Origin: Acidobacteriota bacterium
GTDB taxonomy: Bacteria > Acidobacteriota > Terriglobia > Bryobacterales > Bryobacteraceae
Assembly (NCBI GenBank): GCA_016213725.1
Contig: JACQZS010000197.1
Span: 1-50,650, forward strand
Reading direction: 5' to 3'
DNA length: 50,650 nucleotides
Below, one piece after another: positions 1 to 50,650 of this stretch. The translations under genes and the position numbers were made by a program. The stretch's first letter is position 1, and every line of letters starts with the position of its first letter. A model generated the notes under the pieces. The model was not told where the DNA came from. It ran no database searches and worked only from the letters and a program-made list of their open reading frames with translations.

Positions 1-1
1 C

Positions 2-154
2 CGGGAGTTCGCGGCGAGTGTCGAAAAGGCGCTTGGAGGAGTCCGCCTGGATGCGTTCAGCAGGGTGGAGTTGCTCGTGGAAGTTCGCGCGGTGGACGGC
101 ACGGTTCAGGGACACAGGCTGGTCGCCTGGCGCGCGGAGAAGCAAGGCCGCTGA
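2..154 (+). CDS. C-terminal end of an unidentified protein (5' end outside window)
   Basis: An open frame enters from the left edge and ends at a TGA at 152-154, giving the last 50 residues of a protein. The text (REFAASVEKAL, then alternating hydrophobic and charged residues up to WRAEKQGR) reads like an alpha-helix followed by beta-strands. Third-position GC is typical for this genome. It converges on the heparinase-like gene that ends at 219, leaving 64 bp between them. I do not recognise the family. The other frames over this stretch look less protein-like, but a 50-codon tail is thin evidence. Confidence 0.45.
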   Translation, partial: REFAASVEKALGGVRLDAFSRVELLVEVRAVDGTVQGHRLVAWRAEKQGR

Positions 155-218
155 CTGCTTCGCCGTTGGAACTCGGGGAGAGCACCGTCAGCATCACGTC
201 TGTGCACCCGTGCTGCCC

Positions 219-2567
219 TCACCGCCCCGGCCGCGCGAACTCGTATTGAGCCGAACTGCTCTGCACGCTGGCAATCGTTCTGCCCTCCCGGAACAGTTCC
301 ACCGTCGCGGTGATGCCCGGAATGCGCAGCTTGGCGCCGGCGGCCGTTCGCTCCACCTGCACCCTGCCTTGCGCCGGCGACTCCTTGCGATACGGCCGTA
401 GCACCGTGATGGTCCACGTTCCGCCCGCCGGCTGCGCGCTGGACGCTTCCACGTGCCATTGCGGCGGGATGCTGCCTTGCCGCCCGATGGACGCCAGGTA
501 CCGGTCGTCCGTCGGCGGATCGTAGCCCGTCCACTGCCTGAACTTGAGCGGCTGCTCGGAAAGATAATCCACGAGTACGCCCGCCTTCGCAGATTCCAAC
601 CGCAATTGCTGCTTCTCGGCGTCCACCTGGAACGGCGACAGTCCGTGCAGCATCCACTGAAAACTGGCGGCGGCCGGCGCCTCGGCCTCGTCCAGCAAAA
701 CAACTACATCGGGCTTGATATGCAGAACATGCCGTGTGTACCGCGTGAGTTTGCCCTCATACGCCGCACCCGCCTCGCCCGCGACATAGTCCACCCCGCC
801 GCGCAGATCCGCGGCCACAATCCTGCCCCCCGGACTGGCCGAGTGCACCGCCTGCCCCGCCCCATTCACCAGCAGCGCATTCTGAGACTTCGTCTCCCAG
901 CACCACTTCGCGTGGAACGGACTGCCGTAGATATCGCGATACACATTATTCGTCAGCAGCGCGTCTCCATAGGCGTTTAGCGTGAACGAATTGTGCGGGT
1001 CGTGCCCGTGGCTCTGCCGGCCCATCGGGCTCGACTTGAATCGCAACTGCACGTTCCCGCCCGGATCTGTGAGCGTGGAGTTCAGAATTGCCACGCCAAT
1101 CCCCGCAAAGAGCTTTGATGCGGGCAGCGCCGTGGGCGCCTTGGCTTCCACCGGCGGCATCTCGCCCCACAGGAAGCCCAGCACCGGTTCTTCCGGCTCG
1201 TCGCGGATCTGCCATTGCTTCGCCCACCACGCCCAGTACGGGTTCCGCACGTCGCGGATGTAATAGTGGACGAAGGCCCACCCCGGCGACGGCGGCCGCG
1301 AAGAGAGATCGCCGAAGCCCATCTCCGGAGAACCCGGAGGCGCGGAGTACAGCGCGTAATCGGCAAAGTGCGCGAAGAACGGCTTCTTGAACGGATCCAA
1401 CCCCAACGAAGTGCGCGCCAGGTTCATCCACCACGTCGTCTTCACCATGTACCCGGCCCAGTAGGAGAGCCCCTCGTGCCAGCCGCCATCGTCGTCCGAC
1501 CACACGGGATACGCCGCCCAGTACTTCGCCAGCGCGTACTCCAGCCACGCGTCGGCCTCGGGCGCCTCGCCCATCAGCGCCGTGCCGGACTCGGCCAGCT
1601 TGTGCCACGTCCGGTTTGCGTGGCTGGTGTAAGGTTCGGCCAGGTGGCCTGCACCGCGCCGCACTTCTCCGCTGTTCCAGGCATCCTGCCCGCGGCGCAC
1701 AATCATCCGGCGCACCGTGGCGCGCTCATCTTCCGTCAGCGCTCCGTAGCCCCAGTCGTAGACCCGCGCCAGCCGGTGCACCAGCGGCTTGGCCGCCTCG
1801 CAATTCACCGTGAAGTTCGTGGGGCCGTCCGGATCCCAGGCCGCCAGAGCCAGAATGTACCGGCGGGCCGGAGCACGCCATTTCTCATCCCCAGACAGCA
1901 GCCACACGAACGCCAGAATCTCCGCCTCGTTCGCCGCCTTCAACGTCTGCACTCGGTTCGACCACCAATACTGGTTCGTCGCCGGATCCTTGGAGTTCGC
2001 TTTCACCGCCGGCTCAGGAGTCGGATCGCCGCCTGCCAGCGCCGCGGCCCGCGCCAGCAGCGCATCCCAGGACGGCTTGCCGGCGCCGGCCGCGAATGCC
2101 CGCAGCCGCGGCAGGTCTTCCGCCCTCAGAAACGCGCGCGGATGCGTCGGCGCGATGCGCGCCTTCACCTCCGCCAGCGTCGGCTGCGGAAAGGGCACCG
2201 CACTCGCCGGAATCGTAAAACTGCGGACCTTGCTCCACCCCGTCGGCTTGCCCTCGGCGATCGCGCGGAAACGCCAATACCACTGGCCGGGCGCCAGCGG
2301 CCGGTTGTGCGTGTAGACGGTCCACTTGAGGTTCCCAGCCGACTCGGGCCGCTTGAAATCCGCACCGGACGACCATTCCACTTCGTAGGCCGTGGCGCCC
2401 TGATACGGAACCCAGCTCAAGGCAGGCGGATTCACCGGCACCGTCTCGCCCGGAGCCGGCCGGTAGCCCCACTCCTGAGGCCGAGCCGCCCGATCGATGT
2501 CGGCCCCAGACATCGAAAGCGCCGCTGCGAGCGCCGCCGTCATGGCGAAAACGGAATTGCTTAGCAT
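219..2567 (-). CDS. Secreted heparinase II/III-like polysaccharide lyase (DUF4962-type N-terminus)
   Basis: The protein has 782 residues. An N-terminal hydrophobic stretch ending near SMSGADI looks like a signal peptide, so the product should be periplasmic or secreted. It is followed by a fibronectin-like segment (RPQEWGYRPAPGE, then NPPALSWVP) that I associate with DUF4962. A long alpha/alpha-toroid comes next (WHEGLSYWAGYM). The C-terminal beta-sandwich has the heparinase II/III pattern SHGHDPHNSFTLNAYGDALL, whose His/Asp residues are usually functional. The family cleaves acidic polysaccharides by beta-elimination; the substrate here is unknown. The frame stays open further upstream into the neighbouring gene. 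The ATG at 2565-2567 was chosen because it directly precedes the signal peptide and avoids overlap; no clear Shine-Dalgarno is visible. The gene lies 67 bp behind a GH30-like enzyme on the same strand, so the two are probably cotranscribed. Confidence 0.8.
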   Translation of the reverse strand: MLSNSVFAMTAALAAALSMSGADIDRAARPQEWGYRPAPGETVPVNPPALSWVPYQGATAYEVEWSSGADFKRPESAGNLKWTVYTHNRPLAPGQWYWRFRAIAEGKPTGWSKVRSFTIPASAVPFPQPTLAEVKARIAPTHPRAFLRAEDLPRLRAFAAGAGKPSWDALLARAAALAGGDPTPEPAVKANSKDPATNQYWWSNRVQTLKAANEAEILAFVWLLSGDEKWRAPARRYILALAAWDPDGPTNFTVNCEAAKPLVHRLARVYDWGYGALTEDERATVRRMIVRRGQDAWNSGEVRRGAGHLAEPYTSHANRTWHKLAESGTALMGEAPEADAWLEYALAKYWAAYPVWSDDDGGWHEGLSYWAGYMVKTTWWMNLARTSLGLDPFKKPFFAHFADYALYSAPPGSPEMGFGDLSSRPPSPGWAFVHYYIRDVRNPYWAWWAKQWQIRDEPEEPVLGFLWGEMPPVEAKAPTALPASKLFAGIGVAILNSTLTDPGGNVQLRFKSSPMGRQSHGHDPHNSFTLNAYGDALLTNNVYRDIYGSPFHAKWCWETKSQNALLVNGAGQAVHSASPGGRIVAADLRGGVDYVAGEAGAAYEGKLTRYTRHVLHIKPDVVVLLDEAEAPAAASFQWMLHGLSPFQVDAEKQQLRLESAKAGVLVDYLSEQPLKFRQWTGYDPPTDDRYLASIGRQGSIPPQWHVEASSAQPAGGTWTITVLRPYRKESPAQGRVQVERTAAGAKLRIPGITATVELFREGRTIASVQSSSAQYEFARPGR

Positions 2568-2634
2568 CACGGAGATAACATACACCCGTTGCGCCCACGC
2601 ATCCGGGCCCCGCTCCGCCGTCTCATCCCCTCGC

Positions 2635-4626
2635 CTACGCCTGGCCCGCTGCCGCCTTGCCCAGCGCCACATTGCTCAATGTCACGATCGAACCCGGCGC
2701 CACCGTCACCTCCGCCACAGGGCCTGCCGTCCTCGACACCGCGTTCTCCTGCCGTAAGCTCGCCGTCTCGCACCACAGGAACTCCGCGCCCTTCCACTCC
2801 AGCTCCACTTTCTGCTCGAAGCACGACCGGTTCAGCAGCACCACTGTCCGCTGCCGCCGCCCTTGCGCGCTTCCGGCGAAAGCCACCGCCAGCAGCCCGT
2901 CGCTCGACGACACCGCCTTCACTCGTTTCATCCCCGCCCGCACCCGGCGCGAGTACGCCCCAAACGTGCGCAACTGATGGCTGGTCGCCGCTGGCCGCAG
3001 ACCGCGCTCCGCATCCGGAGCGAAGAGCGTCCGCGTCCATCCGTAGGACGGCTGCTCCACGTTCAACAGCGTCCAGCAGTACATCAGCACCTCTGCGTTC
3101 AGCTGTGTCAGAGCCTTGTGGTAGAGCTGCGCCATGCTCAGCGCCAGGCGGTAGGAGCGCGCCTGATACTCGCGGTGATTCACGCACAGCTCCACCGCCA
3201 GAAACGGCTTCTCGCCCGAGGCGGCGCGCAACTCCGCCAGCCGCGCGTCAAAGGCGTCCGGATCGTGAAAGCACTGCTGAAAATCGTAGAGGTTGGACGT
3301 CGCGTAGTCCGTCGCGGCCCAGGCGGCCGCATCCATCCGCACACCCTTCAGCGCTTCAATGCCCGCTTTCGCGTTGGACGCGTTGTGCGAGTGGATACGG
3401 GTCGTGCGGAATCCCGCACTGTCCAGGCCGCGCCGCAGCGCCACCGTCATCGCCCGCCAGTCCTCCACGCTCTGCGCCACTTCGTTCTGGATGCCAACGA
3501 TCTCCGGCGCCGCGCCCGTGCGCTCCTTGCTCACTTCGCAGTACCGCACCATCGCCCGCACATACTGCCCCACCACCGGCGAGCTCAACGCCTTCCCCCC
3601 CGCATCCCGGCGCCGCGCCCACAACGGCAGCTCCCAGAACTCGAAGATCACCTTCCCGCCCAGCCGCCGGATCCCGCGCAGGTACTCGAAGTTCGTAACC
3701 TCGGAATTCGGGAAATTGTCTCCGTAGTAGTGCGGCGAAGCGTCCGCCAGCGTGTCCCAGTTGCTCATCGCCTCGTTCAGCATCGCCCCGTTCGGGTACT
3801 CCCGCTGCAACAGCAGGTTGTACTCGGCCAGCAGCCGCCACCACTCTGCCGCCCCCTCCGCGCCCAGCTCCGCGAATGCCGGCAGCGCCGCGATGCCTCC
3901 GAAGCCCAGCATCTCCTGATACTCCTCCCGCTCCTCCACTTCCACGCGCGCGCTCTCCCCGCTCGCCGGCAGCAGCCGTCCTTCCACCTTTGCCTCCGCC
4001 CCGGAATACGCCAACTGGTGCCGGTGCAGGTCCAGCGGCGACTTCGCCACCAGCGCTTCCTTTCCGTTCAGCCGCACGCGGAACGTCTGCCGGTGATCGG
4101 CCGCCACTGTGATCGAGCGCAGATCGCCCCGATACGCCACCTGGCCCTCTTCCCTGATCCGCTCCGGATGCCGCGCCGTCACTGTGGGCGGCCGTGGCTC
4201 TCCCGGCTTCGCCGCCGCACCCGCCGGCCTCGCCTGCTCCGCCTGCCGCCCGGGTCCGTCATCCAGCCCCGTCGAATCGTAGTAGCGGGACGTGAGCCTG
4301 ACCCTCCCGCCCCCCGCCTCCACCGTGAAGCCCCCACAAGGCCCCGTGAAGATCCACACGAGCGCACCTTCTCCGCCCGTCCACGAATCCACTTCAATAG
4401 TCCTCTCGAACAGAGCCGGCAGCCGCTCCGGAAAGTACTTTCGCCCCGGCGAGGCCACTCGCCAGTGAGTGCGCGGCGAGGGCGGCCCCGGAAACGAGAA
4501 CCGTTCGCCTTCTCCGCCGCCGCGCTGCCACACCGGCAGTTCCAGCACCGCCTGGCCTTGCGCGGCCGCACCCGCCGGAGCCAGACCCAGCGCCGCGCTA
4601 AAGCCCCGTCTCGAGATCTCGCTCAT
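2635..4626 (-). CDS. Tat-exported GH30-like O-glycosyl hydrolase
   Basis: The protein has 663 residues. It starts SRRGFSAALGLAPAGAAA, a twin-arginine-type signal, so it is probably exported folded. Residues about 40-230 look like an N-terminal beta domain. From about 238 (EMLGFGGIAALPAF) the text follows clan GH-A enzymes of the GH30/glucosylceramidase type. IQNE at 379-382 would supply the acid/base Glu, and E479 in FLAVELCVNH the nucleophile. A C-terminal beta domain follows. GH30 enzymes hydrolyse beta-linked glycans; the exact substrate cannot be read. The ATG is preceded by GAGGT at a suitable distance. The gene is divergent from the plus-strand gene at 4852, leaving 225 bp for both promoters. 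The catalytic assignments come from pattern and order, not from an alignment. Confidence 0.72.
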   Translation of the reverse strand: MSEISRRGFSAALGLAPAGAAAQGQAVLELPVWQRGGGEGERFSFPGPPSPRTHWRVASPGRKYFPERLPALFERTIEVDSWTGGEGALVWIFTGPCGGFTVEAGGGRVRLTSRYYDSTGLDDGPGRQAEQARPAGAAAKPGEPRPPTVTARHPERIREEGQVAYRGDLRSITVAADHRQTFRVRLNGKEALVAKSPLDLHRHQLAYSGAEAKVEGRLLPASGESARVEVEEREEYQEMLGFGGIAALPAFAELGAEGAAEWWRLLAEYNLLLQREYPNGAMLNEAMSNWDTLADASPHYYGDNFPNSEVTNFEYLRGIRRLGGKVIFEFWELPLWARRRDAGGKALSSPVVGQYVRAMVRYCEVSKERTGAAPEIVGIQNEVAQSVEDWRAMTVALRRGLDSAGFRTTRIHSHNASNAKAGIEALKGVRMDAAAWAATDYATSNLYDFQQCFHDPDAFDARLAELRAASGEKPFLAVELCVNHREYQARSYRLALSMAQLYHKALTQLNAEVLMYCWTLLNVEQPSYGWTRTLFAPDAERGLRPAATSHQLRTFGAYSRRVRAGMKRVKAVSSSDGLLAVAFAGSAQGRRQRTVVLLNRSCFEQKVELEWKGAEFLWCETASLRQENAVSRTAGPVAEVTVAPGSIVTLSNVALGKAAAGQA

Positions 4627-4851
4627 CCGGTTACCTCACAGGCCCATCAAGCCGCCAAGCCGGCGCCGCTCGATGCGGCAATTTTCTCTGACCCATCCTA
4701 TACCTCACCCGCCCACAGCCTCGCGGCCACGCCGCCCGGCCCGGCCGCTATTTTTCCCGCACAATGCCGGCCGCTTGACTTTCAGCCGTCAGCTTTTCCT
4801 GTTACAGTCCGACAGTAGAGTCACCCTTTGGAAACGATTCGGATCGAAGTT

Positions 4852-6699
4852 ATGCCTAACCACCAGTCGCCCCGCTCCCTGCTATCCACCTTCATCCTCG
4901 CCCTTGCCGTCCTCACTCCCTTTTCCGCCCAGGCCCAACGCTCTGACTTCGGAACTTCCTTCAACTCGCTCCGCCCGCCTCAGCGCAAACTCGTCGATGA
5001 CTTCGTCATCAGGCTCAACCGCACCCTCGGCACCAAGTACGAAACCGCCGCTGCCTACGACGCCGCCAGAGTCTCCATCCGCACCACCTTCGACGCCGTA
5101 ACCCACGCCTTGCTCAACACCAAACTCACTGACTCCTCCGGAAAATCCCTCGGCACCGCCCTCGATCTGGTCGAGGCCGTCGAAGAGGTCGCCGGCGAAC
5201 GGCCCGGTGAACGTGGCGACCGCCAGTTCCGCGTCTATTTCGCCATGAAACCCGGCGCCCAGCAGACCCTCGAAGCCGCCCGTGAATTCAACCACGAACC
5301 CGACAACACCGTATTTCACGCCGGCTACCCCACCTGCTTCCGCCTCATCGGTTCCGTCCCCTCCATCCAGATCTCTCTCTCCCGCGACGCCCGCCGCGCC
5401 GACATCGACGTCGATTACCGCAGCTCCAAAATCCCCGCCGCCATGCTCAATGGCCATCTGCGCTCCGCCAACTCCGACGTGCGCGCCGGCGACAACGCAG
5501 ATCGCCACGCTGGGAAATGGGCCGGCTTCTCCGCCTGGTGGAAGAACCTGTTCGCTTCCTCCCCCTCGCCCGGATCCACCGCGCCTCCCGCCCAGACTTC
5601 CTTGATTCCCGCTCGCCCGCGCGTCTCCTCCAAACAGGGCGTCGATGCCGCCATGCACGATTTCCTCCAGTCCTGGCTCGTCGAACAGGATGCCCCCTCT
5701 GCCGCGGCCTACTTCGGCCCGCGCTCCTTTGCTTGCGTCGAACTCGACGCCCGGCGCAAGAACCAGCCTCTCGCACCCGGTATGGCCCGCTTCAGCATCC
5801 TCGCCACCCTCCGCGATCTCTCCACCCGCCTCGGCAAGGCGCCTACCCCTTCTGCCTTCGTCTCCGCCCTCCAGCCCTGGGATTCCGCCATGCGCCTCCA
5901 CCAGAACAACTACCCCGGCGAGTTCCTGCTCATGGATATCTCCGATGAGGCCGCCGGCGCGCTCGAATGCACTTCCTCCTCCCGGCCCGATCCCAAAGCG
6001 CTCGACCTCCCGGAAAAACGCAGGTTCGGCAACTACTTCGGCTCTGTGCTCCGCCTCGCCCAGCCCGGCGCCCCCCAGCGGATCCTCTACTTCCTCTGGA
6101 CCAAGGAGGGCCCCTCCTGGAGGATCGTCAACGTCGGCACTCTCGACGCCGCAGAAAAAGAACTCCCCTCCCTGCGCATCGTTGAAAAATCCGCCGAGAA
6201 ACAGCTCCCTCGCATCGCGGGGGACCCTGCCGCCGCTACCGCCGTTCACACCTTCCTCTCAGATTGGCTTGTCCAGGGCGACATCAAGAAAGCCACCGCC
6301 TTCTTCTCCCCGCAAAGCAAGTCCTGCATTGAGCCCGGCCAATCGCCGGCCAACGCCATGCGCCAGTTCCATCGCTCTCTGGGCGGCCTGAAACAGCTCT
6401 CCGACGCCGTGGAGCCCGTCCCCCCCATCAACGATCGCCTCAGCCTCATCACTCAGCCCCACGAACAGCTCTTCGCGCTCTTCACCGGTCCGGACGCCCT
6501 CGGCGATGCCTTCCTCTGTCAAAACCGCGACACCAAACGGGCCGCACCGTCCGCCGGCGGCCCGTCCGGCAAGTACTACGCCGCCTCCTTCCGCGTGAAA
6601 CTCCCCGCCAGTACCGACACCACCGCCGTCCTCATCACTCTCTGGTCGAAAGACGCCGGCCAATGGAAGATCGTCGCCTGGCGCGTTGAGGCGCCCTGA
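4852..6699 (+). CDS. Secreted protein with an internally duplicated domain, function unknown
   Basis: The protein has 615 residues from the ATG at 4852, which begins a good Sec signal (RSLLSTFILALAVLTPFSAQAQ). An ATG-free extension upstream was rejected. After an N-terminal region of about 240 residues come two related segments. One begins AMHDFLQSWLVEQDAPSAAAYF (DNA about 5650-6230). The other begins VHTFLSDWLVQGDIKKATAFF (about 6240-6690). Each has a helix with SWL or DWL, then a phenylalanine/proline turn and a conserved Cys (FACVEL, KSCIEP), and each ends in beta-strands with W-x-I-V. The pattern suggests a tandem NTF2-like or similar alpha+beta fold, but this is inference. I know no function for it. 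It is probably periplasmic or secreted, and it stands first in a plus-strand run with the genes at 6784 and 7405. Confidence 0.75.
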   Translation: MPNHQSPRSLLSTFILALAVLTPFSAQAQRSDFGTSFNSLRPPQRKLVDDFVIRLNRTLGTKYETAAAYDAARVSIRTTFDAVTHALLNTKLTDSSGKSLGTALDLVEAVEEVAGERPGERGDRQFRVYFAMKPGAQQTLEAAREFNHEPDNTVFHAGYPTCFRLIGSVPSIQISLSRDARRADIDVDYRSSKIPAAMLNGHLRSANSDVRAGDNADRHAGKWAGFSAWWKNLFASSPSPGSTAPPAQTSLIPARPRVSSKQGVDAAMHDFLQSWLVEQDAPSAAAYFGPRSFACVELDARRKNQPLAPGMARFSILATLRDLSTRLGKAPTPSAFVSALQPWDSAMRLHQNNYPGEFLLMDISDEAAGALECTSSSRPDPKALDLPEKRRFGNYFGSVLRLAQPGAPQRILYFLWTKEGPSWRIVNVGTLDAAEKELPSLRIVEKSAEKQLPRIAGDPAAATAVHTFLSDWLVQGDIKKATAFFSPQSKSCIEPGQSPANAMRQFHRSLGGLKQLSDAVEPVPPINDRLSLITQPHEQLFALFTGPDALGDAFLCQNRDTKRAAPSAGGPSGKYYAASFRVKLPASTDTTAVLITLWSKDAGQWKIVAWRVEAP

Positions 6700-6783
6700 T
6701 CGTCTTGGGGCTCCGCAGCCCGCCTCGCAGGCCACCGCCGCCCCCTCTACTTCTACATCGGATAATCGGCAACAGGCATCGGC

Positions 6784-7371
6784 ATGAAGCTCCCCCTCCC
6801 CGCCGTCACGCTTCCTCCGCTTCTGCTCATCCCCTGCAATTTCGCCGCCGGGACCCTGGCCGCCCTCCTCCTGGATGTTGCCCTCGTCAGGCCCCCTGAT
6901 TCCGGCTCCATCACCACGCTCCTGCCCGGCCTCACCTATGCCTGCGCCACCGTCATGAAGGTCTGTCTCGTCGCCGGCTTTCTCTGGTTGCACTTCCTGA
7001 CTCTGCTCCGCCTCCTCCGCCTCCGCCTTTCCTCCCCGCCCGGAGGCTCCCTCCCGCGCCTGGCCACCCTCTCTCTCGCCCTCCCCCCGGCCGCTATCCT
7101 GCTTGGCGCCCTCGCCGCCGTCGCGCAGCAACGTTTCCTTCTCCTTGCGTCGCCCCTCTCCCTCATCTCTTTTGACCTCATCTCCCGTCAATCCGTCTTC
7201 CTGATGCTCGCCGCCATTCTCGCCGGCGCTCTCTGTGCCGCCGCCTCCCTCGTCCGCCGCCGCGGCGCCCCCGCCTTCCTCGGCCTCCTCGTCAATGCCG
7301 TGCTCCTTGCCCTGTTCTTGCACCTCAGCTTCTTCGCAGCCGGCTTCCACCAGGACCGCTGGGCGCCCTGA
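6784..7371 (+). CDS. Small multi-pass membrane protein, function unknown
   Basis: The protein has 195 residues and about five hydrophobic segments: residues about 7-35, 45-75, 95-120, 135-160 and 165-190. Short basic or polar loops (RLLRLRLSS, RRRGAPA) separate them. It would sit in the inner membrane. I do not recognise the family and see no catalytic motif. It lies 84 bp after the duplicated-domain secreted protein and 33 bp before the beta-lactamase-type hydrolase, all on the plus strand, which is consistent with one transcript. No convincing Shine-Dalgarno precedes the ATG at 6784. The hydrophobic pattern and the snug fit between neighbours argue that the frame is real. Confidence 0.6.
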   Translation: MKLPLPAVTLPPLLLIPCNFAAGTLAALLLDVALVRPPDSGSITTLLPGLTYACATVMKVCLVAGFLWLHFLTLLRLLRLRLSSPPGGSLPRLATLSLALPPAAILLGALAAVAQQRFLLLASPLSLISFDLISRQSVFLMLAAILAGALCAAASLVRRRGAPAFLGLLVNAVLLALFLHLSFFAAGFHQDRWAP

Positions 7372-7404
7372 CCCCGCATCGCCCCCAAGCGCTATACTGC
7401 CCCC

Positions 7405-8592
7405 ATGCGCCTCGCCCTCCTACTCTCCTTCATCGCCCTCACTCTCCAAGCCCAGGAAGGCTTCTCCCCCGTTCGTCTGGCCCGCCTCCACCAGAGCCTC
7501 GAACTCAAAACGAAAGCCAATCTGCCCCCCGGCGCTATCTCCCTCATCATCCGCAACGGCAAGGTCGTCGACTTCCGCGCCTTCGGCCTCCGCGACGTCG
7601 AAGCCAACCTCCCCATGGAGAAGGACACCATCTGCCGCGTCTACTCCATGACCAAAACCGTCACCTCCGTCGCCATCATGATGCTCGTCGAGGAAGGCAA
7701 GATCACCCTCGCTGACCGCGTCGACAAATTCATCCCCGAATTTAAAGACCTCAAGGTCTACACCGGCGGCACCGTCGAAAAACCCGAACTCGCCGCTCCC
7801 TCCCGCCCCATGACCATCAAGCACCTCCTCACCCATACGTCCGGTCTCACCTACGGCGGAAGCAACGATAACGTCTCCACCCTCTACACGCGCGCCAAAA
7901 TCTTCGAAGTCGATTCCCTCAAAGCCTTCATTGACCGCATCGCCAAACTCCCCCTCCACTCCAACCCCGGCGACAAGTACGAATACTCCGTCTCCATCGA
8001 TGTCCTCGGCTACATCGTCGAAGTCGCCTCCGGCCAGCCCTTCGACCAGTTCGTCCAGCAGCGCATCCTCGATCCCCTGAAGATGACCGACTCCCACTTC
8101 ACCCTCCCCGAATCCAAGCGCTCCCGCCTCGCCAAGATCTACTCCATCAAAGACGGCAAGGCCACCCCCCAAGCCGGCCTCGAAGCCAAAGGCGTCCCCT
8201 TCGGCGGCATGGGCCTCTTCTCCACCATCTCCGACTACGCCCGCTTCGCGCAGATGCTCGCCAACAGCGGCCAGCTCGACGGCGTCCGCCTTCTCTCCCG
8301 CAAAACCGTCGACCTCATGATGCTCAACCACCTCACCGGCCTCGCCCGCCCCACCACCGGCGGCGACGACTCCGACGGCTTCGGCCTCGGCGGCTCCGTC
8401 CGCATCGACTCTGAAAAGTCCGGCCGCCCCGGCTCCCCCGGCCTCTTCGGCTGGGACGGCGCCGCCACCACCCGCTTCCGCGTTGACCGCAAGGAGAACC
8501 TCGTCTATCTCCTCTTCACCCAGTCGATGCCCTTCGACACCCCGCTCCTCAACCTCTACGAAACCCTCGTCTACCAGGCCATCGTCGACTAG
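7405..8592 (+). CDS. Secreted serine hydrolase of the class C beta-lactamase / penicillin-binding protein family
   Basis: The protein has 395 residues, with a Sec signal at 1-17 (MRLALLLSFIALTLQAQ). The nucleophile motif SxxK is SMTK at 81-84. The second motif is Y194-S-V-S in DKYEYSVSIDVLGYIVE, in place of the commoner YxN. The GLFSTISDYARFAQML segment and a C-terminal WDGAATTRFRVD strand complete the beta-lactamase fold. Members include beta-lactamases, esterases and D-aminopeptidases. This subgroup (HLLTHTSGLTYG) is usually an esterase or peptidase-like enzyme, so antibiotic hydrolysis should not be assumed. The gene is 33 bp downstream of a membrane protein and converges on the glycosyltransferase gene that ends at 8792. 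Confidence 0.85.
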   Translation: MRLALLLSFIALTLQAQEGFSPVRLARLHQSLELKTKANLPPGAISLIIRNGKVVDFRAFGLRDVEANLPMEKDTICRVYSMTKTVTSVAIMMLVEEGKITLADRVDKFIPEFKDLKVYTGGTVEKPELAAPSRPMTIKHLLTHTSGLTYGGSNDNVSTLYTRAKIFEVDSLKAFIDRIAKLPLHSNPGDKYEYSVSIDVLGYIVEVASGQPFDQFVQQRILDPLKMTDSHFTLPESKRSRLAKIYSIKDGKATPQAGLEAKGVPFGGMGLFSTISDYARFAQMLANSGQLDGVRLLSRKTVDLMMLNHLTGLARPTTGGDDSDGFGLGGSVRIDSEKSGRPGSPGLFGWDGAATTRFRVDRKENLVYLLFTQSMPFDTPLLNLYETLVYQAIVD

Positions 8593-8638
8593 CAGGCCGC
8601 GTTGCGCTCCCCAGCTCCGTCGGTCGTCGCTCGCGATG

Positions 8639-8704
8639 GATGGTCGATGGATACGTAATGGATGCGTAATGGATGCGTAATGGACGCGCGATGCATGAGC
8701 GATG
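8639..8704. repeat. 11-bp tandem repeat, six units
   Basis: Six consecutive 11-bp units lie between two convergent genes. The clearest are GATACGTAATG (8650-8660), GATGCGTAATG (8661-8671), GATGCGTAATG (8672-8682) and GACGCGCGATG (8683-8693). More diverged units flank them at 8639-8649 and 8694-8704. The two central copies are identical, so duplication is fairly recent. The period is close to one turn of B-DNA. No function is evident. Confidence 0.8.
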
Positions 8705-8791
8705 AACAAATGACATCGCCACTCTCCACCCCTCTCGCTGATGGAGGCAAAACCACTGTGGCGCGGCCTACGCGAGTATGTCAGCAGCCTG

Positions 8792-10087
8792 CTATCCGCG
8801 CTCAGCGCCGTCGTCCCCCCCTAGGCCCGTGAACGACAGCACACCCCACGCCGCCACCAGGAAGAACGACCAATCCACTGCCACGCGGTAACGCCCCACA
8901 TACTGGAAAAACAGATACACCGCTGGATACGCCACCCAGAACGGGAGCAGCACCATTGACGTCACCGGCTGGCTGCGCCTCAGTCTCAGTATCATGGCGG
9001 CCCACGCCAGTACGGAACTGATCGTCAAAATCGCCACGACAACCCGGTAGCCCGTACCAATCCCGAACCAGAACGCCAGCCCGTGCCCCACCATCAACCA
9101 TGCCGCTCTCCTCGGATGCTCCCGAATCCAGTCGAACGTCTGGTGCAGTAGCATGCGGTTGTAAACGATCTCCCCCCCCATGGCCTTCAGCCGCATCGCT
9201 TCCTCCGGGTCATTCGTGGGATGCGTCATCACCGCCCCCGACAACTTGTTCTCCGCCATCGTGAATCCCGCCCTGTCGTTGAACCCCTGTGACAGCTCGA
9301 TGCCCAGGTTGTTGCGAATGAAGATCCACTCCCCGAATTGCGCATGATTCCGCAATGTCCACGGCATCACTACCAACACCGCCGCACAGCCCGCCGCCAA
9401 CCACCATCGCACCGCCTGCCCCCTGCGCGGAGCCATCGCCACCGCCAGCACCGCCAGAAGGACGCAGCTCGGCAGCAACGACGGCGCCGAGTGATACAGC
9501 GCGCCCCACGCCGCTCCATACGTCACCGCAGCCCACCCCGGCGCCCACCCACGCATCCACAATCGCCGCGTCCACACCACCATCCCGGCCAGAGCCATCC
9601 CCGCCACCGCCTCATCCCACCCCCAGTGCACCTCTGCCGAAATATGCACCGGATACGCCGCCAGAATCAGCCCCGCCCAGAACCCCGCCCGGCGCCCCAG
9701 TCCCAATTGATCCGCCACCCACGGCATCAGCCCATACAGCGTCGAATATGCCAGAACGTTGATTACACACCGTGCCGTCTGCCCCGCTAGTCCTGCGCCC
9801 AGCCAACCAAAGAGCAACGAGAGCAAGAATGGAAAAAACGGCGGCAGGTGCGCCGTCGGCCCCGTGGGCGCCGCATACGGACTCGCAAACTCCCCATCCT
9901 GCACAATCGCCATCGCAACCCGGCACGCCTCCTTGCAGTCGCTGCCTTGCGAACCCGTCCCAAACAGGATTGCCAGCCGCACCAACGCCGCTATCGTGAA
10001 AACCAACAGCGAAGCGCGCACGGGACTGCTCAGCAGCCACCGGCCCCACCCCGCCGCCGTTCTCACAATCGCTTGCAGCCTCGTCAT
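8792..10087 (-). CDS. Multi-pass membrane glycosyltransferase, GT39/ArnT-like
   Basis: The protein has 431 residues with roughly ten membrane helices. After the first helix the loop GTGSQGSDCKEACRVAMAI, then PTGPTAHLPPFFPFLLSLLFG, matches the periplasmic loop and following helix of the PMT/ArnT/GT39 superfamily. That superfamily transfers sugars from polyprenyl-phosphate donors to lipids or proteins on the outer face of the inner membrane. Donor and acceptor cannot be told. The start at 10087 has a strong Shine-Dalgarno (AGGAGGAG, 3-4 bases before ATG). It is the last of a minus-strand set after the GGCT-like and NamZ-like genes (117 bp gap), which fits a loose cell-envelope theme. Confidence 0.7.
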   Translation of the reverse strand: MTRLQAIVRTAAGWGRWLLSSPVRASLLVFTIAALVRLAILFGTGSQGSDCKEACRVAMAIVQDGEFASPYAAPTGPTAHLPPFFPFLLSLLFGWLGAGLAGQTARCVINVLAYSTLYGLMPWVADQLGLGRRAGFWAGLILAAYPVHISAEVHWGWDEAVAGMALAGMVVWTRRLWMRGWAPGWAAVTYGAAWGALYHSAPSLLPSCVLLAVLAVAMAPRRGQAVRWWLAAGCAAVLVVMPWTLRNHAQFGEWIFIRNNLGIELSQGFNDRAGFTMAENKLSGAVMTHPTNDPEEAMRLKAMGGEIVYNRMLLHQTFDWIREHPRRAAWLMVGHGLAFWFGIGTGYRVVVAILTISSVLAWAAMILRLRRSQPVTSMVLLPFWVAYPAVYLFFQYVGRYRVAVDWSFFLVAAWGVLSFTGLGGDDGAERG

Positions 10088-10204
10088 CGTCTCCTCCTGT
10101 TTCTGCCTCTCGCCCCACCCGTCCGTGCCCCGCCGCCCGCAAAATCCTCCGCGGAATTCCCCGCTCGTGCCGCACTCCGCCGCATCCCTGCGCGCCTCAC
10201 ACCC

Positions 10205-10561
10205 TCAACTCGCCAGCTCATACACATACGCCCGCACCACTCCGCCCTCCACTAGCGTCACCGCCACTTCCACGCGCCTGTACCCGGGCCCTTCAAACTC
10301 GTCCAGCCGCGCCCAGTGCTCCGGCAGATCCGCCGATTCGAATACCTGCACCGCCACCTCCGGCCCTTCCGCATCCAACACCAATCCCGGAAAGCCAATC
10401 CACTGCCCCCACCCCGCCTCATACCTGCGCCCGCGCACACTCCCCCGGATCCACCGCCCCTTCAGTCCCTCCAATTGGTGGTGATTCACTTCCCCCGGCG
10501 CCAACGATCCATATACCGCCAGCCGCGTCTCCAATCCATGTCCATGCCCAAACTCAGCCAT
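10205..10561 (-). CDS. Gamma-glutamylcyclotransferase-fold (AIG2/YtfP-like) protein
   Basis: The protein has 118 residues. The GGCT fold signature YGSL is at 17-20 (RLAVYGSLAPGEVNHH), and LDEFEGPGYRRVEVAV near the C-terminus is the family's second hallmark, with the acidic residue region. Characterised members cyclise gamma-glutamyl amines or gamma-glutamyl-amino acids; many bacterial ones are uncharacterised. A longer frame from 10636 would overlap the NamZ-like gene. The start at 10561 is preferred because a perfect AGGAGG lies 9 bases upstream. The gene follows the NamZ-like gene by 59 bp on the same strand. Confidence 0.8.
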   Translation of the reverse strand: MAEFGHGHGLETRLAVYGSLAPGEVNHHQLEGLKGRWIRGSVRGRRYEAGWGQWIGFPGLVLDAEGPEVAVQVFESADLPEHWARLDEFEGPGYRRVEVAVTLVEGGVVRAYVYELAS

Positions 10562-10620
10562 TCCCTCAAACCTCCTCGCTTCTCCTGCACCCCGCCACCC
10601 CGCCGCACGCCCCAGCCCCC

Positions 10621-11793
10621 TCAGTACATCATCCACTCGCCCCGGCGCTCAACAAACTCCTCCACCTCCGCCCACCACGATTCCTCCATCGCCCCCGCCT
10701 TCATCCCGACCTCCACCTGCCCCCGTAGCCGCTCACTCCCGCTCAGGATGTCGATCGGCATCCTGTCGTGCACATACTCGAACGGAGGTTCCCGCCAGGC
10801 AAACCGCTCACCCCCCAGCTCATGGGCCGCCGCCAGAACCGCCGCCCCCACCCAACACGGTTTAAATCGCTCCCGGTCCAACACATGCACCTGCACCCCG
10901 CCGCACAACTCCCCTGCCCACTTGTCGACCGTCGGCCGGAACCACACCGGCCGGAACCGCGCCCCCGGCACATCGCAGCCATTCAACCGCCCGGCAAACT
11001 CCCCCGCGTCGAGATACGGCGCGCCAAGCAGCTCAAACGGCCGCGTCGTCCCCCGGCCTTCGCTCAGGTTCGTCCCCTCCACCAGCACGCTCCCCGGATA
11101 CACCGCCGCCGTCTCCAGCGTCGGCAGATTCGGCGATGCCATCACCCACGGCAGTCCCGTCTCGTCGAACCACATCGCTCGCCTCCACCCCTCGCACCGC
11201 ACCACCGTCAATTCCACGTCGATCCCCCGCTCCGCCCGCAGCAACCGCGCCAACTCCCCCATCGTCAATCCGTGCCGCATCGGCAAAGCGTGCATCCCGA
11301 TGAACGACTCAAAGCCCTCCCGCAGCACCGGCCCCTCCACCTCCACGCCGCCAATCGGATTCGGCCGGTCCAGCACCACGAACGGCAGCCCCGCGCGCCC
11401 GCACGCCTCCATCGCCAGCAACATCGTCCAGACAAACGTGTACGGCCGCGCACCCACGTCCGGCAGATCGCACACCATCACATCCAATCCCGCAAGCGAT
11501 GCCGCATCCGGCTGCCGCCGCTCTCCGTACAGGCTGAACACCGGCACCCCCAGCCGGCCATCCCATTCGTCCGCCGTCTCGATCATGTTGTCCTGCGCTT
11601 CGGCCTTCGCCCCGTGCTGCGGCCCGAAAAGCGCCGCCAGTTTCACCGCCGAAGCCGCGGCAAACCGCTCCGCCGCATGCGCCAGCTCTCCGTCCACTGA
11701 AGCCGGATTGGCGATCAATCCCACCCGCGCCCCGCCAAACCGCCCCAATTCCTCACTCAGGAACACATCCAGCCCAACCCGGCACCTGCTCAT
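10621..11793 (-). CDS. namZ: DUF1343 protein, NamZ-type exo-beta-N-acetylmuramidase
   Basis: The protein has 390 residues. The hallmarks of DUF1343 are present in order: VGLIANPASVD (24-34), LFGPQHG (55-61), DLPDVGARPYTF, VLDRPNPIGG, MHALPMRHGLTMGELA, and EGTNLSEGRGTTRPFELLGAPYLD. The founding characterised member, NamZ, removes terminal MurNAc residues from peptidoglycan fragments during cell-wall recycling, and the same role is the best guess here. The motif at 57-61 is GPQHG rather than the PEHG seen in other members. The ATG at 11793 was chosen over the one at 11823 because GGAGGAGAGGT sits just before it. No export signal is obvious. It is followed by a GGCT-like gene and preceded by a DUF2200 gene on the same strand. 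Confidence 0.82.
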   Translation of the reverse strand: MSRCRVGLDVFLSEELGRFGGARVGLIANPASVDGELAHAAERFAAASAVKLAALFGPQHGAKAEAQDNMIETADEWDGRLGVPVFSLYGERRQPDAASLAGLDVMVCDLPDVGARPYTFVWTMLLAMEACGRAGLPFVVLDRPNPIGGVEVEGPVLREGFESFIGMHALPMRHGLTMGELARLLRAERGIDVELTVVRCEGWRRAMWFDETGLPWVMASPNLPTLETAAVYPGSVLVEGTNLSEGRGTTRPFELLGAPYLDAGEFAGRLNGCDVPGARFRPVWFRPTVDKWAGELCGGVQVHVLDRERFKPCWVGAAVLAAAHELGGERFAWREPPFEYVHDRMPIDILSGSERLRGQVEVGMKAGAMEESWWAEVEEFVERRGEWMMY

Positions 11794-11827
11794 CGCTACC
11801 TCTCCTCCCGCGGGATCCTGCATCCCC

Positions 11828-12184
11828 TCACTTCCTCAGAATCTTCTCCATCGCCTTCCCCTTGGCCAATTCATCCACCAGCTTGTCCAGATAGCGGATC
11901 TGCCGCATCAGCGGATCTTCGATCTCCTCCACCCGATAACCGCAGATCAACCCTGTGATCATCGATGCATTCGGGTTCATCCGCGGCGCCTGCGCGAAGA
12001 AGTGCTCAAAATCCACCTTCTTCGCCATCACTTCCTGCAGCGCCTTCTCGTCGTAGCCCGTCAGCCACTCGATGATGGCGTGGACCTCCGCCTTCGTCCG
12101 CCCCTTCTTTTCCGCCTTGGCGATGTAGTGCGGGTACACGCCCGCAAACGGCATTCTGTAGACTCGCGTGGGATCCGTGGCCAT
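11828..12184 (-). CDS. DUF2200 family protein
   Basis: The protein has 118 residues and matches the short conserved DUF2200/COG4898 family. It opens with [19 protein letters not shown], followed by [20 protein letters not shown], then [32 protein letters not shown]. It is soluble, without a signal or membrane segment. The family has no established function that I know of. The start at 12184 gives the family's usual N-terminus; the frame extends to 12235 but that part looks untranslated. A weak GAAGAG lies upstream. It ends 34 bp before the NamZ-like gene. It is divergent from the candidate RiPP operon starting near 12434. Confidence 0.82.
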
Positions 12185-12397
12185 ATTGCTCTTCAAAGCA
12201 TAGCGAGTCCGCTCCACACCCGGACACGTCCGCACCCGCCGGCCGCAGCCGCGAGCCTCTCCATCTCCCCCCCTGTCTGATTTTCATACTTTCGCACCTT
12301 TAATAACGAATAGTTAATTCTGCTTATCTCGCATTAAGTAATTCACTCCCCAACCCTCCTCCCCGGCGCATCGGGTAAAAAATAGCAACCCCTAAGG

Positions 12398-12427
12398 TGG
12401 TCAAAAAACGGAAGTTGTCTGTATACT
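12398..12427 (+). promoter_or_regulatory. Possible sigma-70-type promoter for the candidate RiPP operon
   Basis: TGGTCA (12398-12403) and TATACT (12422-12427) are separated by 18 bp. They lie in a locally AT-rich island (about 12290-12430) that contrasts with the GC-rich surroundings. The -10 element is good, the -35 element is moderate. A transcript starting about 7 bases after the -10 would begin at or next to the ATG at 12434. Predicted by eye only. Confidence 0.35.
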
Positions 12428-12433
12428 CTTCTC

Positions 12434-12607
12434 ATGCTGGGATGCCTGGAGAAAGAACAATTTCCGGATAATTCCCCGCCCACTCTCCCTTTCAACCCGG
12501 ACACCAGTCCGCTCGAGGATGGATTGGGCACGCATGATCGGAACGCCGGGAACTTCCGCAATCCCTGGCGGCATTCACTCAGAGCAAAGGAGCGACATAA
12601 TGCCTGA
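12434..12607 (+). CDS. Possible 57-residue leader ORF overlapping the precursor start
   Basis: ATG at 12434 opens a 57-codon frame (MLGCLEKEQFPDNSPPTLPF onward) that stops at TGA 12605-12607. This overlaps the first eight bases of the precursor-like gene at 12600 (ATGCCTGA arrangement), a geometry typical of translational coupling. No Shine-Dalgarno precedes it, but the likely -10 element ends only 6 bases upstream, so it could be translated from a leaderless mRNA. The protein is polar, proline- and asparagine-rich, with a basic C-terminus and one Cys. I recognise no family. It may be chance open frame in a 5' untranslated region. Confidence 0.3.
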   Translation: MLGCLEKEQFPDNSPPTLPFNPDTSPLEDGLGTHDRNAGNFRNPWRHSLRAKERHNA

Positions 12608-13022
12608 ATCCACCCCTACCAATCAAACTAAGTATGTGCGTGTGCTGGCGTCCGATCAGGAGGCCCGCGCGAAATTCCTTGCTAACCCCGAGGCTGCGGC
12701 CAAACAGGCCGGCATCACCCTCACGCCCGATTTCTCCAAGCTCCTCAAGAGCGAGTTGGTGGCTTTGGAAAAGGACGCCATTAAGGTCAACTTCCGCAAC
12801 CCCTATATCGACATCCATAAGGTGCCGGGCTTCAAGACCACCGGCCCCGCCGGACGCCCGGGCACCGTCATGAACGCCGCCGCCGTCGCCGCCGGAGCAG
12901 CCGTCGTCTCCGCCGCGGCCGCCGTCGTCTCCGCCGTCTGCGCCACCTACCAGGCCACCAAATGGCGCGGCCCCTCCGTCATCGCCGGCCCCCAGATCCG
13001 CACTCGCGGCGGCATCCGCTAA
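12600..13022 (+). CDS. Candidate RiPP precursor with NHLP/Nif11-like leader and Ala/Val-rich C-terminus
   Basis: The protein has 140 residues. The ATG at 12600 has AAGGAG 8 bases upstream. Residues 1-60 look like an NHLP- or Nif11-type leader: polar start, then a helix EARAKFLANPEAAAKQAGIT (21-40), then LTPDFSKLLKSELVALEKDA. Residues 61-90 are a loop rich in Gly and Pro (VPGFKTTGPAGRPGTV). Residues 91-117 are almost pure Ala/Val/Ser with a single Cys (C114), and 118-140 form a basic Gly/Arg/Pro tail. A 16-bp exact repeat (12900-12915 and 12921-12936, period 21 bp) encodes a duplicated AAVVSA heptad at 100-113. It precedes radical SAM, SPASM-only and methyltransferase genes, the classic position of a modified-peptide precursor. 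There is no GG cleavage site. A membrane-associated hypothetical protein is the alternative reading. Confidence 0.6.
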   Translation: MPESTPTNQTKYVRVLASDQEARAKFLANPEAAAKQAGITLTPDFSKLLKSELVALEKDAIKVNFRNPYIDIHKVPGFKTTGPAGRPGTVMNAAAVAAGAAVVSAAAAVVSAVCATYQATKWRGPSVIAGPQIRTRGGIR

Positions 13023-13036
13023 CACTCCGTCCATCC

Positions 13037-13076
13037 ACCGCCGCGGCCGCGGAACCTACCTCCCGGCCGCGGCGGT
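13037..13076 (+). terminator. Strong GC hairpin between precursor and radical SAM gene
   Basis: A perfect 13-bp stem (ACCGCCGCGGCCG at 13037-13049 with its complement at 13064-13076) closes a 14-base loop, 15 bp after the precursor stop. No T-run follows. In peptide operons such a structure often stabilises the precursor mRNA or partly terminates transcription, so that the precursor is made in excess over the enzymes. That role here is inferred. Confidence 0.55.
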
Positions 13077-13208
13077 TCGCCCAGCCTCCGCCCGCGCGCC
13101 GCCGCAACCCGGCCCGGCCTCTCGCCCCTTCCGCCGCCCGCCGGCGCCATCTCGCCCGCCACCGTTTCGCAAAGCCCTCTTCGTCCCCCATATCACTGGA
13201 GGTTTTCC

Positions 13209-14303
13209 TTGGAATACTTGAGCCCTAATCCATCCATTTCTCAGGATGATCAATTCGACATTCTGAACGAGGCCATGCAATTGGGCTCTCTCATGCCTGT
13301 CACTTATCAAGGCCTTGTTGTCGAAAATACCTCCGCCTGCAACGCCAAATGCCGCATGTGCTACCAGGCCGCCGGCCCCACCGGCTCCGATATCCTCGGC
13401 AAGGCCTCGCTCTCGCCCGAACAGGTCGAAATCCTCCTCGCCGACGCCCTCCACATCCCCTCTCTCGCCCGCCGCTTCCACCTCGCCGGCGGCGAAGCCT
13501 TCCTCCGCCCCGCTGATTGCTTCCGCCTCTTTCGCACCGCCCGCTCCCTCGGCTACGAAGACATCACCACCACCACCAACGCCTATTGGGCCTACACCCC
13601 CAATCGCGCCGCCGCCATCTGCCAGGAGGCTCGCGACGCCGGACTCCGCCGCATGGAGATCAGTTGGGATTTCTGGCATCTCGATCACATCCGCGCCGAT
13701 TGCGTCTCCAATGCCCTCGAAGCCGGCGCCCGCTTCGGTATCTCCACCGTCCTTCGCATCCTCACCACCCAATCCCACTCCATCGCCGAAGCCCTCTCCC
13801 ATCTCCGCCCCGATGCCCTCGAACTCGCCACCGAAATCCAGTCCTGCCCCGTCTTCCCCACCGGCCGCGCCGCCTCCGAAATCCCGCCCGACGACATCTT
13901 CTACGGCCAGGACCTCGGCGGCAATTGCCACGCCATCCTCCACCTCACCGTCAACGCCCGCGGCAACGTCTACCCCTGCTGCGCCGGCGCCGACCAGACC
14001 CAGGGCCTCTCCTTCGGCAACATCCACCAGGAATCCATCCGCGACATCGCCGTCCGCATGAACTCCTCCCGCCTCCTCCGCACCCTCGTCTTCTTCGGCG
14101 TCGGCGCCCTGGAGCCCATCCTCCGCGAACACGGCGTCCAGCTCGGTGACCGCTTCAGCAACATCTGCCACCTCTGCTGGGAGATCTTCTCCCGCCCCGA
14201 ACGCGCCGCCATCGTCCACCAGTTCTTCCGCGAACAGGAGCTCCACGAAGCCCAGCGCCTCGAACAACTCCTGCCCATCCTCCAAAGCGCCCAGGAGAGC
14301 TAA
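13209..14303 (+). CDS. Radical SAM protein with SPASM-like C-terminal cluster domain
   Basis: The protein has 364 residues. C44-x3-C48-x2-C51 (SACNAKCRMC) is the radical SAM [4Fe-4S] motif and AGGEAF at 93-98 the GGE motif that contacts SAM. The C-terminal part carries further cysteines (C213, C240, C257, C258, C320, C323) in SPASM/twitch style: GNCHAILHLTVNARGNVYPCC, then NICHLC. SPASM radical SAM enzymes modify peptides, for example by thioether, C-C or epimerisation chemistry; the reaction here is unknown. The start is a TTG at 13209 supported by GGAGG 6 bases upstream; the first in-frame ATGs would cut into the N-terminus. It lies 186 bp after the precursor-like gene and 3 bp before the SPASM-only gene. 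Third codon positions are almost uniformly C. Confidence 0.88.
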   Translation: MEYLSPNPSISQDDQFDILNEAMQLGSLMPVTYQGLVVENTSACNAKCRMCYQAAGPTGSDILGKASLSPEQVEILLADALHIPSLARRFHLAGGEAFLRPADCFRLFRTARSLGYEDITTTTNAYWAYTPNRAAAICQEARDAGLRRMEISWDFWHLDHIRADCVSNALEAGARFGISTVLRILTTQSHSIAEALSHLRPDALELATEIQSCPVFPTGRAASEIPPDDIFYGQDLGGNCHAILHLTVNARGNVYPCCAGADQTQGLSFGNIHQESIRDIAVRMNSSRLLRTLVFFGVGALEPILREHGVQLGDRFSNICHLCWEIFSRPERAAIVHQFFREQELHEAQRLEQLLPILQSAQES

Positions 14304-14306
14304 TCC

Positions 14307-15191
14307 ATGACCCGGCAAGTCCTTCACCTCTTCCGCTCCGCCGTCGTCCTCTCTGACGACGCGCCCCCCGCCGCCCTCCTCGCCTGGCTGCCCCGCTGGG
14401 ACGCCCTCGTCAAGCAAAACCTCGGCATCCTCGACGGCGAAAACCTCCACGCCCTCTACGGCCGCGCCCTCACTCTTCTCGCCCCCGCCCTCCGCCCCTG
14501 CGCCGCGGAGCTCTCTGCCCTCGGCCCCCTCGCCCGCGAACTCGGCCTCTCCGTCGCCGTCAACCTCTCCCTCGCCGAAGCCCTCTCCCCCGACTTCGAT
14601 ACCCTCGCCCTCCTCGCCCGCGCCATGGTCGGCACCGTCTATCTCGACGCCCGCCAGGCCCCTCCTTCCACCCCCTCCGCCGACGTCCTCCACCTCGTCC
14701 GCGCCCTCCGCTCCGCTGGCGTCAACCCCGCCCTCGTCGGCCCCGTCGCCCGCTGGAACTCCTTCGGCCTCCTCGACGAGCCCTTCCTCAACGCCGGCAC
14801 CGTCCACTTCGCCCCCGCCGGCCGCGCCGCCCTCTCCTCCCTCCTCGCCTCCGGACCCAGCCCCTTCGAAATCCGCAACTCCTTCGACCCCTGCAAGGAA
14901 CGCCTCGCCGTCTTCGTCGCCCCCGACGGCGGCCTCTACCCCTGCCATGGCCTCGTCGGCGTCGAACCCTTCCGCATCGGCTCCCTCGACGGCGAACTCC
15001 CCCTCCACATCACCCCCCGCCAACAGGACCTCCTCTCATCCTGGTCCGCCGCCGGCCCCGGCTGCCTCGGCTGCGTCGAGCCCGACCCGGACTCCCCCCT
15101 CCCCCTCATCTGCGAACTCCACAAAGCCGAACTCCTCGCCTCTTCGCACCCCACCTCTCATGCCGGCCACCAAACCCTGCGCGCACTCTAG
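14307..15191 (+). CDS. SPASM-domain partner lacking the radical SAM cluster motif
   Basis: The protein has 294 residues. It has no CX3CX2C, so it should not bind the SAM-cleaving cluster. Its C-terminal half nevertheless copies the SPASM region of the preceding enzyme. C196-x16-C213 in the text PCKERLAVFVAPDGGLYPC matches the neighbour's C240-x16-C257 exactly, and C253-x2-C256 matches C320-x2-C323. A further Cys is at 269. The N-terminal 180 residues look like a degraded TIM-barrel (VAVNLSLAEALSPD, VRALRSAGVNPALVGPV). It probably arose by duplication and now acts as a partner, substrate-binding or electron-relay subunit; this is inference. The ATG is 3 bp after the radical SAM stop, and the end overlaps the methyltransferase gene by 32 bp. 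Confidence 0.78.
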   Translation: MTRQVLHLFRSAVVLSDDAPPAALLAWLPRWDALVKQNLGILDGENLHALYGRALTLLAPALRPCAAELSALGPLARELGLSVAVNLSLAEALSPDFDTLALLARAMVGTVYLDARQAPPSTPSADVLHLVRALRSAGVNPALVGPVARWNSFGLLDEPFLNAGTVHFAPAGRAALSSLLASGPSPFEIRNSFDPCKERLAVFVAPDGGLYPCHGLVGVEPFRIGSLDGELPLHITPRQQDLLSSWSAAGPGCLGCVEPDPDSPLPLICELHKAELLASSHPTSHAGHQTLRAL

Positions 15192-16446
15192 CCCCTCCGC
15201 CGTCCGCCGCCAGGTGGCCGACTTCTACTCGCGCTACCCCTATCCCCCGCCCGCCATCGTCACCCGCTACCAGCGCCCGGCTTTCGCCCTGGAGCGTCTC
15301 AACCTCCGCCTCGCCGCCGCCGGCCGCCCGCCTCTCCCGCCCAACCTCCGCATCTGGGCCCCCGGCGGCGGCACCACCCTCCCCGTCCAACTCGCCCTCC
15401 ACTTCCCCTCGGCCTCCATCCTCGCCACCGACATCTGCGCCCGCTCCCTCCAAATCGCCGCCAAAATCGCCCGCTCCCTCCAGCTCACCAACATCGACTT
15501 CCGCCACGAAGACCTCCTCGACAGCGCCTACCGCGGCCAGTTCCACCTCATCGATTGCGCCGGCGTCCTCAACCATGTCGCCCGCCCCGCCGACGGCTTC
15601 CGCGCCATCCGCCGCGCCCTCCATCCCTCCGGCGTCGCCAACCTCTGGGTCTACAACACCCGCCAGCGCTGGCTCAGCGACGCCTGGCAATCCGCCCTCG
15701 CCCTCCTCGGCGCCACCCAATCCGCCACCCAGACCAACGACCGCTGGACCCTCGCCCGCCACCTCGTCGACTGGGCCCGCCTCCAACCCAACTGGCGCCG
15801 CACCCGCGAAGCCCTCGGCGCCATCCATCCCTCCATCGATCCCGTCAACACCGCCGACGCCCTCATCCATCCCCGCGAAATCTCCTTCACCCTCGCCCAG
15901 CTCTGGAGCCTCCTCGCCCGCTCCGGCCTCCACTTCCTCGCCTGGCGCGAAGACCACGCCTGGGACCCTCTCAACACCCCCGGCCTCCCTGCCCCCCTGC
16001 GCGCCCGCATCGCCACTCTCCCCCCGCTCGAACGCTTCCAACTCATCGAAGCCCTGGCCGAAGAAGACGCCCCCTACTTCGACCTCTTCGCCGTCCGCGC
16101 CAACCCGCCCCATTCCCCCGCCCCCGTCCTGCCCGAAACCTGGCGCCCCGCCTTCAACCCCTCCATCGAGTTCATCAACCTCCGCGGCGCCCGCGCCGTC
16201 TCCAGCCACCACATGCCCGTCCTCCGCCGCACGGAGGACTCCTGGGCCGCCTACCAGAACGGCGACGCCCGCGAAAAGTCCGGACTCTGGCTCCCCCTCA
16301 CCCCGCCCCAGGCCCGTCTCCTCGAACAAGCCGACGGCACCCGTACAGTCCCCGAACTCCTCCGCGAACCCTCCTCCGAACCCCGCCGCGCCCTCGCCGC
16401 CTTCCTCCACCGCGCCGCCTCTTCCCCCGTAGCCCTCCTCGCCTGA
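15160..16446 (+). CDS. SAM-dependent methyltransferase with PqqD-like C-terminal domain
   Basis: The protein has 428 residues. After VADFYSRYPYPPP (19-31), a motif seen in a class of peptide- or tetrapyrrole-type methyltransferases, comes a class I Rossmann domain. Motif I is IWAPGGGTTLPVQLA (65-79), the acidic ribose-binding residue is in ILATDICARS, and HLIDCAGVLNHVARPADGF is motif IV. A helical middle region follows. The last 55 residues (LWLPLTPPQARLLEQADGTR, then TVPELL) resemble the PqqD winged helix that recognises RiPP leaders, so this could be a fused leader-binding element. The frame stays open to 14947, but upstream text is an antiframe of the previous gene. The ATG at 15160 fits best and gives a 32-bp overlap, implying translational coupling. 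The gene ends 20 bp before the convergent permease. Confidence 0.82.
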   Translation: MPATKPCAHSSPSAVRRQVADFYSRYPYPPPAIVTRYQRPAFALERLNLRLAAAGRPPLPPNLRIWAPGGGTTLPVQLALHFPSASILATDICARSLQIAAKIARSLQLTNIDFRHEDLLDSAYRGQFHLIDCAGVLNHVARPADGFRAIRRALHPSGVANLWVYNTRQRWLSDAWQSALALLGATQSATQTNDRWTLARHLVDWARLQPNWRRTREALGAIHPSIDPVNTADALIHPREISFTLAQLWSLLARSGLHFLAWREDHAWDPLNTPGLPAPLRARIATLPPLERFQLIEALAEEDAPYFDLFAVRANPPHSPAPVLPETWRPAFNPSIEFINLRGARAVSSHHMPVLRRTEDSWAAYQNGDAREKSGLWLPLTPPQARLLEQADGTRTVPELLREPSSEPRRALAAFLHRAASSPVALLA

Positions 16447-16466
16447 CCCTCGCCCCCGCACAAGCC

Positions 16467-19127
16467 TCAATCCTGCCGCAGCGCCGCCAGCGGATCGATC
16501 CTCGACGCCCGCCTCGCCGGCGCCCACCCCGCCAGCACCGCCGCGCTCAACAACACACCCCCTGCCAGCGCCAGCATCGCCGGATCGTTCGGCTGCGTCC
16601 CGAACAGCAGCGACTTCACCAGCCTCGCCCCCATCCAGGCCGCCGGCACGCTGATCGCCAGTCCCGCTGCCGCCAGCCCCAGCACCCGCTTCAGCACCAT
16701 CCACACCACCGTGCCCCGCGGCGCCCCCAACGCCATCCGGATCCCCATCTCGCCCACCTGCCGCGCCACGCTATATGACATCGTCCCGTACAGCCCCAAA
16801 CACGCCGTCAACAGCGCCAGCACCGCAAATCCTGTGCACAGCCGCGCAAACGCGATCTCCCGGCTGATCGTCCGGTCGATCTCCGCCGCCTGCGTCGCCA
16901 CGTTGGTCATCGGCATCCGCGCATCCGCCTCCCTCACCATCTCCCGCGCGCTCTCCACAAACCGCAGCGGATCCCCCGCCGTGCGCAACGCATACGTCAC
17001 CCGCTCCGGCGGAAACTGGCTCGCCGCCACAAACACCGCCATCGGACTGCCTTCGTTCTTCAAGCCGCCGTACCGCAGGTTCGCCGAAACCCCAACGATC
17101 TCGAGATCGCGCTTCTCCTCCGGCAGCCTGATCTGCCGCCCCACAGGATTCTCGCTCCCAAAATAACTCCGCGCCAGCCGCTCGCTGATCACCGCCACCG
17201 GCCTCGAGCCCGCTTCATCGCGGTCGTCGATCTCCCGCCCCGCCAATATCGGAATCTGCATCGTCGTCAGAAAACGCGCACCCGTCGCCATCACCCGCGC
17301 GTCATTCACCGTCGCCGCTCCAATCTTCATCGGCCCCCGTACCGCCGGACCCGCGAAGCCCGCATTCACCAGCGCCGCTTGCGACAGCGTCGCGCTCCTC
17401 ACTCCGGGCAGCGCCTCCAGGCGCTTCCGCAGCGCCCCATAGAAAACCGCCATCTCCTCGCCGGCATGCCCCGCCTGCTTCGCGTTCAAAGAAAATAGCA
17501 GAACGTTCTCTCTCGCATAGCCCAGCTCCACCGAGTGCAGCCGGTCCAGCGTCCGCACAAACAGCCCCGCCGCCACCAGAATCAAAAACGACATCGCCAT
17601 CTGGACCACTACCAGTGCATTCTGCGTCCGCCGGCTTGCCCCGCCGCCCCTGCCGCTCTTGATCGCCGGCATCACGTCCGCATTCGTCGCCTGCATCGCC
17701 GGAACCAGCCCGAACATCAATCCACAAACCACTGCAAGCCCCGCCGTCACCCCCAGCACGTGCCAGTTCAGCTCCGCGTGCAACGTGAAATTCTCCTGCC
17801 CCCTTGAAAACAGAATCGTCAACGCCCGCACGCCCCAAATCGCCAGCCCCACCCCGCACGCTCCACCCAGCGAAGCCAGTAGCACGCTCTCCGTCAGCAG
17901 TTGCCGCACCACCCGGAGCCTCCCCGCCCCCAGGCTCAGCCGCAGCGCCATCTCCCGCCGCCGCGCCGCCGCCCGCGCCAGCAGCAGCGTCGCGATGTTC
18001 GCGCACGTGATCGCCAGAATCAATCCCACCATCGCCAGCAGCACGTACAAGGGCTTCGAATACTGCCGCCGCAATCCACCCAATCCCGCCGCGCCCGCAT
18101 TCAGCTTCAGCGCCGGCAGCTTTGCGCGCTCTCCGTCCGTCGTCGCAGTCGCCGCCACCCATTGCGCGAAGCGCGGCGCCAGCACCGCCTGTGCCTGCGC
18201 CATGCTCACCCCCTCCCTCAGCCGCCCCATCATCTCGATCCAGTAGAAGTTCCCCTCCGGATACATCCGCGCCGCCCGCTCCCCGTCTACCAGCAGATTG
18301 GTGTGCAACGGCAGATACAACTCAGGCACCGACGCCGGATCCACTCCGAAGAACCCCGGCGCCGTCACCCCAACCACCGTGAAGGCCACATTGTCCACCA
18401 GCACCGGCTGCCCGATCGCGTTCGCCGGCCCGCCAAATCGCCGCTGGCTCACCGCGAAGCTGATCACCGCCACCGGCGCCGCGCCCGCCCGCTCGTCTTC
18501 GCTGTCGATCAGCCGCCCCGCCGCCGCCGGCACGCCCAACCCTCGAAAGTACTCCCCGCTCACATACTCCGTGCTCGCCGTCATCGCCTGCCCACCCACC
18601 GACAGGCTGTGCTTCAGCCCATTGAAATAGCCAAAAACCGTCGAAAAGACGCCCTTCTCCGCGCGCAGCGTCTCAAACGCGCCATACGGGAAAATGCCGC
18701 TCGCCATCAACCCCCGCTCGGCCGGCCACGCCATCCCCTGCAGCCCGTGCACCACATGCGACCACTCCTTGTTGGCATCCTGCGGCGGCCGGCTCTGCCA
18801 ATTCAGCACCACCAGAGACTCCGGCTCCGCCACCGGCAGCGCCCGCAGCAGGATCGCCTCCATGAAGCTGTAAATCGTCGTGTTCGCTCCAATCCCCAGC
18901 GCCAGCGACAGCACCGCCAGCGCGCTGAACGCCTTGTTCGCCCCCATCGTCCGCAACCCGTACCGCAAATCCTGGCCCAGTTCTGAGAGTAACCGTGTCA
19001 TCCAGATCTCCCGCGACTCTTCCTGCTTCAGAGCCAGGTTGCCAAACCGCCGCCGCGACAGAGTCCGCAAAATCAACATGTCCAAAGACCCCGGCAGCGA
19101 ATCGTTTTTTTGTGGCTTCCGTCCCAT
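16467..19127 (-). CDS. ADOP-family MacB-like ABC permease with a PadR-like N-terminal stub
   Basis: The protein has 886 residues. It has the Acidobacterial Duplicated Orphan Permease layout: QDLRYGLRTMGANKAFSALA, then LSLALGIGANTTIYSF with the first membrane helix. A periplasmic MacB_PCD domain, an FtsX domain near residues 390-530, a second periplasmic domain and a C-terminal FtsX domain (SYSVARQVGEMGIRMALGAP) follow. No ATPase is encoded nearby. Substrate and partner are unknown. The N-terminus is odd: residues 1-25 (MGRKPQKNDSLPGSLDMLIL) read like the start of a PadR regulator, then jump into the end of the ADOP prefix domain (RRRFGNLALKQEESREIW). The ATG at 19127 is preferred over the GTG/ATG-less extension upstream; no clear Shine-Dalgarno is seen. 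It converges on the methyltransferase gene. Confidence 0.85.
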   Translation of the reverse strand: MGRKPQKNDSLPGSLDMLILRTLSRRRFGNLALKQEESREIWMTRLLSELGQDLRYGLRTMGANKAFSALAVLSLALGIGANTTIYSFMEAILLRALPVAEPESLVVLNWQSRPPQDANKEWSHVVHGLQGMAWPAERGLMASGIFPYGAFETLRAEKGVFSTVFGYFNGLKHSLSVGGQAMTASTEYVSGEYFRGLGVPAAAGRLIDSEDERAGAAPVAVISFAVSQRRFGGPANAIGQPVLVDNVAFTVVGVTAPGFFGVDPASVPELYLPLHTNLLVDGERAARMYPEGNFYWIEMMGRLREGVSMAQAQAVLAPRFAQWVAATATTDGERAKLPALKLNAGAAGLGGLRRQYSKPLYVLLAMVGLILAITCANIATLLLARAAARRREMALRLSLGAGRLRVVRQLLTESVLLASLGGACGVGLAIWGVRALTILFSRGQENFTLHAELNWHVLGVTAGLAVVCGLMFGLVPAMQATNADVMPAIKSGRGGGASRRTQNALVVVQMAMSFLILVAAGLFVRTLDRLHSVELGYARENVLLFSLNAKQAGHAGEEMAVFYGALRKRLEALPGVRSATLSQAALVNAGFAGPAVRGPMKIGAATVNDARVMATGARFLTTMQIPILAGREIDDRDEAGSRPVAVISERLARSYFGSENPVGRQIRLPEEKRDLEIVGVSANLRYGGLKNEGSPMAVFVAASQFPPERVTYALRTAGDPLRFVESAREMVREADARMPMTNVATQAAEIDRTISREIAFARLCTGFAVLALLTACLGLYGTMSYSVARQVGEMGIRMALGAPRGTVVWMVLKRVLGLAAAGLAISVPAAWMGARLVKSLLFGTQPNDPAMLALAGGVLLSAAVLAGWAPARRASRIDPLAALRQD

Positions 19128-19485
19128 ACCAAGAATTCTTAGCTTACATGGAGAACCCCGCCACCACAACCCCATAGCTCCGCACCACCATTCCCTTAGC
19201 CGCCGCTCAACCCTCACAGCGCTTTGGTCCGCACTCGTCGCGTCTCCACTGGGCCCCTTCCCGCGAAGCCGCCCGCAGGAAGTCCCTCCACGCACGGAAC
19301 GCCTTCGGGCGGTCGGTGATCAGGCCTCTCTGCTCCCGCTGAACCGCGGCCAGCAATCTAATTTCCGGCCCTCCGGCGGCATTCTCGTGGATCCGCTTCT
19401 CGGTCCGTCTGTGCTGTGTCCTGCACGTCGTCCTGGAAGTGCTCGCTCGACACGCTCCTACGCAGCGCTGTCGCGGTCTGGCAGC
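19128..19485. other. Non-coding stretch upstream of the ADOP permease
   Basis: About 358 bp without a convincing gene. It must hold the permease promoter; an AT-rich patch with the palindrome AAGAATTCTT (about 19131-19140) lies just before the permease ATG. A 104-codon minus-strand frame (19207-19521) runs through it, but its Arg-rich text shows no recognisable domain and it overlaps the hairpin and the end of the next gene. Confidence 0.5.
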
Positions 19486-19509
19486 GGGGCCGGCGCTCGC
19501 GCCGGCCCC
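19486..19509 (-). terminator. Perfect GC hairpin after the beta-helix gene
   Basis: GGGGCCGGCGC (19486-19496) pairs perfectly with 19499-19509 across a two-base centre, giving an 11-bp inverted repeat that starts 8 bp past the stop codon of the minus-strand gene ending at 19518. The position fits a transcription terminator or mRNA-stabilising hairpin. There is no T-run, so an intrinsic terminator of the standard kind is not certain. Confidence 0.5.
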
Positions 19510-19517
19510 GCCGCTCG

Positions 19518-21017
19518 TCACTTCACTTGGAATGGGGTCACATAGCCGAATGAGTCGCCCGCTACCGTGAAGTTCAGATTGTACGTTCCGGTGGACAGCC
19601 CCTTCGTACTGAGATTGAAGATGTAGCCCCCTGTCGGCCCCAGCGTCGGATCGAATCGGAAATCATTGTCCGGGTTTGCGTTGCCTGACGCCTGCACGCT
19701 GCCTGAGATCGAGGTGGCAACTTGCGTAACGCCGGTGGCGTGCAGAGTGATGCTGGCCGAGGAGAGATCGTTGCCGCTCCCGTCGCAAAGCTGAATCTTG
19801 ATCGGAATCGTCGCGCCGCTTTGAGTCGCTTTGGTCGGGTCGTACAACACGCAGACGTGATAAAGCGCCCCGGCCACTTCGAACGATCCGATGTCGCAGG
19901 AGGGCCCCTGAGGACGCGTCATCCCGCGCTCATCCGCCGGAACTGCCGCGCCGGAGTCGTCCGTGCAATAGGACAAAGGCACGGCGTCTTTCGCCGCGCT
20001 CGTGGGCAGCAGGGCCACCGTTTGCGTCACTCCCCCGTTGTTCTGCAGTCCACTGGGATCCAGTCCGGCGGCAACGTTGCTCAAGTCTCCCGGCCCGGCC
20101 AGCAGGCATGTGGCATCGTCCGACAGGTTGTGCCCCAGCGAAGTCAACGTGCCCGTGCAATTGCCGCTGCTGTGGTTCGCGACAATCACGTTCTTCATCA
20201 CAAACGACGGCCCCGTCGTGTAGATGCCCGCGGCTCCGGAGTTGCCCGATATCGTGGAAAAGCTGATGGCTGCCGTTCCCTCGTTGTAGATTCCGCTGCC
20301 TAGATAGAAACTCGTCGTGTTGCCCGCAATCGTCGAATTGATCACCCTCAGTGAACCGGCTCCGTTGATGATCCCGCCGCCGGCAACGTCTGCATGATTG
20401 CCGGAGATCGTACTGTTCACCACGGTCGCGGTCCCACCACAGCAGTTCTCGATTCCGCCGCCGTAGTAGGACGCCGAGTTGTTGGTCAGCGTACTGTTGG
20501 TCACTGTCAGCGAACCCGTGGCGTTCAGGATCGCTCCCTGCGAACCCACGTTCCCCGTGGCCACGATGCGGTCCAGCGTGAGCGTCCCGAAATTCAGGAT
20601 CGCGCCGCCCCAGTACTCCCCAATCGTATTCGCGTTCGCCACCGTGAGATCTGAAATCGCGGCCGTCACCCCCGGCCCCACCGCAACTACCCGCGACGCG
20701 TTGTTCCCGCTGATCGTCAGGCTCGATGCGCCAGGTCCCGTGATCGTCAGGTTCGTGTTGATGTTCAGGGAGCTGCCCAGCGTGATCGTCCCGGTCACTC
20801 CGAATACGATCGTGTCGCCGGCAGACGCACCCGCAATCGCATTCCGAAGCGAGCCGGCGCCGCTGTCGTTCGTGTTCGTGACCGTGATCGTGGCGCCCAA
20901 TGCAGCCGGCACTCCCAGGCTTGCAAGGAACATTAGAACTGAAGGGAAAGCCAGGCTGCGCTTCGTACCGCAAGTTCGGCCTGACGTGAACGGGGACATG
21001 GCTCGACTCGGTCTCAT
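19518..21017 (-). CDS. Secreted right-handed beta-helix protein with choice-of-anchor Q domain
   Basis: The protein has 499 residues with an N-terminal signal (SLAFPSVLMFLASLGVPAAL). The mature part opens ITVTNTNDSGAGSLRNAIAG, the standard entry of polymorphic-outer-membrane-protein-like parallel beta-helices. Many short repeats follow (NSTLTNNSASYYGGGIENCC, NSTISGNHADVAGGGI, FSTISGNSGAAGIY). Near residue 300 comes the choice-of-anchor Q signature: GLDPSGLQNNGGVTQTVALL and then DERGMTRPQGPSCDIGSFE. A C-terminal beta domain of about 130 residues finishes the protein. It is probably surface-exposed or secreted; adhesion or glycan binding are possibilities, not shown. The ATG at 21017 has GGAG 7 bases upstream. 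A perfect hairpin follows the stop. Confidence 0.85.
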   Translation of the reverse strand: MRPSRAMSPFTSGRTCGTKRSLAFPSVLMFLASLGVPAALGATITVTNTNDSGAGSLRNAIAGASAGDTIVFGVTGTITLGSSLNINTNLTITGPGASSLTISGNNASRVVAVGPGVTAAISDLTVANANTIGEYWGGAILNFGTLTLDRIVATGNVGSQGAILNATGSLTVTNSTLTNNSASYYGGGIENCCGGTATVVNSTISGNHADVAGGGIINGAGSLRVINSTIAGNTTSFYLGSGIYNEGTAAISFSTISGNSGAAGIYTTGPSFVMKNVIVANHSSGNCTGTLTSLGHNLSDDATCLLAGPGDLSNVAAGLDPSGLQNNGGVTQTVALLPTSAAKDAVPLSYCTDDSGAAVPADERGMTRPQGPSCDIGSFEVAGALYHVCVLYDPTKATQSGATIPIKIQLCDGSGNDLSSASITLHATGVTQVATSISGSVQASGNANPDNDFRFDPTLGPTGGYIFNLSTKGLSTGTYNLNFTVAGDSFGYVTPFQVK

Positions 21018-21323
21018 CGAAAATCTCCGATAGGGGATTTACTGCACTAATTCGTCAAGTATGCATCCGGTCATCCACCCTCGATACCAGTCTTTCGATA
21101 GCAAACCGCCGGCCATAAGCCGCCCGAGAACTCGTGCGAAAGCGCCTCATCCCGGCCATTTCTGCGCCGTTCCACAAGCCGGTGCCGCCTCTTATCGAAA
21201 CTTTTTTCTCCTTGTTTTCAACCACTCCCGACGAATTCCCTCGAAAACCCTTGGTCCGGCCCACCATCCTTTTGGTCGCGAGCCGCCTTGCGGCTGCATT
21301 CCCTCGAAAGGACCCAAACCACC
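21018..21323. other. Divergent intergenic region between beta-helix and NAQLSTGPRT-family genes
   Basis: About 306 bp, which must contain promoters for both flanking genes. A small hairpin AGCCGC-CTT-GCGGCT lies at 21281-21295 in the probable 5' untranslated region of the plus-strand gene. No other gene or known RNA element was recognised. Confidence 0.45.
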
Positions 21324-21986
21324 ATGGCTACTGCCGCTCAAATCGCCGCCAATCAGAAAAACGCCCAGCTCTCCACCGGCCCCCGCACCGGGCAGGGCAA
21401 GCACGCCTCCGCCCGCAATTCCACCAGGCACGGCATGTGCTCCCGTGAGTTCGTCGTCCTCGAAGGCGAGCAGGAGTTCTTCCATCAACTCATGGCCGAC
21501 CTCCAGGACGACCTCCAACCCGCCAACACCTACGAACTCGAACTCTTCCGCCTCATCGCCCACGCCGCCTGGACCCTGCGCCGCTGCCGCCTTGCCGAGG
21601 CCGCCCTGCTAGGCCCCGCCGGCCGTGACCCCATCGCCGAATTCGGCCTGGAAGACCGCCTCCGCCAGGTCGACCTCTACTTCAAGCGCGCCGAACGCAC
21701 CTTCCACCAGGCCTCCAAAACCCTCCGCGAAGTCCAGACCGAACGCCGCTACCGCGAAGAGATCTGCTCCCGCCCGGCCGATGAGGAAGAGCCCTCCATC
21801 CACAGCGACGCCATCCTCGTCTCCTACGCCAGGATCATGCCCGCCATCCGCGCGGAATCCGCCGCCGGCCGGCGCGAATCCAGCCGGCAGTTCCAGTCCG
21901 ACCTCGAAGCCTTCCTGGCGCCGCCTGTCCTCAACGCCTCCCAGCCCTCCAAGCCGCGGCCCCAATCCGCCGCCGCCGGCGCGTGA
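21324..21986 (+). CDS. Acidobacterial paralogous-family protein, function unknown
   Basis: The protein has 220 residues. It begins MATAAQIAANQKNAQLSTGP followed by RTGQGKHASARNSTRHGM, the signature of a small soluble family that is highly multiplied in acidobacterial genomes. The rest is helical and charged (FFHQLMADLQDDLQPANTYE, then LELFRLIAHAAWTLRRCRLA). It shows no signal or membrane helix. The basic N-terminus could contact nucleic acid; no activity is established that I know of. The ATG at 21324 is chosen because it gives the family's standard start and has AAGGA upstream; an earlier ATG at 21288 is unlikely. It stands 106 bp ahead of the DUF6259-like gene. Confidence 0.75.
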   Translation: MATAAQIAANQKNAQLSTGPRTGQGKHASARNSTRHGMCSREFVVLEGEQEFFHQLMADLQDDLQPANTYELELFRLIAHAAWTLRRCRLAEAALLGPAGRDPIAEFGLEDRLRQVDLYFKRAERTFHQASKTLREVQTERRYREEICSRPADEEEPSIHSDAILVSYARIMPAIRAESAAGRRESSRQFQSDLEAFLAPPVLNASQPSKPRPQSAAAGA

Positions 21987-22092
21987 CCCGCGGAGAACAA
22001 ACGAACCCAATCCGCCGGTCTTTCTCAGCTGAATCGGGGCCGCGCCCGCCGCAGGCCGCCAACGGCCGCCGCCAGCGGCTACCCTGATAGCC

Positions 22093-24786
22093 ATGCGCGG
22101 TGTTCTTGCGTTTCTGCTCCTGGCCTCGGCCCTGCCCGGCGCTGACCTGCTGACGGGCTTTCGCCTGTCGCCGCTCCGCTATCAGGGCCCTGGCCGTTGG
22201 CCCATCTCGCTGGAGCCGGTCTGGGTCTATGCCTATCCGACGTTGCGCCTCACTTACCGCGCCACCTCCCTGCCCGCTACCAGCGACCCCGTGCTCACCC
22301 TGCGTCCCGGCAGCGTCGGGCCCGTAACCCCCGGCGCGACGAACATCGAGAATCCCTTCGTCGCCGGCCAGCCCGTGGTCGCCGTCACCGCGCGCCAGTT
22401 GGTGGCCGACGGCGCGGCCCATACGCTGGAGGTCCAGCTCGCCTCGCAGATGCGCACGCCGCAGATCGATCAATTGATCTTCACCCTGCCCGGCGGCGCC
22501 CGCCTCTTGGTGGACAATCTGGAGTTGCGCGGCCCGCAAAGCCTCCTGCCGTCCGGCGCCGGCCGGCCGGCTCTACCCGCTCACGCCCGCGCGCTGCCCA
22601 TCGAAGCCGAGTTCCAGCACGCCGGCTCGCCCGCCACCACGCTGCGCGGCCGCGAATCCATCCGCATCCGCGGCAACAGCGAGCGCGGCCAAACCCTCTA
22701 CCTCAGCCTCTTCCCCCACTTCGCCGGTGTCCGCGGCTTCGCCGCCGGCCGGCCCATCGAAGGCTCTCTCCTCAAGGAGAACCGCCAGACCAGCGATCTC
22801 CTGGTCCACCTCCGCTACGCGGACGGATCGGAAGAAGACCAGTTCCCCCTCTGCGTCGAAGAGCGGCGCCACGTTCTGCTCAACCGCAAGGCCGCACTCT
22901 ATGCTCTGGAACTCGATCCGCGGCGCACCCTGCTCTGGGCGGAATTGCAGGACCGCAGCCTGCATCTTCAACTCGTGCTCTTCGAAGCCGGCCTCTCGCA
23001 GCAATCGCCGCCGCCCTCGGCTGAGATCCTCCCGGCTGCCCTCGCGCAGCTTCAGAAACCGCCGGCGCCGCCGGTTCTCTCCGCCGCGCCCTGGCACAGG
23101 CTCTCCTTCGCCCCCGGCAATCAGCCTCCCGCCGGCGCCCTGCAGGTGGAAACCTCGGAGGAACAAGGCTCCTACGGCCGCCGCCTCTCCCTTGCCGTGA
23201 AGAACGCCGGCCCGCAGCCGCAGCGCTTCACGCTCGTCTTTCCCTCCATCGCCATCCGCCCTTCTCAGACGGCCGCCGACGTCCACTACGTCTTCCCGAA
23301 GCAGGGCGCCATCATCTCCCACTCGGACGGCAGGTTGGAGGCGCCCTATAACGCCGCGTTCCCGCTTCAGTTCATCGACGTCTTCGCGCCCGGCGCCAAC
23401 AGCGGCGCCTGCCTGATCGTCATGGACAGCCAGGCCCACGCCAAGAAGTTCCGGCTCGTGAAGGATGGCCCTTCCGTCCAGCTCGAGGTCGAGTACTCGG
23501 TGCAGTTGGCCCCCGGCGAAACCTGGCGCGCACCCACCGCGCAACTCACGCCCCACACAGGAGACTGGCACGCCGGCTTCGCCGCCTACCGCCAGTGGCT
23601 CGCCACCTGGTACAACCCCGCCGGACCCCGCCCCGCCTGGCTCCGCTCCGCCTTCTGGGCCCGCCGCGACTACCCCATCGGCGGCACCAACCTCCTCTTC
23701 GATCCCCCCGCCCGCCGCTACACCTACCCCGCCCTCATCCTCGACGGCGCCCACTTCGGCGGCATCGACTTCATCGACATCTCCGGCTGGGCCCTCTCCG
23801 ACACCGCCGGCCGCGTCGGCGACTATCCCATCGAACTCGGCGGCCCCGAAGACCTCCGCCGCAACGTCGCCCTCGGCCTCCGCCAGCGCATCCCCACCGG
23901 CCTCTACTTCGAGGGTTACCTCATCGACAAGAACTCCGAGGTCGGCCGCCGCCACGCCGCTGAGTGGCAGATGATCGACGCCAATGGCCAGGGCCAGTGG
24001 TGGAAAGGCGGCGATCCCCGCGAACTCTTCGTCTGCCCCTATCAGCCCGAATGGCGGCAGTACATCTCCCACCGTGTCGCCGAAGTCGCCCGCACCACCG
24101 GCGCCACTGGCGTCTACCTCGACGAATACGGCTTCGGCGCCAAGTTCTGCTACGCCGCCCACCACGGCCACCGGCCCGGCGAAGAGACTCTGCGCGGCGA
24201 GATCGCCGCCACCGCCGAAGTGCGCCGCGCCCTCGACTCCGCCGGCCTCCGCGACACCATGATCTACATCGAAGAGACCCCGCCCGACGCCGCCGCCCCC
24301 TTCATCGACGCCGCCTTCTGCTACAACCTCGACCACGCCAACCTCGACCTCTCCCCCCTCAAGCTCAACCTCTCCCGCTTCGCCTTCCCCGACATCCGCC
24401 TCTGGGACATGGTCTCCACCGGCATCGACCCCCGCTCCCTCCCCGCCGACGACTTCCGCCTCTCCCTCTGGCACGGCAACGGCCTCTGGCTCAAAGGCCA
24501 CTCCACAACCTGGTACGGCGCCGGCCTGCTCGCCTTCATCCGCAAAGCCCACGCCCTTCTCCAAGCCCACGCCGCCGCCTTTGCCGGCGAAGCCGAACCC
24601 CTCGTCGAATCGCCCCACCCATCCGTCTTCATCAACCGCTTCCGCGGCGGCGGCGAGACCGTCTATACGCTCTTCAACGCCTCCTACCGCACCGCCCGCT
24701 TCCGCTTCCAGGGCCGCGACCGCGCTCTCGCCCCGCGCGATGTCGACGTCGTCTCCGAAGCTATGCCCAAACTCACACGCCCTTGA
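22093..24786 (+). CDS. Secreted glycoside-hydrolase-like protein, DUF6259-type TIM barrel
   Basis: The protein has 897 residues. A short signal peptide (MRGVLAFLLLASALPGADLL) and roughly 500 residues of beta-rich N-terminal domains come first. The C-terminal 380 residues form a probable TIM barrel: GGIDFIDISGWALSDTAGRV, IPTGLYFEGYLID, ATGVYLDEYGFGAKFC, DTMIYIEETPPD and IRLWDMVSTGIDPRSLP. The carboxylates in LDEYG and YIEE sit at strand ends where GH catalytic residues are expected. DUF6259 proteins are treated as putative alpha-galactosidase-superfamily glycosidases; the substrate is unknown. Codon use changes sharply near 23580: before it codons are mixed, after it almost every third position is C. 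The 3' end overlaps the convergent toroid gene by 14 bp. Confidence 0.68.
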   Translation: MRGVLAFLLLASALPGADLLTGFRLSPLRYQGPGRWPISLEPVWVYAYPTLRLTYRATSLPATSDPVLTLRPGSVGPVTPGATNIENPFVAGQPVVAVTARQLVADGAAHTLEVQLASQMRTPQIDQLIFTLPGGARLLVDNLELRGPQSLLPSGAGRPALPAHARALPIEAEFQHAGSPATTLRGRESIRIRGNSERGQTLYLSLFPHFAGVRGFAAGRPIEGSLLKENRQTSDLLVHLRYADGSEEDQFPLCVEERRHVLLNRKAALYALELDPRRTLLWAELQDRSLHLQLVLFEAGLSQQSPPPSAEILPAALAQLQKPPAPPVLSAAPWHRLSFAPGNQPPAGALQVETSEEQGSYGRRLSLAVKNAGPQPQRFTLVFPSIAIRPSQTAADVHYVFPKQGAIISHSDGRLEAPYNAAFPLQFIDVFAPGANSGACLIVMDSQAHAKKFRLVKDGPSVQLEVEYSVQLAPGETWRAPTAQLTPHTGDWHAGFAAYRQWLATWYNPAGPRPAWLRSAFWARRDYPIGGTNLLFDPPARRYTYPALILDGAHFGGIDFIDISGWALSDTAGRVGDYPIELGGPEDLRRNVALGLRQRIPTGLYFEGYLIDKNSEVGRRHAAEWQMIDANGQGQWWKGGDPRELFVCPYQPEWRQYISHRVAEVARTTGATGVYLDEYGFGAKFCYAAHHGHRPGEETLRGEIAATAEVRRALDSAGLRDTMIYIEETPPDAAAPFIDAAFCYNLDHANLDLSPLKLNLSRFAFPDIRLWDMVSTGIDPRSLPADDFRLSLWHGNGLWLKGHSTTWYGAGLLAFIRKAHALLQAHAAAFAGEAEPLVESPHPSVFINRFRGGGETVYTLFNASYRTARFRFQGRDRALAPRDVDVVSEAMPKLTRP

Positions 24787-26455
24787 TCGTGATCGTCCTC
24801 ACAAACGGCGTGTAGCCCGTGATGTAGATGCACTCGCCCGCCGCCCGCAACCCGGCCACCATCGTCATCGTGTGCTCGGCAACTCCCGGCCCGAACTCGA
24901 TCGCGTCTTCGCCCACCCGGTACGTCCCCATCCCGCCTTTCAACAACGACGATTCGATCCCTCCGCTGAACCGCCCGCCCGGCCGGAACGACAGCTCCAC
25001 CGTGTAAGGCACCCGCGCCCGCTCCGTGATCTCGAACCTCAACTCGAACCCGCCCTCGATCTGCGCCACCGTCACCTTCTGCTCCAGCGCCACCACGTTG
25101 CTCATCGCCCTGTGCGGGAAGTCGAGCTTGCTCCAGAACCGCCCGTCCTTGGCCGGCGTCAGCGCGTAGTCGCCGCGCGCGTTGCGGTACTGCTTCGGCA
25201 GCGGTTGATAATAAGGCGCCTCGAACCGCTGCGCCAGCGCCGTCCGCTCGCCCGTGTGCTCGAACCGCTCCGCCCGGAACACTCCCAGGTTGAAGAACTG
25301 CCCGCCCATCCTCACCGACTCCAGCACCGCCTTGCCCTTCCTGTAGTTGAAGAACGTCGGGTTGTGCGAGATGCCCGACGCCATCACCGCCGGCACGTCC
25401 TCGCCGCCGAACACCGTCGCCGACCGCTCGCCCTTCCTCACCCGCACCATCCTGCTGTTGCGGAACACCCGCGAGTAATCCGCAGGCGCCGCGCCGCCCT
25501 CCGGCAGCGCCCGCCGCAGCAGCGGCTCTTCCAGGAACTGCAGCACCGGATTCGTGCCCTCCACAAAGCCCTCGCCCGGCCGCGCCGCTATCAGCCGCGC
25601 CACCGCCGCGTACTCCGTGTTCCTGTCGTGGATCGCCATGTAGCGGTACTGCAGATAGAAGTAGGCCGCCGGCACCGGGCGGTCCTGATCCTGCCGCCGC
25701 GAATGCACCGTCTCCATCTCGCCGTCCGGCTGCATCAGGTAGAGGTGCGCCGTCAGGCACCGCCGCACCGGTTCGAGCAGCGCGGGCCGCTTCAGAATCC
25801 GCGCCAGCGTCACAAAGGCGTCCGCCTCCACGCGCGCGTAGTTCGGGCTCCGCTCCGGGAATTGCCCGTCTTCATCCTGGTAGATCCCTTCCCCCAGCCA
25901 GTCGTCGATCCGATCCACATACCGCTGGTCCGGCATCAGCGCGTGGATCCGCGCCAGCGCCGAGCAGATCACCCAGCGGTGGTTCGGCGTGTGCACGCCG
26001 CCCGTTACCAGCCCCTCGCCCGTCTTCTTCAGAAACCGCGTCAGTGTCTCCTCAAACCGCCTCAACTTCGGATCCTGCAACCGCCGCGCCACCGTCAACG
26101 ACCCCGCCAAGGCTTCAACGACGAACGCCGTATCCGGCGGCGAAGAGAGGTTGCCCGCATCCAGCAGTCCGTTGGCGTCCTGCGCATCGACGAACGCCTG
26201 CGCGCCCCGCTCCATCAGCGGGATCAGCTTCTCCGCGCGGTAGTAGCTCGACTCCGGCGAGCAGTACGCCGACACCAGCGCGCCGATGTTCCCACCGCGT
26301 CCCAAGCGCCCCCGCGTCGCCTGCGCCATCCTCCCCACGGCATCGTCGTTGGCCTTCATCAGCCGCAGGAACATCTCCTGCCCTTCGTCCGCGGCGGCCG
26401 CGGACGCCGCCGCGCCCACCGTCATCCCAATCGCATCTCGTCGTGTGATCTCCAC
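24773..26455 (-). CDS. Tat-exported alpha/alpha-toroid protein, probable polysaccharide-degrading enzyme
   Basis: The protein has 560 residues. The N-terminus VEITRRDAIGMTVGAAASAA is a twin-arginine signal. The start is GTG at 26455 with AGGAG 5 bases upstream. Residues about 30-330 are repeated helical hairpins (EGLVTGGVHTPNHRWVICSA, SPNYARVEADAFVTLARIL) of an alpha/alpha toroid. Residues about 340-560 are beta-rich and end in YITGYTPFVRTITIKG. The architecture matches heparinase-type polysaccharide lyases and related glycosidases, but I see no family-defining catalytic motif. It is on the same strand as the URO-D-like gene and the RuBisCO-like operon upstream and may be cotranscribed with them. 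Confidence 0.68.
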   Translation of the reverse strand: MEITRRDAIGMTVGAAASAAAADEGQEMFLRLMKANDDAVGRMAQATRGRLGRGGNIGALVSAYCSPESSYYRAEKLIPLMERGAQAFVDAQDANGLLDAGNLSSPPDTAFVVEALAGSLTVARRLQDPKLRRFEETLTRFLKKTGEGLVTGGVHTPNHRWVICSALARIHALMPDQRYVDRIDDWLGEGIYQDEDGQFPERSPNYARVEADAFVTLARILKRPALLEPVRRCLTAHLYLMQPDGEMETVHSRRQDQDRPVPAAYFYLQYRYMAIHDRNTEYAAVARLIAARPGEGFVEGTNPVLQFLEEPLLRRALPEGGAAPADYSRVFRNSRMVRVRKGERSATVFGGEDVPAVMASGISHNPTFFNYRKGKAVLESVRMGGQFFNLGVFRAERFEHTGERTALAQRFEAPYYQPLPKQYRNARGDYALTPAKDGRFWSKLDFPHRAMSNVVALEQKVTVAQIEGGFELRFEITERARVPYTVELSFRPGGRFSGGIESSLLKGGMGTYRVGEDAIEFGPGVAEHTMTMVAGLRAAGECIYITGYTPFVRTITIKGV

Positions 26456-26559
26456 GGCAGCTCCTGGAGCTAGCGTACGCCACTGCTCAACCTCAGTCGC
26501 CGCGCCAATGCGCTAGCGGTCCGTCGGCGCGGCGGAGCGGCGCAGGAACGCCCGCCGGT

Positions 26560-27612
26560 TCACAGCGATCGCCCGTAGTCCGCCGCCGCCCGCAGGATCG
26601 CCCGCACGTTCTCGTCCGGCGTCGAGTGGTCCATGTTGATGCAGCAGATGCCTACCAGTTCGCGCCGCCCGCATTCGCGCAGCAGCCGCGCCGCGTCTTC
26701 ATAGATCTCATCCGCCGGGCACTGCATCACGCGCACCGGATTCATCCGCAGGTTCAGAAACGCCCCCGGCAACTGCTCTGACACCTCGGCCACGTGCGAG
26801 CCCCAGCCGACATCGAAGAAGCGCGCGTCCAACTGGCGGTACGCCGGCGCGTACTTGTGCAGGTTGCTGCCGCAGTGATGCACGCCGAACGGCCGCAGCG
26901 CCTGGGCCAGCTTCAGCTCGTAGGGCAGGATGCGCTCTTCATAGAGCCGCCGCGCGATCATGTGCGTCGAGCAGTTGCTGGTAAGGCACAGCGAAGCATC
27001 GGCGTCGAGCACGGAGCGGTTCGTCGACACCGCGCACGTGCCGGTGGCCATGCGGATCGCCCGGCAGATCCGGATCTGCGTCTCGCACACCACGCCCAGC
27101 ACGTGGTCGCACACCTCGGCATCTTCCACCAGGTCCAGGAAGAACTGCTGGCCGCGGATCTCGAGCGCCGTGTTCAACAGGCCGCCGGGGTTGAGGTCGC
27201 CCACCACGTAGCCGAAGCGCGCCCGCAGCTCTTCGATCTGCGGAAGGATGATGTTCATCGGCCAGGTGTTGGCCAGCTCCGGCACGCGCAGCGCCATGGC
27301 CGCGTCGCGGCCGAGGTTCATCGGAATGGGCCACGCGCCCTGGTCGTCGATGAAGCGAATCGGCACGCCGAGCGAGCCCGGCACGGCATAGCCGCCGGCG
27401 ATGTGGCGCGAGCCGATGACCGGCCGCGGCTGCGGATCCCTCTCGCCGAAGCCCGGGCCGAAGCGCTCATACAGCGCCTTGCGCATCTTCATGTCGTTTT
27501 CGATGCGCGTCTCCAAGTCCAGATAGAACGGCTCCTGGAACTGGATCGAGCAATGCTGATGCCACCAGCTCGGGCTGAAAACGAAGTTAACCGGAATGCC
27601 TTGCCGTGCCAT
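26560..27612 (-). CDS. Uroporphyrinogen-decarboxylase-superfamily protein (non-HemE)
   Basis: The protein has 350 residues. The text follows the URO-D/methyltransferase superfamily: MALRVPELANTWPMNIILPQ, GDLNPGGLLNTALEIRGQQF, EDAEVCDHVLGVVCETQIRI, LPYELKLAQALRPFGVHHCG and ICCINMDHSTPDENVRAIL. The HHCGSN motif with the Cys near it suggests a zinc-binding, methyltransferase-like member rather than true HemE, whose N-terminal RPVW-type motif is absent. Such proteins are common beside acidobacterial and planctomycete carbohydrate operons and their role there is not settled. The ATG at 27612 is used; a TTG 12 bases upstream is also in frame. It is downstream of the RuBisCO-like/kinase operon, separated by 186 bp. 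Confidence 0.75.
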   Translation of the reverse strand: MARQGIPVNFVFSPSWWHQHCSIQFQEPFYLDLETRIENDMKMRKALYERFGPGFGERDPQPRPVIGSRHIAGGYAVPGSLGVPIRFIDDQGAWPIPMNLGRDAAMALRVPELANTWPMNIILPQIEELRARFGYVVGDLNPGGLLNTALEIRGQQFFLDLVEDAEVCDHVLGVVCETQIRICRAIRMATGTCAVSTNRSVLDADASLCLTSNCSTHMIARRLYEERILPYELKLAQALRPFGVHHCGSNLHKYAPAYRQLDARFFDVGWGSHVAEVSEQLPGAFLNLRMNPVRVMQCPADEIYEDAARLLRECGRRELVGICCINMDHSTPDENVRAILRAAADYGRSL

Positions 27613-27798
27613 GTCTGTCCCCAATTCTTACAACGCCCGCCGCCAGTGCGCCAGCCTGCCGGCGCGCAGGATCAGACGGGAGGCGGCGCCGCGCATGGTT
27701 TGCGTCGTTGGCGTTTCAGGGATTGGCCGAAGCGGGCGCGGCGGCCGGACCGATGGACGAGCGCGTAACCAGCACGGGGCTGGCGTTTAGGTAAGCGA

Positions 27799-29070
27799 TC
27801 ATTGGCATGACTGCGCTCTTTCCAGGAAATCGTCGGCGCCCACCTGCCCGCCCTTCAGCACCAGCTCCAGTTGGCCGTTCCATCCGTGCGCCCGGCACAA
27901 CGGCGCACCGCGCGTGATGGGCGCGGAGTAGGTGAGCGCCTTCAGCTCCAACTCCTGAACGGCGTGCGAGGCGGTGTCGCCGCCGGCCACGACGACGCGC
28001 GTCGCGCCGGATGCCCGGATCACGTCCCGCAGCAGCCGGCCCATGGCGGCGGCCAACTCCTGGCGGTCGATCACCTCCATGCGGTGGTCCGGCTCGAGCG
28101 CCGTATATAGGATGACGCTGCGCCCCGCGGCAAGTTCCGCGGCCGCGGTGCGCGCGGCGGCCGGCCATGCCGTTTGCGCCGGATCCAGCCGCACACCCTG
28201 AAAACCGCGGTCAAGGGCCGTTCGGATCTGCCGCGCCGTCACGGCGGAGCAACTGCCGGAGAGGACCAGCAAGCGATCCGCCGGAGGCGGAGCGGCGCAG
28301 GGAGGAGGCTCCGGGATCCAGCCCTGCCGCCGCCAGAACTGAAGCATGCCGTAGGTGAAGCCGGAGCTGCCCACGGCGAAGAGCTGCCGCGGGCGGCGCG
28401 CCTCCCACAGCAAACGCGCGGTGCGCACGGGGTCTTCCTCGTCGACGCCATCGAAGAGCACGGCCCTGGCGTCCGGCCGCAAGGCCGTGCCACGCCGGAG
28501 CGACCGCAGATCCAGCAGCTCGATGGGCAGCTCCGTCTGGCGCGCCAGATGGACGCGCAGGTCGCTCTCATCCATGGGCGTTACCGGGTGTTGCGCCATG
28601 ACCGGATGGCGGTCGATGCGATGGACCGCACCGCCGCTGGCCGCGAACATATTGCCGAAGACCACGTAGCGGCCGAGCAACGGCGCCGCGGGAACGACCG
28701 GCGCCCAGCCCCCTCCGAACACTTCCAGGCCGATCTCCAGCGCCCGTCCGATATTGCCGATGGCGCGGGAGCTGTCGAACGTCGAACAGATCTTGTACTG
28801 CACGACCGGCGCGCCGATCTCCTGAAGCCGGCGGAAGAGCGGCGGCAATTCGCGGCTCATCCACTCGGGCGGGCGGCTGCGGCTGTCTCCGGCGATGCCG
28901 ACGGCGCGGCAGTGCGGGAAGCGGAGGAGGTAGCCGTCATCGGGCGGAGCGAGGAAGAGGACGGTGTCCACGCCGTGGGAGGCGAGGGCTTCGAGGGCGT
29001 CGGTGGATCCGGTGAAGTCGTCGCCGTAATAGGTAAAGAGCGGCTTGTTCGCGGGCAGCGGGTTGTTCAT
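27799..29070 (-). CDS. Four-carbon acid sugar kinase family (DUF1537), OiaK/OtnK-like
   Basis: The protein has 423 residues. It starts with the family signature FTYYGDDFTGSTDALEALAS (residues 12-31). It carries the internal VQYKICSTFDSSRAIGNIGRA motif and the C-terminal nucleotide-binding half (VVVAGGDTASHAVQELELKA, then ELVLKGGQVGADDFLERA). Characterised members phosphorylate four-carbon acids or 3-oxo-isoapionate. Pairing with a RuBisCO-like protein points to the latter (OiaK-type) role, by context only. Its ATG overlaps the stop of the RuBisCO-like gene by 4 bp (ATGA), which implies coupled translation. A longer frame to 29349 was rejected as antiframe. The gene is cytosolic. Confidence 0.82.
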   Translation of the reverse strand: MNNPLPANKPLFTYYGDDFTGSTDALEALASHGVDTVLFLAPPDDGYLLRFPHCRAVGIAGDSRSRPPEWMSRELPPLFRRLQEIGAPVVQYKICSTFDSSRAIGNIGRALEIGLEVFGGGWAPVVPAAPLLGRYVVFGNMFAASGGAVHRIDRHPVMAQHPVTPMDESDLRVHLARQTELPIELLDLRSLRRGTALRPDARAVLFDGVDEEDPVRTARLLWEARRPRQLFAVGSSGFTYGMLQFWRRQGWIPEPPPCAAPPPADRLLVLSGSCSAVTARQIRTALDRGFQGVRLDPAQTAWPAAARTAAAELAAGRSVILYTALEPDHRMEVIDRQELAAAMGRLLRDVIRASGATRVVVAGGDTASHAVQELELKALTYSAPITRGAPLCRAHGWNGQLELVLKGGQVGADDFLERAQSCQ

Positions 29071-30272
29071 GGGAAGCGCTCCAAGGCAGAGCGCAACTCC
29101 GCATGGGTTGCGGCATACTTCTCCAGCGGAATGCCCTGGACGGCGGCCTCCCAGGCCTGACGCAGGCTGAGCACGCCGGCGGCGGCGCCGCCCGGATGAG
29201 CCATGATGCCGCCGCCGGCGGCGAAGAGCAGATCGGCGGAGCCGAGGGCGGCGTAGGTGGGCGGCGCCTGGCGGGCGGTCTGTCCGGAGGAGAAGACGGG
29301 CATGATCTCGCAGCCTTTGCCGGCGACGTCGAACATCGGCTTGAGGCACTCGCGGGCGGAGGCGACGGCGGATTCGTCGGATTCCCAGAACTTGTTGGCG
29401 ATGCCGTTGCAGTGGAGGTGATCGACGCCGGCCAGGCGCCAGAGCTTCTGCCAGGCAATGAAGCTGACGGCGATGTCTGAGGAGCGGCCCAGCAGGCCCC
29501 AGCCGTTGCGGTGGCCGTGGATGACGAGGCTCGATTCGCGGCGCAGAGCTGTGAATGCGGGCAGGCCGACGCTGTGAATGCTGACCATCACGCAGGTGCC
29601 GCCGGCGCGGACCACCTGATGGTGCCGGCGCAGCATCTCGTCGATCTCGCCGGTGATGTTGGCGGCGTACATGACCAGCTTGCCGGTGCGCTGGGCGTGA
29701 TCGCGGAGGACGCGCATCACCGCATCGAGGCGGGCCTCGAAGGGGCAGTGCGGGCCGTCGCTCTGCAGCTCGTCGTCCTTGATGAAGTCGATGCCGCCTT
29801 CGGCGAGCTGGCGGACGAGCGCGGCGGTCTCGCCCGGGTTCATGCCCACGCTGGGCTTGAGGATGGTGCCGATGACGGGGCCGGCGGACAGGCCGCAGAG
29901 ACGGAGCGTGCCGGCCACGCCGAACTGCGGGCCCCGGTATTTGTCGAGGAACGCCGGCGGGAGTTTCAGGTCGAGCAGTTTGAGGCCGGAGAACTGTTTC
30001 ACCTCCCAGAGATTGCCGGCGACGGTGGCCAGCAGATTGGGCAGCGACGGCCCGAGGTTGGCGAGCGGCCAGGAGATTTCGAGTTCGTGCCAGCCGCCGG
30101 CGGCGGGACGGACGGCCTCCACGCGCGCGGCGTGGCGTTCGCGCAGCTCGTCGGTTTCGCCGGGGATTGGAGTGAACGTGCCGGTGGACTGCTCGCCGGC
30201 GATCACCTCGGCGGCGCGCTGTGGCTCCTGGCTGGTGCGGACCGCGTAGCGGGCCCAGATCCGGTGGCTCAT
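29067..30272 (-). CDS. RuBisCO-like protein (form IV), OiaX-like candidate decarboxylase
   Basis: The protein has 401 residues and is RuBisCO large-subunit-like. K139 in GTILKPSVGM matches K175 of RuBisCO. K165-D166-D167-E168 (IDFIKDDE) matches the carbamylated lysine and metal ligands K201/D203/E204. H254-R255 in VIHGHRNG matches H294/R295, K294 in IANKFWES sits where loop-6 K334 is expected, and SSGQT (328-332) and GGGIMAHPGG (353-362) are the phosphate-binding loops. Most active-site residues are thus kept, unlike many RLPs. Known RLPs of this kind act on 3-oxo-isoapionate 4-phosphate in apiose breakdown. The ATG at 30272 overlaps the GH127-like stop by 4 bp, and the stop overlaps the kinase start by 4 bp. 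Confidence 0.85.
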   Translation of the reverse strand: MSHRIWARYAVRTSQEPQRAAEVIAGEQSTGTFTPIPGETDELRERHAARVEAVRPAAGGWHELEISWPLANLGPSLPNLLATVAGNLWEVKQFSGLKLLDLKLPPAFLDKYRGPQFGVAGTLRLCGLSAGPVIGTILKPSVGMNPGETAALVRQLAEGGIDFIKDDELQSDGPHCPFEARLDAVMRVLRDHAQRTGKLVMYAANITGEIDEMLRRHHQVVRAGGTCVMVSIHSVGLPAFTALRRESSLVIHGHRNGWGLLGRSSDIAVSFIAWQKLWRLAGVDHLHCNGIANKFWESDESAVASARECLKPMFDVAGKGCEIMPVFSSGQTARQAPPTYAALGSADLLFAAGGGIMAHPGGAAAGVLSLRQAWEAAVQGIPLEKYAATHAELRSALERFP

Positions 30273-32068
30273 CCGGCGTCTCCCTTGCGTTCGATGTAAG
30301 TGGTGTAGGGTTCGCGCTGCACCTGGAAGAAGGGCTTCATTTGCACGCTGCCGTGGGCGGCGGCGCACTCGAAGTGCTGCGGCTGGCCGGAGACGGGTTT
30401 GAGCGATTCGAGCGACGACTTGGCGGCGGCCAGCTTTTCCGGCGGATCGCAGGCGACCAGCATCAGCGGGCCGTTCATGACGGCGACGGTGTTGGGATGG
30501 CGGTCGTCCACGGGCACGCTGCGCGAGGCGAAGGGCAAGGTAAGTTCGATGCGATCTCCGGTGCGCCAATTGCGCTGGATGGAAGCCCACTGGCCTGGCA
30601 GGGCCTGGACGCTGGTGCGCTTGCCGTTGACGACGATTTCAGGCTGGCGCTGCAGCCAGCCGGGGATGCGGAGGTTCACGGCGAAGTCTGTGGGCGCGCT
30701 GGTTTCGACGTGCACCTCGACGCGTTCAGAGAGCGGGTAGGAGGTGTTCTGGGTGAGCTTTACGCTGGCGCCGCCGCGCTGCCAGCGCACCTCGCTGCCG
30801 GCGTAGAGGTTGAGGTAGATGCCGCGCGGGTCGTGGAAGTAGATGTTGAGCGGATAGTCGGCGACGGACTGGGCGAGGGTGCCGGCGCAGCAGGGCCATT
30901 TGCGCTGGTAGTACTTCTTGCGGGCGCCGGATTGGTAGTCGGCGTAGTAGAAGTAGCCGCCGTCGCCGTCGGGGTCGAGCGCGCCGAGGATGGTGTTGAG
31001 AAGGACGCGCTCCAGGCCGTCGCCATAGCGAGCTTCGGCGGTGAAGGAGGTGAGATAGCGCGCCAGTTTGGCGTGGGCGTAGTAGCAGCAGGGGGTTTCG
31101 TAGTGGTCGCGCGTGTTGGTGAGGCTTTCGCCGAGCTGGCCGGAGTGGGGGACGACGAACATCTCCTGCGGGGCCCAGGCGCCGGAGGCGAACTGCTGCG
31201 TCTCTTCGAGGAACTGCCAGGCATTGCGGATGGCCTGGAGGTGCTTCGGATTGCCGAGGACATCATAGGCCTTGGCGGCGGAGCTGAGGGCGATGATGTG
31301 GCTGTAGCCGTGCTTGCCGGGGAGGACGTTGTCGCCCTTGGCCAGGGGATCGAAGAAGGCGTCGTCGAGCAGGTATAGCTTGGCCAGGTCGAGGAAGCGC
31401 TGGTCGCCGGTGATTTCGTGCGCGAGGAAGAGGTTTTCCGGCAGGACGTAGGGTTCGTCGTAGGGGAGGTTCTTGACGCCGATGCGGTCGAAGGTGTGGT
31501 CGGGGATCCAACCTGTTCTCTTGGCGCCGTCCCAGACGCGGGGCAGCAGGGGGCGGGCTTCGCTGACACCGGCGAGTCGATGGGCATCGATGAGGCCGAT
31601 CTCGTATTTGTCGAGGATGTAACAGGCCCAGGTGACGGCCTTGGGACTGGCGTAGGGGTTCTGGCCGCGCTCAAAGGTCTCGCCATAGCCCTGAACCAGG
31701 CGCCTGGCCTTGGCGGCGGCCGCGGCGTCGCCGGTGTGCGAGTAGATGCGCGAGAGGCCGGAGATGAACTGGCCGATGAGGTGGCCGGGGACGAAACCGT
31801 CGGCGTCGTACCAGCCGCCCATGTCCTTGCCCGGGGCCGGCATGCCGGCGCGCTGGCGGTAGACCTTGAGGATGCGGTCTTCGTCGAGCGCGAGGAAGTG
31901 CGCGTGCATGCGGCGGTACATCTCGCCGATGGGTCCGCCGGTGAGCTTGACGTCTGCGTAGGCGAACTCTTTTAATTTGCGGCGCTGCGCGGAGGGCGCT
32001 GCCGTGACGCGGCGCGGCAATAGCGCGCCGGCGGCCAGACTTGCGGCAAAGGCTCGTCTCGAGATCAT
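30269..32068 (-). CDS. GH127/DUF1680-like glycosidase, Tat-exported
   Basis: The protein has 599 residues. The N-terminus SRRAFAASLAAGALLPRR is a twin-arginine signal. The body is an alpha/alpha toroid with family text (WYDADGFVPGHLIGQFISGL, PYVLPENLFLAHEITGD). ETPCCYYAHAKLARYLT and WPCCAGTLAQSV carry the Glu and the Cys pair that in GH127 beta-L-arabinofuranosidase bind zinc and do catalysis. The C-terminal beta-sandwich (VNLRIPGWL, IELTLPF) is also typical. The expected substrate is an arabinofuranosyl or similar pectin-type linkage, possibly apiosyl given the context. It is first in a translationally coupled trio with the RuBisCO-like protein and the kinase. Upstream (32069-32315) is a 247-bp gap holding the probable promoter. 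Confidence 0.8.
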   Translation of the reverse strand: MISRRAFAASLAAGALLPRRVTAAPSAQRRKLKEFAYADVKLTGGPIGEMYRRMHAHFLALDEDRILKVYRQRAGMPAPGKDMGGWYDADGFVPGHLIGQFISGLSRIYSHTGDAAAAAKARRLVQGYGETFERGQNPYASPKAVTWACYILDKYEIGLIDAHRLAGVSEARPLLPRVWDGAKRTGWIPDHTFDRIGVKNLPYDEPYVLPENLFLAHEITGDQRFLDLAKLYLLDDAFFDPLAKGDNVLPGKHGYSHIIALSSAAKAYDVLGNPKHLQAIRNAWQFLEETQQFASGAWAPQEMFVVPHSGQLGESLTNTRDHYETPCCYYAHAKLARYLTSFTAEARYGDGLERVLLNTILGALDPDGDGGYFYYADYQSGARKKYYQRKWPCCAGTLAQSVADYPLNIYFHDPRGIYLNLYAGSEVRWQRGGASVKLTQNTSYPLSERVEVHVETSAPTDFAVNLRIPGWLQRQPEIVVNGKRTSVQALPGQWASIQRNWRTGDRIELTLPFASRSVPVDDRHPNTVAVMNGPLMLVACDPPEKLAAAKSSLESLKPVSGQPQHFECAAAHGSVQMKPFFQVQREPYTTYIERKGDAG

Positions 32069-32315
32069 CCTTGGTCCATTATTCCTCGACTTGGCCGCTG
32101 CCAGCCTGCGGAATCGGAGAAAGGCCGCAATTCTATATTGTGGAACGGCTGGCGGCTTGCGACATAGTCGTTACCGCTGTTCTTGTTTGCCCCCATCAGA
32201 TGGTAATTCCACGCAGCGGAATTGTGAGCAGTGCCCGCTGCGCGACGTGGTGAACGGCGGCGGGATCCGCGCGGCCGGCGTGGGGCCTGACGTAGCAGCA
32301 GCGGCCACGCCGGCG

Positions 32316-33464
32316 CTAGAGCCTGGCGAAGTAGATGGACACCGGGCTGGGCGTCTCGACGACGGCGCTGGTGGCGGTGAGCTTGCCGGTGGCGGCGTCC
32401 ACGCGCCAACTGACGATGTTGTCGCTCTGTTCGTTGGCGGCGTAGAGGAAGCGGCCGCGCGGGTCCAGGCCGATGAAGCGCGGGATGCGCCCGCGCGACG
32501 GCACCCAGCCCTGAGGCGTGAGCAGGCCGGTGGAGGGATCGGCGGAGTAGATGGCCACGCTGTCGTAGCCGCGGTTGGAGCAGTAGACGAAGCGCCCGGC
32601 GGGCGAGACTTCGATTTCGGAGGCGGTACTTTCGCCGGTGTAATCGGCCGGCAGCGTGGTGAGGATCTGCGCGGCTTTCATGTGGCCGCGCTCGGCCTCC
32701 CACATCCAGGTGGCCACGGTGTTGTTGATCTCATTCAGCACCCACAACACGGGCAGGCGCGGATGAAAGGCGGCGTGGCGCGGGCCGGAGAAGGTGCGGG
32801 CCACGCCGGCGCCTTGCGCGGTGGGCGCGAGTTTGCCGGTCTTCGAGTCGAAGCCGAAAACGAAGACGCGGTCCAGGCCTTTGTCGGGCACGACGACGAA
32901 GCGGCCGGCGGGCTCGAAGAGGATCTGGTGCGGGTGCGCGCTGGCCTGCTCCACGCGATGCGGGCCGGGGGTGCCCTGCAGCGGGACCACCTGGAGGAGT
33001 TCGCCCAGCCGCCCGTCTTCCTTCACGGAGAGCACGCTGACGCCGCCGCTGGTGTAGTTGGCGATGACGAGGAAGCGGCCGCTGTTGTCGAGCGCCAGAT
33101 GCACGCCGTTGACGCCGCCCGTCTCCACCTGGTTGAGCTGCGTGAGCCGGCCGGTGGCCGGATCTACGGAGAAAGCGGTGGCGTGGCCTTCGTCGCCGTG
33201 GGCGGAGTAGAGGAACTGGCGGTCTTTGCGCAGGGTGAGGAACGACGGGTTGATGAGCCCGCCCACTTTCTGCACGTGCGTCCACCGGCCGGTCTCTTCG
33301 TCGACGCGGAAGACGTGGATGCCGTCGCCGCGCGCGTAGCGCTTGGCGGTGGTGTAGCAGCCAACGTAGGCGTAGAGAGCGGGTGCGGCGGACGCAGCCC
33401 GGCCTGCGCCGGCGGCCGTGGCGGCGAGGAAACCTCGCCGCGTCCAGGTGGAAGAAGTCGGCAT
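32316..33464 (-). CDS. Tat-exported seven-bladed beta-propeller lactonase-family protein (YbhE/Pgl-like)
   Basis: The protein has 382 residues. It opens with a Tat-like signal (WTRRGFLAATAAGAGRAASA). The propeller repeats are visible: LYAYVGCYTTAKRYARGDGI, PSFLTLRKDRQFLYSAHGDE, VHLALDNSGRFLVIANYTSG, HPHQILFEPAGRFVVVPDKG, RHAAFHPRLPVLWVLNEINN and PRFIGLDPRGRFLYAANEQS. The family includes 6-phosphogluconolactonase of the YbhE type, but the export signal makes a periplasmic aldonolactonase or other role likelier. The ATG at 33464 has GGAGG 5 bases upstream. It lies 247 bp upstream of the GH127-like operon on the same strand and might hydrolyse a sugar lactone for it. Confidence 0.82.
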   Translation of the reverse strand: MPTSSTWTRRGFLAATAAGAGRAASAAPALYAYVGCYTTAKRYARGDGIHVFRVDEETGRWTHVQKVGGLINPSFLTLRKDRQFLYSAHGDEGHATAFSVDPATGRLTQLNQVETGGVNGVHLALDNSGRFLVIANYTSGGVSVLSVKEDGRLGELLQVVPLQGTPGPHRVEQASAHPHQILFEPAGRFVVVPDKGLDRVFVFGFDSKTGKLAPTAQGAGVARTFSGPRHAAFHPRLPVLWVLNEINNTVATWMWEAERGHMKAAQILTTLPADYTGESTASEIEVSPAGRFVYCSNRGYDSVAIYSADPSTGLLTPQGWVPSRGRIPRFIGLDPRGRFLYAANEQSDNIVSWRVDAATGKLTATSAVVETPSPVSIYFARL

Positions 33465-33501
33465 TTCACCTCCGGGAATCTTCAATCATACTGGCTGGGC
33501 G

Positions 33502-36102
33502 CTATTCGGTGACTTTGGCCAGGATGTGGCGCAGCACGGGGTCGATCGCGCAACTCTCCGGCAACTTCTTCCAGAGGGCCAATGCGGCGTCCATCTTACG
33601 ATCGGAAACCTCGAGGCTATTGGCGGGCACTTTCAGCAGGCTTCGAGCCTGGGCGAGTTCGGGGGAAGCGCCGCAGTCGCCGGCGGCGGTGGCCACGCGT
33701 TGCAGCACCTCATCCCAGCGGCGGGCGCGCTCGCGCACGGAGAGGCCCTTGCGGCCCGGGTCGAGCTTCAGAATCTCTTCCGCGCGGGCGGTGGCAATTC
33801 GCACCAGTTCGTTACCGGGCGCGGCTCTTGCCGCTCGGCGGTAGGCCTCCAGCGCCAACAAGACCTTGTCCTCCGACAAGCGGGTGTCGCCCAGGGCCAG
33901 CCAGATGCCGCCATCGGCCGGGAAGTGGCTGGCCAGAATCCGATAGGCCTCTTCCACCTGTTCGGTGGAGCTGCACCTGACCAGCATTTGCGCGGCGCGT
34001 TTGCCGGTAACGGGGTCGTCACCGCGCTGCGCGATGACGGCCAGCAAAACGGAGGTGGCCTCGCTTGGATGGCCCGCCTCGGTCAACAGCGAGGCGAATT
34101 CGAGTTGGGCTTCCCGACGCTGCGGTTCTTCATCGTCGGACCACTCTTTCGCCAGCGCCTGGCGCAAGAGCGGAACGGCCTCGGCCTGGCGTCCGGCGGC
34201 GGCGGCGACTTGCGCCAGTCCCTGGTACACCGGCCCGCTCTGTGGCAGAGCCCGCGCCGCTTCCGAGAGGTAGATATGCGCCTCATCGAACTGTCCTATG
34301 CGGACCAGGGCGAGCCCCAGCGCCGCGCGAGTCCGCGAGTCCTGCGGCGTCTGCGCCAGCGCCGAGCGGTAGGCCAGCACCGCTTCGCTCACCTGCCCTT
34401 GTTTCATCAGGCGCTGGCCATCCTGATATGCCTCCGAGCCGAACTCGTGGCGCTTCTGACGCTGCCAGAAGAGCAGGCCGGAGAAGAGCAGAACCGCCGC
34501 CGCCGCGATGGCGCCCACCGCCGGCAGCCAATTGCTAACTGGCCGGCGCGCCGCTTCCGGCTTGCGGCCGTAAGCCGCCAGCGCTTCCTGAATGGTGAGG
34601 CGCCCCACAACCTCTCCGCCGGCGCGGCTGATGACGGGAATCTCTTCGACGGCCTCGCGGCCCATCTTCTGCAGCGCAGTATCCAGCAGGTCATCGGGGT
34701 GGACGTGCAGCGCGGGCGCTTCGCTCCGCGGCGGCGCGGGCTGCATGGCGCCCTCCACCGTGAGCGGCTCCAGACGGTGCTCCGGCGAGGGCATCACAAT
34801 GCCGTCCTGCCTGGAGAGCGCTTCATAGATGGGCAGATGCTGGAGCTTGCTGGCCAGCAGGTAGCTGCAGAGATTGGCGATCATCAGCGGCACGATGATG
34901 GTGTAGTCCCGCGTTACCTCGAAGATCATGATGACGCTGGTCATGGGTGTCCGCACGATACCTGCGAAGGCCGCTCCCATGCCTACCAGCGCGTAGGCGC
35001 CGGCGTTGCCGGTGTGATCCGGCGCCAGCGTGTGCGCAATCTGCCCGACGGTCCCGCCCAGCATGGCGCCGATGAAGAGGCTGGGGCCGAAGATGCCGCC
35101 CGCGTTGCCGGAGCTATAGCTGGTGGAGGTGGCGATGATCTTCAACACCAGCAACAGCAGCATCACTTTCCACGCCAGTTGCCCGTTCAGCGCCTCGCCC
35201 ACCAGGTTGTAACCGACGCCCAGTACGCCGGGCACGGCCAGCGCCAACAGGCCCACCGTCAGACCGCCCGCCGCCGGCGCGAACGGCGCCCACGCGGCCG
35301 GCGTCTTCTGAAAGGCTTTTCGAATGCTCAGCAGCATCTTCACGAAAACCGTGGAAACCAGCCCGCCCAACACGCCCAGCAGCGCGTAGACCACAAACTC
35401 CAGCGGATGCACCAACTGATAGGCCGGCACGTGAAACAGCGGTTCGTCACCCAGGATCAGGCGCAGGATCATCCACGAAGTCGCCGCGCCGATCACCACC
35501 GCGCCCACCACGCGCGCATGCAGATCCGCCAGAATCTCCTCGAGCGTAAAGAGCACCGCCGCGAGCGGCGTATTGAAGGCCGCCGCAACCGCCGCCGCCG
35601 TACCCACCGGGATCAGCGACTTGACGTGTTCTTCACTCAATCCCAGCTTGCGGCCCGCCATCGACGCGATGCCCGCTCCGATATGCACCGACGGACCTTC
35701 GCGGCCCAGCGCCACGCCGCTGCCCAGCGAGATGGAGGAGCAGAGGAACTTGCCGATCACGGTCCGCATCCCGATGACGCCTTTCTTCAGCACCAGCGCC
35801 ACGCGCGTCTGCGGAATGCCGCTGCCGCGCGCTTCGGGGAAGAACCTGTAGAGCAGCCAGCCGCCGATCAGCGAGCCGATGAAGGGGCTCAGCAGCCGCT
35901 GCGCCGGGCCCGCGGTCAACAGCGTCTTGCCCAGCCGCTCCGTCATGGCCACGAAGGCCACTACCACCAGCCCCACCACCGCGCTGATCACCAGTGCCAG
36001 CAGCAGGAGGAGTTTGTCTTCATGCTCTTGAAGGTTCAACTGCTCAAGCCGCCGCTGCCAGGGACGAAGCAACCGGCGAATCCCACCAGTATCGTTGGGC
36101 AT
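33502..36102 (-). CDS. ClC chloride channel/antiporter fused to CBS region, extra TM helix and TPR domain
   Basis: The protein has 866 residues. Residues about 28-420 are a ClC core: GSGIP (93-97), GREGP (133-137, with gating-type E135) and GGIFGP (335-340) line the anion path. A CBS-like region follows (about 440-510: GAMQP, then DTALQKMGREAVEEIPVISR, VVGRLTIQEALAAYG). An additional hydrophobic helix is at 525-546. From about 550 to the end run tetratricopeptide-type repeats (SEAVLAYRSALAQTPQDSRT, FDEAHIYLSEAARALPQSGP, VLLALEAYRRAARAAPGNEL). The extra helix would place the TPRs on the opposite side of the membrane from the CBS part, i.e. periplasmic. The ATG at 36102 is used; GTG at 36105 is an alternative. 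The gene is divergent from the gene at 36198. Confidence 0.85.
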   Translation of the reverse strand: MPNDTGGIRRLLRPWQRRLEQLNLQEHEDKLLLLLALVISAVVGLVVVAFVAMTERLGKTLLTAGPAQRLLSPFIGSLIGGWLLYRFFPEARGSGIPQTRVALVLKKGVIGMRTVIGKFLCSSISLGSGVALGREGPSVHIGAGIASMAGRKLGLSEEHVKSLIPVGTAAAVAAAFNTPLAAVLFTLEEILADLHARVVGAVVIGAATSWMILRLILGDEPLFHVPAYQLVHPLEFVVYALLGVLGGLVSTVFVKMLLSIRKAFQKTPAAWAPFAPAAGGLTVGLLALAVPGVLGVGYNLVGEALNGQLAWKVMLLLLVLKIIATSTSYSSGNAGGIFGPSLFIGAMLGGTVGQIAHTLAPDHTGNAGAYALVGMGAAFAGIVRTPMTSVIMIFEVTRDYTIIVPLMIANLCSYLLASKLQHLPIYEALSRQDGIVMPSPEHRLEPLTVEGAMQPAPPRSEAPALHVHPDDLLDTALQKMGREAVEEIPVISRAGGEVVGRLTIQEALAAYGRKPEAARRPVSNWLPAVGAIAAAAVLLFSGLLFWQRQKRHEFGSEAYQDGQRLMKQGQVSEAVLAYRSALAQTPQDSRTRAALGLALVRIGQFDEAHIYLSEAARALPQSGPVYQGLAQVAAAAGRQAEAVPLLRQALAKEWSDDEEPQRREAQLEFASLLTEAGHPSEATSVLLAVIAQRGDDPVTGKRAAQMLVRCSSTEQVEEAYRILASHFPADGGIWLALGDTRLSEDKVLLALEAYRRAARAAPGNELVRIATARAEEILKLDPGRKGLSVRERARRWDEVLQRVATAAGDCGASPELAQARSLLKVPANSLEVSDRKMDAALALWKKLPESCAIDPVLRHILAKVTE

Positions 36103-36197
36103 CACCTGCTATTGTCCCAGTTCGTCACGTGCCCAGGCGGCCCGGCGGCACATGCGCGGCCCGGCGGTATCAAGAAATAGTGGTGTAGATTCGTAGA

Positions 36198-37172
36198 ATG
36201 CGATTCTTGCTGTTCCTGGTTCCCGCAGCCCTTCTGGCGCAGGCGCCTTTTCGGCCGACTGCCCAGCTCGGCGTTCCGGCGCAGGTGGGCGGCATTTCGC
36301 GGGTGATCGGATCGAAGGAGGTGCTGGAGGTGGGTTCGCTGCGTGAGGTCACCCTGGACTCGGCCGAACTCGCACTTGCCTTCCCGAACCGCCTTGAGAA
36401 CGTGATTGCCGCCGCCGGCGAGAAGCTGCTCATCCTGCGCGGCAGCGTGCGCAATCCGGAAAAGACCTCCGTGGCGCACCTCGGGGCCAGTGAAGTGGTG
36501 GGGTTGCGCATGGCCTTGAGGAACACGAAGACGAAGCGCGTCGACTTCATCGCCCACTACGATCCGGAGACGCTCAAGCCCATCAGCAAACAGTTGAAAG
36601 GAGGCGAGTCCGCCAGGTTCATCGGCGTGTGGCGCGTGCCTGCGGACTGGGCGGAGTTCCGCATCGGCCTCAGCTACGGCAACTCGCCCATCGTGCCCAC
36701 CTACGACCTGGCCGGCAAGATCATCCCGCCGCGCTCGATCTTCCTCGCGCCCGATGGGGTCAACCTGAACCTCACCGCCACGGCCGCCTCGGGCTCCAGT
36801 TTTGAAGTGGACGGACTCGAGGTGGGCGCGGCGCGACTCTCTCAGCCCGCCCGCATCGCCGGTACGGCCAGGGATCCCAGCCAGCCGCTGTATGTGGTGA
36901 CACTGCCCGTGACCAACCGCCTGCTGCTGCCCGCCCGCTGGGGCTGGCAGTATGTGAACGCCGAACTGCTGCACGAGGACGGCACCGCCACGAAGTTCTA
37001 CCCCAGCATCGTCAACCAGGCCACCGACGCCGAGTGGGCCGGCGACTTGGATCCGGCCGCCACCGCGAGTTCGCAGTTCATCTTCCGTCCAGGCGCCGTC
37101 AAGCGGCCGCGCGCGCTACGTCTGACCATGGTGCCCACCGGCCGGCAGGTGGAGATCGGTCTGGCGCGCTGA
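36198..37172 (+). CDS. Secreted beta-rich protein, function unknown
   Basis: The protein has 324 residues with a Sec signal (MRFLLFLVPAALLAQAPFRP). The rest alternates beta-strands in what looks like two or three beta-sandwich domains: EVTLDSAELALAFPNRLENV, KLLILRGSVRNPEKTSVAHL, GESARFIGVWRVPADWAEFR, QPLYVVTLPVTNRLLLPARW. The middle resembles DUF4352-type immunoglobulin-like domains, but this is a weak impression. No catalytic residues are evident. It is followed after 77 bp by a lyase-like gene on the same strand. No Shine-Dalgarno is visible before the ATG. Confidence 0.7.
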   Translation: MRFLLFLVPAALLAQAPFRPTAQLGVPAQVGGISRVIGSKEVLEVGSLREVTLDSAELALAFPNRLENVIAAAGEKLLILRGSVRNPEKTSVAHLGASEVVGLRMALRNTKTKRVDFIAHYDPETLKPISKQLKGGESARFIGVWRVPADWAEFRIGLSYGNSPIVPTYDLAGKIIPPRSIFLAPDGVNLNLTATAASGSSFEVDGLEVGAARLSQPARIAGTARDPSQPLYVVTLPVTNRLLLPARWGWQYVNAELLHEDGTATKFYPSIVNQATDAEWAGDLDPAATASSQFIFRPGAVKRPRALRLTMVPTGRQVEIGLAR

Positions 37173-37249
37173 CGCCAGCTGGCCGCCAAGTTCAACTTCT
37201 GACCGCCGCCGGCGCGGGGCACATATACTGGCTCGAGGAGACGATATCC

Positions 37250-38800
37250 GTGCGCTTCGCCCTGCTGTTGATGCTCGCCGCCGTGCTCCATGCCGAGGAC
37301 CAATACGTGGCCGCCGTCCGGGCCTTCGCCGACACCGCCCTGGCGCACGGCCGCGACAACTACGGCCCCAGGCACACACCGCTCTTCGTCGACGGTATCC
37401 ATTTCGAAACCCGCGAGCCCGTCCGCTGGAAATCCGTGGACGGCCGCACCTGGGTTCTCTCCGATCTTGGCAACCAGCAGCTGTTCTTCCGCACTCTCGC
37501 AGGCCTCTCAGCTCTCACCGGCGATCCGCGCTACAAGCAGGCGGCGGCCGATGCCACCCGCTATGCGTTCGATCACCTGATCGAAGGCGGCTACCTCGTC
37601 TGGGGCGGCCACATGGCCTACAACGCGTCGGACGACGTCAGCGTATTCGCCGAAGACAAAACCAAGACCCACGAGCTGAAGAACAACTACCCCTTCTACG
37701 AACTCATGTGGGAGATCGATCCCCGCACCACCAAGTCGCTGATCGAGAACATGTGGAACGGCCACATCCTCGACTGGTCCACTCTCGACTTCAACCGCCA
37801 CGCCTTTCCCAAGCCCATGGGCGCGCTCTGGAAGAGCGAATACAAAGGCGGCCCCGTCTTCTTCTGGGGCAAGGGCCTCACCTTCATCAACGCCGCCGGC
37901 GACCTCTATTACGCCGCAGCCATGCTGAGCCAGCTCAGCCACGATCCCGAGCCCCTCGTCTGGGCCCGCCGCCTGGCCCACCGCTATGTGGAGACCCGCA
38001 ACCCCAAAACCGGCATCGGCGGCTACCAGTTCAGCCAGGCGGCCAGCTCCTGGTGCGACGATGTGGGCAACATCCGCGGCGACCGCGCACAGTACTTCTA
38101 CGCGGAAGACTTCCCCGGCCACCTCGTCGTCGAAGGTACGCTGTTTCCCACCTATGGCAGCACGCCCGAAGTGCATCCCCGCATCGCCATGTTCGTGCTC
38201 GGCGAGATTCTGGGCGCACAGGGCCAGGAATTCACCCAGTGGGCGCGCGAAGAACTCACCGCCTGGGGCAAGGCCGCCTACCGCGCCGCCGACAACTCCT
38301 TCATCCCCATGCTCACCGACGGCACCTCCATGGAAGGCTACACCGTCCGCAAGGACGGCTACTTCGGGCCCAAGGGACGCGTCCTCAAAGCCGGCCGGGC
38401 CGGAGCCCAAGACTTCTACACCTACGCCCTGGGCTATCGCATCACCGGAGATCCCTTTCTGCTCGAGATGGCCAACCGCATCCGCGCCGCCAACTCGTTC
38501 GAGAAAGGCGGCGACCCGTTCGCCCTGCTCGGCTTCCTGGAGCTTTACCGCAAGCGGAAAGAGCGCCCGCTTTTGCAGGCCGCCCAGAGCGTGGGCGGCA
38601 ACATCCTCGCCGCCGGCCGCTTCCACAGCGGCTGGGTGAAGTTCGACAGCCTGGAACCGCTCGCCCTGCTCCACCTCTCCGCCGCCTTGCAGCGCCGCAG
38701 CTCGGCCGTGCCCCCCTACAACGGCGGCTCCGGCTTCTTCTCCGCCGCCTACGGCAACCTGGGGAATAAATACGACCGCTTCCTGTACGGCACGAAGTAG
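37250..38800 (+). CDS. Secreted pectate-lyase-like alpha/alpha-barrel protein
   Basis: The protein has 516 residues. The start is GTG at 37250 with GAGGAG 9 bases upstream; the frame remains open further back inside the previous gene, which is not coding. A signal peptide (VRFALLLMLAAVLHA) leads into helical hairpins: TPLFVDGIHFETREPVRWKS, LGNQQLFFRTLAGLSALTGD, NYPFYELMWEIDPRTTKSLI, NMWNGHILDWSTLDFNRHAF, GGPVFFWGKGLTFINAAGDL. Proteins of this kind are often annotated as pectate lyases with an alpha/alpha barrel. The catalytic residues cannot be named here, so activity on pectin is inference, supported by nearby GH127-like and heparinase-like genes. It converges on the ATPase gene ending at 38856. 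Confidence 0.68.
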   Translation: MRFALLLMLAAVLHAEDQYVAAVRAFADTALAHGRDNYGPRHTPLFVDGIHFETREPVRWKSVDGRTWVLSDLGNQQLFFRTLAGLSALTGDPRYKQAAADATRYAFDHLIEGGYLVWGGHMAYNASDDVSVFAEDKTKTHELKNNYPFYELMWEIDPRTTKSLIENMWNGHILDWSTLDFNRHAFPKPMGALWKSEYKGGPVFFWGKGLTFINAAGDLYYAAAMLSQLSHDPEPLVWARRLAHRYVETRNPKTGIGGYQFSQAASSWCDDVGNIRGDRAQYFYAEDFPGHLVVEGTLFPTYGSTPEVHPRIAMFVLGEILGAQGQEFTQWAREELTAWGKAAYRAADNSFIPMLTDGTSMEGYTVRKDGYFGPKGRVLKAGRAGAQDFYTYALGYRITGDPFLLEMANRIRAANSFEKGGDPFALLGFLELYRKRKERPLLQAAQSVGGNILAAGRFHSGWVKFDSLEPLALLHLSAALQRRSSAVPPYNGGSGFFSAAYGNLGNKYDRFLYGTK

Positions 38801-38855
38801 GCGGACAGCGCGATGCTGACGCCGCCGTGTTCAACCTTCTTTGCATTCAAGCCGG

Positions 38856-39854
38856 CTACAGCTGCCCCAGCGAATACCCCACCACGCCGCCCCGTAATCC
38901 CAGCCTCATCCGCTCGCTGATCAATGCGCCCCGCCGCACCCCAGCCAACTGCATCCAGCGGTGCAGCCGCACGAGGTCCGCCGGCGTCGGTTCCGCCGAG
39001 ATGGATACGGGCACCGGAGCCGCGCCCTCGCTCTCCACAATCATCTGAATCTCGAAACCGTTCGAGTCCCGCCAATAGCGCAGTCCCGGCTCCACTCCCT
39101 GGTGCCGCGCGTTCTGATAGATCTCCCACACCGCCCGGCTCTCCACCCGTTCGCTTCCCAGTACGTGCAGCTTCGGGCTTCGCACCAACCGCCGCCCGAA
39201 ATCCAACTCAGAGGGCGGCAGCCGCAGCACCTGAAAGCAATCCTCCAGGGCACGCAGCCAGCGGCCCGCGGTGGCGTGGGATACTTCCGACTCGTCCGCG
39301 AGCCCTTGCTGGTCCAGGACTGTTCCGCTACTCGAAAGCGCGCACTCATAGAAGCGCTCGAAGCGGTCCAGGTCGCGCACCTGGATCATTTCGCGCACGT
39401 CTTTGTAGATCCAGCTCCGCTCGGCCGGCGCCGGCTCCAGCGTGCGCCCGGCGGCCGGCGGCGCAAAGTGCCCCAGCATCTCCAGCGATAGCGGAGGCCG
39501 GCCCTCGCGTTCCGCCAGTGTCGGAGCGTACAGCTCGAACGTCTCATAGGGCAGCCTCAGCCGCCGCGAACTCACCAGCACCAGAGGACGCTCTCCCGGC
39601 AGATGCTCCATCAGTTCCGGGGCACGGTGCAGGCCGTCCACAATGGCCGGGCCGCGCAGACGCGCCCAGAAGGCCGCCGGATTCGCCCGCGCCCGCGTCC
39701 GGTCCCGCGAGTCCTCCAGCGACACAAACGTGTGCGCCGGGAACTCGCGCCGCACCAGAGCCGTCTTCCCGCTTCCGCGCGGGCCTTGCACCAGCACGGG
39801 TTCGCCGTGCAGCGAAGCCCGGTGCAGCGGGACAGCCAGTGTTCTTTGGAGCAT
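38856..39854 (-). CDS. AAA_14/DUF4143 ATPase with altered Walker B
   Basis: The protein has 332 residues. Walker A is GPRGSGKT at 24-31. The domain order (AAA_14, then a helical region near 150-210, then a C-terminal DUF4143 nuclease-like fold from about 215: SPKLHVLGSERVESRAVWEI, GLRYWRDSNGFEIQMIVESE, ADLVRLHRWMQL) is the common COG1373 architecture. In relatives Walker B reads LDEIQ; here it is IVDGLHRAPE (71-80), with Gly replacing the catalytic Glu, so ATP hydrolysis may be weak. The biological role of the family is unknown. It is divergent from ino1, with an AT-rich 113-bp region (about 39870-39900 is the most AT-rich) between them that must carry both promoters. Confidence 0.8.
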   Translation of the reverse strand: MLQRTLAVPLHRASLHGEPVLVQGPRGSGKTALVRREFPAHTFVSLEDSRDRTRARANPAAFWARLRGPAIVDGLHRAPELMEHLPGERPLVLVSSRRLRLPYETFELYAPTLAEREGRPPLSLEMLGHFAPPAAGRTLEPAPAERSWIYKDVREMIQVRDLDRFERFYECALSSSGTVLDQQGLADESEVSHATAGRWLRALEDCFQVLRLPPSELDFGRRLVRSPKLHVLGSERVESRAVWEIYQNARHQGVEPGLRYWRDSNGFEIQMIVESEGAAPVPVSISAEPTPADLVRLHRWMQLAGVRRGALISERMRLGLRGGVVGYSLGQL

Positions 39855-39967
39855 GGAAACCGCTCTCTATAAAATGATATTACATAACAACCTGCATGAA
39901 AACCGTTCCCGCCCCCTCCGTTTCGTTGACCCCGCCATTGCCGCCTTCCTAGTCTGAAATTACCCCT

Positions 39968-41275
39968 ATGTCCCAGAAAATCGCTTCCCCCAAAGGCAAA
40001 CTCGGCATCCTGATGCCCGGCATGGGCGCCGTCTCCACCACCTTCATGGCCGGCGTGCACGCCATCCGCAAGGGCCTCGGCGCTCCCATCGGCTCCCTCA
40101 CCCAGCTAGGAGCCATTCGCCTCGGCAAGAGGACCGACAACCGCTCGCCGAAGATCAGCGATTTCGTCCCCCTGGCCGGACTCGACCAGTTGGTTTTCGG
40201 CGGCTGGGACATCTTCGAGGACAACGCCTACGAGTCCGCCATGAATGCGTCGGTGCTCGAGCCCACGCTGCTTGCCAAGATCAAGCCGCAGCTCCAGAAG
40301 ATCAAGCCGATGCCGGCGGTTTTCGATAAGCGGTACGTCCGCCTCATCGACGGCCCGAACGTCAAGTCCAAGGGCAACCTCATGGACAAGGCCGAGGCCC
40401 TCATGGACGACATCAAGACTTTCCGCAAGGCAAACGCCTGCGATCGCCTGGTGATGATCTGGACCGGCTCCACCGAGGTCTTCCACAAGCCGGCCAAGGT
40501 TCATCAGACGATGGAATCGTTCGAACAGGCCCTTGTCGCCAACGATCCCAACATCGCCCCCTCGCAGGTCTACGCCTACGCCGCGCTGATGTCCGGCGTG
40601 CCCTTCGCCAACGGCGCCCCCAACCTCACCCACGACGTGCCGGCGCTTCTCAACCTTGCCCGCGACCGCGAGCTGCCCGTCTGCGGCAAGGACTTCAAGA
40701 CCGGCCAGACCCTCATGAAGACGCTCATCGCGCCCGGCCTCAAGGCGCGCATGCTCGGCTGCTCCGGCTGGTTCTCCACCAACATCCTCGGCAACCGCGA
40801 CGGCGAAGTGCTTGAAGATCCCGGCTCCTTCAAGAGCAAGGAGGAGACCAAGCTCAGCGTTCTGGACACCATCCTCCAGCCCCAGCTCTACCCGATGCTC
40901 TACAAGGACCTCTACCACGCGGTCCGCATCAACTACTATCCCCCCCGCGGCGACGCCAAGGAAGGCTGGGACAACATCGACATCTTCGGCTGGCTCGGCT
41001 ATCCCATGCAGATCAAGATCGACTTCCTCTGCCGGGACTCGATCCTCGCCGCACCGATCGTCCTGGATCTGGTCCTGTTCCTCGACCTGGCCCAGCGCGC
41101 CGGCATGAAGGGCATACAGGAGTGGCTCAGCTTCTACTTCAAGGCCCCGATGACGGCCCCCGGCCTGTACGCCGAGCACGACATCTTCATCCAATTGATG
41201 AAGCTCAAGAACACCCTGCGCTGGATGCGCGGCGAGGATCTCATTACCCACCTTGGCCTTGAATATTACGACTGA
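39968..41275 (+). CDS. ino1: Inositol-3-phosphate synthase
   Basis: The protein has 435 residues, the size of bacterial myo-inositol-1-phosphate synthases. It converts glucose 6-phosphate to inositol 3-phosphate using bound NAD+. Visible family text includes the dinucleotide-binding start LGILMPGMGAVSTTFMAGV, LVFGGWDIFEDNAYESA, DRLVMIWTGSTEVF, AYAALMSGVPFANGAPNL, CGKDFKTGQTLMKTLIAPGL and GWFSTNILGNRDGEVL (the catalytic NxxGxxDG loop). The product feeds inositol lipids or compatible solutes. A good intrinsic terminator follows 38 bp after the stop. No Shine-Dalgarno is evident before the ATG. Confidence 0.95.
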   Translation: MSQKIASPKGKLGILMPGMGAVSTTFMAGVHAIRKGLGAPIGSLTQLGAIRLGKRTDNRSPKISDFVPLAGLDQLVFGGWDIFEDNAYESAMNASVLEPTLLAKIKPQLQKIKPMPAVFDKRYVRLIDGPNVKSKGNLMDKAEALMDDIKTFRKANACDRLVMIWTGSTEVFHKPAKVHQTMESFEQALVANDPNIAPSQVYAYAALMSGVPFANGAPNLTHDVPALLNLARDRELPVCGKDFKTGQTLMKTLIAPGLKARMLGCSGWFSTNILGNRDGEVLEDPGSFKSKEETKLSVLDTILQPQLYPMLYKDLYHAVRINYYPPRGDAKEGWDNIDIFGWLGYPMQIKIDFLCRDSILAAPIVLDLVLFLDLAQRAGMKGIQEWLSFYFKAPMTAPGLYAEHDIFIQLMKLKNTLRWMRGEDLITHLGLEYYD

Positions 41276-41313
41276 TCGCCATTGATTGCGAACGTCGTGC
41301 CAGGTGGAACCCA

Positions 41314-41350
41314 GGGGAGCGTCACACACCGCTCCCCTTCGTTTGTTTAC
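41314..41350 (+). terminator. Intrinsic terminator of ino1
   Basis: GGGGAGCG (41314-41321) pairs with CGCTCCCC (41330-41337) across an 8-base loop and is followed by the T-rich TTCGTTTGTTTAC. It starts 38 bp after the ino1 stop, a textbook arrangement. Confidence 0.8.
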
Positions 41351-41620
41351 GGCGTAGGCCGCCAGGACCTTGCCTAGCTGGGAGAAGACCGCCGCCCGGC
41401 TCCCGGCGCCAGTGGGGCGATTAGGAACTGCGATTGATCCGCCAATCCCGCCTGGCCCTACCGCTCCGCCAAGTTCGCGCTGCCCCGAAACGTATGCCCC
41501 GGCCCGCGGCATTGCTGCGGCGCCGGTACCGCGCGGGTGGGCTCATCTTCCGTCAGCCCCGACCGGACGAGCTATTGCGCGGCGGCACACTCGCACTGGG
41601 ACTGCTCCCCAATCAACAGA

Positions 41621-41645
41621 AACGCCCGGCCTAAGGCCGGGCGTT
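41621..41645 (-). terminator. Terminator of the ExeA-like gene
   Basis: An 11-bp perfect stem (AACGCCCGGCC with GGCCGGGCGTT) around a TAA loop lies 27 bp beyond the stop of the minus-strand gene ending at 41673. Read on the minus strand it is followed by TCTGTTGATT, moderately T-rich. Confidence 0.7.
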
Positions 41646-41672
41646 CACGTTCAATCTCGATTGCGGTGGAAA

Positions 41673-42569
41673 TTAGAACTGATCCCGCGGTGACAGATAG
41701 CCCGGCGCCTCGCCGGAGTCTTCCAGGCCCATCGGACGCCGGGCCCGCTTACCAGGCCAATCCAGACGCATGTCTTTGCAGACCTCGTCGAGCATCTCGA
41801 GCGTGGTCACCTTGGTTTCGACGGCAAACGCGGTGAGCAGGAGGTTGTCGCACAGCGCGTTGATCAACCTGGGAATCCCCTGGCTGCGCAGGTGGATCTC
41901 CTTCAGCACCGTCTCCGGAAAGACGTTCTGCTCCGGCATGCCGGCCTTCTTCAGGCGGGAGGAAATATACTCTTCGCATTCGGCCAGGGAAAACGGAGTG
42001 AGCGAACAGCGCAGCACGATGCGCTGCTTCAACTGGCGCAAGTTCGGCGCATCCAGCTTGTGGTCCAGTTCGGGTTGGCCTGCCAGCACGATCTGCAGCA
42101 GCTTGCCCAGGCGCGGATTCTCCAGGTTGCCCAGCAGCCGGATCTCTTCCAGCACGTCCCAGTCCAGATTGTGCGCCTCGTCCACGATCAGCACCGTGGT
42201 GCGGCCTTCGTTGGCCTGCTGGATGAGCAGATGATTCAGCGCGAACAGCACCTCGGTCTTCGACTTCGTCGAGCACCGCAGGTCCAGGTCGTAGGCGATC
42301 ATCTCGAAGAACTGCTCGGTGTTGATGCGCGAGTTGAACAGGAACGCAAACTCGATGTACTGGGCCTCCAGGTAATCCCGCAGGCATTCGAGCATGGTGG
42401 TCTTGCCGGTGCCGACCTCACCCGTGAGCACGATGAAACCCTTCCGGCTGTGCACACCGTAGATCAGGTTGGCGAGGGCTTCCTCATGCTGGGGGCTCCG
42501 GTAAAGGAAGGCCGGGTCCGGGCTTAGGTTGAACGGATTTTCCCGGAAGCCAAAAAAGGCGTTGTACAT
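41673..42569 (-). CDS. ExeA-like AAA ATPase
   Basis: The protein has 298 residues. The N-terminus MYNAFFGFRENPFNLSPDPA is the signature of ExeA/XrtA-associated ATPases. Walker A is GEVGTGKTT (50-58), Walker B LIVDEAHNL (127-135), with the sensor QIVLAGQPEL and the arginine-finger-like region following. Relatives load secretin complexes (ExeA of type II secretion), serve exosortase loci, or are the ATPase partner of transposases; no such partner is in the window. It lies 170 bp downstream of csm5 on the same strand, so read-through is possible but a functional link is not shown. No Shine-Dalgarno is evident. Confidence 0.85.
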   Translation of the reverse strand: MYNAFFGFRENPFNLSPDPAFLYRSPQHEEALANLIYGVHSRKGFIVLTGEVGTGKTTMLECLRDYLEAQYIEFAFLFNSRINTEQFFEMIAYDLDLRCSTKSKTEVLFALNHLLIQQANEGRTTVLIVDEAHNLDWDVLEEIRLLGNLENPRLGKLLQIVLAGQPELDHKLDAPNLRQLKQRIVLRCSLTPFSLAECEEYISSRLKKAGMPEQNVFPETVLKEIHLRSQGIPRLINALCDNLLLTAFAVETKVTTLEMLDEVCKDMRLDWPGKRARRPMGLEDSGEAPGYLSPRDQF

Positions 42570-42739
42570 AGTGTTTTGTTCAGCGTAGCCCCAAATGCCG
42601 GCCGGTCCGGGGGGCGCGACAATGCCGGTCCTCCCGAGGACACATCAGCCACATTCTAACATGGACCATCGGCATCTTCCGGACGCGGCATTAGTGAAAG
42701 TCCGTGGTACCACCACCAAGGTAAGTACCCCCCTTGGGG

Positions 42740-43906
42740 TCAATCCTGGTGGAAGTCCAACTGGGCCCAACCCGGCAGCGTTGCCGGCTGGTCGTTCATA
42801 AATACGATCCGCCGGGTCTTGGGGAAAGGCAATCCGCTACGCAGCACGGATGAATAGACCGGCAGGGAGCGCAGCAGTTGTTTCAACGGGTCGGCCATGG
42901 CGTCGGGACTGGCGGTCTTCGCCGGTAATCCCGTACCCCAGCCGAAACAGATCAGGCAGCCCATTCCGTGCTCCCGGATCAACTTCAGCCGCTCCTGCAG
43001 CAGGCCCACGGAACGGCCCACCAGCGCCAGACCGGTGGATTCGGCATACCTCTGCTGGACGCCCAGCAGAAGCTCCGCGGCGGTATTCGCCGCGGCGGCA
43101 AACTGCCGCCAGCCGCTCGCCTCTTTCCAGCGCAGCGCTTCCAGCATCTTGGCGTTGGACAAGCCCGCGCTTTGCTGGAAACCGCCCTCGAAAACAGTGC
43201 CCGGAATCGCCATTTCGGCGAAAAACGGCGTTGAATCCGACGGCCGGCGGCTTTCCACCGCCCCCCGGGGGCTCATTTTCCAGCCCAGTTCCAGACGGCT
43301 GCCCCGCGGAATGAGCGTCGAAGTCCGCAAGAGGTAGATCCGGGTCGACCCGCCCGCCGCGATGGAGTCCGAATCTGCGAGAAGTAAAGCCCGCGTCCGG
43401 GCCGAACCGCCTGAGCCCAGCACCGACGCCTCCAGCGCCGCTCCGGGCTGCCGCGGCGGCCGTTCCGACGCCTGGATCTTCGCCGATAGCTGGCTCCAGT
43501 GGCCGGCGGTGGCCTTCTCAATCAGCAGCGCGTTCCGCAGCGGGCCTTTCAGCGCGCTGCCCGGCACGTACAGCCCGCCCTTGGCCGCGGTGGCGAAGGT
43601 GGGGATGAACAGGTGCTCCGGCGCCGTCCGCGCGTAGTACTGCGCCGACGAGGGATGCTCGAACGGAATCCTCCGGCTGGCGTAGTTTTGCGCATAGCCG
43701 CCCCAGGAAGCGAAGTCGAGCTTGTCGGCCTTCCGGATCTGGTTCAGATAAGTGTCCAGGCGCGGCCCTTTGGCCAGCAGTTGGAAGATCCGCCGCTGGT
43801 CGAGCACGTTCACCTGGTCTTTCCAGACCATATAGTCGATCGGCGCCAGTTTCTGGCCGTCGCCGGCCAGCAGAGGCGTCAATACGGTGAGTCGGTAGCG
43901 GTTCAT
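42740..43906 (-). CDS. csm5: Csm5 (type III-A RAMP subunit)
   Basis: The protein has 388 residues. RAMP features are MNRYRLTVLTPLLAGDGQKL at the N-terminus (ferredoxin-like strand, then the TPLLAGDGQ loop), APIDYMVWKDQVNVLDQRRI, the glycine-rich GGLYVPGSALKGPLRNAL, and the C-terminal CLICFGWGTGLPAKT, which Csm5 proteins share. Csm5 caps the 3' end of the crRNA backbone in the Csm effector complex. Its ATG overlaps the csm4 stop by 4 bp (ATGA), so translation is coupled. It is last in the cas10-csm2-csm3-csm4-csm5 operon. Confidence 0.85.
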   Translation of the reverse strand: MNRYRLTVLTPLLAGDGQKLAPIDYMVWKDQVNVLDQRRIFQLLAKGPRLDTYLNQIRKADKLDFASWGGYAQNYASRRIPFEHPSSAQYYARTAPEHLFIPTFATAAKGGLYVPGSALKGPLRNALLIEKATAGHWSQLSAKIQASERPPRQPGAALEASVLGSGGSARTRALLLADSDSIAAGGSTRIYLLRTSTLIPRGSRLELGWKMSPRGAVESRRPSDSTPFFAEMAIPGTVFEGGFQQSAGLSNAKMLEALRWKEASGWRQFAAAANTAAELLLGVQQRYAESTGLALVGRSVGLLQERLKLIREHGMGCLICFGWGTGLPAKTASPDAMADPLKQLLRSLPVYSSVLRSGLPFPKTRRIVFMNDQPATLPGWAQLDFHQD

Positions 43907-44919
43907 TCGGTCACCGGCCAAGGAATAGGAAGCGACACGGCATAGCCGGCGCGATAGACGGGATGGGCACAGCCCTCCGGCGCCACGTCCAGCACGCGCC
44001 CGCCGGGGGCCTGCGGGCTGACAAGCACCGATCCTTCACGTACCATGCGCGTGGTCAGCTTCTGCCTGCCGGCGCCATGCCGGCTGCCCACGCGACCCGT
44101 GCGGCTGGTCAATTCGTAGTGGCCCGCCGACCAGTTCACTTCGTCGTGCGCGCCCGGGTTCATCAGCGACAGCAGCCACCATGCGCCGCTGGAGGCCGGA
44201 GCGGCCGCGCCCAGGAGCAGTTCGTTCAGAAGCCCCGGCTGGAAATCCACGCTGCGCGAGCGCCCGAAGCCCCGCGATCGCATTCCGCCCACGCCGCTGT
44301 CTGCCAGCAGCCGGAAAGCGGCCTGCAGCTTCGGCGCCCAGACGGCATAGGTTGTTGGATTGGAAAACTGTGCGGCGCACCACAAGCCGGAGGCCGGCGC
44401 AAACTGCACGCAGGACGCCGCGTGCGGCTCCACGTGCCCGCCCGTCACGCGGTCTACCGCGGCGCTCGAACGCAGGACAAACCGGAACGGCCCGGTGGCC
44501 GACCGGCTGGCCGCCGGAACCAGACACCCGGAGGGCCCATCCACGGCCCACTGGTCTTCCGACACGGTTTCGCCGCGCAGCAGTGCGGCCACCACCGAAG
44601 AGGGAATCAGCGACGCGCCTTTCCAGCGCACCTTCGCGGACGCGCCGCGGGGCGGCCACAGCCCCGCCGGGGGCGGCACGTAGAGGTAACTCCGCTGCCA
44701 GGGAAACGCGGACGTAAACCGCACGGCCGGGGCCGCATACGGCGCCGCGGTCGCGTTGAGCCATTCTTCCAGCAGGTTGAGCTGATCGAAGGCCAGCGTC
44801 ACCGCCGAATACAGGCTGTCACTGTGCAGCACAGGCGTGGCTTCCAGCCCGGCGCCGGATGCCGGTGCCAGGCGCCAGGGCGTGGAAGGCCGAAGCCGGA
44901 TGAGCAAGGCGGGGTTCAT
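43903..44919 (-). CDS. csm4: Csm4 (type III-A RAMP subunit)
   Basis: The protein has 338 residues. The Csm4 hallmarks are LHSDSLYSAVTLAF (32-45), the glycine loop VGGMRSRGFGRSRSVDF, and the late REGSVLVSPQAPGGRV segment. Csm4 binds the 5' handle of the crRNA and docks Cas10. The gene starts 14 bp after the csm3 stop and its stop overlaps the csm5 start by 4 bp. Length is normal for the family. Confidence 0.85.
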   Translation of the reverse strand: MNPALLIRLRPSTPWRLAPASGAGLEATPVLHSDSLYSAVTLAFDQLNLLEEWLNATAAPYAAPAVRFTSAFPWQRSYLYVPPPAGLWPPRGASAKVRWKGASLIPSSVVAALLRGETVSEDQWAVDGPSGCLVPAASRSATGPFRFVLRSSAAVDRVTGGHVEPHAASCVQFAPASGLWCAAQFSNPTTYAVWAPKLQAAFRLLADSGVGGMRSRGFGRSRSVDFQPGLLNELLLGAAAPASSGAWWLLSLMNPGAHDEVNWSAGHYELTSRTGRVGSRHGAGRQKLTTRMVREGSVLVSPQAPGGRVLDVAPEGCAHPVYRAGYAVSLPIPWPVTE

Positions 44920-44933
44920 TCGCTTGCCCCTGG

Positions 44934-45770
44934 TTAGCTCAGTTTGTCGGCGAATCCGTCACCGCTCACGGTAGCCTGCAGTTCGGCCGTCGATCCAGCC
45001 GACTCCACCAGCACCTGCTCCGGATCACCAGCCGCGTAGAAGCTCTTACTGCGCCAAGTGAGTTTCCAGCCGCCGAACGACACCCGGCCGCTGCCGCGCG
45101 AACCGCCGCCGCCCAAGGCGTCGTCTTCGAGCAGCCGCAGGCCCTGCAGGAAGAAGGCCACGAGTTCGCGGTCCTCCGGGCACAGAATGTCGATGACGAA
45201 CCGAACGCGGAAGCGCGCCCCGGCAGGGACCCGCTCCAGGGTCCGGGCGTTGGACTGCGCCGTAATGCGGTCAATGGCGTTTTCGCTCTTCACCTCGGTG
45301 AGTTCGTCGTCGAGGTTTTCGCGCATCTGCTGCGTAATGGAATCCAGATCCAGCGGCGCGTCGTACGCCGTGAGGCGCGCCGGCGAGGCGTTGGAAGCCT
45401 CGAAGGCGTCACCCGACACCCGGTCCATTCTCCCCGGGTTGCGTCCGAACAGGATGCCCACTTCGTCGCCCGGCACATCGCTCTGGTGGATGCGAACCTC
45501 CTGCCCGCGGCGACGCGAAAGGTAGATCAGGTCTGAAGGCGCAACCAGCCCGGCGGCCTGCTCGAGCAGACTGCGGATGCGGCCCCTGAGGCTGCTGCCG
45601 GGCACGTAGGGCCGGCCAAAGGCATCCTTGACCACGGGATTGTCGGCTCCGCCCAGATCGAGCGACCCTTTTCCGGCCCCGATGTGCAGGCCGGTTTCAC
45701 AGGTCATCTCGCCGTCGAGCAACAACTTGCCGATCAGTCCGAGCTTGGTGGAGGCGGTGTGAGAACTCAT
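44934..45770 (-). CDS. csm3: Csm3 (type III-A backbone RAMP, target-RNA nuclease)
   Basis: The protein has 278 residues. TGLHIGAGKGSLDLGGADNP carries the conserved loop Asp (D43 in GADNPVVKD) that corresponds to the catalytic aspartate of Csm3, which cuts target RNA every six nucleotides. PYVPGSSLRGRIRSLLEQ is the RAMP glycine loop, and DALGGGGSRGSGRVSFG closes the C-terminus. Target cleavage therefore looks intact. The ATG at 45770 has GGAG 6 bases upstream; a longer frame to 45860 would run into csm2. Csm3 usually forms three or more copies along the crRNA. It lies 28 bp after csm2. Confidence 0.9.
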   Translation of the reverse strand: MSSHTASTKLGLIGKLLLDGEMTCETGLHIGAGKGSLDLGGADNPVVKDAFGRPYVPGSSLRGRIRSLLEQAAGLVAPSDLIYLSRRRGQEVRIHQSDVPGDEVGILFGRNPGRMDRVSGDAFEASNASPARLTAYDAPLDLDSITQQMRENLDDELTEVKSENAIDRITAQSNARTLERVPAGARFRVRFVIDILCPEDRELVAFFLQGLRLLEDDALGGGGSRGSGRVSFGGWKLTWRSKSFYAAGDPEQVLVESAGSTAELQATVSGDGFADKLS

Positions 45771-45798
45771 GGAAGACTCCGTCGAAATCCTTACTGGC

Positions 45799-46548
45799 TT
45801 ACTCGTTGTAGGCGACGATCGCCTCAAACAGGTCGCGGAACCGATCATAGCCGCGCGCATCGTTCTTGCGCGTCACCTGCAGCAGCAGCCGCTCGAGCGG
45901 ATCGAGGCTGCGCAACTGGTGCCGGGCAATGGTGTACGCCAGCCGCGCCCGCAGCATGACGAACTGGTGCTGGCGTTCGGATTCCTGCGTCCGGCAGGCC
46001 CGCCGCACGGCGCTGTACAGACGCCGCAACTGGCTGCGGGTGCCCGAATCCATGTCGCGCATGCGTGCCACGACCGCGTGCGCCTGGTTGTCGAGGTACA
46101 GGCTGTCGGCCATCAGCTTCTCGATATCGATCTCGGTCGGCGGTTCCGGACCCCGTCCGCGCTCGCCGCCCCGCAGGTCGCGCGGTCCGCGGCCCCGGTC
46201 GCCGCCGCGTTCGCCACGGTCTCCGCCCCGGCCACGGTCGCCGCCGCGTTCGCCGCGTTCGCCGCGTTCTGCGGTGCGTTCTCCGCGCTCGGGACGTCCA
46301 CCGCCTGGGCGCTCCCGGCGTTCACCCTGGCCGCCCGGCCTCGGACCCCGGCCTTCGGCCGCCTTGGGGGCGCTCTCCGCCGCCGGAGCCGCTGCCGCCG
46401 GCGCTGCCGCCGGAGCTTCCGTCGCGGCCGGCTCTTCTACCGGCGCCGCCGGAGCTTCAGCCGGCGACGGCGCCGGCGCTACTTCCGGCGCTGCCGGCTC
46501 TGCCGCGGCCTGTTCTGGCAAACCTTCTTGCGGTTCGAGTTCGCTCAT
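45799..46548 (-). CDS. csm2: Csm2 with a long Pro/Ala-rich and RGG-rich N-terminal extension
   Basis: The protein has 249 residues, about double the usual Csm2. Residues from about 135 form the helical Csm2 domain: LMADSLYLDNQAHAVVARMR, VMLRARLAYTIARHQ and the family end RFRDLFEAIVAYNE. Residues 1-65 are Pro/Ala/Glu-rich and low complexity. Residues about 66-130 are built of Arg, Gly, Glu and Asp with RGG/RGE steps (ERGERGGDRGRGGDRG). This is a predicted disordered RNA-binding-type tail; I know of no such tail on a Csm2. Csm2 is the small subunit that lines the target-RNA groove. The ATG at 46548 is one base after the cas10 stop, with GAGGT upstream. Confidence 0.85.
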   Translation of the reverse strand: MSELEPQEGLPEQAAAEPAAPEVAPAPSPAEAPAAPVEEPAATEAPAAAPAAAAPAAESAPKAAEGRGPRPGGQGERRERPGGGRPERGERTAERGERGERGGDRGRGGDRGERGGDRGRGPRDLRGGERGRGPEPPTEIDIEKLMADSLYLDNQAHAVVARMRDMDSGTRSQLRRLYSAVRRACRTQESERQHQFVMLRARLAYTIARHQLRSLDPLERLLLQVTRKNDARGYDRFRDLFEAIVAYNE

Positions 46549-46549
46549 A

Positions 46550-47944
46550 TTACTCAACCTCTTCCGTGATCCGCGCCCACTCCAGGGCCACGCGACCGGA
46601 CGGCCGCAGCTTCAGCTGCGCCTGCCCGCGCGTCAAAAACGCCGACAGGACCCCGTTCCGGACTTTCTGAAATTCCTTGTTCCGCTCCGGGCCGTCCAGC
46701 ACCCGGTTCAATCTCCGGTGGAGCCGCCACGGCCGCTGCTGCGTCTCCGCCAGCCGCCGCGATCCGCGCGCCGGCAGCGCCCGGTCAGTCTCCCGGTAAA
46801 ACGCGCCCAGTTCGCCCAAGAACTGCGATGAGCAGCCGAATTCATGCACCAGGCGCAGCATCACATCCTTCAGCTCGGCAGCCTCGGTGAGCTGTTTCCA
46901 ATCCAGCACACGGCCGAAGATCGAGATACAGTCACGGCCGGTGCTCTTCGCATTCTCCAGCAGGCGGCCCGCCTCGGCGTACACGCTGGTAGGGCAGGCG
47001 CCAGCGTACGGCGCCAGGGCCACCGCCATCGACAAAGTCTTGCCTTCCGCACCGGGGAACTCGCGCAGCAACTCTTCCGACGAGCGTTGGAACAGCCGCT
47101 CGATCTCCCGCGCAAAGGGCAGCAGCACATCACACGAGCCCGCCACTCCAAACTCGTCGCCGCCGGTGAACAGCACCGTCACTTTCGTGGCGTACTCCGG
47201 CCGCGAACAGAGCAGCTGCACTTCTCCGGCGAAAAACTGCTTGAAGAACACCGACAGCTGGATGTGCTCTTCCACGCTTTGCGCCTTGTTCAGGCGCGCG
47301 GCAAACTGGTCCGCATCTCCGCGCAAAATGCCCCACGCCTTACGCCCCGCGGCCCGCTCAGCCAGTTCATCGAGCGTGGCCTGACCGTTGGCGCCCGGCG
47401 CGCAGTGAATGGCCAGCCAGTGCGCCTCGCCCTCCTGCCGCAGCAGGCCGGGCGATTCCGGATCGTAGACGGCCGCCGCCGCATCCGGCAGCGCCCGGTG
47501 CAACCCGGCAAAGTATTCATTCTCTTCGGCCGGCACAAACGGCTCGAACAATCCCGCCGGCTCCAGGGCGTCGGGGCCACGCCAGCGATCCATCGCCTCG
47601 TCCAGCCGCTTCCGGACGTCGCTCCAGGCCCCCAGATTCTCGGTGCTGGCCCATGCCAGCCTCATCCGGTGGCCCGAGAGCGCGCCGATGCGCCGGGTTG
47701 CGTCTACGAGAAAAGCGTTTGCGTCGGCAAGATTCTCGGAAGGGATCACCGTCAGGAACTGTCCCCCGCCGCTCGAACCCAGCAACTCCTGGGCCAGCCC
47801 CAGCTTCTTGAGCAGGGCCCGCGGAAGCGCCTCCGAGAGCAGCGAGACATACAGGCAGCGCCCGGCCAGGGATGCAAAACCCCCGCGCGCGTCCTGGACG
47901 AACGGATCGATGCCGAGTAATTTGCCTTGAAGGAAGATCTGCAC
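46550..47944 (-). CDS. cas10: Cas10/Csm1 lacking the HD nuclease domain
   Basis: The protein has 464 residues, against about 750-850 in ordinary Csm1. It begins directly in Palm1 (FLQGKLLGIDPFVQDARGGF, then SLAGRCLYVSLLSEALPRAL and SSGGGQFLTVIPS), where other Csm1 proteins have an HD domain first. Palm2 has the metal-binding step ILRGDADQF (206-214) and the signature LFTGGDEF (258-265), i.e. GGDE where cyclic-oligoadenylate synthases have GGDD. The C-terminal helical D4 domain follows. The start is GTG at 47944 with GAGG 8 bases upstream; only 105 bp separate it from the VWFA gene, so no HD domain is encoded upstream. DNA cleavage by the HD site is therefore absent; nucleotide-cyclase activity is uncertain. 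Confidence 0.85.
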   Translation of the reverse strand: MQIFLQGKLLGIDPFVQDARGGFASLAGRCLYVSLLSEALPRALLKKLGLAQELLGSSGGGQFLTVIPSENLADANAFLVDATRRIGALSGHRMRLAWASTENLGAWSDVRKRLDEAMDRWRGPDALEPAGLFEPFVPAEENEYFAGLHRALPDAAAAVYDPESPGLLRQEGEAHWLAIHCAPGANGQATLDELAERAAGRKAWGILRGDADQFAARLNKAQSVEEHIQLSVFFKQFFAGEVQLLCSRPEYATKVTVLFTGGDEFGVAGSCDVLLPFAREIERLFQRSSEELLREFPGAEGKTLSMAVALAPYAGACPTSVYAEAGRLLENAKSTGRDCISIFGRVLDWKQLTEAAELKDVMLRLVHEFGCSSQFLGELGAFYRETDRALPARGSRRLAETQQRPWRLHRRLNRVLDGPERNKEFQKVRNGVLSAFLTRGQAQLKLRPSGRVALEWARITEEVE

Positions 47945-48049
47945 AGGGACAGCCTCAGGCGGAAGTCAAACCTTGAATCTATCACAAGGACGAAGCCGCT
48001 GACTTCCAGTCTGCCTCAGAGTTCCAAAGCTCTTCGAGGCGTCCGGCGC

Positions 48050-49057
48050 TTAAGCGCCGCCCGTCCGGGGGCGATAGCCCGGCCGGGCCGATACCCGGTA
48101 CTTCTTCGCCGCATCGCTCCGCACCTCTACGGTGATCTTGCGGAAGCCCTCGTTCGGGTTGGGCGCGGGGTAGTAGGTCACCGTATACGAGTTCCCCAGA
48201 TCTTCGCGGATGGCCTCGAAGGCCTCCACCTGCTTCTGCCACGTCTTGGCGAAGAAGCTCTTTCCGCCGGTCCGCGACGCCAGCCGCCGGAAGACGCCGG
48301 TGGAGATCGGGTCCCGGCTCACGTCGGAGGTCGAAATGACGTAGATCGGGATGCCTTCGTCCTCGGCCACGGCCCGCACGTCGTCGGGCGCCACCATCGA
48401 CGCGGAATCGGGCCCGTTTGAAAAGACGATCACCACTTTCCGGCCGGGCACCTTCGCCGCGTCCCTGAGCGTCAGCAGCAGCGCGTTGTAGAGCGCCGCC
48501 TCGTCGCCGGCCACGGCCTTCCTCAATCCCTGCAGCACATCGTTCCGTTCGCGGTTCAGCGTCGCTGCGCGCGTCAGGTTCCGCGAAAACGTGTACACGG
48601 CCACCGAGTCCGCCCGGTCCAGGCCGCGCACGAAATCCGCGATGGCGTCCGAGGCGTAGACGAAGCCGCGGTACATGTAGTTTGACGTGTCGAAGAGCAC
48701 GAAGACGTTGGTGCCCACGAAAGCATCGGTGGCGATGCCGCCCTTCTCAGGATCCGCCTGCGCGGTGACCAGCGGCTTGGTGGAGCCATCGTCCAGGATC
48801 TGCAGCGGCGGCCGGTTGCCTTCGGCGAAGGTGTTCACCTTCTGTACGATGCCGTCCTCCAGGACGCGGAAGTCCACGGGCTTCAGCCCGTTCACGTACC
48901 GCCCCTTGGAGTCTGTCACGGTGAAACTGAGCACCACCATGTCCACCTTCACGCGGAAGGTGGGCTGATCCTGTCCGAACAGCATCGGCGGGCACGTGAG
49001 TGCCGGCACCAGGGAGCCGCCGGTAGTGGCGAAGAAGTGTCTGCGTGTGAGCTTCAT
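48050..49057 (-). CDS. Tat-exported VWFA-related acidobacterial protein
   Basis: The protein has 335 residues. The signal MKLTRRHFFATTGGSLVPAL is twin-arginine type. After an N-terminal beta domain (VDMVVLSFTVTDSKGRYVNG, VDFRVLEDGIVQKVNTFAEG) comes a von Willebrand A domain: VFVLFDTSNYM (117-127), VYASDAIADFVRGLDRADSV, GRKVVIVFSNGPDSASM and IPIYVISTSDVSRD. This architecture is characteristic of acidobacterial VWFA-related proteins of unknown function. The metal site motif DxSxS reads D123-T-S-N-Y127, so its last Ser is lost. The ATG at 49057 has GGAG 7 bases upstream. It follows the partial gene upstream by 23 bp, suggesting an operon. Confidence 0.82.
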   Translation of the reverse strand: MKLTRRHFFATTGGSLVPALTCPPMLFGQDQPTFRVKVDMVVLSFTVTDSKGRYVNGLKPVDFRVLEDGIVQKVNTFAEGNRPPLQILDDGSTKPLVTAQADPEKGGIATDAFVGTNVFVLFDTSNYMYRGFVYASDAIADFVRGLDRADSVAVYTFSRNLTRAATLNRERNDVLQGLRKAVAGDEAALYNALLLTLRDAAKVPGRKVVIVFSNGPDSASMVAPDDVRAVAEDEGIPIYVISTSDVSRDPISTGVFRRLASRTGGKSFFAKTWQKQVEAFEAIREDLGNSYTVTYYPAPNPNEGFRKITVEVRSDAAKKYRVSARPGYRPRTGGA

Positions 49058-49080
49058 CGGATGTCTCCGTGAGTTCCGTC

Positions 49081-50650
49081 CTAATCTTCGAGGGCCGCTT
49101 TCTGTTGTTGCGCCTCGGCCTTGCGGGCCTGTGCCCGAACGCCTCCGGCCACCGTGCGCATGGAGCGCAGCAGTGCCGGCCAGTCTTCCAGGTGCGTCGC
49201 AAAGATCTGTTCCACCGTGCGTTGTGTCCACTCCGGCAGCATCATATTCAATTGCGACGGCCGCATGTACAGGTCGTCCGCCAACGACGCGAAGAAGAGA
49301 TTGTTCGACTCCCAGCTCTCGGCCAGAATGCGGCTCGAATACCCCATCAGGGTGGGGAACGTTCGCAGGTTGAGCAGCTCCGGATGCTGCGAGTTGGCCA
49401 GGGTTGGCTTCGGCGTCCCGAAGGCCTCAGACAAGGCAGCGGGCGTCAACTGCGCCGGCGCGGCGGCCGCCAGTTGCCTGATCTCCGCGGCCAGCGGCGC
49501 TCCGGCCTCCAGCCGAGCCTCCATTGCCATCGCACCGAGGTGATACAGTTCAGACGGCGTCACGAGTTCCATCGCGTCGGCCACGCGCCCGGCCGCCAGC
49601 AGGTCCGACACCTGCCGCACTCGAGCGGGCGGCGCGAACCGGTCTAAGAGCTGCATGGCCGTATTCCGGGTGGCGGCCGACAGAGCCGACTCCGCGATCA
49701 CGGCCTCGCCCAGCTTCATCTGCAGGCTCAAGTAGCGGGCCTGGACCGGCGTGACGTTCCAGAACCGCGGCAGCTTCGAGCTCACCAGCAGTTGCGGCAC
49801 CAGGTCGCCCCAAATCAGCGCCTGCTCGCGGGTTGGGATCAGGAAGTTCTGCTCCGCCTCGGCCAACGCGTATGGCAGGTTCGCCAACGATCCCACCAGC
49901 CGCCCGCCCGCGCTCGAGGGCCAGCCCGTCCCCAACACCTCCGTGATCTTCCAGGTTTGCTGCCCGCCCTGAATTCCGATGAAATCGTGGCTCCGCACGA
50001 AGATCGGATTCGTATAGAGGATTTGCGCCCCCGGCGGCGCGTAGTGCAGATACAACAGGCCCACCAACGTGTCCCGCAGCAGCGGCGCCAGTTGGCCGCG
50101 CAGCTCTTTCAACCGTTCCGGCTGCCCGGCCGCCTTTTCCACGGCCACGCGCAGGTTCATCTTCCGCTGGGCATCGAGATGGCGCTCCGTCCAATAGCCG
50201 AACGACAGGTTATTGCGCTCCTGCGCCGACATCGACGCCTTCGGCAGGTTCAGGTCGCTCACTCGCGCCGCCAAGCGGTTCAGCAGCGCGGTGTTCGGCT
50301 TCTCGCCGCGGGCCATCGCGTTCAGATGGTCATCCAGGTCGAAAAGCGTCTTGAGCGAAACCAGTCTTTGCGCCTCGAATCCGCGGAGCATCTCCGTCAC
50401 TACCGCCTGGTGCGTCTCCAGATCAGTCGGAGTGGCGGTGCCGGCCAGCAGATCGAGCATCTTGTCCTGCACGTTGGCGTCGGACGGAATCCCGGAGGCT
50501 TTCAGCAGCACCAGCACCCCGCCCCGCCCCGCGTCGAACAGGTCCCGCATCGACTTGGATTTCGGGAACGGCTCCAAAACCGCCGCCAGCGCCGCATCTG
50601 CCTGCGCTGCCGGAATCAGCTTCTGCCGCACCAGGATCTGCCACAGCCCG
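49081..50650 (-). CDS. Large helical protein of unknown function (5' end outside window)
   Basis: At least 522 residues are present; the frame is open to the window's right edge (GLWQILVRQKLIPAAQADAA), so the true start lies beyond 50650. A GTG at 50631 is probably internal. The text is mostly helical (MLRGFEAQRLVSLKTLFDLD, LKELRGQLAPLLRDTLVGLL) with a central beta segment around YAPPGAQILYTNPIFVRSHD and a charged tail AQARKAEAQQQKAALED. I do not recognise the family. It is tightly followed by the VWFA-related gene (23 bp), with which it is probably cotranscribed. No catalytic motif is visible. Confidence 0.65.
   Translation of the reverse strand, partial: GLWQILVRQKLIPAAQADAALAAVLEPFPKSKSMRDLFDAGRGGVLVLLKASGIPSDANVQDKMLDLLAGTATPTDLETHQAVVTEMLRGFEAQRLVSLKTLFDLDDHLNAMARGEKPNTALLNRLAARVSDLNLPKASMSAQERNNLSFGYWTERHLDAQRKMNLRVAVEKAAGQPERLKELRGQLAPLLRDTLVGLLYLHYAPPGAQILYTNPIFVRSHDFIGIQGGQQTWKITEVLGTGWPSSAGGRLVGSLANLPYALAEAEQNFLIPTREQALIWGDLVPQLLVSSKLPRFWNVTPVQARYLSLQMKLGEAVIAESALSAATRNTAMQLLDRFAPPARVRQVSDLLAAGRVADAMELVTPSELYHLGAMAMEARLEAGAPLAAEIRQLAAAAPAQLTPAALSEAFGTPKPTLANSQHPELLNLRTFPTLMGYSSRILAESWESNNLFFASLADDLYMRPSQLNMMLPEWTQRTVEQIFATHLEDWPALLRSMRTVAGGVRAQARKAEAQQQKAALED

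Follow-up and report, generated by a model that had tools for sequence, protein, structure and literature searches.

The four genes A, B, C and D, which lie in this order on the plus strand at 12600-16446 of the window (the whole stretch of DNA that was analysed, 50,650 nucleotides), are read here, at a probability of about 0.55, as a RiPP operon in which the radical SAM enzyme B would epimerise Ala/Val core residues of the precursor A, C would act as the partner of B, and the methyltransferase D would tailor the product in this lineage only. The genes are conserved in a second acidobacterial genome, A, B and C occur together in two phyla, and B is related to the peptide epimerase YydG/EpeE, with a cysteine aligned to the catalytic hydrogen donor of that enzyme. 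Epipeptide-type chemistry is named only from Firmicutes in the literature consulted here (PMC5682303, PMC8326336), and the present reading, if true, would carry it into acidobacteria and marine alphaproteobacteria, where the precursors are far longer and a SPASM-like partner is added. Through that partner the part played by auxiliary clusters in radical SAM epimerases could be tested directly, and a peptide of D,L-configured Ala and Val would be a candidate membrane-active compound.

Locus and regulatory features

The features of the locus are as follows.

12398..12427, plus strand: promoter-like site TGGTCA, 18 nt, TATACT (a consensus match only), in an AT-richer stretch upstream of the operon
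12600..13022, plus strand: A, candidate precursor protein, 140 aa, with a leader-like N-terminal part that matches the Os1348/NHLP clan below cut-off
12873..12938, plus strand: Ala/Val-rich hydrophobic segment of A, residues 92-113, putative core
13037..13076, plus strand: strong hairpin in the A-B gap (-35 kcal/mol, z -4.97)
13209..14303, plus strand: B, radical SAM/SPASM enzyme related to the peptide epimerase YydG/EpeE, 364 aa, TTG start behind GGAGG
13338..13361, plus strand: CNAKCRMC, radical SAM cluster motif of B (C44, C48, C51), invariant in four close rows
13977..13982, plus strand: C257-C258 of B, with C258 aligned to the hydrogen-donor Cys223 of YydG
14307..15191, plus strand: C, putative SPASM-like partner without a radical SAM motif, 294 aa; C196, C213, C269 and H272 invariant in four homologues
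15160..16446, plus strand: D, class I SAM-dependent methyltransferase, 428 aa, overlapping C and carrying an extra C-terminal region at about residues 320-428

The order and common strand of the four open reading frames agree with the first-pass annotation of this DNA. All four genes, together with both flanking genes, are present in a Paludibaculum MAG (L004), and comparison within this single genome pair gives dN/dS values of 0.073 for A, 0.163 for B, 0.407 for C and 0.331 for D, which indicates purifying selection and suggests genes rather than chance open reading frames. The AT-rich promoter island that had been proposed in front of the operon is supported by a GC content of 0.548 in 12000-12499, compared to 0.638-0.682 in the two bins on each side; promoter-like sites, summed over both strands, number 3 against 0.3 expected from shuffles of 12200-13250, and TATACT is conserved in L004, as is much of the sequence between about 12370 and the start codon. 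Hairpins are also found in the A-B gap of L004 (z -2.39) and of Tropicibacter (z -5.14), and that of the window is possibly an attenuator which would lower the enzyme genes relative to the precursor. A further fold, at L021:10700-10830 (z -2.01), was not counted, because it lies at the end of a C gene and not in the A-B gap.

As to the surroundings, the downstream permease, which is of the MacB/FtsX type, is convergent to the operon, as the annotation had stated. Comparison of the insertion site is of little help: in one genome (G047) some 1.4 kb separates the homologues of both flanking genes, without A-D between them; the gap holds sigma- and anti-sigma-like open reading frames (labelled by eye), and the relative orientation of the flanks is unlike that in the window.

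Distribution across genomes

The general criterion for a RiPP locus, a precursor gene beside a modifying-enzyme gene across lineages, describes what is seen in the window, in L004 and in Tropicibacter, and the RiPP reading put forward from the sequence is upheld by the recurrence of precursor and modifying genes in L004 and, as A, B and C, on a plasmid of Tropicibacter oceani (NZ_CP124618.1, 22900-33028; the taxon is now listed as Pacificoceanicola oceani). The plasmid locus holds two B+C pairs and two relatives of A, its B being about 50% identical to that of the window. It has no D, and instead carries other accessory genes: an APH-type protein, a trypsin-like peptidase, an M23 peptidase and a further radical SAM enzyme that resembles TIGR03913/TIGR04103 without reaching their cut-offs. 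The gene table of the plasmid does not label the locus as a RiPP.

The co-occurrence of the four genes in acidobacteria, which had been posed as a check, is real in L004 and is not general, as C is present in 2 of 9 genomes of the genus and in 1 of 396 of the phylum (the latter counted at E 1e-5, with the genome of the window itself among those counted in each case), and D was found at E 1e-30 in the window's genome only among 297 phylum genomes. Homologues of A do not occur mostly without the radical SAM gene, the outcome that had been named as counting against the cluster, since all four members identified (window, L004 and two in Tropicibacter) stand beside B and C; this is a weak test, because the latter three were first found through B, so that the co-occurrence of A, B and C partly reflects the search route. 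With A as query, 297 phylum genomes yielded eight weak hits, at E between 1.3e-4 and 0.009, and no clear further member, and of the searches with A in plasmids one gave none at E up to 0.01 and the other only A itself; the plasmid search thus missed the Tropicibacter relatives, which were seen only through the neighbourhood of B and a shuffle test. None of 26 pattern stretches from viral contigs was confirmed as a relative of B, and phages yielded no relative at E 1e-5.

Enzyme B and its putative substrate

Pfam Radical_SAM and SPASM both match B above their cut-offs, and its best NCBIfam match is TIGR04078 (YydG). Judged by sequence, the closest characterised relative of B is YydG/EpeE: PDB 8ai1-6 is matched at E 3e-15 by the single sequence and at 5e-23 by a four-row profile, in an alignment that spans 307 chain residues. 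The identity to Macrococcus YydG is only about 21%, and the TIGR04078 match reaches 90.5 bits, below the equivalog cut-off of 300, a distance which allows for a changed reaction. YydG/EpeE is described as having a second, C-terminal cluster and as acting on Val and Ile, which are hydrophobic like the core residues proposed here, with Cys223 as the catalytic hydrogen donor (PMC5682303, PMC8326336). C258 of B aligns with position 248 of the YydG chain, which would be Cys223 if the chain carries 25 extra N-terminal residues. Among 16 YydG-like rows, cysteine is present at C44, C48, C51, C240, C257, C320 and C323 in all 16 and at C258 in 15; because three of the rows were chosen by frames with CX3CX2C, the counts for C44, C48 and C51 are partly a product of selection.

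The candidate substrate is best conserved where the core is placed. Residues 85-140 of A, the last 56, differ from L004 by 10 nucleotide changes and zero amino-acid changes (dN 0, dS 0.238), and the pattern AAVxAGAAVVxAAAAVVxAV, common to A and Tropicibacter QF118_RS19540, is longer than any other run conserved between the two phyla. The two proteins align with a score of 103 over the whole length, where the best of 2000 shuffles reaches 66; the core alone scores 79 (shuffle best 61), while the leader alone, at 57 (54), is barely above shuffles. The second relative, 19505, scores 77 against a shuffle best of 60. A small protein of another locus (L003) resembles the leader of A no better than chance (377 of 2000 shuffles), and the homology to A of a Halocatena protein with a V/A-rich end, which adjoins a YydG-like enzyme, is unsupported, with 5 of 2000 shuffles at or above its score. 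Within the leader-like part of A, NF038399 (the Os1348 family) matches residues 16-51 with 30.4 bits (E 3e-7, cut-off 40); the NHLP-related TIGR04509 matches A with 17.8 bits, below its cut-off of 34; no nitrile-hydratase-leader or Nif11 model is among the matches at E up to 1. Beyond the Ala/Val segment, A continues into a basic, Gly/Arg-rich C-terminal end.

SPASM enzymes are chemically diverse, and B, which lies far under the YydG cut-off, may within the same operon catalyse another reaction, such as formation of a thioether, a C-C or other cross-link, a desaturation or a cyclopropane, with a cluster in C taking part. Window A does have a single Cys, which stands where the core ends, along with one Trp and three Tyr. 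Tropicibacter 19540 contains neither Cys nor Trp, so that the donor cysteines of a sactipeptide or ranthipeptide core are not conserved and a shared chemistry of thioether or Trp cross-links is disfavoured; the conserved residues of A are Ala, Val and Gly, and the extra Cys258 of B matches the epimerase hydrogen donor. A different reaction of B is on this evidence unlikely.

It is more doubtful still that A is a small membrane or scaffold protein which stays whole, with B, C and D modifying or assembling it or acting elsewhere. The Ala/Val segment, whose 19-residue Kyte-Doolittle mean is 2.2, could be a plain transmembrane helix, Tropicibacter 19505 (276 aa) extends past the segment, no protease adjoins the operon, and Os1348, from the clan to which A bears a resemblance, crystallised as a dimer of the full-length protein (PMC7726476). 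Against this stand the leader-like N-terminus with its sub-threshold RiPP-family matches, the peptide-type radical SAM enzyme within the operon, and the A-B hairpin, which would suit a precursor required in excess.

In the preferred reading, that of an epimerising RiPP operon, residues of about 1-84 of A would form the recognition region ahead of the Ala/Val/Gly-rich hydrophobic segment and the basic end. The radical SAM cluster of B would take the alpha hydrogen from residues in the segment, most likely Val or Ala, and Cys258 would return hydrogen on the other face, converting L to D as YydG/EpeE does on its own peptide. C, which would be co-expressed with B, would probably be a partner that binds the substrate, an iron-sulphur cluster or both, and methylation by D would be confined to this lineage. 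The resulting peptide would be membrane-active and partly D-configured and would have lost its leader, with processing and export proteins encoded elsewhere.

Partner proteins and known systems

C was correctly described as a protein without a radical SAM motif, because no CX3CX2C is present in its sequence. A Pfam search at E up to 1 gave no match, and SPASM-type matches are sub-threshold (TIGR04085 18.2 bits, cut-off 27). A four-row B profile matched C over the SPASM stretch only (35 columns, probability 17%); the longer match required a 16-row profile, with which C scores 166.7 over its whole length, where 200 shuffles reach 139.5 at most, while the single Tropicibacter C proteins score 144.3 and 131.8 against the B profile, the latter no better than controls. 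The AlphaFold model of C, built from the window and L004 rows, has a mean pLDDT of 36.7, too low to be of use. It is quite improbable that C has no role alongside B, whether as a divergent enzyme in its own right or as a pseudo-radical-SAM protein in decay: it lacks the motif, has the highest dN/dS of the four genes, and in its N-terminal half scores only 131.1 against the radical SAM barrel, under the shuffle maximum of 139.0, but it matches B-type enzymes over its whole length, retains its four invariant Cys and His residues, and is kept in all four close B loci, directly after B (gap of 3 nt in the window, overlap of 4 nt in both Tropicibacter pairs). Searches from C itself reached three genomes or records, in each of which B adjoins it.

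The PqqD-like tail that had been ascribed to D was not recovered, as no Pfam PqqD model matches 16120-16443 scanned alone at E up to 5; the AlphaFold model of D, with a mean pLDDT of 34.3, is likewise of no use.

No description of this gene set is among the literature matches listed, which cover titles and the starts of abstracts, with subscription journals mostly outside their scope. The claim that it matches no RiPP class is correct in part: the features compared with epipeptides and proteusins are not all present, but the relationship of B to YydG/EpeE makes the likely chemistry nameable. As in the epipeptides (YydF/EpeX with YydG/EpeE), a radical SAM gene adjoins the precursor and its product has the C-terminal cluster cysteines and a Cys at the hydrogen-donor position; unlike them, A has 140 aa with a long leader rather than about 50 (the Macrococcus YydF-family gene has 156 nt), B is below the TIGR04078 cut-off, and the operon includes C and D. 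The long leader, the hydrophobic core and the presumed radical SAM epimerisation recall proteusins with PoyD-type epimerases. The latter are described as having the radical SAM cluster only and a C-terminal RRE, with no significant homology to EpeE (PMC8326336), whereas B matches SPASM and has cysteines of the YydG type, and A differs from proteusins in its leader. The likeness of A to the Os1348 family (NHLP clan) is confined to the sub-cut-off domain match, and the paper on Os1348 does not use the words radical SAM in its main text (PMC7726476).

It can tentatively be proposed that the operon represents a new RiPP family, in which a YydG-type epimerase and a dedicated SPASM-like partner without a radical SAM motif would make a D,L membrane peptide from an Ala/Val segment of unusual conservation that follows a long Os1348/NHLP-like leader, and which may have moved between Acidobacteriota and Alphaproteobacteria with its tailoring enzymes changing (a methyltransferase in one, an APH-type protein together with another radical SAM enzyme in the other). 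The Macrococcus epipeptide locus has an adjacent peptidase and ABC transporter, while the acidobacterial operon has neither, in line with the earlier remark, between the DUF2200 gene and the downstream permease. In the window's genome, which is 88.8% complete, another contig carries one C39-type transporter and an HlyD-type gene, which score 72.9 bits (NCBIfam cut-off 853.3) and 74.8 bits (cut-off 208.65), both falling short.

The A-D operon and its conservation

The four genes A to D form a real RiPP-type operon that belongs to a small family with members in two phyla, and the product predicted from their sequences is probably an epimerised hydrophobic peptide. The RiPP reading of the first-pass annotation is upheld, as are the place and tight order that it gave the four ORFs on one strand:

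12600-13022, + strand: A, precursor-like protein, 140 aa
13209-14303, + strand: B, radical SAM/SPASM enzyme, 364 aa, TTG start behind GGAGG
14307-15191, + strand: C, SPASM-like protein without CX3CX2C, 294 aa
15160-16446, + strand: D, methyltransferase, 428 aa

The gap between B and C is 3 nt, and the start of D overlaps the end of C. On the opposite strand to the left are two genes, one DUF2200 and one NamZ-type, and the permease gene to the right, of MacB/FtsX type, is convergent as described. An AT-rich promoter island had been proposed in front of A, and the region does contain a GC dip (0.548 in 12000-12499) and three promoter-like sites, both strands taken together, compared to 0.3 expected.

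The same four genes, with both flanking genes, are present in L004, a Paludibaculum MAG contig of the phylum Acidobacteriota (judged by length and coordinates identical to contig C261 of genome G125 in the window's genus, and counted once). Amino-acid identity to the window is 96% for A, 94% for B, 89% for C and 85-86% for D, with dN/dS values of 0.073, 0.163, 0.407 and 0.331 respectively, and residues 85-140 of A show 10 nucleotide differences with a dN of 0; in this one genome pair, the pattern is that of selected protein genes. The last ~200 nt ahead of A are also mostly conserved in L004. A strong hairpin in the A-B gap (-35 kcal/mol, z -4.97) has counterparts in the A-B gaps of L004 (z -2.39) and Tropicibacter (z -5.14). 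In genome G047, sigma-factor-like and anti-sigma-like ORFs, labelled by eye, occupy the site where the window has A-D, between homologues of its two flanking genes (L044:3876-5025).

Among known classes, A-D works like an epipeptide system, yet it departs from epipeptides in some of the criteria tested. It falls outside the proteusins, the sactipeptides and the Os1348 family by the criteria applied to each.

Plasmid relatives of the precursor

A relative of B was found in seven plasmid records, five of which (H1, H2, H4, H5 and H7) were fetched, H3 and H6 being left out, and by far the closest of the seven is NZ_CP124618.1 of Tropicibacter oceani (Alphaproteobacteria). Two genes on this plasmid encode relatives of B, with 51% and 49% identity to window B, and each overlaps one C relative by 4 nt (31% and 32% identity; BLASTP E 4e-24 and 1e-23). 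QF118_RS19540 (193 aa; hereafter 19540) lies upstream of the first pair, and QF118_RS19505 (276 aa; 19505) lies beside the second and is convergent to it. Window A scores 103 against 19540 (best of 2000 composition-keeping shuffles, 66) and 77 against 19505 (shuffle best, 60), while the two plasmid proteins score 250 against each other (shuffle best, 69); judged by these alignments, both are relatives of A. Between window A and 19540, the leader parts alone exceed the shuffle best by a slim margin (57 vs 54) and the cores by a wider one (79 vs 61). The longest conserved run is AAVxAGAAVVxAAAAVVxAV, and in both proteins this A/V run is followed by a C-terminal GPxxIxxPxxxxxGGxR pattern.

No D relative was found at the plasmid locus. 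The B+C pairs have as neighbours an APH-type protein, a radical SAM enzyme matching TIGR03913 at 430.9 bits (cut-off 591.75), a trypsin-like peptidase and an M23 peptidase. All of these stand together with the two pairs and the two precursors in L021:8901-19029, a stretch of this plasmid for which the record annotates radical SAM, phosphotransferase, peptidase and hypothetical genes only.

Likely roles of B, C and D

The best NCBIfam match of B is the YydG peptide epimerase, at 90.5 bits (cut-off 300), and among solved structures YydG again ranks first (8ai1-6; E 3e-15, or 5e-23 with a four-row profile). Eight compared cysteines are Cys in both B and Macrococcus YydG. C258, the second cysteine of the PCC pair, aligns to residue 248 of the chain in the YydG structures; we infer this to be the hydrogen-donor Cys223, after subtracting a 25-residue N-terminal extension on the basis of the Macrococcus YydG numbering. 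The C258 position is Cys in 15 of 16 YydG-like rows, which comprise eight B-profile matches (the window included), one family match, L004 and six plasmid sequences; three rows were chosen as frames bearing CX3CX2C, and L005 and L006 (other radical SAM proteins), H3 and H6 were left out. Because 19540 contains neither Cys nor Trp, the chemistry common to these precursors cannot be a thioether or a Trp cross-link. Taken together, the YydG matches, the aligned cysteines including C258, and the Cys- and Trp-free 19540 favour epimerisation within the A/V segment, although at ~21% identity between B and Macrococcus YydG this is not proof.

C had been described as a SPASM paralogue lacking the radical SAM motif, and no CX3CX2C is present in it. 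C196, C213, C269 and His272, in the SPASM-like half, are invariant across four C homologues, and C scores 166.7 over 206 columns when its profile is set against that of 16 B-type enzymes (best of 200 column shuffles, 139.5); among 50 window ORFs of at least 250 aa, chance ORFs included, B itself comes first with 722.6, followed by C 164.6 and the next 140.0. These comparisons support the description "SPASM-like". The N-terminal half alone does not rise above shuffles (131.1 vs 139.0), nor does one Tropicibacter C protein, of two scored singly, exceed controls (131.8), so that a degenerate radical SAM barrel is only a plausible reading of that half. The constant pairing of C with B suggests a putative B-C complex.

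D is a class I methyltransferase whose best solved-structure match is the protein lysine methyltransferase 8hkr (E 5e-9). Its ~110 extra C-terminal residues lie outside the coverage of the two plasmid relatives found, and the PqqD-like tail once ascribed to it finds no support in Pfam. No peptidase or exporter adjoins A-D, as had been noted; elsewhere in the genome (88.8% complete), one C39-peptidase match, a transporter-like ORF, lies on another contig beside an HlyD-type ORF, both below their NCBIfam cut-offs.

Distribution and co-occurrence

The A-D set is rare within the collections searched. With the window's own genome included in each count, C occurs in two of nine genus genomes and, at E 1e-5, in 1/396 phylum genomes; D is found in 1/297 genomes at E 1e-30, and B in 2/121 family genomes at E 1e-20 and, as a profile at E 1e-12, in 7/396 phylum genomes. 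One of 72,556 plasmid records matches C. As to whether other acidobacteria share the four genes, all four are in L004, and among the 396 phylum genomes C at E 1e-5 is confined to the window's own.

Precursor homologues occurring mostly without radical SAM genes had been named as evidence against the RiPP reading. The clear homologues, in L004 and Tropicibacter, all sit with B and C, but this is a weak test: they first came to light via B, so that their co-occurrence partly reflects the search route. Searches with C by itself met a B neighbour every time. With A as query, 297 genomes yielded eight weak matches and the plasmids none, and 19540 retrieved its own record alone. At E 1e-3, no relatives of A, C or D were found in 12 loci whose B-type genes are more divergent (L003, L018, L019, L020, L022 and L025-L031) or in L005 and L006, which carry other radical SAM genes, with most of these 14 loci spanning just ~1.5 kb either side, a range that genes farther off would escape.

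Several of these loci have features of their own. In L003:29-2818, from genome G012 of the window genome's family, two radical-SAM-like genes, the first labelled by eye and one of the two YydG-like, precede a gene for a 94-aa protein that weakly matches the NHLP-related TIGR04509 (17.6 bits; cut-off 34). A YydG-like radical SAM gene has type III-B CRISPR genes on one side and an EcsC-family gene on the other on the Allochromatium tepidum plasmid NZ_AP024564.1 (L018:1-6890), and another adjoins a 99-aa protein, PqqD-like by eye, in genome G476 (L026:1498-2862). On the Halocatena salina plasmid NZ_CP096021.1 (L020:4410-6011), a 177-aa protein with a V/A-rich end lies directly ahead of the gene for a haloarchaeal radical SAM protein resembling YydG (115.2 bits with TIGR04078; cut-off 300), which makes it a possible archaeal epimerised peptide; comparison with window A did not establish homology.
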